Shown: positions 1-64,000 of the stretch, one piece after another
Layout: the number at the start of each line of letters is the position of its first letter
How positions within the stretch are numbered: the stretch's first letter is position 1
Assembly (NCBI GenBank): GCA_031763025.1
Contig: JASSKH010000006.1
Span: forward strand, 2,274,958 to 2,338,957
From: Macrocystis pyrifera
Lineage: Eukaryota; Sar; Phaeophyceae; Laminariales; Laminariaceae
Length of the DNA stretch: 64,000 nucleotides
Direction: 5' to 3'
Program-made: the position numbers and the translations under genes
The notes under the pieces: model-generated
What the model was told of the DNA's origin: nothing
Database searches by the model: none
The model's input: the letters and a program-made list of their open reading frames with translations, nothing else

Positions 1-900
1 TCTGGGAGGCTGAAACGCCTGCTCTGCATTGAAATTACGTACATGCAATCTCAATTCGGACGCAATCGCAGCCAGCAAACGAATACTCGTATCTGATGGT
101 CACGGGGCAAACGCCTCATAAACATCGACGCCCGCACGCTGCCTAAAGCCACCCCCGCTCTCATCCAATACCTCACCGAACGCCCCAGTGCTGCGCAGAT
201 CGGTTCTACTGCTGCTGTATCGGCACATACCGTGAAGAGAGCGAGCGCGGAGGCAAGGTCCAGCGATGAACCAGCCAATCTTCGTGACAACTACGGCTGT
301 TGCAGCACTGGCGACGCAGGGGGCGGGGGTGCGGGCGAGGATTCCGGCAACGCGCCGGTCATTAATGTTGACGGCTCTTGCTGGTCTCGTGCGGACGACG
401 CAGTGGGCACAGGCGCGGGTGAGAACTCCAGCGATGCACCGGTCAGTGCCGGCGACGACTGGGTACCATACCTCGAAGCTGCGACGCTTCCGGTGGTTGG
501 GCTGGGGCACTGGCAGCGTCCCCCTTAGCCGGTGACGGTAGACCAGCCATGGCGGCTCCTTCGTTGCCCATGGCCCACTCCCCTATGGAAGGGGCTCGCC
601 GGTGACGGGTCGAGGTTAGGGGCAGGGTTCGGGCTGGATCGGGTTGGCCACAGCAATACCCAAAAACGACATTGGAGATTCCCTGTCCGTTTCCGCGACA
701 ACCATGCTGCTGTCTTTTTCTACACAGTGATAAACGCGCCTGATGTATCACGCAGCTTGCAAGGTTGAGTATCAAGCACTCAATCGGTCGAAGTCGCAGC
801 TGTTGCAATAATTATGTAAAAAGTTTCAACCGACGCTCTTTACAAAAGGTCCAACTCTTGCGAATAGTATTAATAGAGCGCAAACACTAAACTGGATGTG
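1..900. other. GC-rich stretch with an 84-bp tandem duplication
   Basis: No gene is recognised here. A unit starting near 313 recurs at 397 (period 84). Both copies start with gacgcag, carry gcgggtga or gcgggcga a little further on, and end in a gc[ga]ccggtca block, with many substitutions between them. In the plus frame both copies encode a Gly/Asp/Ser-rich peptide ending in AP-V, but several frames are open because of the GC content, so coding is unproven. It could be a fragment of a retroelement linker. Confidence 0.4.
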
Positions 901-955
901 TACGATATTGGGCCGGTATAGCACTCACCTGCCAACGAGTCTCACGAATAGCATG

Positions 956-2294
956 TCATGGTTCTCCTCCTTCCGCAGGAAAGTTCGCACACCTAAAACG
1001 GGGGGATTCACATACCCAAAACGGGGGGGCGGGGGTCGTGGCTGGCAGAGTCGAGAGGATAGCAGCCGCAGCAGCAGCCTCAGCAGCAGCGGCAGCAGGA
1101 GCAGCAGTGCCACCAATAACTCTACCACCGGCCTCCGCTTCTTTGTCAAAGGCGGGCCACGTCCACGATCGAGCTCGGTACTCTGGGCCACGCTGTAGCA
1201 TCCGGTGAACCTTGAGTTTCTTTCTCCGACTCATCTGACGCTCACTATTCCGACCGAGATCCACCCCGATGACGTCTCGAGGGATACACCCTTCAGAGTC
1301 GCGCACCGCCTCGTCCACCCCTGCCCCGAGAAGAGCGCTCACGGCGGCGGGATAACAGAAGTGGGCACCAAAGTGCAGCAGGTGCCCGTCGTCGAAATTG
1401 GTGATGGCTCGCACTAACCGCTCCTCCTCTGCATCCACCGCCAACAGCAGCAGGAAGATTCGCGCCTGGGGGGCTTCACCGAACAAGTACAGCGCAATGT
1501 CTAACATCGCATCGCCTTAGACCGCCCGTATACCTCCTTCGTTGATCAGAACTCGAACCACATCCACGAAGCCTAGCACAACAGCTCTAACGAGAGCAAA
1601 CTTGATGCCAACGTCCACAAGTATCCTCTGCGTCGTCCCCAGAGACGGCAGCTTGGACACCATGCTCTGGTGCCCTTGGATGCACGCCATGAAAAGCGGT
1701 GTGGTGCCTTCGGGGGCGCAGCGGTTCAGCGTGTGGCGAGAGCTTTGGTGTGCAACATATCGTCCACGTCCATGTCACCGTTTAGGGCCGCTCCGTTCAG
1801 AGGGGTGATCCCGTCGTTTTACGCCAAAGCCAGGCCGGCGCCAGCCTCGAGCAGCAACTGCATCACTTCCAAGCAGGCTTTCGAGCTTTCGCAAAATCGC
1901 CATGAGCGGGGGGCTACCTCCGTCGTCGGTGGCGTTGGGATCGGCGCGCAACCCGTTCAGCAGCAAGCGAACGATTGCGACTTTCTCGGCCCTGACCGCT
2001 ACGTATGTGCAGGGTCCGTTCACCAGTCATGACGGCCATGGCGACAACAACGACCGGCCTTGAGCATGAGAGCCCCCTGGCAAAAGGTTTGTCTGGATCT
2101 GCGCCTTGCTTGGGCGAAACGTTGGCCATGCCTACACGATCGGAAACAATTGCACTCACGATGAGCGGGCAGAATTGCGATGGATGGTCGTTCACGTTCC
2201 CACCGGCCTCAAGGGCGAGCTTCGCTGAATCTGAATCTGAACCTCCTTTCTTGATGGCAGATAGTTGGTCTACATAATTTATGATAAAAGCCAT
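956..2294 (-). pseudogene. Ankyrin-repeat protein, decayed
   Basis: An ATG at 2294 opens a frame with ankyrin-like helices (residues such as KLALEAGGNVND and QGADPDKP). The match then continues in a second frame (2023-1775: VAIVRLLLNG, DPNATDDGGSPPL), a third frame (about 1740-1530: EGTTPLFMACIQGHQSMV, then VDVVRVLINEGG), and returns to the second frame at 1507-956 (AAVSALLGAGVDEAVRDSEG). At least three frame changes separate the blocks, so the gene is broken. Ankyrin repeats are protein-interaction scaffolds; no partner or pathway can be inferred. The C-terminal part is basic (SRRKKLKVHRMLQRG) and ends in an alanine run encoded by a CAG/CTG microsatellite. Introns could explain some frame changes, but I see no good GT-AG pairs at the joins. 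I am confident of the family and less so of gene death. Confidence 0.7.
1063..1110. repeat. Imperfect CAG/CTG microsatellite
   Basis: Interrupted agcagc units at the 3' end of the ankyrin pseudogene; on the minus strand they read as a poly-alanine run. Confidence 0.8.
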
Positions 2295-2529
2295 ATCTGG
2301 AATGGAGGAAGGGAGGGAGAGAGGAAGGGAGGGACGGGGGAGAAACAAACTGGCTGTGCGTTTGCTTTTTTGATGATTAGAGCAGAGATACGCAGGTGCA
2401 AAGAAAAATATCTTCGAGTACGAGCAAGACTCAAACAATATATAGCGTATTGTAAAAGTGTTCCCGCGGGTACTTTAGTTACCGACGCCCTGAGTGGTTG
2501 AACGTAGGCTAAAGTGCCCCCGAAAACAA

Positions 2530-3345
2530 GAAGCATGTTACCGTGCGCAACGATGGCATCTATAGGATACTAAACCTGCCTGAGGGTTATCTACGTCGTC
2601 TACGGCCGCGGTGGGAGCAGTAGTTCCGCAGGCAGTCGCTCCCCGGTGGGCGAGTTCGTGTTCCCAACTACCCTCGATCTCTCCAATAACATGTTGGGGG
2701 CGTACTAAACTAGAGCAACGTGCCCCCAAAAAATAGAAGTATGCGGGTGGCTGACGCCGAAACCAATATTATAGTATTCATCTCGCACACCATGAACGTC
2801 GCACAAACCAGGCCGAATAATGGCTGTAGTACGTTCAGTAGACTTTCTACATGGAACATCTTTTAGGTCAAATCGCTCGCAATCGTACATATACCTGTGT
2901 GCAGAAGATTATCGGAAACACGAACACGAACATGTCCGTGTATCGGGCAAGGAACGATAGCGATAGCCGGCAGAAGTATACTGCACCTACCGCGGCAGCA
3001 GATGCCGGGTCTACAGTAGTAGTATCCTACGATCGATGCCATCGTGCGAGGTAACGTGCTTCCGTGCTTCAGATTATTTTTATTCAGAGGCATTTTTGCT
3101 TGATCCGCCCCCAAAATGTTCTTGGAGAGATCAAGCTTATTGTTAGCACAAACACGTAGATCCGCATATCGCGCGAGGAGCGATTGCCGGTGGAACTACT
3201 GCGCTCACCGCGGCAGTAGATAATACAGACAACCTTCAGGCAGGTATACATAGAGTAGTATGATCTTACGGATACCATCGTCGCGCTCGGTAGCCTGTTG
3301 CTTATTCGGGGGTACTTTAGCCTAATGTGCCCCCATTTCCGAGGG
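2530..3345. repeat. Three copies of a ~200-250-bp dispersed repeat, one inverted
   Basis: Blocks at about 2530-2715 (reverse orientation), 2890-3085 and 3105-3340 (forward) share a core. It runs from a cccccaa...tgttNttggagagatc start, through an accgcggc centre, to a gatgccatcgt...gtaac end with gggggtactttagcc beside it. The copies are strongly diverged. Short open frames in them look alike only because the DNA does. No coding function is seen; it may be a foldback or MITE-like family. Confidence 0.6.
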
Positions 3346-3568
3346 CGTATCAAGCTGGTGTTCCCCTGGGGGCGTCATTAGTTAAAGTAAGTACCCCGGG
3401 GGGATTTTATCATCTCCCAAAGATATGTAGCCGACACAAAAGTCGAATACAAAACCGAAAAAGTCGAACATGAGACAGAAACACTAAACAACGAAATAAA
3501 CGATAAAAAGGAAGGGAAACGAGAAAGAAGGCTCTTTTTCTGTACATTATTGCCCTTTTCTGCGACAT

Positions 3569-3870
3569 GTGGTGGCATTGCCGTGGCACCATCTGCGGCG
3601 AAACCTTCCACGACATACCACGGAACGTTCTACGGACCTCCACGGCATATCATCGAACCCTAACCCTAACCGTAACCCTAGGTGCCGTGGACATTGGGCT
3701 GCCGTGGGGGTTGCCATGACGTGCCGTGGGGTTGCCATGGAGTGCCGTGGGGGATGCTGTGGCGGTTGCGGCGGGGGTTGCCACGGTACCACCCATGGCA
3801 TGCCACGGCGTGCCATGGAATCCTATGCCACGCCATGGGATGCCGTGGGGGTAGAACCCTGGACCTACAG
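3569..3870 (+). repeat. CCATGG-rich dispersed repeat, copy 1
   Basis: Dense alternation of tgccgtgg, ttgccatgg and ccatggca. From the end of the telomere-like block (ggtgccgtggacattggg) to gtagaaccctg it matches, in reverse orientation, the block at 16,205-16,410, so it is a dispersed repeat of about 190 bp and not only local low complexity. A larger array of the same words lies at 42,290-43,220. Confidence 0.75.
3657..3680 (+). repeat. Short interstitial telomere-like repeat
   Basis: About four CCCTAA-type units, one with CCGTAA, directly abut the CCATGG repeat. The inverted copy at 16,400 keeps only a shrunken trace (tagggtaaaggtt). Confidence 0.6.
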
Positions 3871-3879
3871 TAACTAACT

Positions 3880-4640
3880 CTGGAATTCAATGTACGCTCC
3901 GGCGTCGAGGACTCGCGCAAGCGCGTGTAGCGGCGCGCGAGCGGATCCGCGGCACCGACTGCTGCGGCCGAGCGGAGGCGCGCCCCGGCGAAGAAACCCG
4001 CGAGAAGGTTTTTGGCGGCGGGAGAGACCGCAAGATAGACATGTGCCAGATGGGTCTTGAGGATTATCATACCAGGTGGGCATGGTTATAGTAACAGCAA
4101 CGCCCATCAATCAGAATATATGCAGATACTGCGGTACCATGACATCATGTACTGGTAGCTCGGACGATTAGTCGTTTTTCGAAGATGTACGCCGTATGAG
4201 CTGCGTGGGAAACATATCATTTCCTTCTCCCTTGCACGCAGCAAAACGGAGGGGCACGTGCACGTGTCGCTATCTGATTTGCCCCTAACTCCGTCGTACA
4301 TATGTACGTAGTGGGGCTCCTTCGTCAAATCTGTGCTGGAAGATCCAACAGTGCAATGTGCCCGTAGAGGAGTGCTTGATAACTGACCGGCCTTGCTTTG
4401 AGCGCGGAAGGCTGAGGGGCGGCGGCTTATTGAGGACCGACGTCTCACAAAACAGAAGGTATCAGCTGGGTATGATATTACGCAGGTAGGTGGGGATCCG
4501 CGACCACCTAAAAAGTAAAATCTGCAAACATAAGAAAAGTAACCTGTCTGGCCTGCATTATTAGTATTGAATAGCCCCATGTGTCGGACGAACGACTTGC
4601 AACTTTCTTAAGTGTACCAACCTTCAACCCCCGTTCAAAA
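3880..4640. other. No recognisable gene
   Basis: A minus-strand open frame of 157 codons (4,580-4,107) is the longest here. It resembles no family I know, has an unremarkable composition and may be chance. Confidence 0.4.
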
Positions 4641-5265
4641 AGTTCCACACCTCAGATAATGTAACACTCGGAGAATACTTATCTACGTTATGGGGCCTAA
4701 CGCAGGAACGTGGTAACGTACTAACATAGTGACAGCACTGGAGTAGCGATCGCGGTAACGCGGCAACACAGTGTCAATCAGAAACCCACGAACGCGCACA
4801 CGCCTTAACGTTATGTTGCTGCTCGATCTCGTCCAGCTCTGGTACAGTAACATCATGTTATGCCGTGATCAGTCCTTAAACTAAGGCCGTAACACAGTGT
4901 TAGGCTTTGACTAAACCTAACATGCCCAGATCGATACCATCAACACTATAACAGAACGTTACTGTCGAAGCGTCGTACATATTAGACATAGTGTTACCCT
5001 TAGGAGGAGTGTTATACGTAACACCCTAACGTAAAACGTTACCATGTTCGCCAGCACTACTAGCACATGAGATTGTGTTACAATAACTCATTAACGTAAC
5101 TTAACGCAGTGGCCAGCACTAACATGGACTCCCCATCCGATTGCTTTTGGCTCGGATAACGCAACACGTAACATACGGTAGATACGTTACAGTCTTAGAC
5201 GGCCCATACGTAACATTATGTTAGGATGTTTACCTAGATGCGTTTGGTCTTTGTAACATTAGATT
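4640..5265. repeat. Island rich in GTAAC/GTTAC words
   Basis: Over about 600 bp, taac/gtta and the longer cgtaac/gttacg recur every few tens of bases on both strands, often as back-to-back inverted pairs (for example around 4,999-5,045 and 5,161-5,215). No fixed period and no open frame were seen. Confidence 0.55.
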
Positions 5266-5558
5266 ATTCGTAGTGGAGGCTGGCTTGTCGAAATACGCAG
5301 CCACCCTTATTTACCCCCGAAAAAAAAAGCGAATCGAGACCGGAAACCTGACGTATAAGCTCGGTGAGATGACGGCGCAACCAACTGGCGGATGAGCTAG
5401 CTACCAGAGCTCCTGAGCATAGCGCGACACCCGCTGGCCCCAAGACCTGGGTTCCGAAAGGACACCGACCCCGGACGTACAGGCTGTGCAACTCGCGCTG
5501 CTGCTTTCACACGCCCTACGACTGGCCTCGCCCTCACGGAGAGGCGGGGCCCGTCCCC

Positions 5559-6206
5559 TTATTCGTCAGCCTTGGCAGCCGCCGACCGAGTGAAGGCCCC
5601 CCCACTCGACGCCCCGCTGCCGCTGCAGCTGCCGCTGCCGCTGGTGCTGCCGCCACCGGGAACATTGGCGCTGCCGCTGCCACTGCCGCTGCCACTTCCG
5701 CCGCCGCTGCTCCCGTTACTTGCACCGCCACCCCCCCAGCCCCCGCCTGCCCTTGCCCTTGGCCCTCTTGGCCAGGGTTCCCCGTATACAGCGCGGCTGG
5801 CTGCGACGCCGCTATCGGTCGACATCCCGCCGGTAGCCGCCTGGCGCTTATTGCCGCTGCCCGTCTTGCAAGTGGGACCGACGTGGGAGAACACACAGGT
5901 GTCACCGAAGCGGCACCTGCCGGTCTTCCCCCCCTGCCGGCATTCATCACCCCCGGCCCCGGTCGCCGGGGTGGAGAAATGGCGAGCTTGCTGGACTTCG
6001 GCGTTGACAAAGCCGCCGAGGGTGACGCAGCCGGAAAGGCGGGGCCAGTGCGGCCCCAGAATAGCGGGAAAGGGACTCCACCGGCGGGGGGTAGGCCCAA
6101 GCGTGGCCGTAGCAGTCGGGGACACCGCGCAGGTCGAGCGTGAAGCTCGCCAGGTCTTTGGTGACCAGGGCCGCCAGCCTGGCCTAGTTTGTCGGGCGAT
6201 CCACAA
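5559..6206 (-). pseudogene. CCCH zinc-finger protein fragment, probably retroelement Gag
   Basis: The minus frame has one canonical CX8CX5CX3H finger (ECRQGGKTGRCRFGDTCVFSH within about 5,940-5,875, first and last residues trimmed here: C-RQGGKTGR-C-RFGDT-C-VFS-H), followed by a long Gly/Ser-rich low-complexity tail. Upstream, the similarity seems to lie in another frame, so the reading frame is probably broken near 6,010. CCCH fingers bind RNA; in algae and oomycetes similar fingers occur in Gag of LTR elements, which fits the transposon surroundings. It could instead be a host RNA-binding protein. A plus-strand frame of 254 codons over the same DNA is a GC-driven shadow. Confidence 0.5.
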
Positions 6207-6459
6207 CAGTAGGCCTAGCCTCTACGCCTATCAAGCGGCAGCGAACAGTGCCGTGTTCTACTCGTGCACCTATCACGAGAAGCTAGAAGGGGGCACGGGG
6301 CGAGTATGGTCGTTTTTCTCTTCTCTCTGCCTCTGAACAAATTAAGCCGTTTAGTTTCCGTCGGTAGAGCTCATGACTATAAATAATTAATTCCGTTGGT
6401 TGTGAACAAAACAGGCATCTCACGTGAACTTAGAGATACTGCGCATATATTTGTTTCTT

Positions 6460-7248
6460 GGCGTTTTTCTGGACGTTGGGGGGTGTTTTGTTTCTGCTCG
6501 GTGTGTTTCTGTGTTTTTTTTCTTGGGCTGGGTTGGGGATGGTTTTTGCGTATTTTGTCCTGCCTACCCCCCCCGCTCAGAGACGGGGCTGGTTTAGGTA
6601 ATCGGGCCACTCATTTGTGACCCAGAACGCGTTTCCAGAGTTGTGGGCTGGGCTTAGGTCGTTCTTGCCGTCTTCCGTGTTATTTTTCTTCTCGTTTTTG
6701 GTATTCACTTTTCCCTTCTCCATGCATCTTCATCGCCTCCCCACTCTGTGCGGGTGGCATGGCGATGGCTTTCATTGTCGATTTCTTCCTGCCCCTTAAG
6801 GCTAGGTCTTCCTTTCATTCTTTTTACGTACTTTGTCGGCTTCGTTGCCTTGACGTTCAGAGGTGTGAGAGTGGGTTTTGAGGAGCCGCATCTTCGACTC
6901 ATGTTCTAGTTCGTGGAATCGAGGTTTGCATGGATTTCGCGTAATTCTGCATATACGGCTTATCAGAGTGGGCTTATGATACTGCCTTGAATGAGAATAA
7001 AAGCCCGGGTATTACCTGGGTTCAGGCACTGGGATCGTATTTGTAATAATTGGAAGGCGTATCTTAGGTGGAAAACCAGGGGTTTTCCAGAGGGGCACGA
7101 GCTTGGTCTCAGTCTCCGCGTGCACGAAAGGAATAAAGCTGCTCTTCTTCTAACTCTAAGCAACCAAGACACGCGACTACCAACGAGTACCGACTTAATA
7201 GGCAAACCTGTCCAGGGATACGAAGTGTCTCGCCTTCTGATCTTAACA
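6460..7248 (+). mobile_element. 5'-truncated copy of gypsy element A (3' region plus LTR)
   Basis: From about 6,460 the plus strand matches the minus strand of 19,340-18,817, the 3' non-coding part of element A, including ttcttgggctgggttgggga and the gagtgggc block before the LTR. It then runs into an LTR from about 6,974 to 7,248 ending in ttaaca. The first few LTR bases are missing. It carries no coding region and is clearly diverged from the full element. Confidence 0.85.
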
Positions 7249-7603
7249 CGGGCATAGAACAACACGCCCAGCGATCTCTCGCTCATCCTCCCCAGCTTAG
7301 AACAAGCGTTTCAAGAATCGCTACCACGGAGCAATAGCGTAAGACGCTACTCGTCAATCGACTCCCCCGAAGCCCCGAAGCCGACACCACCCAAACAGGT
7401 GAGCCGGTGTTGTGCACGGCCGTACTCGAAGATGGATCTCGGACGAGCTGCTCGATCTTCGGTCGGCTGTTCGAGCGGTGGCGCGCAAGACGGCGAGAGG
7501 GCGCGAAAAGACGCTGGCGCGGGCGCACGCGCGAAAACAGACGCGGGAGCGGGCGTAGGCGCAAAAACGCGTGTCCATACACCCAGCAACATGCCTGAGT
7601 GAC

Positions 7604-7668
7604 GGCGAGGGAGAGGGAGAGGGTGAGGGAGAAGGAGAGAGAGAGATAGAGAGGGATATAGGGAGAGA
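7604..7668 (+). repeat. GA-rich simple repeat
   Basis: A run of gagagg and gagaga words. Confidence 0.85.
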
Positions 7669-7708
7669 TCATGCGCGACACGGCGTGCCCGCGGCCCCAC
7701 CCTCGCCT

Positions 7709-9290
7709 TCACACTCCGAATCTCCTAATTTCTGATGCCGTCTGCTCGTCCCAATCGTTGTCGGCGAAGCGGAGGCGCCAGTACGGTGAGTAAACGTCAT
7801 ATACCTGTCCGGGCCGCCCCGCGCGCCCCTTGCCGCCCTCGACTGCCTTGATGACTTTCGTGCCGATCGCAAACCTTCTCAGCGCCTTCTTTTTACTCAG
7901 CGCGGGGCGTCTTCTCGCCCCTCGTCTCGAGCTGCGGGGCGGCTCCGCTCGCTGCTCGGATCGTACAAGTTCCACAACGCGTGAAACGTGTCCAACTGCA
8001 GCGGGGTGAAGCTGTCCAGTGACTCCACCTCCGAGACCCAGTCCGACGCCTCCCCGTCGAGGTACCTGCCGCGATACCCCCATCTCGCGACCCCGGCAGC
8101 GCTGACCACCCACCTCATGTCCAGTGGCGTGTACGTTAGTGCTGCTGTAGTCGAGTGACCTCCGAGCCCCAGGTCCGTTCGCCACGCCACCTGCGCGAGC
8201 TCATCCTCCATGGGATGCCGAAGATCGGACGGCCTCGTGTAGAAAGGCTGCAGCGATGCAGTGGAGACCGTCCTGGCGCACGTCGCTCTGCCTTCCATCT
8301 CGGTGACGACGCTCCGGTCCTCAATCACCACCTCCACCACCTTCCATGGACCAGTCTACTTCTCATGGACCAGTTTAGGCCCCATACCCTGCCGGTAGAG
8401 CGAGCTGTAGATTCTTCCTGCGAAGAGGAGGTCGTCCGTCACAATCCGGATGCCCGCCGACGGCCGTTGAATCGATGCGTTGCGGCGTTGTCGCGTCTTC
8501 TCCCTGTCCTCGTGTATCCTCTCGTGTGCCTCCCGGACCTCTCGTAGGTTGTGTCGGCGCTCTTCGATGAAGTTCTCGAAGTCTTTCGTGGCCTCCGCGT
8601 CATCCATCAGAGGCACGAAGAATGTCGAGGGACGTACGCGGGCTGCGGTCAAACAAGAGCTGAAAGGGTATAATTGCCGAAGGTAGGGACGGGTCTGGCA
8701 TGGTGCGTTTGATCCAGCATGCCAGACCTACAAACTAGTCCCAGTACGTGGGCCATGCCTTACACAGATCGGACAGCACATCGACTATCCACACCCCTGC
8801 TTACGCCACACTGCCCTGGCCCCGTGGGTGATCGGCAGGGCCGAAATCGATCTACACCTTTCGGCAACGGCAGAGATGCTCTATTGCGGTGGCTGTGAAC
8901 TCGTCCCCTCTGTCCGCACGGACAAACGAGGGCACTCCGAACGTTAGGCACAGGTCCAGGAGAAGACGTGCGATCCCTTGGGCATCCTTCGAGGGGGGAG
9001 GGTATGCGAACAGGAACCGAGACGCTTTGTCCACCAGGACGTGTTGGGGATTCCGAGCATGTTACTTCCAAAACTTCCCGTGGCTCTTTTACATGTTCTC
9101 TCGTTCCGTGCCCCCCCCGTCCGTGAATCGGTCGCGGGCCAAGGGTGACTTGCGTAGGCAAGGAGTCGCTCCGCCCCCTCGTTCTCGTGCGTCAGGGTGA
9201 CGCCGGCCCGTGGCGCTTGCATCCATGTACAGCATAAACGGCCTGTCCCAAGTGGGGAAGGCTTCCCCTATCGGCGCGGCGAGTGCCTGT
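7709..9290 (-). pseudogene. Ty3/gypsy pol relic (RNase H start, integrase, tail)
   Basis: Read right to left. At 9,255-9,205 an RNase H opening (FPTWDRPFMLYMDASATG) with its first catalytic Asp is followed after a 1-nt frame change by GAERLLAYASHP. RNase H then stops abruptly. An integrase core piece follows at 9,034-8,852 (VDKASRFLFAYPPPSKDA, then VRADRGDEF, giving two of the three catalytic acids). Next come a post-core helix (8,652-8,356), an SH3-like C-terminal piece (8,340-7,897: LQPFYTRPSDLRHPMEDE) and a basic Tudor/chromo-like end (VYDVYSPYWRLRFADNDWDE, about 7,800). Frames change at each join and the middle of RNase H through the integrase zinc finger is missing. It is a different family from element A. 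Confidence 0.75.
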
Positions 9291-9722
9291 GCTCCGTGAG
9301 CCGCTGGTGCCGCTGGCGTTGGTAGGCCGTAGGCTGCCTGGAGTTGCTAGACCGCTAGAAGAAGCGGCTGTGCTGTGAGAAGGGGCAGAGGCGGCAGTGG
9401 GTGCTTCGGTAGGGGAGGCTGCCACTGCTGCGATGGCGGTCTCTGGTGCAGCGGGGCGGCACTTGGCCGGGAAGCGGCCCGTAGTAGGGTCCCTGCGGTG
9501 GTTGCTCCGAAAGCAGTGGGGGCTGTGCCGGGCCGGGGAGTGGCCCTTAGTAAGAATCCTGCGGCGGTGGTCCCGGAGGCAGAGGGGGCTGCAGAGGGCC
9601 CCCTATCGTGATATTGAGCTGGACAAGGAACGGCGACGTGGTCAGTAGTGCCTTACGTAACGACGAAGCGTACACACTAGCTGCTGGCGCTCGGCCCACA
9701 AGTTACTCGGCGGTCGAATCCG
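9291..9722. other. GC-rich flank of the pol relic
   Basis: Ala/Ser/Pro-rich open frames on the minus strand look like a decayed polyprotein linker. No domain is recognised. Confidence 0.3.
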
Positions 9723-10144
9723 TTAAGAGTTGAGCGATCCCTGTCATGAAAAGTCTTGGTGCTGTAGCCAAAATCAAAGTACAACCGGCGCTCGGCTGTC
9801 CCGGTTACATTTTCCTGAACTTGCTATCTAGCCATACTCACCACCTCCCTTTGTGCACCACCTACGAAAGGGAGGGCACGATTACGCTGTACCGGTTGTA
9901 AAATACTTATGCATGTTAATAGGATGCCTGCCATTAAGAGTTAGGCGATCCCTGTCATGAAAAGTCTTGGTGCTGTAGCCAAAATCAAAATACAACCACC
10001 GCTCGGCTGTCCCGGGTACATTTTCTTGAACTTGCTATCTAGCCATACTCACCACCTCCCTGTTTGCACCACCTACGAAAGGGAGGGCACGATTATGCTG
10101 TATCGGTTGTAAATACTTACGCATGTTAATAGGATGCCTGCCAT
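9723..10144. repeat. 211-bp tandem duplication
   Basis: Two units begin with ttaagagtt, share gcgatccctgtcatgaaaag and end in aggatgcctgccat at about 9,933 and 10,144. Only a few substitutions separate them, so the duplication is fairly recent. No open frame. Confidence 0.9.
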
Positions 10145-10497
10145 GGTGATGTCTCGACCAACTACCAAGTCCTCTGTATGCCCACCCTTAAACCGGAGTC
10201 AATCAGCCCGCTTGAGCATGAGAACAATGTAATAATACCAAAAAACTGAATACGGGTCTCTACATGTGAAAACATTTGCACATCATGCAGGTATCGTGTT
10301 GAAAATAGTATAAAAATAACGTCGACCACTACAGGCGAACGATATGATTACGGCGCAATGTTCAATTCCGGCGGGGGTGAGGCAACACTGCATCGCAAAC
10401 GTGGCTGCCACGGTTCCAAGCTGCGGCCCAAATGGGGAAGCACAGCGGACAAGATAACACTGTGAACGGGCAATGCTGGGTACTGGTGGAAATGCGT

Positions 10498-10980
10498 GCA
10501 GCGTGCCGGTACATTGTTGAATTTTAGAGCAGAATGTCGGTACGTTGTGGCAATTGTTTCGTTACAAGGGGAACAGGCAGTGCTGAACATTGTTAAAAAA
10601 AATGTGCGGTACGCGTGTGCGCGCAGTTGAATGTCCGTACATCATGCCGGTACAGTTGAACCAGTGCAGCCCTACGCAGTCGCAGTTTCGTGCGGTACGT
10701 CGGTCTAGGTCAAAGGAACGTACAGCACTGGACGATTTTGAACAATTCCGCAGCATGCCGGTACCTTGCAAAGAAAAGTGAACAACTAGATAGCACACGC
10801 GGCTTACAAGTTCTCCACACGTGAGTCCCTTGTGGAATGTTCGTACAGCCTGCCGGTACATTATTACAAAGGAAGCACTACGCAGCCAGTGTTGAAATTC
10901 GTGCAGCATGCCGGTACATGTTAGAGGAAAAATGCAACACCGGACGTTGTTTTTAAAAAAAAGCGCAGCATGCCGGTAAA
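10498..10980. repeat. Degenerate array around GCAGCATGCCGGTAC
   Basis: The word or a close variant occurs near 10,498, 10,529, 10,638, 10,750, 10,845, 10,902 and 10,963. Several copies are followed by a short A-rich stretch. Spacing varies from about 30 to 110 bp. Each copy holds a GCATGC palindrome or a variant of it. Confidence 0.65.
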
Positions 10981-11151
10981 TTTCTAGGAGAAGGGAAAGA
11001 CTAGACCGCACACGCGGTAAACGAGTTATCACAACGAAAGTTGACAAAAACACACCGGGCCCTATCAATGCTACCGCTGTGCGGTCGATGTGTGCACGGA
11101 CGAATCCCGGGCATGATTGCCTGCCTGTCTACATGACAGTCAAATCGATTC

Positions 11152-11575
11152 ACGAAAACGAGCAAGCGACAGCGGCCCGTACTGGCAGCAGTATGATACC
11201 TACTTACTGAGACATAGTATCTCGCATGCTGCGAGCTGTACGACTGTAAGCTGTTCAGTATACGAGTGGGAATCAAGCATGGATACGAAACATGCAGCTT
11301 GTGGACGGGTCTAGCGATGTTCGTGCGGTAGGTGGTGCCGTCAGCAGCGTGTCTTATGCTTCTGACGAAAACGAGCAAGCGACAGCGCCCCGTACTTGCA
11401 GCAGTATGATACCTACATACTGAGATATAGTATCTCGCATGCTGCCGGTTCCTGTACGACTGAAAGCCTTTGAGTATACGAGTGGGCATCAAGCATGGAT
11501 ACGAAATATTCCGCTTGCGGACGGGTCTAGCGACGTTCGTGCGGTAGGTGGTGCCGTCAATAGCGTATATTATTT
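11152..11575. repeat. 213-bp tandem duplication
   Basis: Units starting acgaaaacgagcaagcgaca at 11,152 and 11,365 share gcagtatgatacctac, tagtatctcgcatgctgc and gtgcggtaggtggtgccgtc. The period is close to that of the 9.7-kb duplication, but the sequence is different. Confidence 0.9.
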
Positions 11576-12058
11576 GTCTCTTCCAGCCCCCCTGCTTTCC
11601 TATGCGCGCCGTCTGGCGAGCAAACCGGCAGTGCGGCCTTTCACCGATCCCTATCATCTCCCTGCCCCCATCCAGCTGCCCCCCGATGGCGTCCGAATAG
11701 GGCTGATCCCATGCCTCGTGCGCCAGGATTCCCTCGCGCTTTTGCTGGCTAGTGTATCAGGTATTTCGTTGCATAAATTGCTTCTGTACTTAATACGGTG
11801 CCTGTACTAATAATGAGCGTGTAGTCCACTGCTCCGGTGATGTATTTCCCTATGTTATACCCGACATATATTGTTTAGAGTGACCCGTACGGGGGACATT
11901 ATGTCGTCTAGCGGGACGTTGCGACTAGCCCCACACCCTCGCCTGAGTTTGCAAAGCTCACTTGTGACGAGGAGCGGGCGCTGCGCACTAGAAATAAACA
12001 CTGTGCGGCGGCAGAGTGCAGGATTCATCCATCCACTGGACAGACCTGTGTTGAATAC

Positions 12059-12700
12059 ATGAGAGGAGTGTGGGGAGCTACTACACTCACGCATACCGAA
12101 ACTCAAGGAGTCCGGGTTCTGCTAACCGAGGCGAAAGCCGCCACCCCTCGCGAGGGGACGGAGTCAACTCTCATTCACCCCGCACTAAACCTCCCACGGC
12201 ATGCAGCCGCAAGACCCACTTGGTGTCCGCTCGCGGTCCCGCTTGGGATCGTGGTGCGAACCGATCATGTCCTACCGAAGGTTCCTCTGAGCGACGGACT
12301 CAGCCACGGCCTCCTCGCTGCACGTGCCGTCGAAACCTTCGCTCAAAGCTAGGATTTATTATTGATGTTAACGCTGTGGTTACTCTCCGCGTCTATAGGC
12401 GTGTAAGTCTAGAAAGCAACAAGTGGAACCAAGAGCGATCTCGCCCCCCTGTGAATCAACCCGAGAGGGCTTGGTGCCAAAAACAAGGGGCAGATATATG
12501 ATGCGATACACGGGCTGCAAGATAAACCCATCGAACTGAACTCCGTCGAACGCATGTGAGGTGTGCGTGAGACTACTACACTCGTGCGTACCGAATCTCT
12601 TAGAGCTCGGCTCTGCTGAACGACTCCTGCCGCGCAGCCCTATCTCGAGGGAGGTGGACTCAGCCCTCGTTCACTCGTGTCACACCTCTCACAGCACCGC
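12059..12700. repeat. Diverged ~500-bp-spaced duplication
   Basis: A block at about 12,059-12,190 (ctactacactcacgcatacc...) recurs diverged at 12,556-12,690 (ctactacactcgtgcgtacc...). No gene is recognised between them. Confidence 0.55.
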
Positions 12701-12973
12701 CGACGGATTCGAAGCTGGTAATCGCCTCTGCGGTGGTCATCCTCCGTCGGCACTGTGGTATCATATCTTCCATAAAAATTCGGGAGCCACGGCGCCGAGC
12801 GACACGCGGACGGGGAGCAAGCCCGCCGCATGCCAGAGGCAGCCGTGGCCGTTTTCCCGCTCTACCATGTCTGGTTCATGAGTGGAGTGTTCGGCTATTA
12901 GTAGCATCGCTACTTGTCCGCAAGACGGCGCTGTGGTGTATTGAGAGATACCAGGTACTAATCTACCCAGTAA

Positions 12974-13384
12974 GGAACCAAAGGAAAGGAACGGAAAGTC
13001 CCCAAGAACCCCCTCACACACCTCAGGAGAAACATCGACCAGCAGGAGCTACATCAAATAGCAGGTGCAACATCTATTGGAAAGCCTGAACGAAGGGATA
13101 CCTTTTGGAGTTCCAAGGTTGATTGCAGGCACAGACTACGCTACCGAATTGGAGACCATGTCACAGAGTCGAGCGTTGCGCGTATCATGCATGATGGTAT
13201 AGTATCGCCGGGGCTCTCCGGCCGATATAGCTTATGCCCCTCAAAGGACTCACATCCTAAAACATCATATATTATTTTGTTCCCAGAACAAATAGGGCCA
13301 GAAGGGCGTCTGGCACTCATCCAAACGCTCAAGCTACAACCTGTATTCCCGTTGTTCTACGCAGCCTGCAGAACGTACACCTGA
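12974..13384 (+). CDS. Unrecognised 137-codon open frame (possible exon)
   Basis: The frame is open from just after an in-frame TAA at 12,971 to a TGA at 13,382. The first ATG is only at 13,187, so it would be an internal or 3' exon. Its protein is mixed and globular-looking, not low complexity: charged N-part (LTHLRRNIDQQELHQIAG), then RYRIGDHVTESSVARIMHDG and SYIILFPEQIGPEGRLALIQ. I do not recognise the family. Possible acceptor AGs lie just upstream (cccag at 12,970, taag at 12,974). It could be the tail of a host gene or of another mobile element. Confidence 0.35.
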   Translation, partial: GTKGKERKVPKNPLTHLRRNIDQQELHQIAGATSIGKPERRDTFWSSKVDCRHRLRYRIGDHVTESSVARIMHDGIVSPGLSGRYSLCPSKDSHPKTSYIILFPEQIGPEGRLALIQTLKLQPVFPLFYAACRTYT

Positions 13385-14470
13385 GCCATCTCCGAGTTGT
13401 CTCAGTCGGTGCTCTTCTGGTGTAGGGGAACATTGCCGGCAACGGAACGAGCTATAAGAAGCTAAAGGGGCGGACAAGAGTTGTGACCGTCTACTCACAA
13501 CCCCGAAGTCCCCGGGTTCAAGTCGCATTATGCCCTTTGCCTATATGCCGTGTCCACTTCTGGAAACCCCTCGGATCCTTGGATTACCACTGTAACATAC
13601 ACGTCTCGTATGCGCGATTAATTTACAGTTCGCACTGTGGTGTGGTGGTGATGACATTGCCCTGCTTTTCGCTATTTTTTACCAATAGGTGCCCTTTCCT
13701 TTTCTCTCCACACTGCTGCTGTCTTTGTTTCGTATCATACATATGTTTTCATTCTTCGTCGATTGGACCGTGTTGCTACTTGGTATCTGTTATAGTCAGC
13801 TGCCCCTAAACGTTCCGCCTAGCCCCCCTAACCCCTTCAAACATAGGCAGTTATACAGGTCACAACCCTGTACTCTTTGCATCTGTGCATGGTGTGTTTC
13901 GTGCGCCTCCCACGTACGGGCCGTCGCGTGCTCTGAGGGGGTCGTGAGAGAGGACAATGCATCATGGCGTTTTGAGCGGCGATCGAAGCTTCCTAAGAGT
14001 TTATTTACTCTTTCACTTTAGGTTTTCCGTCGCGAGTAGATGCCAAAACCACTACATTTTATTGATCCCGAATATCGCGATTTCTTGACCTCGATTATCG
14101 CGATTCATTGACCCTGACTCTTGCGATTGTTGACCCCGATCCCTGAACACGGTTCTTGATCTCGAACGTACAGTCCTGGCGAAGTTTGATTTGTACGGCG
14201 ACAGTAGGTTGCATTGTTGCGTCGGGGAATTGGGTTGAGTACGTTGCTGACTGAATGGATGAATGTATCAACAGCAGTCGCATGTGCTGCAGTAGCAGTG
14301 CATCTGAATGCCCACGCCAGCGCTAGGAGCAGCTCCGATGTCGCACGTGGAACCCTAACGCAAGCTTATATTCCCGGTCAGGGCAGGTAGTATCATATAC
14401 AGTATACGCCCACGAATAAGAAAGAGTCTAATGAGAACAAAATACTCACTTTTTGGCGAACCCTAAGAAA
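13385..14470. other. No recognisable gene
   Basis: Pyrimidine-rich stretches around 13,640-13,800, and four gcgatt/gaccccgat words near 14,050-14,150 that form a small degenerate repeat. Nothing else seen. Confidence 0.4.
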
Positions 14471-14479
14471 TTTAGACAA

Positions 14480-15345
14480 AGAAAAATGTGCTTGGCGGGG
14501 AGCGCAAGCCCCGCGGCAAGCCCCGCGGCCGGGCCCACGGAAACACTTACGGCAAGTACTGAGGCAAGTTCCGCGCAAAGGCCCCGCGCGGAAAGTCCCG
14601 GGGCAAGGCCCACGGAAAAACCTTTGGCGTGTTCCGCGGCAAGGTCCCACGGCAACACCCGCGGCAAGTGCCGCAGAAACACCTGCGGCAAGTCCCGCAG
14701 AAAGTGCCGATGGGAACAGGGTGCCAGGTTCCCCCCCGGCGGCTGCTGCCGCGGGCTGAGTATGTTTCTGCACCTTGTGGGTGGGGGCAGGATGCCTGAG
14801 TGGGAGCAGGATACCAAATGGGATGGGGTCACTTTAGGGGTGAGCTACCAAATCAGAACAGGGTGCCCGATGGGGTCTCGCCGCGGGTCTTGCCGTGGGT
14901 TTTGTCGTGGGCCGGCGGAATAGCCGCGGATGCTGCCGCGTGTCTTGTCGTGGGCCTTGCCGCAGGACTTCCCGTTGTACTGACCGCGGGCCTTGCCGCG
15001 GATCTTGTCATATCAACGCCGCGGCGGGTCTTGCCATGATCTTGTCACGGGTCTTGTCGTGTATCTTACCACGGGTCTTTCCGCGGATCTTGCCGTGTGG
15101 GTCTTGTCGTGGATCATGCCGCGGGTTCTGTCGTGGGTCTTGCCGCGGGTCTTATCGTATGTCTTGTTGTGTGTTTTGCCGTGGGGTTTGCCGTGGAAAT
15201 TGCCGCGGAGCTTGCCGTGGGATGCCATGGCAAGTTCCACGGCAAATCCGCGGGCACAACCGTAACTCATCCCGCGGCAGATGGTGACCAGTGGGCCTTT
15301 TGTCGCAACATGCCGCGGGCACTGCCGTGAAGAAGTCAAATAGAA
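14480..15345. repeat. GCCGCGG-rich palindromic array
   Basis: Hundreds of bases built from gccgcggg, cttgccgcggg and cttgtcgtggg words (unit about 10-21 bp). In the first part (14,510-14,700) the opposite-strand form ccgcggcaagtc dominates, and in the second part (14,900-15,230) the forward form does, so the array is a large imperfect inverted repeat. Open frames across it are by-products. Confidence 0.75.
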
Positions 15346-15419
15346 TGCATCCACGGGTCTCCTTCAAAATGTTTTTGGTCTGGTCGCGGTGTTTGCTGTT
15401 GTTGCTGCTGTGAATACAG

Positions 15420-16070
15420 TACGGTATCCTCCGGACTCCGCACGGCATCCCACGGTATCCTACGGACTCATCATTTCTGTTTGGCTGCTGTTTACCACTA
15501 ATAGTACGTGGATAGGATAAAACACAGAAGGTCTCGTCGAAACAGAGCTTTTTAGGTAACCTTTGTATAAATAGCTATTTTTGCAGTTGCTGCTGCTGCT
15601 GCTGCCAATCTTGTGCACTAACTACAATATAAAAAACCGTATTAACGCTTTCACGGTATCCTACCGACTTCCGACGGTATTGCACGGTACCCCGCGGTGT
15701 ACCGGGTATACTGTACACCACCGAATTATCACAACACCCCACGGGTACTGTGATAATTTCCACGGAATCCCCCGGTATCCCACCGAATTCCTGTGGTAAC
15801 CCAAGGTATCCACCTGTATCTCGATGTATCCCACGGTGTCCCACCGACTTCGCACCGTTTCCTACCGCAACCCAAAGACTTACCGCGATATCCCATGGGG
15901 TTCACGGTTTCGCGGTATCCCATCGACTTGCCATGCTATCGCACAGCCTTACCACGGCATCCAACAGTGTACCTATGGTATCTCACCGGCTTCCCACGGT
16001 ATCCCACCGAAGTGCTATGTGGTATCCCAAGGCATCCCCCCGTCGCATATACAGCATGTATCTATCCATA
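15420..16070. repeat. CACGGTATCCCACCG-type array
   Basis: Variants of acggtatcc, ccaccgactt and cacggt recur every 10-20 bp in a pattern like the GCCGCGG and CCATGG arrays. A short TGC run (15,586-15,605) lies inside. All open frames here are composition-driven. Confidence 0.75.
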
Positions 16071-16204
16071 GCGTAATATATCCTTAAGCAGACATTGAGA
16101 CATTGAACCGTGTAGCAAACCCCACAAGATGTCAAGAACCTCTCAATTCGGTACGCCTTCTATTAACAGTGCTACAACAGGGTTCTACACTATATGACTT
16201 TCGC

Positions 16205-16440
16205 GTGGCACGGCCATGGTACCACCCATGGCATACCATGGCATCCCCACGGCATTCCACGGCGTGGTATAGGATTCCATGGCAAGCCGTGGCAGGCCAT
16301 GGGCCATGGCAACCCCCGCGGCACACGCCACGGCACTCCATTGTAACCTTACGGCATGTCATGGCAACCCCCACGGCACCCCAGTGTCCACGGCACCTAG
16401 TGTAGGGTAAAGGTTCCATGGTATGCCTCCATGGTATGCC
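16205..16440 (-). repeat. CCATGG-rich dispersed repeat, copy 2
   Basis: Inverted relative to 3,680-3,865, with matching ends (gggttctaca here, gtagaaccctg there) and matching inner words in the same order. Confidence 0.75.
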
Positions 16441-18537
16441 ATGGAGTTCGTGCAAGGTTCCTTCTTATGACCTTAGGTCCCACCTCCCCTCCCAGCACCG
16501 TCACTATCCCTCTACACATGAAGCTAAGCACGGAGTCGGGAATACCAACATACATATAGCTCCTCATGCAGTCGACGACCTTCGTACCATTCTTCCCCAT
16601 TCTCCTCTTCGCGTCTAATATTCATTTACGTATTGCTATCAAATTGGTGCTGCCGTAGGGGTAATAAAACCTTATGGCACCGTATCACAGCAGTACCTTG
16701 TTGGGGTAGTGGTCGTACCTGCCGTCCTGATCGTCCGCGGAAGAAGTTATAAGACTGAGGGGCTGCTGTCCTTATCGTCCGCGGAATAAGCACTGAGGGG
16801 CTCCACTACAACGCTAGTTACAGGTGCCAACTTCCCCAGGCCAAAGTGCCCGAGATATTTGCTCGGGGTGGCTAATACCTAGTCAACCTGCACCTCCATA
16901 TCACCAATGTGTAAGTGTAGGTACTCCAACAATCATCGTTCTTCCTCATCGGTCTCGGGTCCATCAGCAACAACAGCGTCGAGTATGTTGTGAGAGTGTC
17001 CACCTGCCAGGTCTCCATCTAGTGCGGATCTTCCACCTCTACCACCAACGCTGTGAGTCTTCCGTGCACTGGCGATACTGACTACTAGTGCGATGAATGG
17101 TTACCCTCGGTGGAGTTAGTGACATGCTACCAGTTACGTCGGAGGCGTCCTTCTTGGTCGACCTGCGGATCTAAGTAGTAATTGTATATAGGGCGATCTT
17201 GTTGTTGCACGGCAATAGAACCTGCACTACCTTCCTCACGCCCGAGTTGGTGAAGTTAGACATGTAGGTGGAGCAGTCACTACCATAATAGAAATATTCT
17301 ATAAGGTGTCCCTGCTGATGGTCATCGTCAACTCCCCACTTGCAATCGTGGAGGGGGAACTGTACATCGCTATCTCTGTCACGACCCCTTTATTGCCCTC
17401 CGGAGTGTTCTCGTCGCCGTTCTTGCCGGTATTCGGCCTTCGACTAGGGATCTCTGTCGGTGTCCTTTCTCAGAAAAGACCTGCGCCTTCTTGGTGTCGC
17501 GGAGTACTCTGTCGAAGAGGGCCGGGCTGTGTGTTGGCGAGCCTGCTCTCTCCAGTCTGACATTGACTCGAAAATTAAATTGCGAGGCAATAAGTTTACA
17601 GTTGGACATGAGTTAGACTATTACACTCGTGCCTTTGTCGTTCGTTTGTCACGAGCCTTGTTGAAGTTAGCGCGGGTGTTCCAAGGTTCGCTGAAAGACC
17701 GCCAGCCTCGCTGCTAAACTTTCGTGGCTTCTAGCTTTACAACAATAAATTCGGGACATTGTAACTATACTACAACGACCACTTTAATTCTATTGGGGCA
17801 GATTTGACGTTTTCCTCTAATCGATAGTGCCACGGCTCTGAACTTCGGACTCCTAAAAACAAAAGAAAGCACAGTGGTTTTAATAAAAAAAAAAAAACGC
17901 AGTATTCAACAAACTAAAAACACAAGTATATTTAGCGCGGACGTTTTCTATGTTTTTGTGAGTGGTTCGTGCAGCAAAATATGTCCATGTTTGATTACAC
18001 AGCATAAATAAATCACAAGCCTTATCGAAGGTAGTCTCTGACTCGAGCCCCGTGGTTGACGAAGTTGATTTGCTTAATCTTTGAGCCTCCTGCTTTGTCA
18101 TCAAGACGTTGGATGCGACCATGGGGTCGACTGCTAAATTCAGAGCTTTTTTCACTATTTTAGTAAATAAATCAATTTTTTTTTCTTCGCTCCTTTACCT
18201 CCAGTCTTTTCTCGAAACAAGAATCACGCTTCGACATTTTTCGAACTTTGACCCTTCGTAGGCTTTCAGTTTTACCCACCGTTGCCATCAAAGATTCATT
18301 TTGCGTACGACATCTTTTAGTGTTGTAGGTTAGTCGTTCTTTGTCCTTTTGAGATTAACACGACGCTCTTTAGCCCGAGCTGATGGTTTTTTTCCCGTGG
18401 TATTTTGTTTTTTTTTTTTTCGCCAAACGTGGGTTTGGTTTTCGTGGTCGACCCGATCTTTAGATCGGTATTTCTTTCTGGTTACTCGCTGGCTTTTTTG
18501 GGTTCATCGATCCACTCCACCTTGTCGTCCGAGTCTA
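16441..18537. other. No recognisable gene; left flank of element A
   Basis: Two small cgtccgcggaa/actgaggggct repeats lie at 16,730-16,805. A minus-strand open frame of 91 codons (18,155-17,880) is Thr/Ser/Lys-rich and unrecognised. The last 74 bases (18,464-18,537) are open in the plus frame that continues beyond element A. Confidence 0.35.
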
Positions 18538-18816
18538 TGGTAAGATCAAGGTTGCGGGACACTTTGTATCCCTGGACAGGTCTGCCTTTTAAGTCGGTAA
18601 TCGTTGGTACTCACGTGTGTTGCTTGCTTAGCTATAGAAGAAGAGCAGTTTTATTCCTTTCGTGCACGCGGAGACTGAGACCAAGCTCGTGCGTCTCTGG
18701 AAAACCCCTGGTTTTCCCACCTAAGATATGCCTTCCACGTACTACAAATACGTTCCCAGTGTCTGAACCTAGGTAACTACCGGGCTTTCAACCTCATACA
18801 AAGCAGTATCATAACA
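18538..18816 (-). repeat. 3' LTR of element A
   Basis: On the minus strand it begins TGTTATGATACTGC and ends ATCTTACCA, where the 5' LTR has AACA. It includes an AATAAA poly-A signal (ggaataaaactgc) and an 8-bp-stem hairpin ggaaaacc/ggttttcc. Confidence 0.95.
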
Positions 18817-19376
18817 CTAGCCCACTCTGATGAGCCGTATATGCAGAATTATAGGAAATTCATGGAAACCCCGATTCCACGAACGAGAACATGAGTCGAA
18901 GATGCGGCTCCTCAAAACCCACTCACACACCTCTGAACGGCGAGGCAACGAAGCCGGCGAAGTACGCAAAAAATAAAGGGAATACCTAGCCTTGAGGGGC
19001 AGGAAGAAATCGTAAATGAAAGCCATCGCCATGCCGCCCGCACGGGGGGGGGAGGCGCGGAAGATGCATGGAAAAGCGAAAAGTGACTACGGGAACGAAA
19101 ATAAAAATAACGCGGAATACGGCAAGAACCACCTAAACCCAGTCCACAACTCTGAAAGCGCGTCCTGGGCCGCAATTGAGCGGCCGATTGCCCAGACCAG
19201 TCCCGACACTGAGCGGGGGGGGTAGGCAGGACAAAATACGCAAAAACACATCCCCAACCCAGCCCAAGAAAAAAGAAAACATACCAGAAACATATCGAGC
19301 AGACAAAAATCATCCCCCAAAGTCCAGGAAGACGACAGTAAATAAATAAATATCGAGTGCAGTCAAGAAGCGAAAA
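18817..19376 (-). other. 3' non-coding region of element A
   Basis: Lies between the last coding block and the 3' LTR. It matches 6,460-6,973. No long purine tract adjoins the LTR; only agagtggg comes close. Confidence 0.6.
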
Positions 19377-19690
19377 TCAGCTATCCACGGCGGCACCTCG
19401 AGATTCATCTACGTTACGCTGGAACCCCCGTGCAAACGCGCTAGCCAAGTTATTTTGCAGACACCAAGAACCTCGTACAGCTCTCGTCGAAGTCGTGTAG
19501 CGCGCCGGAGAAAGAGGAAGCTTGATTGGTCCCGGGTCGTCCAAACATTGAACCAAATACACTCCATCCGTTGGTGTAGTTGCGCTGATTTTCCCGAGCC
19601 ACAACAGACCGTCGTCGCCCTTGTACCAAAGTGGGCCCCGTTGGGAAGTACAGTGTTTCTGTATCGGCGGAGTCAATCGGCGTGCGATAC
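19377..19690 (-). pseudogene. C-terminal Tudor/chromo-like domain of element A
   Basis: After the chromodomain an in-frame TGA (19,673) and a frame change lead to a block WYKGDDGLLWLGKIS...GVYLVQCLDDPGPIKL, with the aromatic and Gly spacing of a small beta-barrel chromatin reader. A similar tail ends the unrelated pol relic at 7.8 kb. It probably helps target integration; this is inferred from position and shape. Confidence 0.6.
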
Positions 19691-20710
19691 GCAGCCATAG
19701 CCAGGTGCCAGAAGCCGCTCGCCGTTGCTCCGAGAAAGCTCCCGTTGTGCCGCGCCAATTCTCATTCGGCGGTACACGCGGTTGGTTTGGCGGTGTTGGT
19801 TCGGGGTGCCGGCCCAGTAGCGCAAAATCGCGTGGCGAGAAAGCTGAAGGTCCATTTCCCGTTCCCAGGATGGCCAGGATAGTCCTGTCCAGTGCGTCTT
19901 GTACATCACCGCGATGACGCCACCTCGACCTCTAACCGATTGGTGTCCAGGAATCTTTTCCACCTCGAGTCGTTCAAGAGGGGTCGAAACGTCGTCCTCG
20001 GTGACGTGGTACGGAAGGGATTTCTTGGAGAAATTGTAGAGCACGTATTGCGTCAACCCCGCCGGCAAGTACTTCGGCATGTCGCCACGGTCGTGGGGGT
20101 TGGTACAGGGCTTGCAGCGTTGAACAGATACCCGCCGGCGAGCCTCAGCGCCGGCCATATCGGAAGAAAGATCCAAATACAGGAGCTTTGCTCCGAGAGG
20201 AGATCCATCCGGGGTGTCTGCTGAGGAGCAGGGGCCAACTGCGAAAACTTTGTAGGGGCCCGTCCAGTTGAGTGAGAGTTTGGCCTTGAGGACCTTGGCG
20301 TCCGTGTGTGATTTCGCGCCCTGGCGGATGGTGGCCGCCGTATTGTACACCCACACCCAACCACCAACGTCAAATTTGGGGACCGGGTGCAGAGCGTCGG
20401 AGAGGGTGGAGTTGCGGCGATTCACGCGAGCGACCGTGAGGGCGTGGTGTTCTCGAACGATATCGTACGCGCGCTGCTGGCGGTCCGTCGCCAAGTCGCA
20501 GTAGGCGAGGTGGTCGCGGGCCAAGCTCTGGTGGCCGGCGACTCCAGCACGCTCGGAAATCGTGAGAAGGAGGCGTGGGAGCCGATCCATACGTACCTCG
20601 TTGGGAGCCAGACCCGTGGCGGCATTGACGGAATTGTTGTACGCAACTTCGACGTGAGGGAGCTGTTCATCCCAGTTGTTTTGGAGCTCGTTGACGACCA
20701 TTGCCAACAT
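19673..20710 (-). pseudogene. Integrase C-terminal region and chromodomain
   Basis: 345 codons. Residues 10-60 are the helix after the core (HVEVAYNNSVNAATGLAP), a signature of gypsy integrases. Residues about 110-200 are the GPY/F-type module (WTGPYKVFAVGP at 149-160). Residues about 249-292 are a chromodomain with the aromatic cage pattern (YKTHWTGLSWPSWEREMDL). Chromodomains of chromoviruses bind methylated histone tails and steer integration into heterochromatin. The block is in the same frame as the core upstream but separated by a TAG at 20,711. Confidence 0.9.
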
Positions 20711-21250
20711 CTAGGCCATCGTGTGGGTTACACGTTCCACCTCACCGTTGCCGTTTGGGTGGTAGGAGCTGGTGGCAATTTTTCGAACCCCGAGAAGCTG
20801 ATATACGGCGTGCAAAAGCTTGGAGCAAAACTGGAGGCCGTTGTCCGAGAAGATGCTGCGCGAGCACCCCCAAAGAGGGATATACCGGTTGATGAGATTG
20901 TTGGCCGTGCCCTCAGCGGTGAACTCTGCCGCTGTGACGGCGTACATGTCGGCTCGGCGGCTGAAACGATCAGTGAAAAGCAAGATGTAGGTACTACCTC
21001 GAGGCGTCACCGGGAGAGGGCCGAAATAGTCGATGCTGACGGCGCTGCCGGGCCCTTCTGGCAAGGTCAACGTGATGAAGGGCCACCGGACCGTCTGCCG
21101 CGACGTTTTCCGTGCTTGGCACTTTAAGCAGTTACGTAGCCACCACCGGGTGCAGATGCTCATGCCGATCCACCAGTAGAAACGTTCGAGCTTACGCAGG
21201 GTGCGCGCGGTTCCTAGGTGGCAGGAAGCCGTGGAATGGCAAGCCTACAT
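20711..21250 (-). pseudogene. Integrase zinc finger and DDE core
   Basis: The HHCC finger (H-x5-H within CHSTASCHLG, then NCLKC) starts just after a TAG at 21,245. The core has D45 (SIDYFG), D107 (FSDNGLQF) and E143 (GEVER), an exact D-x35-E spacing, so the catalytic triad is intact. The core cuts and joins the element cDNA to host DNA. It ends at the TAG at 20,711 in the conserved helix after the last Glu, where this family usually has a polar residue. Confidence 0.92.
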
Positions 21251-22367
21251 GACCCAGGGGCGCATGGGCAGCAGGACATAATCGCGAATAGGCTCGTCGT
21301 TCAATAAACAGGCCGTATGACCCACCGGGCGTTGCGTATCCGACGCAGGGGTGGGGGGACGGCTGTCGGACAAGTAGAACGATGCCCGCGTCGGTGGTTT
21401 GCAAGCGGTCTTTGTTGGCCAGCTCCTGAACCTCCGAAAAGGAAGGCGCTGGTGGGAAGGAAAACCCGATAAAAAGTCGTCTGGCAAAACTCCCGGTCGG
21501 CCAAGGGCTATGTAGCGCATGGCGGCGTTGCACGCGGGCTCAGTCTGTTGTTTCCGAGCCCAGTCGGCGTGCAAATAGCGCGCTGCGGAATCACCGAACT
21601 GAAACTCGGCAGCTGCGCCGAGGGCGTCCAAGTCGGTCAAGGTGACAGGAGGTGCGTCAGTTGGCGGCGGAAGTCGTAAAAGAGGAGTTCCCACGGGCTC
21701 GGCGCGGTCGCGGCCGGACGGGATGGGTACCGTCGGGACGGACGAGGCGGCAGGAGTCGGGGCCAACACGACGGGTGCGGGCGGTCGCGGCCGTGGGCTC
21801 GCGGCGGGGTGATAGCACGCCGGGCTGATAGTCTAGGGGCCCCGCCGGGCCCGAAGCCATAATCAACAGCAGGCGGCATGGTGCCAGCGGCGGCGGCTGT
21901 TCGTCGGCGCGTCCGAGTTGAGATGCGGCCTGAAGACTGCAAAACCTTCGGAGGCGCCGGTTGCCAGGAGGCGATGGGGCAGACGCGGCCGGATCAGTGA
22001 TCACATCGGAATCTTTTCCCTGTGAAGTGCTCGTCGGGGGAGGAGCGCGCTGGGCGACAATCGTCGCTGCAGCGGGGGCTTCTGGAGAGCCCTGGCCAGA
22101 GAGGGAAGACGCGGCCGGAGCAGTGCTCACGACGGAATCTTTGACCTGTGAAGTGCTCGTCGGGGGAGGAGCGCGCTGGGCGACAATCGTCGCTGCAGCG
22201 GGGGCTTCTGCAGAGCCCTGGCCTGACAGGGAAGACGCAGCCGGAGCAGTGCTCACGACGGAATCTTCGACCCCTAGAGTGCTCGTCGGGAGAGGAGCGC
22301 GCGGGTCGACAATCATCGCGGCAGCGGGGGCTTCTGCAGAGCCCCGGTCGCCCCCGGAGGGAATCAC
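21245..22367 (-). pseudogene. Pol linker between RNase H and integrase, with three 126-bp repeats
   Basis: At 21,990-22,360 a 126-bp unit (42 codons) occurs three times, with gtgctcgtcggg at 22,027, 22,153 and 22,279. In one frame it encodes Ala/Ser/Pro-rich units (EAPAAA, RAPPPTST, DSVVSTAPAASS). From 21,769 to 21,245 the main pol frame resumes with a more ordered block (LTDLDALGAAAEFQFGDSA...). The frame changes twice and has a TGA (22,364) and a TAG (21,833). Such a long spacer here is unusual for gypsy pol. Confidence 0.7.
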
Positions 22368-23966
22368 AAAAACCGAAGCGAAAGCGGCGTTGACGGGGGG
22401 TGAAAAAGCCCCAAGCCAGGACGGCGGTCGACGGTGGCGACGGAAGCAGATACACGAGCGACGAATCTCCCCGAAGGAGCAGAGAGGTCGTCAATTCTCA
22501 TACGTGGTCTGAGTGTCCCAAAATCGCGAAAATCCGAAGAGGCGAAAGGTAGCCCACTCAAGACGGCACTTTCACGGCGGGACACCAGCCCATCCAAACC
22601 GACACCAGGGGTCGGCGAAGAGAAAGTGCGAAGCCCGCAGGCTCGGATGAGGAAGATACCACCGTCCTCGACGGGGTTGAGGCAGCTAGACCCACTGCGG
22701 TCGTGTTCTGTGGCGGGCTCCTGCAAGCGGGAGAGAAAGTCAGCATTTCCGTTGGCGCTGCTCTTGCGGTACTCGAAGGTGTAGTCGAACGCGGTGGGGA
22801 ACTCGAGCCACCGCTGGACTCGCGCGTTGTGGTCCCCTACTTTGCTGATACTCTCAAGTGCTTTGTGGTCCGAAATTATTCGAATCTTCGTGCCCCACAG
22901 GTAACCTCGGAGTCGTTTGATGGCCCAGACAATGCTGCCAGCTTCCAGGTCCAACGGTGTCCTGTGCCTCTCGGAATCGAGGGTAGCGCGGCTGATATAA
23001 GAAATGGGCCGTATCGAGCCGTCCGGTTGTTCTTGTTCGAGCACGGCACCAAACCCGTGGATGCAGGCGTCGCAGTACACGTGGAAGGGGCGGGAGCCGT
23101 TGGCTACGGCATCCCAGTCAGGGAAGACCAAAATCGGTGGGACAGCGAGGATCTGGCGGACGATAGCTTCCATAGTCGGCGTGAAGACGTACTTGACCCC
23201 CTTCCGGAGAAGGGCGGTGAGAGGACGTATCCGTTTAGACAGGTCGGGCAGGAATTTGCGATAATATCCTACGCCGCCCATCAGGGCGCGGACCTGCTTG
23301 AGGTTTTTGGGCATGAGCATTTTCATCAAAGCCGAAACCTTTTCGGCACTAGGGCTTATGCCCGCGGGCGAAATTGAGTGGCCCAGAAAATCGGCGTCCG
23401 TGGCGCCGCGGCGAGCCTTCGAGGGAGAGAGCTTGAGGTTGTGTTTGCGCAGGCGTTCGAAGAGGGCTCGTATCGTCCTGACGTGGGCCGCCGGGTCAGA
23501 GTCGAAAACGATCACATCATCAAGGTAGGCCGCCACTTGTGCCAGGCCTTTAATGACTTCGTTAATCACTTTGACGAACCAGCCCGGCGAAGCACTGCTG
23601 CTTTGGGGCATGACGAGCCACTCGTAAAGGCCCGTGGGAGTGCAGAACGCCGTAAGAGGGACGGTGTCCTTGTGCGCGGTAATCTGGTGGAACGAGGAGA
23701 CCAAGTCGAAGAGGGAAAACACCCGTCCCTTCTCCAGGGAGTCGAGGACTTGGTCCACACGAGGTATAGGCAGCTGGCTGAGGTTGTTGATCTTGTTGAT
23801 TTTTTTGTAGTTCACGGTGGTCCGAACGCTTCCAGACTTCTTCGGGATGACCACCAGTGAGCTCGAGTACAGGGAAGTCGAGTGCTGGATCAGACCTGCC
23901 GCTAGGTACTGATCCAAGGTGGCCTCCACTTCCTTGGCCAGGATAGAGTTGATGCGGTGCGGTGCG
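22364..23966 (-). pseudogene. Reverse transcriptase and RNase H of element A
   Basis: 521 codons from 23,929. The RT carries FSLFDLVSSF (catalytic Asp 75), the LPIPRVDQVLDSL lead-in, the MPQ block and YLDD at 135-138. The thumb/connection follows (DFLGHSISPAG, VRALMGGVGYYRKFLPDL). RNase H has D287 (YCDACIHGFGAVL), E329 (LDLEAGSIVW) and D354 (SDHKAL), then NADFLSRL. All catalytic acids are present. The N-terminal fingers join the upstream block through a frame break at 23,954-23,967, where the word gcggt is tandemly duplicated. The last part runs into low complexity and a TGA at 22,364. Confidence 0.95.
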
Positions 23967-24260
23967 GCCTGGACGTGAGAGGAGCGCTTCCTTCCGGGAC
24001 CGAGATCACGAAAGGCATCAACGAGCAGGAACCAAAATCCGACTTGGACTTCGAGAAAACGTCAGGAAATTCGCAGAGAACGTCCCCCAGCTGTTCTATG
24101 ACCCCAGGGGTCCAAGCCTGTGCCGTGGAGGTCAAAATCCACCTCCCGCAGATGTGACGGCAAGCGTGCCTAGACGCGCAGGAACGAAGCGCGCTGTTCT
24201 GAGGTCAAACGCTCAAGCAGTGCAGGCGAGGGCGAGAATGGAGCTGCGAGGGGGGGGGCG
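23902..24260 (-). pseudogene. Protease-RT connector
   Basis: Contains VLCEFPDVFSKSKSDFG and a following FVISVPEGSAP block, the usual lead into gypsy RT. Upstream, a run of nine C (minus strand, about 24,251-24,259) coincides with a frame change. A TAG lies at 24,170. Confidence 0.8.
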
Positions 24261-24284
24261 GTAACTGCTGAGACTGGACACACC

Positions 24285-24870
24285 TCAGATAGTCCGGAGG
24301 GAGGGCTGGGGGCTCGGTTGTCCTGCTGCAAAAACGTCTAGTGGGACGCTCAGCAGTGGAGCGTGGGCGACGCTGAGGACATCCCCCGGCTCGAGAGCCG
24401 CCACTCCAACGAGGGGAAGAACCTGTCGTCCGGAGGAGACGAAGTGCTCTTCGACCGAGGGTTGGTCGGGCTGGGGCATCATGTCGACCAAGTTGTGTCC
24501 AGTGAGGGCCGGGGAGTCATCGCTTCGAACCAAGTTAACAGCAAGCAGTTGAGGATCGTCGGACAGGGTGATGCATGCCGCGCCCTCGTAGCGTAGATGA
24601 AAGCCTCCACCCGAAGCGGCGGGGTCGATGGCGTACACGAACATGTCTGTCTAGGCGTGGTGAACTACCTCAGGCTCACCAAAAACGCGTTGATCAGACG
24701 GCTGAGGTGGCAGAGAGCGGTAGAAGCGGCTATTAAAACGCATCCAGCTGTCACGTCCCAATAGTACAGCATGCTGCATCACTGAGGGGGGAACCACGCA
24801 GGCCCAGACTGCGAGGGAGCAAGTAGGCTAATTTTTTCGGAAATATTTGGCGCTCAGGCGCACACTCATC
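24285..24870 (-). pseudogene. Region after the protease
   Basis: Same frame as NADAR and protease (differences divisible by three), interrupted by TAG codons at 24,828 and 24,651 and closed by a TGA at 24,285. It includes SLAVWACVVPPSVMQHAVLL and GRDSWMRFNSRFYRSL, which I read as the C-terminal half of the protease fold (hydrophobic strand plus LLGRD), followed by an acidic connector. Confidence 0.65.
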
Positions 24871-24875
24871 GAAGT

Positions 24876-25367
24876 CTACAGAGGGGCCGATTCGCCCAAC
24901 CCCCCCCAAGAACGAGGGGCGCCTTTCTGCTCGCACGCGAGGGATGCCGCACCAACCGAGTGCATGCGATCCAAAACATCTCGTCGGATGAAAGTCTGCG
25001 GGGAGCCAGTGTCAAGAAGCGCCACGCAACCAAAAGGTGCAAGAACGCCAGCTCCGCTGTGAATCGCGACTTTGGTTGTAAAAGAGGCGTCATCGAGGGT
25101 AATGGTGCCCCCGACGAGGCAAGGGCCGTGTTCTGGCAGCGCGAGGGAGGGGTCGACACTAGGTGCGACAGCCAAAATCTCGGGGCTGTGATCAGCCGGC
25201 GCGTCAGAAAAATAGGTCGAAAACTCCAAAGGAGGACCTGGGCAAGCGCGGGCCACGGCCAAAGGGCGGGACGGCGCTGGTGAAATCTCATGAATTCTGT
25301 CAGTCCAGGTTGGAGTGAAGAATTGATGAGAGGAGGCGGGGTGTGCCAACCCGGCCTCACTTGAGCT
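24876..25367 (-). pseudogene. Retropepsin-like aspartic protease
   Basis: The active-site motif is LLDTGSPQTFIRRDVL, with DTGS at 25,013-25,002, preceded by a typical two-strand hairpin (VGGTITLDDASFTTKVAI). The family cleaves the Gag-Pol polyprotein. It follows the NADAR domain without a break, after a Pro/Ser-rich spacer of about 80 residues. A TAG at 24,876 cuts the fold before its second half. Confidence 0.88.
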
Positions 25368-25823
25368 GAGGGTGTCGCGAACGGCGGAAAGAGCTTTACC
25401 GAGCAAATTTTTCCCACGCCACCGAGAGGGGTCGTGAGCTTCGGGGTCGTCTGCCCGGAGACCGGTGCCCCACACGGCATCAAAAGGGCTGGCTTCAGCC
25501 AAAATTTTGATGCCAGTGCTCAATAGGTGCTGCTTCATGACCGGGTTCTGCGTCGATTTGGTAAAATTACCAGCAAGGACGGCGTCTTCCCGGACACGGT
25601 CCCAGATAGCGCAGTCGAAGTTATGCACGCCTCGACCGAGGCGTTTGTGCTCGCGTGGGTCTGGCGGGGCCTTAATCCGCTCCGCTGTGCCGTGGTCCTG
25701 GAAAAGGCGAGCCTTTTCAGCCATCATCTACTGCTCCGCGCAGGAATATGACACATCGCCGATGACAAAAGACGAGGGGGACCACTGCGAAAAATAAGAG
25801 GGGGGCTGCCAGAACAGTACCAC
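25368..25823 (-). pseudogene. NADAR (YbiA/DUF1768) domain in the polyprotein
   Basis: About 152 residues matching the NADAR pattern end to end: VVLFWQPPSYFSQWSPSSF, a CAEQ-(stop)-MMAEKA helix, KRLGRGVHNFD, IWDRVREDAVLAGN, KSTQNP, HLLSTGIKILAEASPFDAVW, GTGL, WRGKNLLGKALSAVRDTL. Length and motif order fit the family. NADAR proteins are N-glycosidases acting on ADP-ribose-linked or related substrates; bacterial forms reverse guanine ADP-ribosylation of DNA by DarT1-type toxins, and YbiA acts on riboflavin intermediates. The domain sits in frame with the downstream protease and lies downstream of Gag. A TAG at 25,728 falls where the family usually has an aromatic residue between EQ and MM. I am sure of the fold family; the role in the element is inference. 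Confidence 0.88.
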
Positions 25824-26880
25824 CCGCTCCGTTGTATACTCGAGAGTAGGGTCAAAGACCGACGGTGCCGAGTCGTCAGTGGCCGCAGTTGCGGCGTGTG
25901 GGGGGGGGGAGTGTGCTTCTTTGAGAACACTGAGCCCCTGGTGCACGAGGCGAGTCCGGTTCCACGTATACTGGCTCTGTGTTACCATTGCCCGTAGGCA
26001 AAAAATCGCCAGAAGGTTCTCTTGCTGCGCCCGATGATCTCTGTCCTGGCCTACAGGGGGCAGGGGGCTCTGAGCCCGTTGTGCTTGACGAGAGCTGCGA
26101 CTCTTCCAAATTTAACGGGCATGCTGTCCGGTTAACCTGACCGGAGGCCGTGGAGTCACCACTGGTTCGATGGACAGTGCAAGATTTTTCCTGTTCCATT
26201 GGAGCCGAAGGAGCGCTGCGCACGTGGAGTGGCGTGCGCGAAGACGAAAGAGAGCCTGCAGACCCTGTAGACGTATTCAAGAACGGTGCTCGGGTGGGGG
26301 GCAACCAAGGGTCCACTGGAGAAGGCGTCCGTCCTGTAGACCTGGTGGGGAAGGGGGCCGAGGTAGCTAGTCTTGTCGACTCTTCCTTGATAGGAAAAAG
26401 GGTGGAGCGGCCACCGTTATTTCGAAGAAACGCCGATTCGAGCTTCAACCGAGATCTCGGGGTTTCGGTGTTTGCCTTCCCGCACCTCAAACCGACCGCC
26501 ACCGCATGGCCGGCAGGTGTAGGAGGGGGACACCCTCACTGAAAAAAAAACGCGACGGCGCGACACTCGTCGTGTTGCGCGGTGCGTGGTTCGGGAGAGT
26601 GGCGTTTATCGCGCCTGCTCTCTTGCCCAGGTTGAGGGGAGCGGCGTTTGAGGCGCGGGCTCCCGACGTCGGGGAAGGCGCCCGGGGGTTCCCCGGAGAA
26701 AGCATTGGAGCTGAGCCGCTGCGTTGGTCCGAAGTACGGCGTAACGCGCGGGGCGGGAGCGGAGTAGGTCGACGCTGAGTGCTAGCGAGCCTGGGACGCG
26801 AGCATCTTTTGAAATCAATGTTTTTTCTACCGACAATGCTGGCGGCGAGCGGGCAGGAGGAGCCGAACCGCCGTCGACCT
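25824..26880 (-). pseudogene. Spacer between Gag and NADAR
   Basis: Ser/Pro/Thr-rich open frames (26,957-26,487 and 26,502-25,876) in differing frames, with a frame change near 25,990. No domain is recognised. It is probably a disordered linker or a cleavage region. Confidence 0.5.
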
Positions 26881-26881
26881 G

Positions 26882-27527
26882 TCAGTTGCGAGCGCGGAAG
26901 GTGCCGGGCTGGCGTCCATTCGGGTTTCCGCCCGAGGCATGCGAAGCACCGCAGCAAACCCCGGAGACGGGAGTCGGGACGGAAGAGGTAGGGGTGGTCG
27001 AACCACCACCGTGATGACCGGAGTGAGACTGCTGGTTTCCTCGTGCCTCGTGTGTGTTGTAACCGTCACCTTGTCTGTTTTGCTGACCCTGGCCGTGATG
27101 TTGCCCACGCGAGTGGCCGGGACGACGCCTGTGTTTCTTCTGGTTTTGTTTCTTCGGTCGTGAATTGTTCTCGCGGCGGTGTCTGCTCACGCGTTCTTGC
27201 CAACGACGGAACGCCTCGCCGTCCTCGCCGAGCGTTCCGAGGTCGGGGTTTAAGATACCACTAAGGTTTAGAAAGGGATGTCTACACTGTCGAAGAGAGT
27301 GTGTGTCTTCGTGGCAGTTTAAAACAGTGCCCTCGGTTTTCGCTGAGGGCGGCTGCGCGAGCGGACGATAAAAGTAGACTGTTCCAGAGGGGAGGGTCCT
27401 CGGTCTGGATGAACATGCAAACGGCGTGAACTTCAGCATAGTGGTGTTCTTCAAGGGGCCAGCAGTTGGAAGAGGTGTCAAGCCACGGGTCGAGGCAGTC
27501 AGGGATGGATTTGTTGACATTCATCAC
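26882..27527 (-). pseudogene. Gag nucleocapsid: broken zinc knuckle and basic tail
   Basis: One frame (27,527-27,282) ends ...SENRGHCFKL and the other (27,520-26,882) holds NCHEDTHSLRQC. Together they give the four ligands of a CX2CX4HX4C knuckle, but the frames differ by one base at ttttaaac (27,316-27,325). Downstream the protein is Arg/Lys/His/Gln-rich, suited to RNA binding. The knuckle packages element RNA. A 1-nt indel is the simple reading. Confidence 0.8.
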
Positions 27528-28219
27528 AAGCGGATTATTGCGCGATCCCGTCTGCCAAGAAGGCGACTGGGGAAGCGTCCGACCCTGCCCGAGACCAATA
27601 TTGGCGGGCCGGGCCCCGACGGGGCGGATGACCGCGCACCCGTCGAAGAAGCAGGCAAAGAAAAATATTTTTCGCCGTTGACGGCAGGTGTCTTATTATT
27701 CGCGAGAGTATCGAAAGCCAACCACATGGCGTCCAAAGTGCCGAACGGCCTCGATACCGTAGCCAAAACTCCCGGGTACAGCGTGGGCATCAAGCTGGGG
27801 TACTGCTCGTTCACTGCCATCCGAACTACATCCAAAACAACCTCTACCCCCGGTGCCAAAACACGCTCAGTCCGCGTCGCTGCCGACACCACCCCTCGCA
27901 ATGCACGACTAAAATCGCAAAAGGGGGTCCCGTTAGACACACCAAAATTATGCAACTTGGTGTAGCTGGCCCCCGTGTTGGTGAGGTCGAAGTGGTTGCT
28001 CAGCAACCTCAGGAGGAGCGTGGACGCCTCCGGTCCCGTTGATCCTGCTGCGAGGGCGCGCGACACCTGTCCAAAAATATCATCCATCAAGGTAGTGAGA
28101 GGGGCGGTCGTGGGCTTGTCAGGCGTGATGGCGCGCGCGAAGGATTTCTTAAGAGGGTACTCCCAACCGGGGATCCAATTAGTAGAACTAAGGTCTTCAT
28201 GGCTGCCATCGTTGCACAT
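27524..28219 (-). pseudogene. Gag capsid-like region
   Basis: 231 codons, mostly alpha-helical in appearance (LMDDIFGQVSRALAAG, LLLRLLSNHFDLTNTG, VLDVVRMAVNEQYPSLMP). Directly upstream of the zinc knuckle, which is where capsid lies in gypsy Gag. The sequence itself gives no family-specific motif. Confidence 0.6.
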
Positions 28220-31200
28220 TTATGATAATATCAGAGGCGGATGCCTTTACCGAACGAGTGAGTTGTTGCGCGGCATCGCAAGGATCGATCGAGGAGGGAA
28301 AGGGTAGGACAGAAATGCGCGAAATGTCCTTCAGTCCCGGGTGTTTGTACGCACGCTGAACGTCGGCGGTGTGCTTTTTCGCGGCGGTAGCGGCGGCGGA
28401 GTCGATCGACGAAGTTCGCTCGTGGGCAAGGTTAGATGACGCGGGCATGGCGCGGTCATCAAGCATGGCCAAACGGCCAAGACGCGCGGCGGAAGAAGCA
28501 ACCAGTCAGCGAGGAAACCACTTGCCTCTTGCTGGTTGCGTGCGTGAACTCTGGGACGGGGGCTCTTGTGTTGCCGTCCGAGGAAGAACTGGGAGAACTA
28601 GCTCGAGAAGAGTTTCCCCGTGGGCCGTATCGACCGTCATCGATCGCTCCTTCCCCTTTCCCCGGCTTCTCCATCGTCCAGACCCGTTGCGCCGAGACGT
28701 ACTGCCACCATTGTCCGCGCCCGAGCCCCGGCGGAACCTGCCGTGCGGACCGGCCGAATCCCCTCCAACCCTCGGGCGCTGACGGGCCTGGTCGCCAGCG
28801 CGGCAGCGAGAGCGGTCTCGGGCCACAGAGCTGTCGTCAACTCCCCGGTGTCCGCTGGAAGAGGCGGGGTGGTGTCCAGCATCCGGCCCCGAGTAGGGGA
28901 GGTGCGGTTCCTGGTGGCCGGCGCATGACCGCCGCTTGCAGTGGAGAAGGCACGCGGCAGGTTTCGGCCCAGAGACGGTGGCGGGAGAAGCGTCGTGCGC
29001 CTTCCGGAGGCTGACCACCAGAGCCATAGTGTACGCACGGCGTTGTTGAGGCGCGCAGAAATCGTCCGCCATCTCGAGCCAAGCGTCGTGGACGGAGAGG
29101 TCTTCTGCCGGCATCTCGCGTCGGAGGCGACGAGCGGCAGAGACCATCCGGGCCGCCGCCTCGGGGGGGAAGCACGGGTTTGGCTCGGCCGCCATGCAGG
29201 CAACACTCCCGTGCAAGACGTCCAGATCCCCGGTACGCTTGGTCCGGGCGTCTATCGCGATCGCGGCGGGGGAACACGAGTCCGTGGGGCCAAGGCCGGG
29301 GGCATCGTTGTGGTCGCGGCAAGAGGAAGGCTCTCCGCTGGGGCCTTTGTCTCGGGAGCCCGACTGTTCTGGAAGGAAGCGGTCGCCCGGGCAGCCCGCA
29401 GCGCTTCACTGGCTCGAGATATGGAGTCTCCCGCACAAGAGGCGAAGCGTGCGGCTTCCTCGGAGGCCGTGGTGGCAGCCATGGCGACTGCGGCGGCAAC
29501 CGTGGAGGCGCGGGCGGCAGCTGCAGCCGCGAGCTCGGCCGACACGCGCGTTTGCGCCCGACGACTAGCCGTTGTCGCCGAGGCAGCCCCAAAGGTCTCG
29601 GCGGTAGCCAAAGCCTGCTCGGCCGCGATGACGTCGGGGTGGTTACCAGCGATAGCAGGAGTCCGCGCGGCCGCGGCAGTGTCGACCTGGTCGGGCGCGG
29701 GGCGTTCGGCTGTTGTCCACGCGTCAAAGCTCGAAAGGGTAGCCCAATGCTGGATCACAGCCGCCAGCTCCTGCGGCGAGAGGGAGGTTCACGCTCCAGG
29801 TACTTGGGGGGGGGGGTGGGCTGGGCACTGTCCGGGTCCTCGGCCGCCGGTCCTGCGTCCTTCGCGGTAGCCAGCCGCTCGTCCTCTGAATCAGGGGGCT
29901 CGAAGTCCACGGCGTCGTCCAGAGTGGTGGGGCCCGCGGGCTCGGATGTCCTCGCTCCCGACGAGGGAGAGGAGCCGTAAGTCCTCAGGCCGCTGGGAGA
30001 CCTGGCTGGGCTGGGTGACTCCTCCCGTGCTTTTGTCATCCGTGACATGCTGAGGCGGGGGCGGGCGGAAAACACCGGGGCAAAGGGCGACACCGGGGCA
30101 GGGGGGGGGACGGGAAACGGCGGTTCTCAGGGTCGTGGAGCGTAGAAACAGCGGTGGCAGGAGCCGCGGCTTGTGCTTCAGCAACTTGTAGAGCTGTGAT
30201 CAAGGCACGGCGCACCATTCTGCGGGCGCTACGAGCACTTGGGGGGCGAGCCTCGACTCTAGATGGTGTCGCGATAGGGAGTGCGCTGTCGCGGTTTATA
30301 CGTGTACTAACAGTAAGTGTAGTTGGTGTTAGTACGTCCCCGGTACTGGAGGGCCTATCATAAGCATCGTCCCCTCTAGCAGCAGTATTAAAACTCGGAT
30401 CGGAACGAGAATGCTCAACCGAATCGTCGCGGGTAACTACAGCAGCGGGCACGCCGGTACTGGAGGGCCTATCAAAAGCATCGTCCTCTCTAGCAGCAGT
30501 ATTAAAACTCGCATCAGGACGAGAACTCGCAAGTAGAATAGTCACGGGTAGCTACAGCAGCGGGTACTGCGGTACTGGGGGGCCTATCAAAAGCATCGTC
30601 CCCTCTAACACCAGTATTAAAACTCGCAGCAGTAGTGGAATTTCCAGCGGAATCGGCGTGGGCGGTTACAGCAGCGGGCGAAAAGGGCGCAATACTGAAA
30701 TTCAGTGTGCCGTCTTGTGGGCGAGGGGCGGGAAAAATTTCACCAGCGGCCGTAGCGCTCCCTCTAGCAGCAGCATGAAAACTCGAAGCAGTACTGTAAT
30801 TTCCAGGATATCTGTTTGTAGATATTAATAGAGCAGCGGGGGAAGCAGACTCAACAACGAAATCCAGTTTGCCATCGTGTGGCCGCGGCACGGAAAATAC
30901 CTCACGAGTGGCAGCATCACTCGTGGCCATCCTACGAGTACGAGCAGGGTCGGGCATCAGTGGAATGCGAGGCGGAAAAACAGTCTCAAATACTCTCTCA
31001 TCTGGCCCAGAAGCAGGTAGACCCGGTGGCGAAGAGCGCAGCTGGGTTGCCTGGAGATCGCTGCGTCCAGGTTTGTCCGACGTGCTCCGGCCCGGAGCAG
31101 ACGCAGCTGGCTCCACGGGCTGGGTGGGTACGCGCTCAGCGGAGCGGGGTCTTCCAGGTGGCTTGGACAGCAGGGGGCACGAGTGGGGAGACAATGCTGC

Positions 31201-31560
31201 GAGACCCAAGGCCTGGCTGGTGGCGCGCGTCACGCGCTCGAAGGAGCAGGGCCGTCCAGTTGCCTTGGACGGCAGAGTCCGTCTGGCGGAGGCTGCTCGG
31301 GTCCCGTCAGGGGGCTCCGGTCGAAGCTATTTCTCCTCATGGTCTGTTGTACAAGGCGCTCGATCCACATCGACGGGCCTTGGGCGGTGGGACACTGAGG
31401 GACTCTGGGCCTCAGTGGCTCGGTCACCGTAAGGGGGAGCAGACCCTCCCACCTCTTGAGTCTCCATCGTGCAGTGGCCGGAACAAACTTACCCCACAAA
31501 AGGAAAGCAAACAAAACAAAACAGTGACAAACAACTCAAACCGACAAAAAAGCGGAAAGT
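28220..31560 (-). pseudogene. N-terminal Gag or leader, low complexity with 114-bp repeats
   Basis: At 30,342, 30,456 and 30,571 a 114-115-bp unit recurs (ggtactggrgggcctatca, then tctarcascagtattaaaactcg), encoding S-F-N-T...DDA-F/Y-DRPxST repeats. From 29,758 an Ala-rich helical block (AAAARASTVAAAVAMAATTAS) suggests a coiled coil. Frames change several times. Plus-strand open frames over this GC-rich DNA are shadows. Confidence 0.5.
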
Positions 31561-31578
31561 CCCAAGCCGTCGACGCCA
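31561..31578 (-). promoter_or_regulatory. Candidate tRNA primer-binding site of element A
   Basis: Two bases inside the 5' LTR the minus strand reads TGGCGTCGACGGCTTGGG. The TGG start pairs with a tRNA CCA end. The tRNA species was not identified. Confidence 0.6.
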
Positions 31579-31580
31579 CT

Positions 31581-31859
31581 TGTTAAGATCAAGGTTGCGG
31601 GACGCTTGATATCCCTGGACAGGTCTGCCTTTTAAGTCGGTAGTCGTTGGTACTCACGTGTGTTGTTTGCTTAGCTACAGAAGAAGAGCAGTTTTATTCC
31701 TTTCGTGTACGTGGAGACTGAGACCAAGCTCGTGCGTCTCTGGAAAACCCCTGGTTTTCCCACCTAAGATACGCCTTCGAAGTACTACAAAAACTTTCCC
31801 AGTGTCTGAACCCAGGTAATTGCCGGGCTTTCAATCTCATACAAAGCAGTATCATAACA
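31581..31859 (-). repeat. 5' LTR of element A
   Basis: Starts TGTTATG and ends CTTAACA on the minus strand, the canonical TG...CA. Transcription of the element would start here. No clear TATA box was assigned. Confidence 0.95.
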
Positions 31860-31863
31860 TCTA

Positions 31864-32074
31864 CAAGAAAACCCCAGTCGTCTGCTGTGACGTCCTCTCG
31901 ATGGTTGCCTCCCCCGTCGGAGACAACACCCACGTGACGTTTGTCGCTATCGGTGAAACGCGCATAAAAAGTGGCGAGTTATTGAGTTGCGAAATGGTCG
32001 AACCCGAAAAAACTGATCAATCTCAAAATATTGTTTATCGAATTGACTGGTGTTTGTTTCGAGTAAGGTACTAA
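31864..32074 (+). CDS. Possible host exon interrupted by element A (3' part)
   Basis: The frame runs to a TAA at 32,072 and encodes a mixed, non-repetitive peptide (TPVVCCDVLSMVASPVGDN..., CEMVEPEKTDQS). Across the target duplication it connects in frame to 18,464-18,537 on the other side of the element, giving 95 codons without a stop. The upstream limit is a TAG at 18,461 that also resembles a 3' splice site (ctttag). The protein is unknown to me. Confidence 0.35.
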
Positions 32075-33990
32075 CCGTTGATTACTAAAAAATGACGTGT
32101 AAGGTCAGGATGTGATCGACAGTTGGTATCGACGTGCGTTTATAATTTCTGCAAGTAGGTTGAGGCGGAGACTTCGGCAATCATTGTACATTTTTAAACA
32201 AATGTGAATGAATGAAATGCGGAGTTATACACGTACACAAGAAACTGTAACATTACTCATGAACCGTTCGTGGCATTCTTAAAGAAGCAAAACAATAATG
32301 TTTAATTTTACCTACCTGGGGAGAAAAATCAGGGCATCAACATAAATATTCCACGCAAAAGATCATGGAAATTATGTAAACAAAATATGTCCGACAAGAA
32401 CGACCCTAAGAGGTAACCTAAGATGGTATTATACAATCAAGTAGTGTATCTGTAACGGTTATGAACATATTTCAAAATAAATAGCGATAATTGAAGGTAA
32501 CATTCACCTTTGCCGCTTCGAGAAGTTCTATTCTCAGCGGATGTGCGATCGAGTACGTATTGTGCGGTTCTTCCAGGTTGCACGTAGGATGCCATGGCGC
32601 TGGGATCACAATTGATGTAAAAAAATAAAATAAAATCAGGGTGTTGACAGCTGATCAATAGGAATTGCAGTTTACGAATTGTTCCCTGTAATGCTCTTTT
32701 TTTGCATTGATGAACCAACCTGGGTGTCTTCTTTACGACAACTGACGCCAAAATTAAAAAAAAAAAACGAATAGAAACGAATTTTGTACCCTATTGTATA
32801 CGAAAAGTTTGTTTGGTACATGCGGTACTTTTTATTCTTACGGCATCATGAACAAGAGTATGGAGGACAGCAATTGGATGCAGTTTGTTGTCTTGTGGGT
32901 AAACATATATTTATATCGAAGAAGCACAAGCCTACCTCCATGTTTGAGACCGGGTAATTGTATGCGCGAAAACAAACACCATTCGGTATTAAAATACAAC
33001 GGCGACACCAGTCATGTCAACACACTCCTACATCAAGGCTTTGTCCAAAAGGCTGCTACGATTGTTGTCAGGACAGGCCGTGGCGGCAGCTGAGATCGAT
33101 GTGTCCTTTGAAGTTGATGAAAGCCTTGTAACTGTTGAATTGCGTCCTATTATCGTTTTTTTTTTTTTAGTTTACCTACAGTGAGTAATTACGAACATTT
33201 TGTGTGCAGCCAACATCGAGAGCTATAGCCAACATTTGAACAGGTGAAAATCGAGGGAGGCAACGCCATAAAACAAGAAATGTTAAAGCTTTTCCTACAT
33301 TTACAGGCATAAACATAGTTCATTTTTTGGTTTATGTCGTACTTATATTCAGTAGCTACAGTGATACAGGCTCAAGTTTATACAATAGATACAGGAGCGC
33401 TGCTGTTCACTCTCACCAGCATAATACCACCAGCGAGGCTGCAGCTGCAGCAGTGCAAGCATGATCTGTGACTTGTACGTACTTCGTATGATATTTGTCG
33501 TTTATATTCGTACATATTATACACATATAATACGAACGCATAACACATAGTACCGGTAACAGTTGGTTATTCGTTTGGTTTTATTTAGGTATTGTACGCA
33601 CGGACGTACCTGGTAATGTATGTATACGAGTGAACAGGAAGTATGTAGTACAGCTGCTGCTGCTTCTTCTGCTGCTGCCGTGTGTGTATCTACGTTGCTG
33701 ATGATGTTGCCACTGTTGCCACTGCTGCTGCTTGCAGCTGCTGGCCGGCATTGTATGCCTGGCACCCGATGTATGTGCTCTTCATACAGAAGTGCATGCT
33801 TATCGTCCACTTTTTTTTATTTCGAACGTACTTGATACGATCAATATTAATGCTCCTGTACTCCCCTTCCTTGACAGCGCATGTTCCTTTTGTGCAGCTT
33901 CGGTGAACCAGCCACTACGGGCATGCGCGAATCCGCAGGTAGGCGTCAACCCGCCGCGGCGAAGCCTCGCTTGTATTAGCACATTTTCAC
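32075..33990. other. AT-rich DNA without a recognised gene
   Basis: Contains poly-T and poly-A runs and a ctg/gctgctgcc cluster at 33,652-33,745. Short open frames only. Confidence 0.4.
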
Positions 33991-34343
33991 GCCCACGTCA
34001 CCCCCGGTGGCCTGGTAGGTGGTCCGCGTGCCTTATCAAGATCAATTTTGCGAGTTCGAGTCTCACGGAGTGCATGCTGGTAGGGACTTTTTCTCGCATT
34101 AAACAAAAAAAAATAGATGTACATTCGATTGAAATCGACGAGCAGTGGGAATGCTGAAACCTATGCGCGATAAAAATAAGGGCACGTACCGGGGGAAACC
34201 TACGAGTTGATACGCGGGACCATAGTATATAGGACCCACGGTACTCACAGAGAAAATCTATACAGTACTGGGCCCTCTATAGTGCCGGTTGAATAGTGCC
34301 GGTGCCCGGTATAGTGCCGGTAAACTCCCTGGACACAGACAGC

Positions 34344-34378
34344 GCCCTCAATAGTGCCGGTCCGGCACTATTGAGGGC
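34344..34378. repeat. 35-bp palindrome, left subterminal
   Basis: Two 17-bp arms, gccctcaatagtgccgg and its complement, around a single T. Upstream at 34,291-34,336 is a block that recurs directly at 36,037-36,083. Confidence 0.95.
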
Positions 34379-34414
34379 TGCCCCGCTATAGTGCCGGTTA
34401 GCGCCGGTTCACTA

Positions 34415-35781
34415 CACACACAAGCAAGCCAGAGGACAGACGCTACACAGAAAAGAGGGTACACGTGCTGCTGCTAGTGGACGGCCGTTCGTCTCACGGT
34501 GATCTAGTGGATGATCGGGGGCAAGTTACTATTGCGGGGGTCCATAGTTAACGGGACCAATTTTGTTAGTAAAAATAGGAAAATATATAGTTTTTTGTGT
34601 ATACCATAGGTCCTGTTAACTATGGCCCCCCGTAATATCAAGTTCTACCCTCCGCTCTGCACCTCCGTACACCAGCCCATGGATATGGGGATCATCGCCA
34701 AGACGAAGGTGAACTACAGGACGGAGCTGCTCGATGTGAAGACATGAACCATGTTGGTGGCTGACACACTTCGCGCCCAGGCCAAAGCCCGCAAGATGAA
34801 GGCCGGGACAATGGGGCTGGCGCAAGGGCACCAACCTCACGTGCGGGACGCCGCTGGACTTCTCCAGAAAGCATGGGCCAGCGTCACCGCCCAGGACATC
34901 GCCAGGTGAGGTTTGAACATGTGCTATTGCGTTTAAAATGTTCAGCTCGCGCAAGTGCACATGGCGTTGGTGGTGCGTTACGTGGGTAAGGTTGCACGGA
35001 TAGGGTTTCTTTTTTTTTTTCGACTAAGTATTCTAGCATTCGGACATCCCCGTTGTTGCTTTGCTACAAAAGAGTCCTCGCTCGCATCCCTATGAGTCAT
35101 TGTTTGTCACTGGGTTCGTCTAACATCGCTTGTTCACCCAAAAACGGATGCATCGCATTTTCTGCGCTACCTGGGACCAGGTGCTTTGTCAAAGCCGAGA
35201 CGCTTCCGGAGGACATGAAGGCTGAGCTCACCAAGCATCACGGAAAGATCCGGTTCCACGTCGCCGAGCCTGACTTGAAGGCTCTCACGGAGACTGTCAC
35301 TACGTTGAGCACGAGCGTGCGCGACGCGCAGCAGCAGGGATCCCGCATCGTAGACGACGAGATCAGCGAACTGTTGGCAGAACTCGACATCGAACCCGGA
35401 AAGCCGGTCGCGGAGGAAGCGGTGAGCGCGATTCAGGGGTGGGCTACCATCGAGGACGACAATGAGGTGGTAGAGGCTCTTCGACTAGACGCAATGGACG
35501 AAATGGCGGCACTGTTGGCTGGAACGCACGTGTCTACCGGCGGCGAGGAGAAGGACGAAGAGGAGGAGGGCGGTGGCAATGAGAACACGGGGCGCGAGCG
35601 CCGTGCTCCACCGGCTTGTGATGAGCTGTCGTCTCACTTCGGCGTCCTGGAAGCGGCAGCAGAGGAGAGTGGCAACGGAGACGCGGCGTTCTACCTAACG
35701 AAAGCGAAGATGGCGATGATCGCAACGCATTCCGCTAAGCGGGTGCGCCAGGCGGACATTAGAAAGTTTGTCGCGACGTAG
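34415..35781 (+). pseudogene. Pogo-type transposase, C-terminal half, one intron, MITE-disrupted
   Basis: Before the MITE the frame reads VLLLVDGRSSHGDLV, after it KFYPPLCTSVHQPMDMGII, the DDE block around the last catalytic Asp of pogo/Tigger/CENP-B-type transposases (D in QPMDMG). Then a helical block, KAWASVTAQDIAR, splices with CFVKAETLP. The intron is 34,906-35,180 (AG/GTGAGG to ACCAG/GTGC) and keeps phase. The second exon (35,181-35,781) ends in acidic, low-complexity sequence and a basic end. There is a TGA near 34,746 in exon one. The helix-turn-helix DNA-binding half is missing, deleted before 34,410. Confidence 0.85.
34532..34635. mobile_element. TA-MITE copy 1, inside the transposase
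   Basis: 104 bp, starts ttgcgggggtccatagtta and ends in its complement ccccccgtaa, with TA on each side. Leaving out the element and one TA, the transposase frame is continuous across the site. Confidence 0.95.
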
Positions 35782-35995
35782 TGAGGGCGGGGGGTACATG
35801 GTTGTTTGTTTTTCTTGCGGTGCGCTTCCTGTCGTGTTTCTTTTTCTGTTACGTATTTTTTTATCTTGCAACATCGAAGGAGGGCAACGAGGACTGAGAT
35901 TTAGCTTCGTCCACTATTAATACATAATTTCGATCCATTTCGTACTCTGTTGGCCCCGCAAAGCGTGAGCGCCACACCACGAAATAAAAAAACCT

Positions 35996-36026
35996 CCTCA
36001 ATAGTGCCGGACCGGCACTATTGAGG
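35996..36026. repeat. 31-bp palindrome, right subterminal
   Basis: Two 15-bp arms, cctcaatagtgccgg and its complement, around a single A. It is the right-hand counterpart of the palindrome at 34,344. Confidence 0.95.
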
Positions 36027-36488
36027 CAATAAATATGAATAGTGCCGGTGTCCGGTATAGTGCCGGTAAACTCTCAGGACACACCCCCGCACTATATAGC
36101 TCCCAGTACTGTATTTCCTTATTTTTACAACCAATTTGTGGTCTTATTAACCATGGCCCCCAAGTAAAAGTTACCGGTATTTATTTTCTTAATAGGCTCT
36201 GGAAAGTAGAAGTAATTTAAACAAAAAAAAAGTCCCAGTGAGGACACGCACATTCTCTCTGGCCCCAGGCCACACGCTGCACATTCTTAAAAACGTAGCT
36301 GCTATACACAACGTGTGCGGAAATCGCCTATTAATAGTACATATCAATTTGAATCATAGTGCGTGACACGCGCTGACGTCACCCAAAAAATCCATATGCG
36401 TGAGAGTGCTAAAATAAAAAAAGAAAATTAATTGTCTCTCCAACAACTTGATCTACACAGCAAGCAGTGCTTCGAACAGTGCTTGCTA

Positions 36489-36592
36489 TTACGGGGGTCC
36501 ATAGTTAATGGGACCAAATTTTGTTTGTAAAAATAGGTAAATGTATAGGTTTTATGTATACCATAGGTCCTATTAACTATGGACCCCCGTAC
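36489..36592. mobile_element. TA-MITE copy 2
   Basis: Inverted ends ttacgggggtccatagttaa and complement, TA duplication, internal taaaaataggtaaa shared with the other copies. Confidence 0.95.
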
Positions 36593-38000
36593 TAACAACC
36601 TCAACATACTTGTATGTCATGTTTCCGTCGAGGTCAAGGAGCTTATGAAACATACAAATGCGTGATTTTCGTAAACGTTGATTGGTACACTGCTGCTGTC
36701 ATTACAAAACGCCGGTCATTGTAAAAAGCGGTACGTGTACTACGTCCGTTTTTGATGTCGGCAAGGGCACTCTACTATGCTGAATTCCTTCTCACACAGA
36801 CAGGTGGTTGTTCAATGACCCCTATGCGAGCGAAACAAAATTAACCTTCAGTGAATTGGTAGGCATCTACTTGAATTTCAGCTTCCAAGTACGTGTTGCG
36901 TCGTGTTTGCCAAGACAGGAACCTTCATACTCGTACAAGGTGACTATGTTTTTTGACCTGTTCATTTGGTTCATGTAGCGTTGTTTCATCGCATTACGTT
37001 CAGCAATCAAACGCCGAGGAATATACAAGCGTACATCACACGTCAAGCGTTGTCCTGTCGTGCACTATTACGGGGGTCCATAGTTAACAGGACCTATGGT
37101 ATACATAAAAACCTATATATTTAACTTTTTTTACTAACCATATCTGGTCCTGTTTACTATGGACCCCCGTAATAGTATATTATACAGTAGCGCTGACAAC
37201 GAAGATTTTCAACCGACGCGCCTTAAATGTCAACCACCAGCCTCCAAAGTCCACCGTTCTGTCAAAAATCACCTGCGTCAAACATTAAAATAGAAGACCG
37301 CCTTTGAAACATCAGGTGGTCGCTTATATCTCGCCTTGTCTTAACGAGTGTAACTCGACACTGCTGTTTCAGCTGACTTTCAACACCTATTATACTACGT
37401 GACAGTTGACTGTTGACCTGTAATCTTCCTTAGTTTAATATGTGGAAAAGTCTTTCCCACAACACTTAAAATCCTCTTACTTCGTGCGGCCCATAAACCC
37501 TATCTTCATCTTGCTCGGAGTCTATCTACTCATGCCTTAGGCTCAGACATTGATGCTTTCATCTAAGCATAACTTGCGTTGAGTCCTGTTTTTTTTTTTT
37601 TTTACGAGAAACTTACCTGTCTGTGTAGGGCCAAAAAAACAACTGACAGGTAACATATCCAAAGCTGATAATCACGTCCTGTCCAGCTCAACAATTCGAG
37701 CGAAAGACGTATATCCCTATCTCATATTATTGTTACAACCTGATACAAACCAGTAGCCCTACCTTCTATTCAATGCCCCCCAAGCCCAATCTCAAAGAAC
37801 CTTAAAATGCTCAGCATACATTACCTCATGTCACCTGGATATTCTTAGGGATATATATCGTAGTCGCAAAAATGTCATTTGCACGTGACATATCTAAAGC
37901 GAGACACGTTTTATCTGAGTATAGGAAAAACTTAATTACCTGCCCGACCTAGCATTCTTCAACGCCGACTATATCTTAGAGGAGCACTCTTCCGGCTGTG
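36593..38000. other. AT-rich DNA without a recognised gene
   Basis: Apart from MITE copy 3 I see only poly-T, short palindromes and no substantial open frame. Confidence 0.4.
37068..37172. mobile_element. TA-MITE copy 3
   Basis: 105 bp, both inverted ends intact, TA on each side; opposite internal orientation to copy 2. Confidence 0.95.
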
Positions 38001-38097
38001 ATATGCTCGGTGTGAAAGCTGTGGTCAGGATGTACCAGATGAGCCATTTCATATCTGGCTACGGACTGGGGCGATCTCGTGCACGTGGTACCCCTGT

Positions 38098-39240
38098 ATG
38101 CACAGTAGGCGTGGGGAGGCACAGGCGGATGATAGCGGGGCAAGTACGCTCTCGACTAGTCATGAGGCATGTACATGTCAATGTGCTAGGGATGAGTCAA
38201 CCGGTATCAGCACTGAGGAGTGGATGGACAGACGATTAGATAGGCATGGGCACACACACCATATTCGACACGGACGCAACTCGTACCCAGTTGATATGAG
38301 GTCTGGTATGGAGTATGCAGAGATGTTGAGGATGACAACGTTGGATCTGCTGTTGTTAGAATACAGCTACAAGCTCCAACATTGCACGTTATTGAGAGCA
38401 GTCATGACGGACGCGATGAAGAAGTCTGTGAGCAACCTGAAGTCTAAGAGAGACAGCTGGAGGAAGGCTACGGGCGTAGAGAAGACCGCTGCTCATAATG
38501 CTCTCGTGGAAGAAATGTGCGCATACTGCATTATTAGTGGCGACGCGGCTATATGAGGACCTCGGCGGTGTCTAAGAGCTATGATGCAGTGGTGGCAACA
38601 GCTACTAGTGGTGTGCGCAGTGTGGGAGCACAGAGAACAACTCTCATCACCCGTGTTGCTGCCAGCCCTGTCCCTACTCTAGCAGGTGCCAAAGAGATAC
38701 AAATACTCGATTGTATGGACAGTACCGATGAGGAGGGAGAGCAGGAACCGAAAAGTGGTGGATGGTGAAGAAGGTTCATGGTCTCAGGCCTTCGGGTGAG
38801 GGAAAGAAGGCGGCGGTGACACCGGCAGCCCTGCCAGAGGAGGAGGAGTCCGATGCAGATAATGATGGTCTGGACAGTGATGACGGTAGTGGTAATGGAG
38901 ACACCAGGACAGCGACAACAAAGGCGGCGCTAACGATGTTCCTTTACCCGCACAACAGACAACTGATGCCACTACATTGGCCAGCACGGAGGCTGATCGT
39001 GCTAGTATACCGGACGCGACTGGATGGGATGAGGTACCCGCAGTTAACTCCCAGCATGTGATGAGCCAGGACTTTGCTGCTACTGCTGGGGCGAGCAACT
39101 TATTCGCCACTCCTGGGAACAGGAAGACTTTTGGCAGTGTCCGCTCCGGTGGTAAGTCCAGCGGCAAGAAGAAGGGGAAAAAGTCTCCACAGTCGGATAA
39201 CAAGAGCCCGGTGATAGCTGGAGATCGCATCATACGGTGA
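38098..39240 (+). pseudogene. Unrecognised gene, frame-broken or multi-exon
   Basis: Four consecutive plus-strand blocks follow one another in different frames: 38,098-38,556 (helical, LLLLEYSYKLQHCTLL, MTDAMKKSVSNLKSKRDSW), 38,553-38,768 (Ser/Val/Ala-rich, then acidic DSTDEEGEQEP), 38,762-38,940 (EEEESDADNDG acidic) and 38,977-39,240 (ending SGGKSSGKKKGKKSPQS, a basic tail). The acid-then-basic end is coding-like and not random. I do not recognise the family. Frame changes could be introns or indels; ATGA and TGGATGG overlaps at the joins favour indels in a degraded gene. Confidence 0.45.
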
Positions 39241-40039
39241 GATATGGGTTTTGAGAAGGTACATATCGAGTGAAGTATTAGTGCATACTTACAGGTAACT
39301 ATGTGGTCTCTTTCAATCTCGAAACCCGCCTGTACTTGACCACCCTGTACATACCACCATGGCGTACTCCCAACAGGAGGGGCTACGTGCACGCTCGTAC
39401 TGCGATATCTATAGCTACCCGTTCTCTCGGGGATCATCGCCTCAACCTATTGATACCGGAGCCCATTGTCACCTCCGTCGCTGTGAGGTACTATAGCGTG
39501 GAGCATCTATCTTTCCTAGACGTGGGATGGATGTTGATCTAGTATTTATCATTCACATATATTGTAGGTTGATTCAATACAGGATACATAGTTGCACTAC
39601 ATGCCGTATTTTTAGTGCTTGTTCGCTTTGGCGAAATCTCTCTTAACCGTGGTTAAATACAACAAGGGAATTGTACTTCTGAATGCCGTGTGGAAGAGTT
39701 TGAGTGGGGTACATTAGGGCATGCAGTCCTGACGTAAATAGTTCGAGAGTCAATGCAAATATATAGACAGCCATGGATCGCGAATATTGGGTGGAAAACA
39801 TGAGTCTTTACCTGAACTTCTGACATTCCTACGCCCTACCGCCACTCACTTGCTCTATTCTGCTATTCGCAGGTTTGGGCCCGGTCGTGAAAAAGATGCC
39901 ACGTATCCTCGGGCACTTCGTACTAAGCGTCAATGTCATTGTTCACAACGAACTCACAGTGGCGGAAAAATTATAGGGAATAGGAACCCAACATTCGCCG
40001 GTTGAGTGCGTGTGTCGCAGAAGTGACGCAGGGGTTGTG
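39241..40039. other. No recognisable gene
   Basis: One unremarkable 79-codon frame at 39,303. Nothing else. Confidence 0.4.
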
Positions 40040-40345
40040 GATGTCGGTTAGGGCTGGTACTTTTACCGTAAGATAATGACAAACACTGCATGAGACACGG
40101 CATGGAAACAGAACAGAGCGGCGTGTGCCTGACTCCGTCAGACGCTTCAAGGACAGCAGTACAATCACGCGGAGAGACACACGATGAGCCTACAGCAGGA
40201 GCGTTCAACAAAGGTGTTTCGATGTCGGTCAGAGGTGGTATTCAAGCTGACGAAATCCACTGCATGAGGCCCGGCATGGAAACCGTACGGTGTGTACCAG
40301 ACACATTCAGACGCTTCAAGACTGCAGGACAATCACACGCTTATA
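40040..40345. repeat. 181-bp tandem duplication
   Basis: Units start gatgtcggt at 40,040 and 40,221 and share actgcatgag...cggcatggaaac and cagacgcttcaag. They are diverged. Confidence 0.8.
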
Positions 40346-41105
40346 GACATGGAATGAGACCAGGTGCATCCTACACAGCTGTTCCGGGGTCGACCTAGGA
40401 CGTTTGTTTTCGTGTGTGGATGCTCGCTACCCATGGGAACCACAACCACACAAACGACTACTCCTGCGCATTGTTGCGGTTGAGTTAACTGTTCCTCCGA
40501 AATTTGACGTGCCCGTAAACCGCAGGGAGGGCGCGTGCGGTCATGGACACAGAACATTCTTGCGGGCCGGCCAAATGGGTCGTTCCGTATTGCGTCCTGG
40601 GTGCGGAAACACGACCAACCTGTATAGCTGGGTCTAACCGCGTGTATCCTTTGCATTGATATTGGTACTAATTGTTACAATAATTTATAACGTGTGCTCC
40701 GATTGGGATCGCGTGCACGGCTGAAAGGACGTAGATGCGTAGAGTCGAACACAGCAAAAAACAGGAGATCTGAAAAGGAACCGCGCTCGTCTGATATATA
40801 TATCCTGCAGAGTACCACAAAAGGTAAAACAGTACCTTCAGTGTCTGGAGGCGTGTCTCAATCCACCCTCATGGAGGATTAAAAGATTGCGAATGGAATA
40901 TAAATTTGCAACATAATTTTCCTATGATTCGTCCTGAATAACCAACAGATTCAGTGCAGCCCGGGTAAACCAGTATATATACGCACGAATAGGTCAGAGT
41001 GTTGCACACCTTTTTCTTCTTTGGAAGGACCAAACGGCTCGACCGAACGGGAGGTAAATAGTATAATCACATTTTATGTACATAAATAAACTAACGTGCG
41101 TACTA
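40346..41105. other. No recognisable gene
   Basis: Short open frames only; some tatata stretches. Confidence 0.4.
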
Positions 41106-41213
41106 TTACGGGGGACCATAGTAAATGGGACCAAATTTTGTTAGAAAAAATAGAGAAATATATAGGTTTTTGTCTGCACCGTAGGTGTTATTTACTATGG
41201 TCCGGAGCCGTAA
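41106..41213. mobile_element. TA-MITE copy 4
   Basis: Diverged ends (ttacgggggaccatagtaaa; right ggtccggagccgtaa), TA on both sides. Confidence 0.85.
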
Positions 41214-41609
41214 TATTAATATTCCTAATTGACCTGGCGATGCCCAAGTCCCTAACACGCTCTTTTACCCATTACTGTTGTAACGGAACGAATGCCTACG
41301 AGCAGCCTGGTGCCGTTCCCATCCTCTTTGGAGGGAGTAAACGTGTGTGCGTGCACGCCTCGAAGCAGAGGACGGCCCTAACAATTCGTTCGAAAAGCAA
41401 TAACAGAGGGAGACCCGCAGATATACAGGGACAACCCATATATTTGGGATAACGTACACACGACCCCGTGTAGACTATATATGTTATTTCCACCCTAACT
41501 AATACAATATTCTACTGGTCCCGGAGGGGTACTTCGAGATATGCGTTCTCCCTGACTTCCGTGTTGACACGTACTACATGTACTGCAGTAGATTCTTATG
41601 GAGATACCA

Positions 41610-41636
41610 GATATATATATATATATATATATATAT
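41610..41636. repeat. AT dinucleotide microsatellite
   Basis: About 13 AT units. Confidence 0.95.
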
Positions 41637-41836
41637 TCTACATGCTTTAGGATACTGATGTACATGCGATGCACTGCATATGCGCGATACTACTGCAGTT
41701 GAAAGTGGGGTAAACCTGGGTTGTGCAGCAGCGACGCCATGATAAGGGCTGCTGATATAATAGGTATCATCCTTGGGTCCTTCGGATGCGCTGTGAGTGA
41801 ATTATTCTATTACATCGTGCCGTTGGCGTAGGGTGT

Positions 41837-42289
41837 TTAGGAGGGGTTTCCGTAAATGAGCCCCCCAGGATGGTGAACAAGCGAGTCAAACAGGAGTAGG
41901 AAATATATATATATAGTCCGAGAGTGAGGGCATGCCACGAGGTCGATCGGGGAAGGTCTAGCGGCTGAGGTTATCGTCGTTTGCGGCTGCGGCGGTCGTG
42001 CACACGGAAAATGTACAAACGGTAGCCCGTCGTCATGTGCAGGGCGTGATGGGTGTGTCCTGGCACAAGCTCTGCTGCAATGGGTGTGTTCCAAAGCGAA
42101 GTACACCACGTCTTGAAGCGTGACCGAGATAGGCTCCAACTCGCCCACCCCTAGCTTCGATGTCTCCTCGGAGTAACTCAACTCGCGCAAATTGCGATCG
42201 CCACCACTAATTCGTCGCCTAGCGGTCGCGGGTGAAGAGTACGACACTCCATGACATGCAGCGAGACTCATATACATACAATTCCGGGG
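41837..42289 (-). other. Open frame of unknown status
   Basis: A 168-codon minus frame begins inside the CCATGG array and continues to 41,837. The part outside the array (about 125 codons, e.g. SEETSKLGVGELEPISVTLQ) is mixed in composition. No family is recognised; weak evidence for coding. Confidence 0.2.
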
Positions 42290-43220
42290 TAGCTCCCACG
42301 GCGTGCCATTGGGCTTGTCATGGCGTGCCATGGGGGATGTCATGGCGTGCCGTGGGGGATATCATGGCGTGCCGTTGGGGTTGCTATCGAGTGCCGTGGG
42401 GGTTGCCGTGGCGTTCCGTGGGAATTGCCATGGCACGTCATGGGGGTTGACAAAACATGCCGTGGGGGGGTGGCATGGTATGGAGTGGGGGTTACCTGTG
42501 GGTTGCCGTGGCGTCCGGTGGAGATTACCATGGGTTGCTGTGGGGTTTTTCGCGGTGTACCGTGGGGAACGCCATGGTGGTTCCCATGGCATGACGCCAT
42601 GGTCTTTCTCACGGTGTGCCGTGGGAATCGCTTGCCGTGGCGTCCCGTGGGAATTGCCATGGCACGCCATGGGGGTTGACAAAACGTGCCGTGGGGGGGC
42701 ATGGTATGGAGTGGGGATTACCTGTGGGTTGCCGTGGCGTCCGGTGGAGATTACCATGGGTTGCTGTGGGGTTTTTTCGCGGTGTACCGTGGGGAACGCC
42801 ATGGTGGTTCCCATGGCATGACGCCATGGTCTTTCTCACGGTGTGCCGTGGGAATCGCCATGGGGGTTGCCGTGGGAATCGCCATGGGGGTTACCATGGT
42901 ATGCTGTGGGCCATCCCGTGGGAGTGGCCGGGTGGAGTTTCGTGGTATGGCGTGGGGGTTGCCGTGGCAACCCGTGGATGCACTTCTTACGTGACGTGGG
43001 CCTTGCCGTCGTATGCCGTGGGAGTGGACGCGGGGGTCGCCGTGGGGGTCGCCGTGGAATGAATGGGGACCTTGCCATGGTGCACCGTGGGGGAAGGGAC
43101 ATGGTACAGTACATGGCATGCTACGGCATCGTACGATATGCCATGCGTTACCATGCCATGCCGCGGTATGCCGTGAGGAGGCCCATGGTATGCCGAGTTG
43201 CGAGTCCCATGGCGACCCAC
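42290..43220. repeat. Long CCATGG/TGCCGTGG array with internal ~300-bp duplication
   Basis: Words as at 3.6 and 16.3 kb. A segment beginning near 42,400 (ccgtggcgttccgtgggaattgcc) recurs near 42,640, including acaaaac[ag]tgccgtggggg, ggtatggagtgggg and gttccc atggcatgacgccatggtctttctcac, almost unchanged. Open frames in all six frames are by-products. Confidence 0.85.
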
Positions 43221-43321
43221 GGTAAGTCCAAATAGTGTAGATCCCTGAGAGGCACGACAGCGGCAGCAGTACCTGCACCAGTACAATACAGCAATGGCAT
43301 CGATTTCATTGAGATAACCGG

Positions 43322-43510
43322 TTTCGCAGTGCTAAATACATTACTTAAGCGATGCGCGTCACAGCGCAGAAACCTTGTACAACAACTTCCACAGCGGCAC
43401 GAGCACTACAGCTTTGGGATCGATTACATTAATAAAATCGTTTTTTTTGCAGTGCTGAAGACATACGTGGAGCGATGCGCATCACAGCGCAGAAACCATG
43501 TACAGCTATT
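43322..43510. repeat. ~123-bp tandem duplication
   Basis: tttgcagtgct, gatgcgcatcacagcgcagaaacc and gtacarc recur at about 43,325 and 43,448. Confidence 0.75.
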
Positions 43511-43849
43511 AATACTACAACTTTAGACGGTCCCCGTGGACGGAAGTTCTCGAGCCTTCCCTATCCTTACAGGAAAGAATTGACGTTGCAAGTAAATTTT
43601 GTTTTTTTCGTGTTGTTGGTAGTAGTGATGCACCAGACACTTTCACAGTCTACTATTTATTACTAGAAGAAGAGTGGGAATGACGAAGGTGACAGATCTA
43701 CGGCGGCAGTGGTCTACGGCGGGGTTTCTTGGTATTATTGCAGTTGTACGCACGACGGTCAATAAAGTAATCGACAGACGAATAGACAGAAGATGTCTGT
43801 ACCACACAGAGGATCGCAACATTAAAAACGAAATACTTTATTTTCATCT

Positions 43850-44240
43850 TGAAATCGATACGTCGTGCTCGAGTGCTCTGCGCGGAGCATGCTCTTCTTT
43901 TGCTTCTCCTGCTCTATCGGCCTGAAGGAATGCTCTTGTGTACTCGTGGTGTCGATACAGCAGTACGCGGTCAGAGAGCTGACGCTCTGCCATCACTCGT
44001 CGCGCGCTCGCATGCTAATCTTGTGTACTTGTGGTGTTGGAAAAGCAGTATGGTATGTATACTCGCTCCTGCTCTGTCGCCGTGAAGGCATATGCTCTTG
44101 TGCACTTGACGCTCTGCCCTCGCTCGTATGCTTTTGTGTACTTGTCGTGTTGGTGCAACATTATGGTATATATACTCGCTCCTGCTCTGTCGCCCTGAAG
44201 GCATGCTCTTGTGCACTTACTTGTGTCTTTGTTGCTACAG
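43850..44240. repeat. Degenerate ~120-bp tandem array
   Basis: tgctcttgtg[tc]actt, actcgctcctgctctgtcgcc and tgaaggcat recur three times. Confidence 0.7.
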
Positions 44241-44859
44241 CAGTATGATGATATTTTTACTCGTTCAGTCCTCACATGGTTGAGCCTCTCGGGTGGTGTT
44301 GGTACAGTATGGGTATGATATGGCATGGATGGCACGTGGTTCGATTGGTGTGGCATGGTGTGCGGTGTGGCACGGTATGTGATATTTCGAACATTGGTAT
44401 GGTATGTTATTGCCCTCGATGAAATGCATTCGAGCGCTGTTCTCAGTTTGCTTGCCTCTTTTTTTGTGAGGTCGCAGGTGGAGTTGTTGAGAGTGACGGG
44501 AGAGGCCTGTCGGGACTTGCACAGACGGAACCCCAGAGTGTCTTTGGCTCAGGCAGAGCGTCTACTTGTTGACTATCGGTACCACTTGTTATGGTACTCG
44601 GCGGGGACATACATCCAGCAGCAGCACACGAAGACGGAACGCGCACCATTACCACAACAATGGGATCGATATCATTGAGGTGTAATTGGGGTTGCAGGGC
44701 TAAATACAAGACTGTCGGCCAATGAAAAACGAAACATGAACGGGGAGAGATCTCCAACAATCACCCAGAAAGCTGACGCCGCTCTCTTGGCCAAAGCCAA
44801 ACATGTCGGTTGTTTATTAAACCAAGTAAACGACAGATTGACAAGAGATCCCTGTACCG

Positions 44860-46130
44860 CGAAATAGTTGTTGTTGGCGAAATGAGAACTGAGGTGGATG
44901 CATGCTCTAGGGGGCAAGAGCTTGCCGCCGGCGTCCTACGGTATCCTCCCAAACCTGAAAAAGCCCATTCTTGTTGTGTGTTGTTACACATTCGACAGAT
45001 TGACTGACGTATTTTCAACTGCCGGGTTATTATTTTTGCGAGTACCGAAGTATACGATGAGGATCGCAAAATACAATTCAAGGCGAAAAGTAGAAAGTAA
45101 TCAAGTAGCTGCTGTTGTAAAAGACCTACGACAGCATGCAATTTTGGGTCATTCTTTTTGCGAGTACCGAAACATACGTCGAGGTTCTCAAAATACAAAT
45201 AAAGGCGAAAACAAGTAGAAAGTAATCAACTAACTGCTGTTGTTGTAAAAGACCCACGATAGTTCGTATGCAAAATTTAGTAGTATGCAATTTTTCATTA
45301 GTACTCGTAGATAATTTTGTTGTCGCACAAGAAGTATTCTACTCCTTCTTGTTGTAATGTAAAATACCTGCTTGTGCTATAGTATGCGAAGTTGTTGGTC
45401 AAATGAGAAATGAAGTGGATGCATGCTCTAGGGGGCAGAAAACATGACTAAGTACTATGGAAAAATCATGTTGTATAGGGGGTATATATAGGGTAGCCCT
45501 ATACCGATACCGGGCTCTATTGCTATAGTTTGCGAATGACGACGCTTTGTTAGCCAATGACCATTTTGTGGGTTGTTGCACATTCGACAGATTGACATGT
45601 ATTTTCAACTGGCGGGTTATTGTTTGCGAGTACCGAAACATACGATGAGGATCGTAAACAAATAAAGGCGAAAAGTAGAAAATAATCCACTGCTGCCGGC
45701 GGCGTCCTACGTTATCCTCCCAAACCTGAAAAAAAGCCCATTTTTTGCCTTTCGCTGCTGTAAAATACCTGCAATAGTATGCATTTTTTTGCCATTCGAG
45801 ACGAATACAGCACTACTACAGTAGTAGTACTCGTAGATAATTTTGCTGTGGCACAAAAAGTAACCCACTCCTGTTGCGGCACTGTAAAAGACCTGCTATA
45901 GTATGCGAATGGAAACGCGAAGTACACCTAAAAAGTATTATTTCAGCTCGTGCGACGATAGACGATAGACGCTCGATCTCGACAGAGACTCAGCCCACGG
46001 ACAACCCGTGCGGTGGCGGGCAAGATCAACTAGTATTGATGACGGACTCGAAGAAATGAGGTGGATGCATGCTGCAGGGGGCAAGAGCTTGCCGGCGGCG
46101 TCGTACGGTATCCTCCCAAAACTGAAAAAA
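44860..46130. repeat. Satellite-like units left of element B
   Basis: Words such as gaggtggatgcatgct...gggg[cg]aagagcttgccg, cggtatcctcccaaa and ctatagtatgcgaatggaaacgcgaag recur here. The block 45,735-46,130 matches 50,706-51,115 on the far side of element B, so B lies inside a pre-existing tandem array. Confidence 0.75.
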
Positions 46131-46638
46131 TGTTGCGGCGGAGGGACGTGAGAGCAACCAAAAGTACGACGAGTCGAGGCATGCAGCCATGAGTCGTCGG
46201 GCGCAGAGTAGAGGCGGGATACTCTGTGGGTGTGGGATGGGTATTTCATTCAGCAGACGGTTTCAGCCTGCTGGATGCAAAAGGCTTGACTGAGGTGTAC
46301 AGCGCATGCAGCGCGTGGACCAACACCGAGTGTCTTTAGACGCTACCCAGGCAAGGAAGAGAATACGTGCAAAACCTAAAAAGCGGATTCAAGGACTAAA
46401 AACTAAAGGATTAAAGGCTAAACCGACTGTTCGCTCGCATATACGCATCATTCCGCGTGATAACGGACACAACCGAGAATCTGCATCGCTCGCAATCGGG
46501 GTTTTTGGTCATCGTTTGCTTCGCTCTCGCCTGAGCGAAGCCCTGGAGCCACTGGGACTGCCGAAGGGTTCAACGTACGAACTGCGGAGGCGAGTCAGGT
46601 GAGCGTTGACAGCTCACCCCGGGGAGCTTGCCGTAACA
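46131..46638 (+). repeat. 5' LTR of element B
   Basis: Contains about 105 bp (near 46,180-46,287) that the 3' LTR lacks. Its 98-codon open frame (46,306-46,602) is highly basic (RKRIRAKPKKRIQGLKTKG). Confidence 0.9.
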
Positions 46639-46652
46639 TGGTGAACCCAGGC
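46639..46652 (+). promoter_or_regulatory. Primer-binding site of element B
   Basis: TGGTGAACCCAGGC immediately after the LTR. It is complementary to a tRNA 3' end of the form ...GGGTTCACCA. Confidence 0.7.
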
Positions 46653-47720
46653 GGGGGGGGGGAGAGAACATCCAAGGTGAGGGGATTACTGCTATCAACG
46701 CAACGTTTGGCAGAGGATGTCCAAGATAAGGGGACTACTGTACTTTGGGCGGTCAAACCGACCCGGGGTTGAGTCGCTCCTACCTACGATGAAAACGCGG
46801 ATTTATTCGAAGGATATCCAAGGTAAGGATTGCTGTGAGCGGTCGCGGAATTCCTCTACGAGGAAGAAGTTAATAGGTTAATCAACACCAAGGTAAATGA
46901 GTGATTCAGGAAGTGGAAAATCGACCCCAAGGTGAAGGCGTCGGAATTAATAGAACAATCGACTCCAATAGCATATAGGCATCACTCCGAAACGCGAAGC
47001 AGCCGAGAGTGGAGTTCCTATTCTCCTGGCGACCGTCCTCGAAGATCGAATGCTCGAAAAGGTAAACATCATGGAAGGCGGCTCTATTAGCTATTTCAGC
47101 GCCACAATCCTTAAGAAATACGGGAGTGTGATCAATGTCGCGAAAGCAGAAGGTTTTTTAACTGGGTGCCACACTCTTCAGGCAAACTAGGAGGGTCATC
47201 AATGAGACAGAAAGGCTACTGAATCCGGAATTATCACGGATACGAAAAAGAAGGTTAAAGTAGAGTCAAGCCCAACGAAACCGGAGTTAAAGGTAACCGG
47301 CTCCAGGGCCACCACGGTACTACCAAGGAGGTATCAGAGTCACGCCCAACGAAGTCAGAGAGAACGGTAACTGGCTGGTAAACGGCGCCAAACGCTAAGA
47401 ATGGACCGGCGTGTCTCGACAACTATTTGCACGAGTGGGAGTGGTCAATTTAGGGGTAAGTCCATAACACTCCAAGATTAACGCTATGCTCAACTTGCTC
47501 AGGCCAACGTACTGGGAAAGAAAGTGAGCCCCTTGGTTGGCGTGGCTCGGTACCGGTGAGCACGTGCCTCAATACCGGCCACTGGCATAACGAACGAACC
47601 TGTCCCGGCCAGACAGAAACGTCCAACACATGCAAGTTATTGAGAACAAAGAGAAGGTCTCGCCAGGTACACACGAACTCCGAGCGGGTCATGGAGTGTG
47701 CTGTGGCCTTGAGTCAATCA
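46653..47720 (+). other. Element B interior, Gag-side, unrecognised
   Basis: A short coding-like piece near 47,005-47,190 (VPILLATVLEDRMLEKV, GGSISYFSATILKKYG) may be a Gag trace. The rest shows only repeats of ccaaggtaag/ccaagrtaagg words. Confidence 0.3.
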
Positions 47721-47729
47721 GGCAATGCT

Positions 47730-47960
47730 AGGCGGTCATCCGCGGCACAGGAGGTGAGTGCGGTGTTGTGGTCGGTGAACTGCTTTAGACCGTATGCCTG
47801 GGGAAGGGAGTTGCCCGTAGTCGACTCGGCTGTTCGAAAGTCAGAGACTTTCCTCCATGCGGCGCAGAAGAGATCTGCGATTCATCGAATGCGCCATGGA
47901 CCTGTAGTGATCACCCTGAGCTGGTCACCTGCTCCCGAATACCCTGTCAAGGTTGGCATG
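47730..47960 (+). pseudogene. Gypsy RNase H fragment in element B
   Basis: Plus-frame AQEVSAVLWSVNCFRPYAWG fits the E-x2-AV-W...FRPY-GR helix of gypsy RNase H, with the next strand degraded (LPVVDSAV for the usual D-H/S pair). Confidence 0.6.
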
Positions 47961-48229
47961 TTTTGCTTCGAGGTGATAGCTTCAGGGAGGCTTTTCCAGA
48001 CGACGCACCTTGTTGTCAAACGTACTGAGGTCCGGAGGGACTAGCATCGGAGGGACTCATCTTTGCGGAGCTTGGTGCAGACGAAGGGATTGCACCGGCA
48101 ACGGAGTGATACAGGAATTAGAGCCAAACGTTTTGTGTACACGTCATGTGCCACCTGTTATGCATGCATACAACCTGTAAACGCGCTCGAAACCAGATAA
48201 ACAACGGCGTGACCCTCATAAAATGCCTG

Positions 48230-48740
48230 ATCAATCAACGTCGATGGTTGCCATTAAAAAGACGAGTGGAATTACGGAAACTTGTGACATTCTTGGTGTT
48301 GCTGAGTTACTACCGCCGTAGCTGTAGATTATCTCCAAGGGCGACGAGACGGTACGAGGGGCCCGTCAGTCCACCCTCTGCCCTATCAACCCAAGTAACC
48401 GATACAGTGCAGAATTCGCGTCTGATAGAGGGAGACCAATGAAGAGGTGGAGTGCTTCCACGGAAACACGAATATTCTTAGTCGAGCTTGGGTCAGGTGA
48501 AGAGGCAAAGATGAGAGGGATGGTACTTGCAATACCACGAAAGTATACGCGGGCAGACCCTTAATGACGAGGACTCAAAGCTAGTTATGTCGAAGACAGT
48601 GATACCGGAGTTGTTCGCCTTGGTTTGCAGCACGTTTGGTGGTCCGGGCATGGCATGCACAACTTTTCTGACCCAGGGTAAGTTTAAGTAGCCCACGCTA
48701 GCCAAGGACGTAAAATATGTGATCTGATATAAGCGCAGGA
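48230..48740 (+). pseudogene. RT-thumb-like and integrase zinc-finger fragments in element B
   Basis: LRKLVTFLVLLSYYRR (48,275-48,325) resembles the RT connection helix, and 48,587-48,730 (TVIPELFALVCSTFGGPG...LTQGKFK-stop-PTLAKDVKYVI-stop) resembles the integrase H2C2 domain with the His and one Cys lost. The RT piece follows the RNase H piece, opposite to the normal order. Confidence 0.5.
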
Positions 48741-48749
48741 GTAGCAAAT

Positions 48750-49980
48750 GGGTGACCACACAAGTGAAAGTATCACTCACTAGCACCCTACAATCGTGTA
48801 AGGTCCCTGAGATGTACATATCAGGCCTTAAGCAGGGGCTGCAAACAGGTAATAGGTTCGAGTATGTGTTGTCCTTGGTGGAAGAAGCTAGCACATCCTT
48901 TGCTCACATGTCCTGTGCCGTCGAAGGAGGCACTTGGGGTAAAACCTCACACTGAGCGATGTGCGTTTCGGAATCGCTATTGGTCCGGGGCGATGGAGGG
49001 GGGGACAGCCGTGAACCCCCTGTGCCAGTCGCTAAGAGGGTCGGTATGCTACGGTCTCGTCAACCACACCCGAGGGCAGGGATTTGTCGAACTATGGGAG
49101 AGTGACTACAGAAAGCACTAACGGGACTCTGCAAGTCTTCGCCTCTTCAGTGAGACGAAGAAGTACTCTCCGAGTGATGGATTCGGCGCTTCATCCCAGA
49201 TCTTCACCCTCCATGCATTCCGTTGACGTTAGTCGTGCCTATCACTGATGGGTATCAGGCCGGGGTTAAACGTTTGCCATGCCTATCATTGATTATTGTG
49301 ATGCCTTTCATCGACGTTTGACGAAATTTACGTGGACGGGTGCAGTGCCTAACCGAGGACGACGGTCTTCGCAGTGGGCATCCAGACATTTCATTAATGC
49401 TCCGACCTGGCAACGCCGTCGATTTATGGCTCGCGCACCTGGTCGGGGGATCGGATACAAGACCTGCCGAGAATTACACTTTGGCGGAAACCGTTGTACA
49501 CGATGACCGATCGCAAGCTCTCGAGGGACGTCGCACGTGAGTATGCGGGTACGTTTTAACTGGCTTGACGGAACTCTTCGAGAGTATTACTCAGTTGCAC
49601 CTGCACGTATTCCTGGTGGAGACACGTAAGTATGGGACTAGTCATCAACGAGATCTGGATGAGGTGAGTACAGGTTTCACTCCAAGGCAGCTTGATAGAT
49701 TTCGCGCTTTGTATGGACTACACCAGTGTTCAGACTGCCGTTTTCTCCCGCTGGAGATGCCAATAAGAGAAGAGCAAAAAACAGCTTCCAGAGTAGCGAG
49801 CGAGCCACACCGGCTAGACACTAAGGTCAGGAGGGAGTTTCCAGACATTCGAAGGCGGCAAACGTTCATCGAAGAAGTGTACGACGTCAGCCACTAATAG
49901 GGGCGAGTGGGGTGTCCAAATGAAGATTGATGGCAGTTCAAGCGTCAAGTCTAAACCAAAGGAAGCAGCTGGCGACAACT
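48750..49980 (+). other. Element B interior, weak pol tail
   Basis: FTPRQLDRFRALYGL (about 49,675) resembles the tail of the other pol relic (FTPLQLDTFHALWNLY at 8.0 kb). Otherwise unrecognised. Confidence 0.35.
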
Positions 49981-49986
49981 TCAGCC

Positions 49987-50250
49987 TAAACCGTTTGTTC
50001 AAGCGGTGGGTCTGGCTGGAAATGGGAAGAAGACTTAGAGGAGTGGAATCGCCCAGAGCTACAGCGGAGGAAAGGGCTTGCGGCGATCTCCGTCTAAACC
50101 GCTTGTTCAAGCGGTGGGTCTGGCTGGAAATGGGAAGAAGACTTGGAGGAGTGGAATCGCCCAGAGCCACAGCGGAGGAAAGAGCTTGCGGCGATCTCAG
50201 TCTAAACCGCTTGTTCAAGCGGCGGGTCTGGCTGAGACTGGAAGAGAATC
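49987..50250 (+). repeat. 108-bp tandem repeat with hairpins
   Basis: taaaccg[ct]ttgttcaagcggt occurs at 49,987, 50,095 and 50,203. In the last two copies accgcttg/caagcggt forms an 8-bp stem with a TT loop. Both strands are open across the array. It sits just before the 3' LTR. Confidence 0.9.
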
Positions 50251-50309
50251 TCCGTCATCCGGGGCCGCCCTCTTTTAAGATCTGGAGGACCATACCAGAC
50301 TTGGGGGGG

Positions 50310-50712
50310 TGTTGCGGCGGAGAGACGTGGGAGCAACCAAAAGTACGACGAGTCGAGGCTTGACTGAGGTGTACAGCACATGCAGCGCGTGGACCAACAC
50401 CGAGTGTCTTTAGACGCTACCCAGGCAAGGAAGAGAATACGTGCAAAACCTAAAAGGTGGATTCAAGGACTAAAAACTAAAGGATTAAAAGCTACGCCAA
50501 CTGTTCGCTCGCATATACGCATCATTCCGCGTGATAACGGGCATAACCGAGAATCTGCATCGCTCGCAATCGGGGTTTTTGGTCATCGTTTGCTACGCTC
50601 TCGCCTGAGCGAAGCCCTGGAGCCACTGGGACTGCCGAAGGGTTCAACGTACGAACTGCGGAGGCGAGTCAGGTGAGCGTTGACAGCTCACCCCGGGGAG
50701 CTTGCCGTAACA
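50310..50712 (+). repeat. 3' LTR of element B
   Basis: Matches the 5' LTR apart from the missing block and scattered substitutions. The same 98-codon open frame (50,380-50,676) is intact, with about three amino-acid changes. Confidence 0.9.
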
Positions 50713-51180
50713 AAAAGCCCATTTTTTGTCATTCGAGACGTTTGTTGTATTGATAGACGAAATGTATTTTTTTTGCCATTCGAGACTGATACAGCACTCT
50801 ACAGTACAGTAGTACTCGTAGATGATTTTGCTGTGGCACAAAAAGTAACCCACTCCTGTTGTACTGTAAAATACCTGCTATAGTATGCGAATGGAAACGC
50901 GAAGTACACCAAAAAAGTAATATTTCAGCTTGTGCGACGATAGACGATAGACGCTCGATCTCGACAGAGACTCGGCCCACGGGCAACCCGTGCGGTGGCG
51001 GGCAAGATCAACTAGTAGAGATGACGGGCTCGAAGAAATGAGGTGGATGCATGCTGCAGGGGGCAAGAGCTTGCCGGCGGCGTCGTACGGTATCCTCCTA
51101 AATCTGAAAAAAAAAACCATTTTTTGCCATTCGAGACGGATACAGCAGTAGTAATACTCATAGATAGTGTTTTTCATCCA
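50713..51180. repeat. Satellite-like unit right of element B
   Basis: Continuation of the array at 45,735-46,130 (cgatagacgatagacgctcgat, ggtggatgcatgctgcaggg). Confidence 0.75.
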
Positions 51181-51440
51181 TTTCGTGCACACCAGCGGCC
51201 AATACGCTGCACTGAGCGTAGAACCCAAGCGTCTGAGCAACTCTTGTATTCATCGCCACCCTTGCACAAGACCGCACTACAGCAGCAGCAGGCACCTGGT
51301 CTGATGTATACACGTCTCCCCAACTCGGTATGGGATATGGGATATGTTGGTATCGTATATGGGAATATGGGAAAACCACCGTATGTGGTATGGTATGTGC
51401 TGACGGTATGGTACGGGAAAAACACAGTATATGGTATGAT

Positions 51441-52000
51441 ACGTTTGCGGTATGGTACCATGGTACGATGTCGTGGATGTATTATATGGCTAAATTTGCA
51501 CTGGTGGTATGTTATGTTGCAGTATGTAAGGTCCGTAAGGGTCGAATACGTCGTACGAACATCATCTGTAACGAGCTTATATATTGGCCACTGGAAAGTG
51601 TTCAAAAATATAAGCCTTGCGGACAGACAGACAGACAAGACAGATTTGCATTTACCAAAACAAGAGACTCAGTTCTACAAACTGAGAATATATGAAAAAA
51701 TCACGGTATGTTGTATGGTATATTGGTGGTATGATGGTACGATGTGGTGGATGTATTGTACGGCTAAATATTGCCTGGTGGCATGGCATGTTTCAGTATA
51801 TAAGGTCCGTAAGAGTTGAATACGTCGTATGAATATCATCTGCAACGACCCTATATATCGATCATTGGAACGTACTTATATAAATTCGAAAAGACAAGGG
51901 ATGCGGACAGACGGACAGGCAGACAGGCAGATTTGCAATCACCAGGTACAAAATAGAGACTCAGTTTTACAAACTGAGAATTCTGGCTCTTGCAGCTACC
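51441..52000. repeat. ~275-bp tandem duplication
   Basis: Copies at about 51,441 and 51,724 share ggtacgatg, tggatgta, aaggtccgtaag, acagacagacag and gagactcagtt[ct]tacaaactgag. Confidence 0.85.
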
Positions 52001-52009
52001 ATCATCACT

Positions 52010-52330
52010 GAATGCTTGTGGACAAACGGAAAAAAACAGAGGGTTGACGCGGGTGCGGAGAAAAAGGCCCCGACGTGTACAGCAGTGCAAATTTTCGATA
52101 AAAAAAATGAAATCCCTCAAACCAGAGCCTGACCGAGGGCAGCGCCCGAGGGGGGACGGCAAACAATGGGCAAGGTAATCTGTAGCGGTTATATTGGATG
52201 AACTCTAGCTGTTGCAGCTACGACAGCGTCCGGAAAAACGAAAAGAGGGCCGACGCTGGCGGGGAGAAATAAACCCAGCAGTGAAATTTCCGATGACAAA
52301 ATGAAATCCCAAACCAACACCAGATCAAGC
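52010..52330. repeat. ~200-bp duplication
   Basis: cggaaaaa, gggttgacgc/gggccgacgc, agcagtg-aaattt and atgaaatcc recur at about 52,025 and 52,220. Confidence 0.65.
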
Positions 52331-52737
52331 GCAGAGCCGGAGGGAGGGCGAATAGCCTCAAACAAGATTGACACAAGGAAATCCCCATCGCTCTGACAAA
52401 CCTTAACCTTGCTCGAAGCCCACGAGCCGCGAGCCACGAGCATCAGGACACAGGCGGTCGGCTATTGCCGCTGCTACAGAGTTGTGCCGTTGCCGCTACT
52501 ACAAGTTGCTGCTGCTGCTGCTGTCGTTACAGGCTGGTGCTGCTGCCGCAGGCTGGTGCCGCTGCTCTGCTACCGCTGCTGCCGACACTGCTAGCAGTGC
52601 TACACACTCGAAAAAAAAAACAAGACGAGATCCATGCAACTATGCATCCACCCACCCATCCACCAAAATCGTTCCTCGCCGCAGGAAGGAGTATTCTTCT
52701 TCCAACCACTCTCCCCCCCGCAAACGCACTCGACGCG

Positions 52738-52761
52738 CCCCCCCCCCCCCCCCCCCCCCCC
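52738..52761 (+). repeat. Poly-C tract (24 nt)
   Basis: 24 C in a row, in a Pro-rich chance frame. Confidence 0.95.
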
Positions 52762-53379
52762 TCCCCCACCTCGATAAACGCGATAAGCAAGCAGTGGAAC
52801 TCCATGACGCGGCGTGGCTATTCGCAACCAAAACCGTTCAGCAACGCCGCGGTGATTGATGACCCGTGAGGCATCCAGTACATAGGCCAAAAGTTCAGCC
52901 CTCGCTCGCCCCCCGCCCCCCCACCACCCTCGGCTTGAATCTGACACAAGTACACAGTGAGCACAAAATAGAATACAGAATGCGAGGGTGTAGGCGCGAC
53001 GATTCCGGCAAGCTCAAGGCTCGTCGTGCGGTGACCAGAAACAAAATAGAAAGCGATCCTTCGTAACGAAGCTAAAGTACTTTCCATCTTTTTTTTGTTG
53101 TGGCCGCACATGTATAATCGCGCCATCTCGCGCAGGGCACAGCAAAGCCCAACCAACCCGAGGACAGCACAAAGAACAAAAGGGGAGAAAAAAAAAGCAC
53201 AAAAAAGAAATGAGAAAAAATGCTTGTGCTGTCTCCCCCCCCAAAAAAAAAACACGCACGATGTCGCCGTGAGCCATCCATAGACGCCGGCTACCGAAGC
53301 GCACCCTCAACAGCAACGGAAAAAAATATGAAGGAGATCTAGAATAAATCCCAGAGAAAAAGTTCCAAAAGAGAAACAA

Positions 53380-53450
53380 AACAAAGAAGAAAAAAAAAAA
53401 GAAAAAAAAGAGGAAAAAAAAAAGAGGAAAAAAAAAAGAGGAAAAAAAGG
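53380..53450. repeat. A-rich tract with GAGG interruptions
   Basis: Repeated aaaaaaagagg units. Confidence 0.9.
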
Positions 53451-53827
53451 AACAAGCCGCGCCTCCTCCTTCTATCCTCTGTTTTTTTTTCCTCCTCCTT
53501 TTTCTCCACCACGCCTCTGCAGCCGCAGCGTACGTACGTAAAAAATGGTCGGGGAAAAGAGGGACCTACCCCAACCCCCTCTCTCCTGCGATGGCGGCTA
53601 CGTAGCGCCCTCGACGCCAGTGCGACGGTGCGCATCCAGCGGCGGCAGCCAGCAAAACAAAAAGCGCCGCGCGCAAGGCATAGAGCCCTAACCCTTACCC
53701 TACATGGGAACCTCGCGCACACAGAGATACAGAGCGGGGTCCCTCCCCCCTCCCGCCCCCGCCCCCTCCTCCCCTCCCCCATCCAATGACGGGCTTGAAG
53801 ACAGAAATAAGTAGGAAAAAACAGTAG

Positions 53828-54310
53828 ATGGAACTTGTTGTGTGGAATTTTGACGCCATCACACCTCTCTCCATAGCTCCAGTGAAAAAAATCAGTAGTT
53901 GGAAGTTCAAGTTGTGTGGAATGGTGAAGCCAGCAGCAGCCTTCTCCGCAGCTCGAAACAAGACACTAGTTGAAGTTGAAGTTATGTTAAAGTTGTGTGG
54001 ATTTATGACGCCGCCAGCCCTCTCCTACCCAAAAAAATCAGTAGTTGAAGTTGGAGTTGGAGTTGAAGCTGTGTGGATTTGTGACGCCATCAACCATCTC
54101 CACGAAGTCAGAAAGAGATATAAACCAGTTGAAGTCTGAACTCGACAGTGGATTCATGGCGCCATCAATCCGCTCCATCTATGTACCGCAGACAGGGCAG
54201 ACGAAGCCGAACTTCAAGTTGAAGTTGCGTGGATGTATGACGTCACCAAGCCCTCTCCGTGGCCGAAAAAAAGGCAGGACTAGTTGAAGCAGAAGTTGAA
54301 ATAAAACATG
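53828..54310 (+). repeat. ~70-95-bp degenerate tandem repeat
   Basis: gttgaagtt...gtgtgga[tt]tt.tgacgcc(a)tca and ctctccNNa recur about six times. Some copies stay in one frame but the protein is not recognised. Confidence 0.75.
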
Positions 54311-54633
54311 TGTAGATTGATGATGCCGTCAGCCGCCAGCCCCCCCCCCCCCACAAGCCTATGTAACCCCTTCAGGCCGTTCGTTCGCTCGACCACTCGT
54401 TCGTTTGTTCGTTCGTCCGCCCGGTTTTCAACCTTCGATCTGTCTCTCTCCCTCCCATCCGAAGACAACAAGCGCCGTCGATCCAAAGGAGGCCATCATG
54501 AAGCACGTCATTTCTTCGCATCCGCCGCTTCCTTCGCTGCGGCTTCTTTTTCCGCCGCCTTGCGAGCCTGCTTTTCCCTCATCGCCTGGGCGTCTCTAGT
54601 TTTCAAAGTATTTCATTTGCAAATATTCAGCCC

Positions 54634-54763
54634 GGGGGGGGGGGGGGGGGGGAGGTGAGTGGCGATGGGTAGAAAGGGGGGAAGGGTGGTAGAGGGCGTG
54701 GAGGGGGAGGACGTGTTGGGGGGGATGGGGGTGGGATGACGAGCGAGGGGGGGGGGGGGGGGG
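54634..54763 (+). repeat. Poly-G tracts of 19 and 17 nt
   Basis: G runs at 54,634-54,652 and 54,747-54,763 with G-rich DNA between, downstream of the LINE ORF. Confidence 0.95.
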
Positions 54764-54769
54764 CGTACG

Positions 54770-55679
54770 CATTTGTTGCTTGCCTTAGTCATTTGGCCAT
54801 TGACCACGCATCCCTTTCGAGACGGAGCACCCTTCCTACTCCTAATAGAGACACCTCCACCAATTGGGCGCTCATTACGTTGTTTCCATGTATTACATCG
54901 ATTTTTTTTGCTAATCTTATCCCCTTCCTGCTTGGTCTCCTGTGGCCACCATCTATCTCCTAAGATAGCGATCGTTTTCTCGCTGCTATTCATTGTATCA
55001 AACTCCTCCATGTCACATTCGTGTATTTCCCTCATCTCTTCTAACACATCCCGTTCCTCCTTGTATATTTCACATTATCCGACTACGTGACTTCTACTCT
55101 CTATTGCTTCGCCACACGGGCACATCTGTGCATCTACTTCCTCCTCCTCCCGTCTACTGGTGTACCTCTTCTTCCTGACAGGTCCAGGTTCCCTACACGA
55201 AAGCGCAGTTTCAGTGTTTTCGCGAAGTCCATTGGGCCATGCAAATACGTGTTCATTCCTATTCCTTCCCTCAATCCCCCGTATATCTCTTGAGTGTTTT
55301 TCTGATTCCACCTTGTTTCTTAACGCTAGCCTTTCCCTTCTTTCTAATTTGCTTCTACTTCTGCCTTGTACCTCCCAAACTTCCCGGCGGACATCATCTC
55401 TTCTTGGTTTCCCCCTATATCCTTCCATACTTTCTCAACTACGCCATCCCACCTTATTCCAGCTCGCCCTTTTGTTACTTTCTCCCATACAGCTCAATCA
55501 ACCATGGCTGGCAACCTCTTTTTTGGCATGTTCCTTACCTTCTATTGCCAGTTCAACTTTCTCATGTCTATTTGTCTTGAGTGGGTGCATTCCCAGTTCT
55601 GCTCTTAATACTGTATTACTAGTCGTACTTGAGCATCTTGGGATTTTTTTAGCTGCCGTCATTTGTACTGTTTCCAACT

Positions 55680-55680
<1 letters not shown>
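54770..55680 (-). pseudogene. LINE (non-LTR retrotransposon) 3' end of the RT ORF
   Basis: Pieces in order: VLRAELGMHPLKTNR, a charged helical stretch (ERRERLALRNKVESEKH), then MCPCGEAIESRSHVVG-(TAA)-CEIYKEERDVLEEM, a CX1CX(n)H-C zinc element typical of LINE C-termini, and SEKTIAILGDRWWPQ followed by a basic end. There is a TAA at about 55,061 where the zinc block normally continues and frame changes near 55,400 and 55,500. Poly-G/C tracts lie both before it (55,681) and after it (54,747 and 54,634). The catalytic RT itself is absent. Confidence 0.7.
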
Positions 55681-55747
<67 letters not shown>

Positions 55748-55764
55748 TGGGGGGGGGGGGGGGG
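55681..55764 (+). repeat. 64-nt poly-G run plus 16-nt run
   Basis: 64 G (55,681-55,744), CACT, then 16 G. It abuts the LINE piece. Confidence 0.95.
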
Positions 55765-56099
55765 CACTCGATATCGTGCATGGCCGTAGTCGTATGACCA
55801 TAGACCCCCGCATCCCTACACAATGCCGGGACGGAGCCTGTCGGGTTTTCACCGACCAGGCAGGCATTGTTTGTACCTAAAAACGCGAACGTGTGAGGTA
55901 TCGTGAGGTATTCGGCGAGTCGGGTGAGCTGCATCGTACTAAGAACCGCTTGTGAGGCGGACTTGCATATGGACAACAGCTTCGATGAGTTGATTTATTT
56001 TCTGGTGTGGCCACTTCCAGAGACAGCAACCAGGGTACTGTCTTGTGTAACTGCCTCGTGGGTGCCTTACCATGAACACTACGTGATGCGAGCATTCCC
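55765..56099. other. Unrecognised, open on the minus strand
   Basis: A minus frame reads MQLTRLAEYLTIPHTFAFLG then VGENPTGSVPALC; no family recognised. It may be a displaced piece of another element cut off by the poly-G run. Confidence 0.25.
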
Positions 56100-56340
56100 G
56101 GGGGGGGGTGGGGGGGGGGGGGGGGGGGGGGACACATAGAGGTAGGGGTAGAGGTAAAGGAAAATATACAGGTAAAGGCAAGTTAAAGGCAGAAAGAAAA
56201 CGTAAAAGGAAAAGGAAAAAAAAACCCCGTAAACGTGAACGCGAAGGCCAAAAGTACAGAAAAAGCAAACATAAAAGGAGAAAGAACAGGCCGAGGAAAT
56301 AGTAAACGTAAACGTGAGCGTGAACGCCAAAGGTACGGGT
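56100..56340 (+). repeat. Poly-G run and GTAAA/GAACG hexamer array
   Basis: G runs 56,100-56,131, then aggta[ag]agg, aaacgtaaa and cgtgaacg words. Confidence 0.85.
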
Positions 56341-57177
56341 AGAAGAGGTGACTGTACAGGTGGGAAGTAAAACGTACAGTTAAACGGCATGAGGTGGAAA
56401 GGTGAACGTAAAAGCTCCTGCCCCCTGCCAAAATTTTAGTCGCACAGACGACGTAGACAAAAGCGACAGGAGTCGGCGAGAGAGATGTAACAGACGCACA
56501 AAATTTCGGCCCGGAATCCTCCAACACAAGGCATATAGATCGTGCAGTTCCTTTCAATAGCACAGCAGGAAAATAAATATCAACAGCATCGACATACATT
56601 ACACACAGCAAGAAACTGAACCCACGGCATATCGGGGACGACAAATTAACTGGCCGGGTACTATGCTAAGAGTCGAACACTTTTCCAAAGCATAAAAATA
56701 TTTTACTTCAAGCAAAACGACAACGAAAAAGAGAAAATCGAATCCCTGGCTGGTTGATACATCGGCACGGGCACGACTGGTGCCACCGGCCATCCTCAGA
56801 ACCATTCACTCCTGCAAGCCGGTGGCTGGACAATCGCTTGCTGCTACACCTTTAGTTGCATGTACAGTAGTAGCAGTGTGGAACATTCCACGGATGCACA
56901 ATGCATGCTGGCACTGGCTACATCATATGCACCAGGGATACTATTCATACTGCTGCTGCACATACATGCATACGCGGATATACTCGAGTACAACGCACGG
57001 GTAGAAAACAACGGTTCAACGTGGAGCTCAACAACAAAATACAACAACCAACCACAACAAAACGATATATAGCCCGCTTCCGCAAATCAGGACCACAACC
57101 AGCCGCTCGTTGCTCGAGGGGTCCAACAGCCCAAATGAATTACTCCGCGAGGAAGCGGAGCGCTAGCCACGTGGTAG

Positions 57178-57178
<1 letters not shown>
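56341..57178. other. No recognisable gene
   Basis: Short frames only. Confidence 0.4.

Positions 57179-57250
<72 letters not shown>
57179..57250 (+). repeat. CAG microsatellite, 24 units
   Basis: 72 nt of pure CAG; would read poly-Ser in the open plus frame, which is not otherwise gene-like. Confidence 0.97.
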
Positions 57251-57252
<2 letters not shown>

Positions 57253-57429
57253 GCAGCAGTGGCCTACAAGCTACAGCAAGCAGAACAACCTACTGTCCAA
57301 TCTTACCCGCCGTGATTTAATCCGCGAACTGAATATTCGTGGCGGCGAGATCTGGTGAGAGGTTTCAGTGCTGCCTGCCGGCGCTGTGGCGTAACCACGG
57401 GTGTGTTTAGAAGCGTAAACTGAGTATAT

Positions 57430-57960
57430 ACATTCTGGGTTACCCGGGTACAAAAACCTGTTGTGCTGGTCACATCATACCCGGGTAGGTAGCCGAGGAG
57501 GTACCCGCGGATAGAGACCCCGGTAGATACCTGGGCATGTACCCCCAGAGTAAATACCCTATCGGACACACCCTAGGCCGTACAGCAGACAAGCGATGGT
57601 TGAGCCGAGGGAGCACAAACCACAACTCGCACAGTAGTAGTAGTTCGTAGTGTACATACAATTTGCCGACGGAACTACTGCTGTTCTGTCGTATTTTTTT
57701 TTGGTGTCCTCTCCACAGGAGATCCGGAGAACCTACATATACAGCGGGCGATCGGCTGAAAAAACCTTCGCAGTTTTTTACTAAAACGTCCACCCACGGC
57801 TGTCGTCATGTGCTTCGCTCCAAAATATGCTCTGGGGTACCCGGGTGCCAAAACCTGGATAAGCTGGTCACATCTTCCCCGAGAGGGTGCCCGGGTAGAT
57901 ACCCCCACAGAAAAAACTCTACATACCGAACATACTTTTGACCGGACGGCAAATCAAACA
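57430..57960. repeat. Duplicated block around TACCCGGGT
   Basis: ggtacccgggt.caaaacctg, gctggtcacat and gtagatacc recur at about 57,440 and 57,835. A short plain stretch lies between them. Confidence 0.7.
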
Positions 57961-58287
57961 ACGGTTGAACAAGCAATCATACCTGGTACTGTTACTATAC
58001 TCGCCGTTTTGATTATTAACATGCAAGCTGTCCCTTTGTCCAGGGACGGAGCGAGGTATATAATGCACAACCACACAGATTTCGTCCGTTTCCATCGATT
58101 TTCATTTCCACGCGAAAAGATTCAGGATCCAATATGTTCGAGATGCAGGAGGAACGTGTGGCCGGCTTGACGGCAAAAAAAAAAACATGCAAAAACATCT
58201 ACACTTACTTGCTGTTATACCGTACGGACGGTCCGCCACAAAAAAAAAAAACGATCATCGCTGAAACCTGCCGGCGCGAGGTATCAT
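57961..58287. other. No recognisable gene
   Basis: Poly-A runs; nothing else. Confidence 0.4.
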
Positions 58288-58359
58288 TCTGGCCGGGAAT
58301 ATAACTACCGTTCGGACTCTTACATTAATAGCGAACGGTGATTATATCCCCTGGCCAGA
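58288..58359. mobile_element. 72-bp hairpin element
   Basis: Imperfect inverted arms tctggccgggaatataa and ttatatcccctggccaga; inner taccgttcg/cgaacggtg also pair. The word ccgggaatat and its complement recur in the array at 60.7 kb. Confidence 0.65.
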
Positions 58360-58981
58360 GTACACGTAGCCCGTCACAGGCAATTTTCGAAAATCGCCGC
58401 CCGTGACGCCTAAATTGCCGTCATTCCGAGTACACGCGCAAGACTCGAGCAAACAAACTATTTGCTTCATGCTGATGCTCGCGTAAATTTATGTGTACTT
58501 TGGCTTCGTGATCGCAGAGCTGGCACCTCTCAAGGAAGGAGAATCGGTACAGGCACCGCGTGCGCTGGAGTCGACGGGTAGAAAGAACGGTTTAAAAATG
58601 CAGAAGAAACACACACACACACTTCGTGCACGCACGTGTACGTTCCGACATTCGCTACGTAGCAAATCCCGCTGAAATTTATAGCCCGTAATCACCAACA
58701 AGCAGGGCATGATTGATGCGGCGAAGAGTAGATGAGAGACATCGTCGACATTTTTTTGGTTGCCGCAGTACACTACGGAGTGTTGGACATCGTACTAAAA
58801 AAATCGATACCAGGTGTATCATATCAAAACATCGAACCTTCGATATATCGTCTAACATGCAACGTACCAGGGATAGTACAGGAGTAAGTTCGCCCGAGGG
58901 GATTGTTCGTTATCTTGCGTGTCAAACAGTACAGCAGTAGTAATTCAATTCGGTACTGTTAACATTGAATAGTATTAATAG

Positions 58982-59195
58982 TAGTGTTGGATATTTGGTA
59001 TCGATTTTTTCCATCTATTTTCGTGAGAACGTGCTTCACCCATGACCCCCCGGCGTTCCCGTGCTTTTAAAGTAGATACTGAACGAAACCTTCCATGCAT
59101 CAAATCTCGGGATCGTGTCGGATAATGGAACTTTTTTCGTTTGCCGGTATCGTGTCGAACACGATTCCGATATCGATATCCGATATCCAACACTA
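58982..59195. mobile_element. MITE with TAGTGTTGGATAT ends
   Basis: Inverted ends tagtgttggatat...ggtatcgat and complement, 214 bp, no coding. One copy in the window. Confidence 0.7.
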
Positions 59196-59650
59196 GCAAA
59201 TATACACGGAGGTCGCCCCTCCCCTCCTTCCCCTCTCGACCTCCCTACAAGTGAGTAGAGCACACGTACTTGCGCTTGTCAAGAAAAAGCCCTTGTGCTT
59301 ATTCGCGCTTCTTTCTTCTTTCCTGTAGAGTTTGTTAGTATATACATGCAAACACGGAGGTCGTAAGGGGACACGTAAGTGTGTCCCCGGTCGTGCGGTA
59401 GGACGATCGGGTCGGGTCGACATGCTGATGTGGCCTGCTGCGGGTCACGCGCAACTTGCGCTGCCGTTGACATATCAGAAGCACCGTTGGGTACTACAGC
59501 ATCCGTTGGGGACGTACCACAAAGCGGAGTTAAATCGACGCCCCACACAAACTGTAGACATGCCACTCCAACGTAGGCCGGGAACGGGAAAGTCCACAGC
59601 GTTTGAGACTGCTACAATCCCTGTTTGATTTGTTTTAGTATTACTATTAC
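59196..59650. other. No recognisable gene
   Basis: Short frames only. Confidence 0.4.
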
Positions 59651-59652
59651 TA

Positions 59653-59792
<140 letters not shown>

Positions 59793-59799
59793 TTTTTTT

Positions 59800-60401
59800 C
59801 TGTTGTGATGCCCTATATTCCCTGCAAAGTCGATGGTACCCCCCCCCCCTCCCCCGTACCCTATCATTCTGCGTCGGCTGCGTAACCTTCGTATTGTTAT
59901 ATTTGCGTGACCCTTTGCTATTTCTTTTGATTTTTTTTTTCCTCCGATTATGTTGACATTTTTTTCACTGGTCCCCGTCTGTCTCTGACCTCTTGGTGTG
60001 GGTTGTGTCGTCCTTGACTCACCAACTGGGCATAGGACTGCTCGTTTTTTGCTTGAATGTTAGCTTTTCGTATCTACCCTCTTCTTCTCCTCTCCTTGCC
60101 TTCCGTCTGGTCTTCTTGTGGCGTCCTGATGTTGGTCCATCAACTGGGCATATCATACGACCAATCATACCAGCAAACACCAACCTTGTCCTCGAAACTC
60201 GTCCTGCGCCTTGAGCGCATGTCTGCCTCGTTTTTCTTTTCTTTCATTTTTTCCTTTCATTCGTTTTTTCTCTCCTCGATTTTTTCTTATCCCTCCTTTT
60301 TTTTTTTTTGCGAGCGCACATAGAAGACCATGGATATGTTCCTGGTGCTATTTGGTTGCAAGTAGTGATACGGGATGGTATACCACAGCTCGTTATTGAT
60401 A
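59800..60401. other. Pyrimidine-rich DNA, no recognised gene
   Basis: Two copies of ccatcaactgggcat / ctcaccaactgggcatag words (60,017 and 60,137) point to a small diverged duplication. Confidence 0.4.
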
Positions 60402-60506
60402 TTACGGGGGTCCATAGTTAATAGGACCTATGGTATACATGAAAACCTATATATTTACCTATTTTTACTAACAATATTTGGTTCCGTTAACTATGGACCC
60501 CCGTAA
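60402..60506. mobile_element. TA-MITE copy 5
   Basis: 105 bp, intact inverted ends, TA duplication. Confidence 0.95.
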
Positions 60507-60699
60507 TAGTACCGTTTCCCTCATGAACTGGTATGGTACTGCGGTCCCGCGCACTACTTCGTACTCGTTTGTTTTTTCCCATCGAGATGCCTTTTGCTAG
60601 ACAGCCTGTTTTGGTCACTGCAGGCAGGATTTCAGGAAGAGAGCTATTACAATGTGAGAACGCCATCACCATCATCCTCATCATCACTCCTGTCAAGAC

Positions 60700-60985
60700 T
60701 CGAAACCGTTACTATACTCCCGGCAAGAGTTTATACCACTTCCGTCTGGAATATAGTCCCCGTTGGATACTCATGCTAGCGTCCGAACGATTACTATATT
60801 CCCGGCCAGTAATCAAACCGCTCTGACCAGGAATATAATCCCCGCTTGATAGTCATATGGTAGTTCAAACGGGTATTATATTCCCGGCCACAGCTCATAC
60901 ATTTCTGGCCTGGAATGTAATCCTCGCATCATACTCATATGAGACACCAAACGGTCACTATATTCCCGGCCAGACCGGTGTGTGG
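60700..60985 (+). repeat. ~80-bp array around CTATATTCCCGGCC
   Basis: The word and variants recur at about 60,712, 60,790, 60,866 and 60,958, alternating with complement-like tggaatata[ag]t.cccgc. Confidence 0.8.
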
Positions 60986-61315
60986 TATGAAAGTGTGGTT
61001 TCGCCTGACCCCTTTTGTGACTTTGATTGCAGTATCGACCCAACGACCAAACAGACGACTGCTGTGTGCCAAGCTACACGAATGTGTACGAAAAAATAAT
61101 CCAAACAAACTTTTCTTTTCTTTTCTTTTCTTTTTTTATCCTCCGGCGGATTGGTAAAAATAAAGCTTAAAGCTCACCACACTTCCACTTTCCCAATTTC
61201 GTGTCGTGTGTCAATTTAGCCCAGTTGGGCACGTTGACCCGACCTGACCCCCGAGAGGAGCAGGTACAAACGGTCTTCATATTTCCGGCCAAGAGTTCGT
61301 ACTATTAATACTGTA
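60986..61315. other. No recognisable gene
   Basis: Short ttttctttt run; nothing else. Confidence 0.4.
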
Positions 61316-61420
61316 TTACGCGGGTCCATAGTTAATGGGACCAAATTTTGTTAGTAAAAATACGTAAATATATAGGTTTTTATGTATACCATAGGTCCTA
61401 TTAACTAGGTACCCCCGTAA
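61316..61420. mobile_element. TA-MITE copy 6
   Basis: Inverted ends with a few changes; TA on the left. Confidence 0.9.
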
Positions 61421-61427
61421 ATTTGTA

Positions 61428-61532
61428 TTACGGGGGACCTTAGTAAATATGACCAAATATTGTTATTAAAAATCGGAAAATATATAGGTTTTTATGTATA
61501 CCATAGGTCCTATCAACTATGGACCCCCGCAC
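61428..61532. mobile_element. TA-MITE copy 7
   Basis: Seven bases after copy 6, same internal orientation. Confidence 0.9.
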
Positions 61533-61758
61533 TACCAATAATAGTTAATACCACTCTGTCCCTAAATATAATCACCTTTTATATACTAATATTCAATGAA
61601 AACGGTCCCTATATCTAGGGACAAGGAGTACTACTGTAGTATACACTGGTTGCGTATGGGAAGAGCGCGCAGCAGTACGAGTACCGCAATGGTCCCTGCT
61701 GCATGCGCCAGTCAACAATACCGGCACTACTCCGCACGCTATCAACACCACATTACAA

Positions 61759-61987
61759 TTACGGGGGGCTATACGTGGTAAAGAGGACCAAATATTCTTA
61801 GTAAAAATAGGTAAATATATAGGTTCTTGAGTGTACCCTAGCGGTAGGTCCTATTTACTATTACGGGGGTCCATAGTTAATAGGACCTATGGTATACATA
61901 AAAACCTATATATTTACCTATTTTTACCAACAAAATTTGGTCCCATTAACTATGGACCCCCGTAATAGTTCCTATGGTCCCCCGTAA
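61759..61987. mobile_element. TA-MITE copy 8, split by copy 9
   Basis: Left part 61,759-61,860 and right end 61,966-61,987 make one diverged family member; its right arm is divided by the insertion of copy 9 at a TA. Confidence 0.88.
61861..61965. mobile_element. TA-MITE copy 9, nested in copy 8
   Basis: 105 bp, nearly perfect ends, TA on both sides (61,859-61,860 and 61,966-61,967). Confidence 0.95.
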
Positions 61988-62279
61988 TAATAGTTAATCC
62001 CATTCATGCCGAGCGAGTCCACAGACACCCTACACAGCGGGGGCGGCCTGTACTACTTACTCAACCGGCACTATAGAGGGATCACTGCTGCTGCATACCC
62101 GCCCGCCATGCTGCTGCGCGCGCGCGTCAGCACGTCCAGCTGCAACAATTCCTGGCGTTTGCCGTTCCGACATACATACCCCCCACGGCCAGGCAGGCAG
62201 GCAGGCAAGAAGGTGCCCGGGCTGCGTCGTGTGGCCGACGGTACTGCTGTAACCGCCACCACACCTATCAGGACTGCAG

Positions 62280-62340
62280 CAGTCCCGTTTAAGGGACGAA
62301 CTACTCAGAAATTGACCGATTTGCCCGCTAAACGGGACTG
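62280..62340. mobile_element. CAGTCCCGTTT hairpin element, copy 1
   Basis: Ends cagtcccgttt and complement, 61 bp. The sister copy is at 63,113. Confidence 0.7.
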
Positions 62341-62348
62341 CAGTCCTA

Positions 62349-62453
62349 TCACGGGGGGCCACAGTAAATAGGACCTACGGTACACACAAAAACCTACTTA
62401 TTTCCCTATTTTTTCGAACGACATTTGGTCCTACTTACTATGGCTCCCCGTCA
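62349..62453. mobile_element. TA-MITE-family copy 10, diverged
   Basis: tcacggggggccacagtaaa...tttactatggctccccgtca-like ends, TA on both sides. Counting the split copy 8 separately from copy 9, it is the tenth sequence of the family, and the most diverged one. Confidence 0.85.
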
Positions 62454-62715
62454 TAAAAAGGACCCTTTTTTTACTTGCGACTCCTTAGCTTCTCCCGCTG
62501 CTGTAGTCTAGTTCCAAGTGTTTTGCCTCCACGAACGGGAGAGCGCGGTGAAAACATGGAGACGCATCGACGACTTTTCTATTCTCAAGGCGGCCGAAGA
62601 TAAAGCCTTCATTTTTTTGTTTTTGTTTTAATACAACGTACCCATCCGACCGAGGACTCGCATCAAAACACAACCCAAAAATGAAATGAAATCATGGGTT
62701 GAAGTAGCCCAACAG

Positions 62716-62751
<36 letters not shown>

Positions 62752-63112
62752 TACTCCGTGAGCGGAAACATGAGGAGCGTTCAAGCATCAACATGAATAC
62801 CAAACGGTCCTTATATTACCGTCCCCGCAAGTTTCGGCCAGGCCGTGCGCTCGTAACGAATGCACCGACGGAAAGAATAGTTTTCGCCGATTCAATTGAT
62901 TTGAGGGGAGACATACGGAAGTTATACCGCCGTATAACACGCATGATAACCACACACCCCTCCACGGACGAATTTCGAGTTTTCCAAGCAGGTACTTCTC
63001 GACAACGGCGAAAAGATGCCAACGCCGGGCGGCGAGGCTTTGGTGGAAAATATCTCGTCAGGATCCTTTTCCACATCCACCATTTTCGTTGTGGACGCCC
63101 CCTTTAGAACTG
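62454..63112. other. No recognisable gene; AT microsatellite at 62,720-62,750
   Basis: An AT run of about 15 units. Open frames of about 100 codons on both strands at 62,793-63,107 look unremarkable. Confidence 0.5.
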
Positions 63113-63175
63113 CAGTCCCGTTTCGGGGGACAAAAACACTCAAATTGTGAGTAGTTTGTCTCCAAAACGGGACTG
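63113..63175. mobile_element. CAGTCCCGTTT hairpin element, copy 2
   Basis: 63 bp with the same ends and a different centre. Confidence 0.7.
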
Positions 63176-63190
63176 TCAATACTAAAAGGG

Positions 63191-63941
63191 TCTAAGGCCG
63201 TTTCCTACGCGGTTCGATTTTTGAGCTTCAGATTTGGACCCGATGGCATTTTCAGATATGAACTTGGCAAATCGAAAGAGTCTACCAATGCGGAAAAACC
63301 AGATTTATTGTGCGTGTAGAGATTCCAGCAAACGCCGAGACCAACTGCTGTTATTGTGGTTTGGCGCCGCAAAGAGACGCGCTGGGTGCGCTGCCCTGCG
63401 CGTAGGACCCAAGCGTCCGAGCCCACGATGACTGCCTCTGGTCTGGTAGCGAAGAGACGTGGCAAGAGCGCTTGAGTCAACTTGTCTTGGTATTTTGTGT
63501 TTCATTTTGTGACCGACTGCTGCTGCTGCTGCTGTACAGCAGTGTAGTCTACGAGTACGTATCCACGGAGAGGCGCGTGCCGAGTGCGCTTCTCTTGGTC
63601 TCTAGGCCCGAGCCCGCGCCAGCCGACTTTAGTCTGGCCACGGAGAAACGCGCCGTCCGCGCGTCGGGCGCGAAGCTACGTCGCTATACAGCAGCTGTAT
63701 CACCATCCAACTCATCGATCGTTCTGCTGATGTTTGCTGTCGTGGATAACATCTTGGATTTAAAGAGCATGCCGTTTTTTCGATTTGAAAATCTGATGAC
63801 CCAGGTCATCGGATTCTAAAATCGAAAAAATTCCGGTCGGATTTTGAATATTTGGACCGCATAAGCAGGGTCATTCATTTCTGAAATCGAAAAATGCAAA
63901 TCTGAAGCTCGAAATCGAACCGCATGGGAAACGGCCTAAGA
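63191..63941. mobile_element. ~750-bp element with 46-bp imperfect inverted ends
   Basis: tctaaggccgtttcc...cggttcgatttttgagcttc at the left is complemented by gaagctcgaaatcgaaccg...ggaaacggcctaaga at the right. Further cgatttt/aaaatcg words pair inside. No transposase is visible, so it is non-autonomous. Confidence 0.75.
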
Positions 63942-64000
63942 CACGTTTTGGAGTAAATCGGCTCGAAAATCATCTAAGGGGGGTCTGTTATCTTCATCAT

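What the first reader, a model, noticed from the sequence alone, without database searches (positions are those of the whole stretch)
25368..25823. NADAR ADP-ribose-handling domain embedded in a Ty3/gypsy polyprotein
Seen: a full-length NADAR match read in the same frame as the aspartic protease downstream, inside an element with LTRs, RT and integrase. Known: NADAR enzymes are N-glycosidases; some strip ADP-ribose from guanine in DNA and act as antidotes to DarT1-type toxins, others act on riboflavin intermediates. Inference: the element may use it to undo ADP-ribosylation of its cDNA or RNA, or to process NAD metabolites during replication. Retroelement genes rarely carry such an enzyme. I do not know whether this fusion has been described.
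Basis: partly seen in the sequence, partly recalled or inferred. Interest (0 to 1): 0.88.

Follow-up and report, generated by a model that had tools for sequence, protein, structure and literature searches.

The report
NADAR enzyme inside kelp retrotransposons
A giant-kelp jumping gene really does carry an ADP-ribose-handling (NADAR) enzyme domain at the front of its replication polyprotein; the copy in this window is dead, but many relatives exist, the domain looks kept by selection, and the same kind of fusion was reported from the brown alga Ectocarpus in 2025.

Summary
Observation largely right. The window holds a decayed Ty3/Gypsy element on the minus strand (LTRs 31581-31859 and 18538-18816, 93.5% identical, TSD TCTA) with a NADAR domain (Pfam 131 bits) just upstream of, and in frame with, the aspartic protease. 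Corrections: this copy's NADAR is cut by an in-frame TAG (25728-25730), and RT lies in another frame. The genome matches the Macrocystis pyrifera assembly. The tool scored 150 of 1264 NADAR candidates there; all 150 match. A natural copy has NADAR-protease-RT-RNase H in one 1696-aa frame. Eight ADP-ribose-pocket residues are kept in 27 of 27 copies examined, a ninth in 26. In the window's subfamily NADAR has omega 0.47 (shared variants 0.33), like the protease (0.47/0.34), below linkers (0.71-0.89); these copies were picked by NADAR score. One kelp copy groups with an Ectocarpus NADAR-RT-integrase protein (100/97). Not new in kind: Genome Biology 2025 (PMC12477816) describes NADAR in an Ectocarpus Gypsy lineage. 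Added here: kelp, further subfamilies, a selection test, and a subfamily that lost RT (215 junction matches), where constraint on NADAR is weaker. Substrate and role remain inferred: most likely removal of ADP-ribose from guanine in the element's nucleic acid.

The parts
31581..31859 (-). 5' LTR of the element (TGTTA...TAACA ends, written on the + strand)
18538..18816 (-). 3' LTR, 93.5% identical to the 5' LTR
18534..18537 (.). target-site duplication TCTA, low side
31860..31863 (.). target-site duplication TCTA, high side
27524..28219 (-). Gag-like open frame (by position and by matches in other copies; no Pfam match)
26882..27520 (-). second Gag-region open frame, matched in other copies; no Pfam match
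25731..25814 (-). first 28 residues of NADAR
25728..25730 (-). in-frame TAG that breaks NADAR in this copy
25368..25727 (-). NADAR domain, Pfam profile positions 44-162 of 163
24879..25127 (-). aspartic protease region with ALLDTGSPQTF, same frame as NADAR (motif and position; weak Pfam match)
23372..23848 (-). reverse transcriptase (PF00078)
   Evidence: residues 72-230 of ORF 22364-24061
22799..23095 (-). RNase H (PF17917)
   Evidence: residues 323-421 of ORF 22364-24061
20711..21244 (-). integrase: H2C2 zinc finger and core
   Evidence: rve 29.4 bits, under its 32.6 cut-off
19673..20710 (-). integrase C-terminal region; no Pfam match here, a weak chromodomain match in the same region of copy L040

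Best explanation
Shown: the window carries a dead member of a high-copy Ty3/Gypsy retrotransposon family of giant kelp whose Pol begins with a YbiA-type NADAR domain, in the order NADAR - aspartic protease - RT - RNase H - integrase. The NADAR keeps the ADP-ribose pocket and, in the copies examined, shows purifying selection similar to that on the protease. Inferred: the domain is made as part of Pol, travels with the replication particle, and works as an N-glycosidase that removes ADP-ribose from guanine bases of the element's RNA or cDNA (or clears a related adduct) that a host ADP-ribosyltransferase puts there; without this, reverse transcription or integration would be hindered. The domain was probably taken from a bacterial-type YbiA gene, directly or by way of a brown-algal stand-alone NADAR gene, before the Ectocarpus and giant-kelp lineages split (unless elements later moved between them).
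For: Domain and order. LTR/TSD. Copy number: (150 scored of 1264 candidates, all 150 match). Pocket residues against the P. nicotianae NADAR structure 8bau: E43, K75, R79, W89, R93, E125, D130, W133 kept in 27 of 27 copies, K50 in 26 of 27 (residue roles from passages of PMC11543638). All 9 are among the 61 of 150 columns invariant between kelp A, kelp B and Ectocarpus (p 2e-4 if placed at random). Selection in 20 copies of subfamily A: omega NADAR 0.47 (shared variants 0.33), protease 0.47 (0.34), RT 0.37 (0.22), linkers 0.71-0.89 (0.62-1.95). Between A and B, three pairs: dN 0.44-0.46 with dS saturated. Kelp copy L040 with Ectocarpus P0001 100/97. YbiA-type NADARs hydrolyse ADP-ribosyl-guanine in vitro, and a myxobacterial YbiA is an antitoxin (PMC11125620, passages).
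Against: No substrate test. E. coli YbiA was active in vitro but did not protect cells from DarT1 (PMC11125620), and no DarT was found here, so the guanine-ADPr role has no identified opponent. The A copies used for omega were taken from a list ranked by NADAR score, which lowers NADAR's omega; the NADAR-blind, junction-picked RT-less copies gave omega 0.58 (shared variants 0.90), with an intact NADAR in 13 of 38. D86 of the pocket is not kept and Y84 is F.
Confidence: 0.45

Rival explanations
1. The NADAR acts on small molecules (soluble ADP-ribose derivatives, cyclic ADP-ribose signals, NAD-cap products) and blunts a host alarm signal, not on the element's nucleic acid.
For: Proposed for phage NADARs in PMC9503650 (passages); the same pocket could serve both kinds of substrate (inference).
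Against: The domain sits inside Pol, which is expected to stay with the particle (inference); the same paper favours macromolecular targets for NADARs in polyproteins of eukaryotic RNA viruses.
Confidence: 0.25
2. The domain is a binding module (RNA or protein) for assembly or targeting, with catalysis not needed.
For: Nematode SNA-3 uses NADAR domains in an RNA-protein setting, function unknown (PMC9303266, passages); extra domains of retroelement proteins are often structural (recalled).
Against: Eight pocket residues are kept in 27 of 27 copies, K50 in 26 of 27; in SNA-3 changing the corresponding residues impairs function.
Confidence: 0.15
3. The domain is a passenger: captured once and amplified by bursts, with no role; long frames only reflect young copies.
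For: RT-less copies carry it with weak constraint (omega 0.58, shared variants 0.90; 12 of 38 have no NADAR match at the expected place); the A sample is biased towards good NADARs.
Against: A-B divergence with dN 0.44-0.46 against saturated dS; present in kelp A, B, C and in Ectocarpus; linkers in the same copies are less constrained.
Confidence: 0.1
4. NADAR was acquired more than once: subfamily B took a different bacterial-type gene from A, C and the Ectocarpus element.
For: Kelp B pairs with environmental proteins P0054/P0092 at 96/87, apart from kelp A, C and Ectocarpus.
Against: One clade of the retroelement rows is not rejected (AU p 0.172; 0.148). Identities fall in the same order: NADAR A-Ectocarpus 57%, A-B 52%, B-Ectocarpus 46%; integrase A-Ectocarpus 76%, A-B 65%, B-Ectocarpus 61%, the last over a longer stretch of 457 aa.
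Confidence: 0.2

Closest known systems
Ectocarpus NADAR-bearing Gypsy lineage (Gypsy-12_Ec32 and related families), Genome Biol 2025, PMC12477816
   Same: YbiA-family NADAR at the N-terminal part of Pol of a Ty3/Gypsy element in a brown alga; C-terminal chromodomain in Gypsy-12_Ec32 and a weak match in kelp copy L040
   Different: Kelp, another order of brown algae (recalled); three subfamilies seen here, one without RT; pocket and selection counts. I did not have the Gypsy-12_Ec32 sequence, only Ectocarpus protein P0001 of like architecture
P. nicotianae NADAR (PDB 8bau) and E. coli YbiA (PDB 2b3w)
   Same: YbiA-type NADAR; matches at E 5.3e-17 and 1.4e-5; nine pocket residues of 8bau kept, K50 in 26 of 27 copies
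   Different: Free-standing enzymes; here a domain of Pol
DarT1-associated NADAR antitoxins (BC4488 type)
   Same: Same superfamily; glycosidase of ADP-ribosyl-guanine (PMC11543638, passages)
   Different: The kelp domain has the YbiA-type glutamate, and no DarT candidate was found in the genome
Tx1 LINE ORF1 of Crassostrea gigas with NADAR (PMC12477816) and NADAR in polyproteins of RNA viruses (PMC9503650)
   Same: NADAR built into a protein of an RNA-replicating element
   Different: Other carriers; known from passages of the papers only, not compared by sequence here

Membership tests
Ty3/Gypsy LTR retrotransposon | paired LTRs with target-site duplication | tested here: met
   279-bp LTRs, 93.5% identical, TSD TCTA
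Ty3/Gypsy LTR retrotransposon | Pol order protease-RT-RNase H-integrase | tested here: met
   the protease by its DTGS motif and position, Pfam only 11.2 bits in the window and 14.2 in a B copy, cut-off 21.2
Ty3/Gypsy LTR retrotransposon | tRNA primer-binding site after the 5' LTR | tested here: inconclusive
   one search shows TGGCGTCGACGGC two bases inside the LTR; no tRNA was matched to it
Ty3/Gypsy LTR retrotransposon | RT tree placement | not tested
   only pairwise identities made
NADAR (PF08719) | profile match over the curated cut-off | tested here: met
   131 bits against 35.1 in the window; 163.5 bits in L029
YbiA-type NADAR | glutamate at the position of P. nicotianae E125, plus E43 and K50 | tested here: met
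   E125 and E43 in 27 of 27, K50 in 26 of 27
YbiA-type NADAR | fold | not tested
   Structure prediction was busy at each of nine calls (71, 76, 81, 90, 99, 103, 111, 117, 122)
YbiA-type NADAR | ADP-ribosyl-guanine hydrolysis | not testable with these tools
   needs an enzyme assay
Ectocarpus NADAR-Gypsy lineage | NADAR at the N-terminal part of Pol | tested here: met
Ectocarpus NADAR-Gypsy lineage | common descent with an Ectocarpus NADAR-RT-integrase protein | tested here: met
   kelp copy L040 with P0001, P0002 and P0009 100/97; for the window's subfamily A the joint clade has 95/76, below the starred level; A is 68% identical to P0001 over RT-RNase H (575 aa) and 76% over integrase (177 aa)
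Ectocarpus NADAR-Gypsy lineage | C-terminal chromodomain | tested here: inconclusive
   14.7 bits in L040, cut-off 25.1; no match in the window's ORF 19673-20710
DarT1-NADAR toxin-antitoxin | a DarT partner | tested here: not met
   PF14487: 0 candidates in the whole genome; the control rang in 1 of 14 genomes

The most novel reading that the evidence does not exclude
NADAR is a working, selected replication enzyme of a whole Gypsy lineage of brown algae that undoes a host ADP-ribosylation of the element's nucleic acid: a sign of an ADP-ribose-based arms race between a eukaryote and its retrotransposons, with an RT-less subfamily that spread while still carrying NADAR, protease and integrase.
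Probability: 0.2. Interest if true: 0.8.

Novelty: new member of a known kind. Interest (0 to 1): 0.42.

Why it matters
The role of NADAR outside toxin-antitoxin pairs is an open question (PMC11125620, passages). A retrotransposon lineage that has kept the enzyme's pocket through long evolution, with constraint like that on its protease, suggests that ADP-ribose removal is useful during retrotransposition in brown algae, and gives many intact natural copies of the domain to assay.

Tried and rejected
Rejected: 'one-off insertion' (150 of 1264 candidates scored, all 150 match; protease downstream in 24 of 24 distinct copies). Rejected: 'the TAG is a shared read-through stop' (only the window has it there among the 26 distinct copies). 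Qualified: the Ectocarpus paper's 'almost exclusively bacterial hits': Ectocarpus, Pylaiella and Scytosiphon also hold a stand-alone NADAR protein, but the trees leave open whether it was the donor (retro + stand-alone as one clade not rejected, AU p 0.187; not shown either). No such gene was recognised in this genome (150 of 1403 candidates scored, best identity 59%; I read two of the alignments, both of the retroelement type, and judged the rest by identity alone; introns or the cap could hide one).

Led nowhere: neighbours of bacterial relatives. I looked by eye, with crude ORF picks that were sometimes in the wrong frame, at 12 of 79 loci: no recognisable ADP-ribosyltransferase and no partner shared between them except one frame alike in two Nannocystis loci; no profile scan was made. 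Viral contigs gave 4 relatives of 47-53% identity, further than the best bacterial ones. Structure prediction was busy each time. A protease-anchored, NADAR-blind sample of subfamily A could not be drawn because the genome search stayed busy. A search for PARP did not complete.

Limits of the counts: the A copies come from the top of a list ranked by NADAR score; omega is by Nei-Gojobori on pairs that share history, so pairs are not independent; counts of shared variants are small (NADAR 12 non-synonymous to 11 synonymous; B 19 to 6). Four duplicate loci (L001, L003, L005, L007) were dropped before the counts.

Full report
What is in the window. The element lies on the minus strand. Its LTRs are 31581-31859 (5') and 18538-18816 (3'), 279 bp and 93.5% identical, with ends TGTTA...TAACA (one base changed in the 3' copy), flanked by the 4-bp target-site duplication TCTA. 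In element sense the order is Gag-like frames, a linker, NADAR, aspartic protease, RT, RNase H, a linker with tandem repeats, integrase, integrase C-terminal region. NADAR is PF08719 at E 6.5e-38 (131 bits, cut-off 35.1) over profile positions 44-162. The first 28 residues lie just upstream, separated by an in-frame TAG at 25728-25730. The protease, known by its DTGS motif and position (Pfam only 11.2 bits), is in frame with NADAR; RT and integrase are in another frame.

Which genome. G000 has 537,376,219 bases in 223 contigs; contig C189 has 26.5 Mb and C196 is 13,669,674 bases long. The giant-kelp assembly paper gives 537 Mb, 223 contigs, largest 26 Mb, N50 13,669,674 (PMC10498591, abstract and table passages). 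I take the window to be Macrocystis pyrifera.

How common. The Pfam search of the whole genome scored 150 of 1264 candidates; all 150 are over the cut-off, and by my count of the table 126 of 150 have no stop inside. Twenty-eight loci were then on hand around top-ranked hits, 24 of them distinct copies: a protease match lies downstream in 24 of 24; an RT match follows in 18 of 18 copies of the window's subfamily (A), in a few of them further away, and in 0 of 6 copies of a second subfamily (B). Natural copy L029 has NADAR (residues 233-382), protease, RT (886-1043) and RNase H in one 1696-aa frame. Copy L040, the one copy seen of a third subfamily (C), has NADAR, protease, RT, integrase and a weak chromodomain match (14.7 bits, cut-off 25.1) in one open frame of at least 2298 aa; its RNase H was not recognised by Pfam.

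Pocket residues. Against the P. nicotianae NADAR structure (8bau, E 5.3e-17) and the residue roles in PMC11543638 (passages), E43, K75, R79, W89, R93, E125, D130 and W133 are kept in 27 of 27 copies and K50 in 26 of 27; Y84 is F in 27 of 27; D86 is not kept (the window is one of the 27; four duplicates were dropped first). All nine kept positions are among the 61 of 150 columns that are invariant between kelp A, kelp B and Ectocarpus (p 2e-4 if placed at random). The glutamate in the last strand marks the YbiA type (PMC11125620, passages).

Selection. In 20 A copies (the window included) omega was: NADAR 0.47, protease 0.47, RT 0.37, RNase H 0.45 (14 copies), linkers 0.84, 0.71 and 0.89 (20, 20 and 13 copies). 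For variants shared by two or more copies it was 0.33, 0.34, 0.22, 0.08 and 0.62, 0.81, 1.95; for variants seen once 0.63, 0.85, 0.54, 0.90 and 0.95, 0.82, 0.78. So NADAR behaves like the protease and not like a linker. Bias: these copies were ranked by NADAR score (L029 by its long frame). A sample blind to NADAR could be drawn only for subfamily B, anchored on its RT-deletion junction: 26 of 38 have a NADAR match at the expected place, 22 full length, 13 with an intact frame; omega 0.58, shared variants 0.90, variants seen once 0.47. This speaks against strong need for NADAR in the RT-less copies. Between A and B, in three pairs, dN is 0.44-0.46 and dS is saturated, which points to long-term constraint.

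The RT-less subfamily. In 6 of 6 B copies fetched, RT and most of RNase H are gone at the same junction. A 34-nt pattern across the junction has 215 matches in the genome with up to 3 mismatches, and 0 for the pattern read backwards. B is therefore a derivative that spread after losing RT and must use RT from elsewhere (inference).

Relatives and origin. A search with the NADAR part of L029 among polyprotein-length proteins found one (of 633 candidates): Ectocarpus sp. CCAP 1310/34, 1398 aa, with NADAR, RT and integrase (P0001; no DTG or DSG motif in that model). With the domain alone, 7980 of 8000 scored candidates match; among the 120 listed, named ones are Ectocarpus, Nannocystis (61-62%), Pylaiella, Scytosiphon, Chrysoparadoxa, Planctomycetota and Myxococcota. 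Five listed proteins (Ectocarpus sp., E. fasciculatus, Pylaiella, Scytosiphon and one eukprot entry whose organism I do not know) form a stand-alone type (100/99), four of them with a Cys-rich N-terminus. In the tree kelp C joins Ectocarpus P0001, P0002 and environmental P0009 (100/97), kelp A joins these at 95/76, and kelp B goes with environmental P0054 and P0092 (96/87); one clade of all retroelement rows is not rejected (AU p 0.148). NADAR and integrase identities fall in the same order, A-Ectocarpus, then A-B, then B-Ectocarpus (the last integrase value is over a longer stretch), as expected if NADAR was in the common ancestor; two acquisitions are not excluded. Barring transfer between algae, the C-Ectocarpus clade means that the fusion is older than the split of those lineages.

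What is known. PMC12477816 (Genome Biol, September 2025; [quoted passage not shown] Searches for 'NADAR' with 'retrotransposon' (20 of 104 papers listed), 'NADAR domain' (15 of 15), 'YbiA' with 'retrotransposon' (1 of 1) and NADAR / LTR retrotransposon / brown alga (10 of 149) listed no other paper that, by title and start of abstract, reports such a fusion, and none for kelp; most listed papers were not opened. Hence: new member of a known kind.

How it most likely works. Shown: position in Pol, kept pocket, constraint in the copies examined. From the literature: YbiA-type NADARs hydrolyse ADP-ribosyl-guanine in vitro (PMC11125620), and NADARs of eukaryotic RNA viruses are thought to act on ADP-ribosylated macromolecules (PMC9503650, passages). 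Inferred: the retroelement domain removes ADP-ribose from guanines of its RNA or cDNA. The opposing enzyme is unknown; no DarT was found, and a search for PARP did not complete.

Noticed in passing
G000-wide; L017, L023, L024, L026, L027, L028: A NADAR-protease-integrase subfamily (B) that lost RT and most of RNase H at one shared junction; 215 junction matches genome-wide.
   Followed up: partly
P0004, P0006, P0032, P0043 (and P0014, without the Cys-rich part): Stand-alone NADAR proteins of Ectocarpus, Pylaiella and Scytosiphon with a Cys-rich N-terminus; none of that type recognised in the kelp genome.
   Followed up: partly
G000 contig C200 (22.0 Mb): By my count 26 of the 150 scored NADAR hits lie on this contig against 6.1 expected by length. 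By size it may be scaffold 2, which the assembly paper describes as poorer in genes, next to a passage on the sex-determining region.
   Followed up: no
window 21977-22347 and 30340-30679: Tandem repeats (126-bp and 114-bp steps) inside the element, one in the linker before integrase and one near the 5' end.
   Followed up: no
window 34526-34641, 36483-36598, 37064-37177: Three copies of a roughly 112-bp repeat, 88-89% identical, one inverted and itself partly palindromic; perhaps a small non-autonomous element.
   Followed up: no
G000:C220:11674539-11675078: NADAR match in an open frame of 2016 aa, 49% identical to P0032; possibly a further intact subfamily.
   Followed up: no
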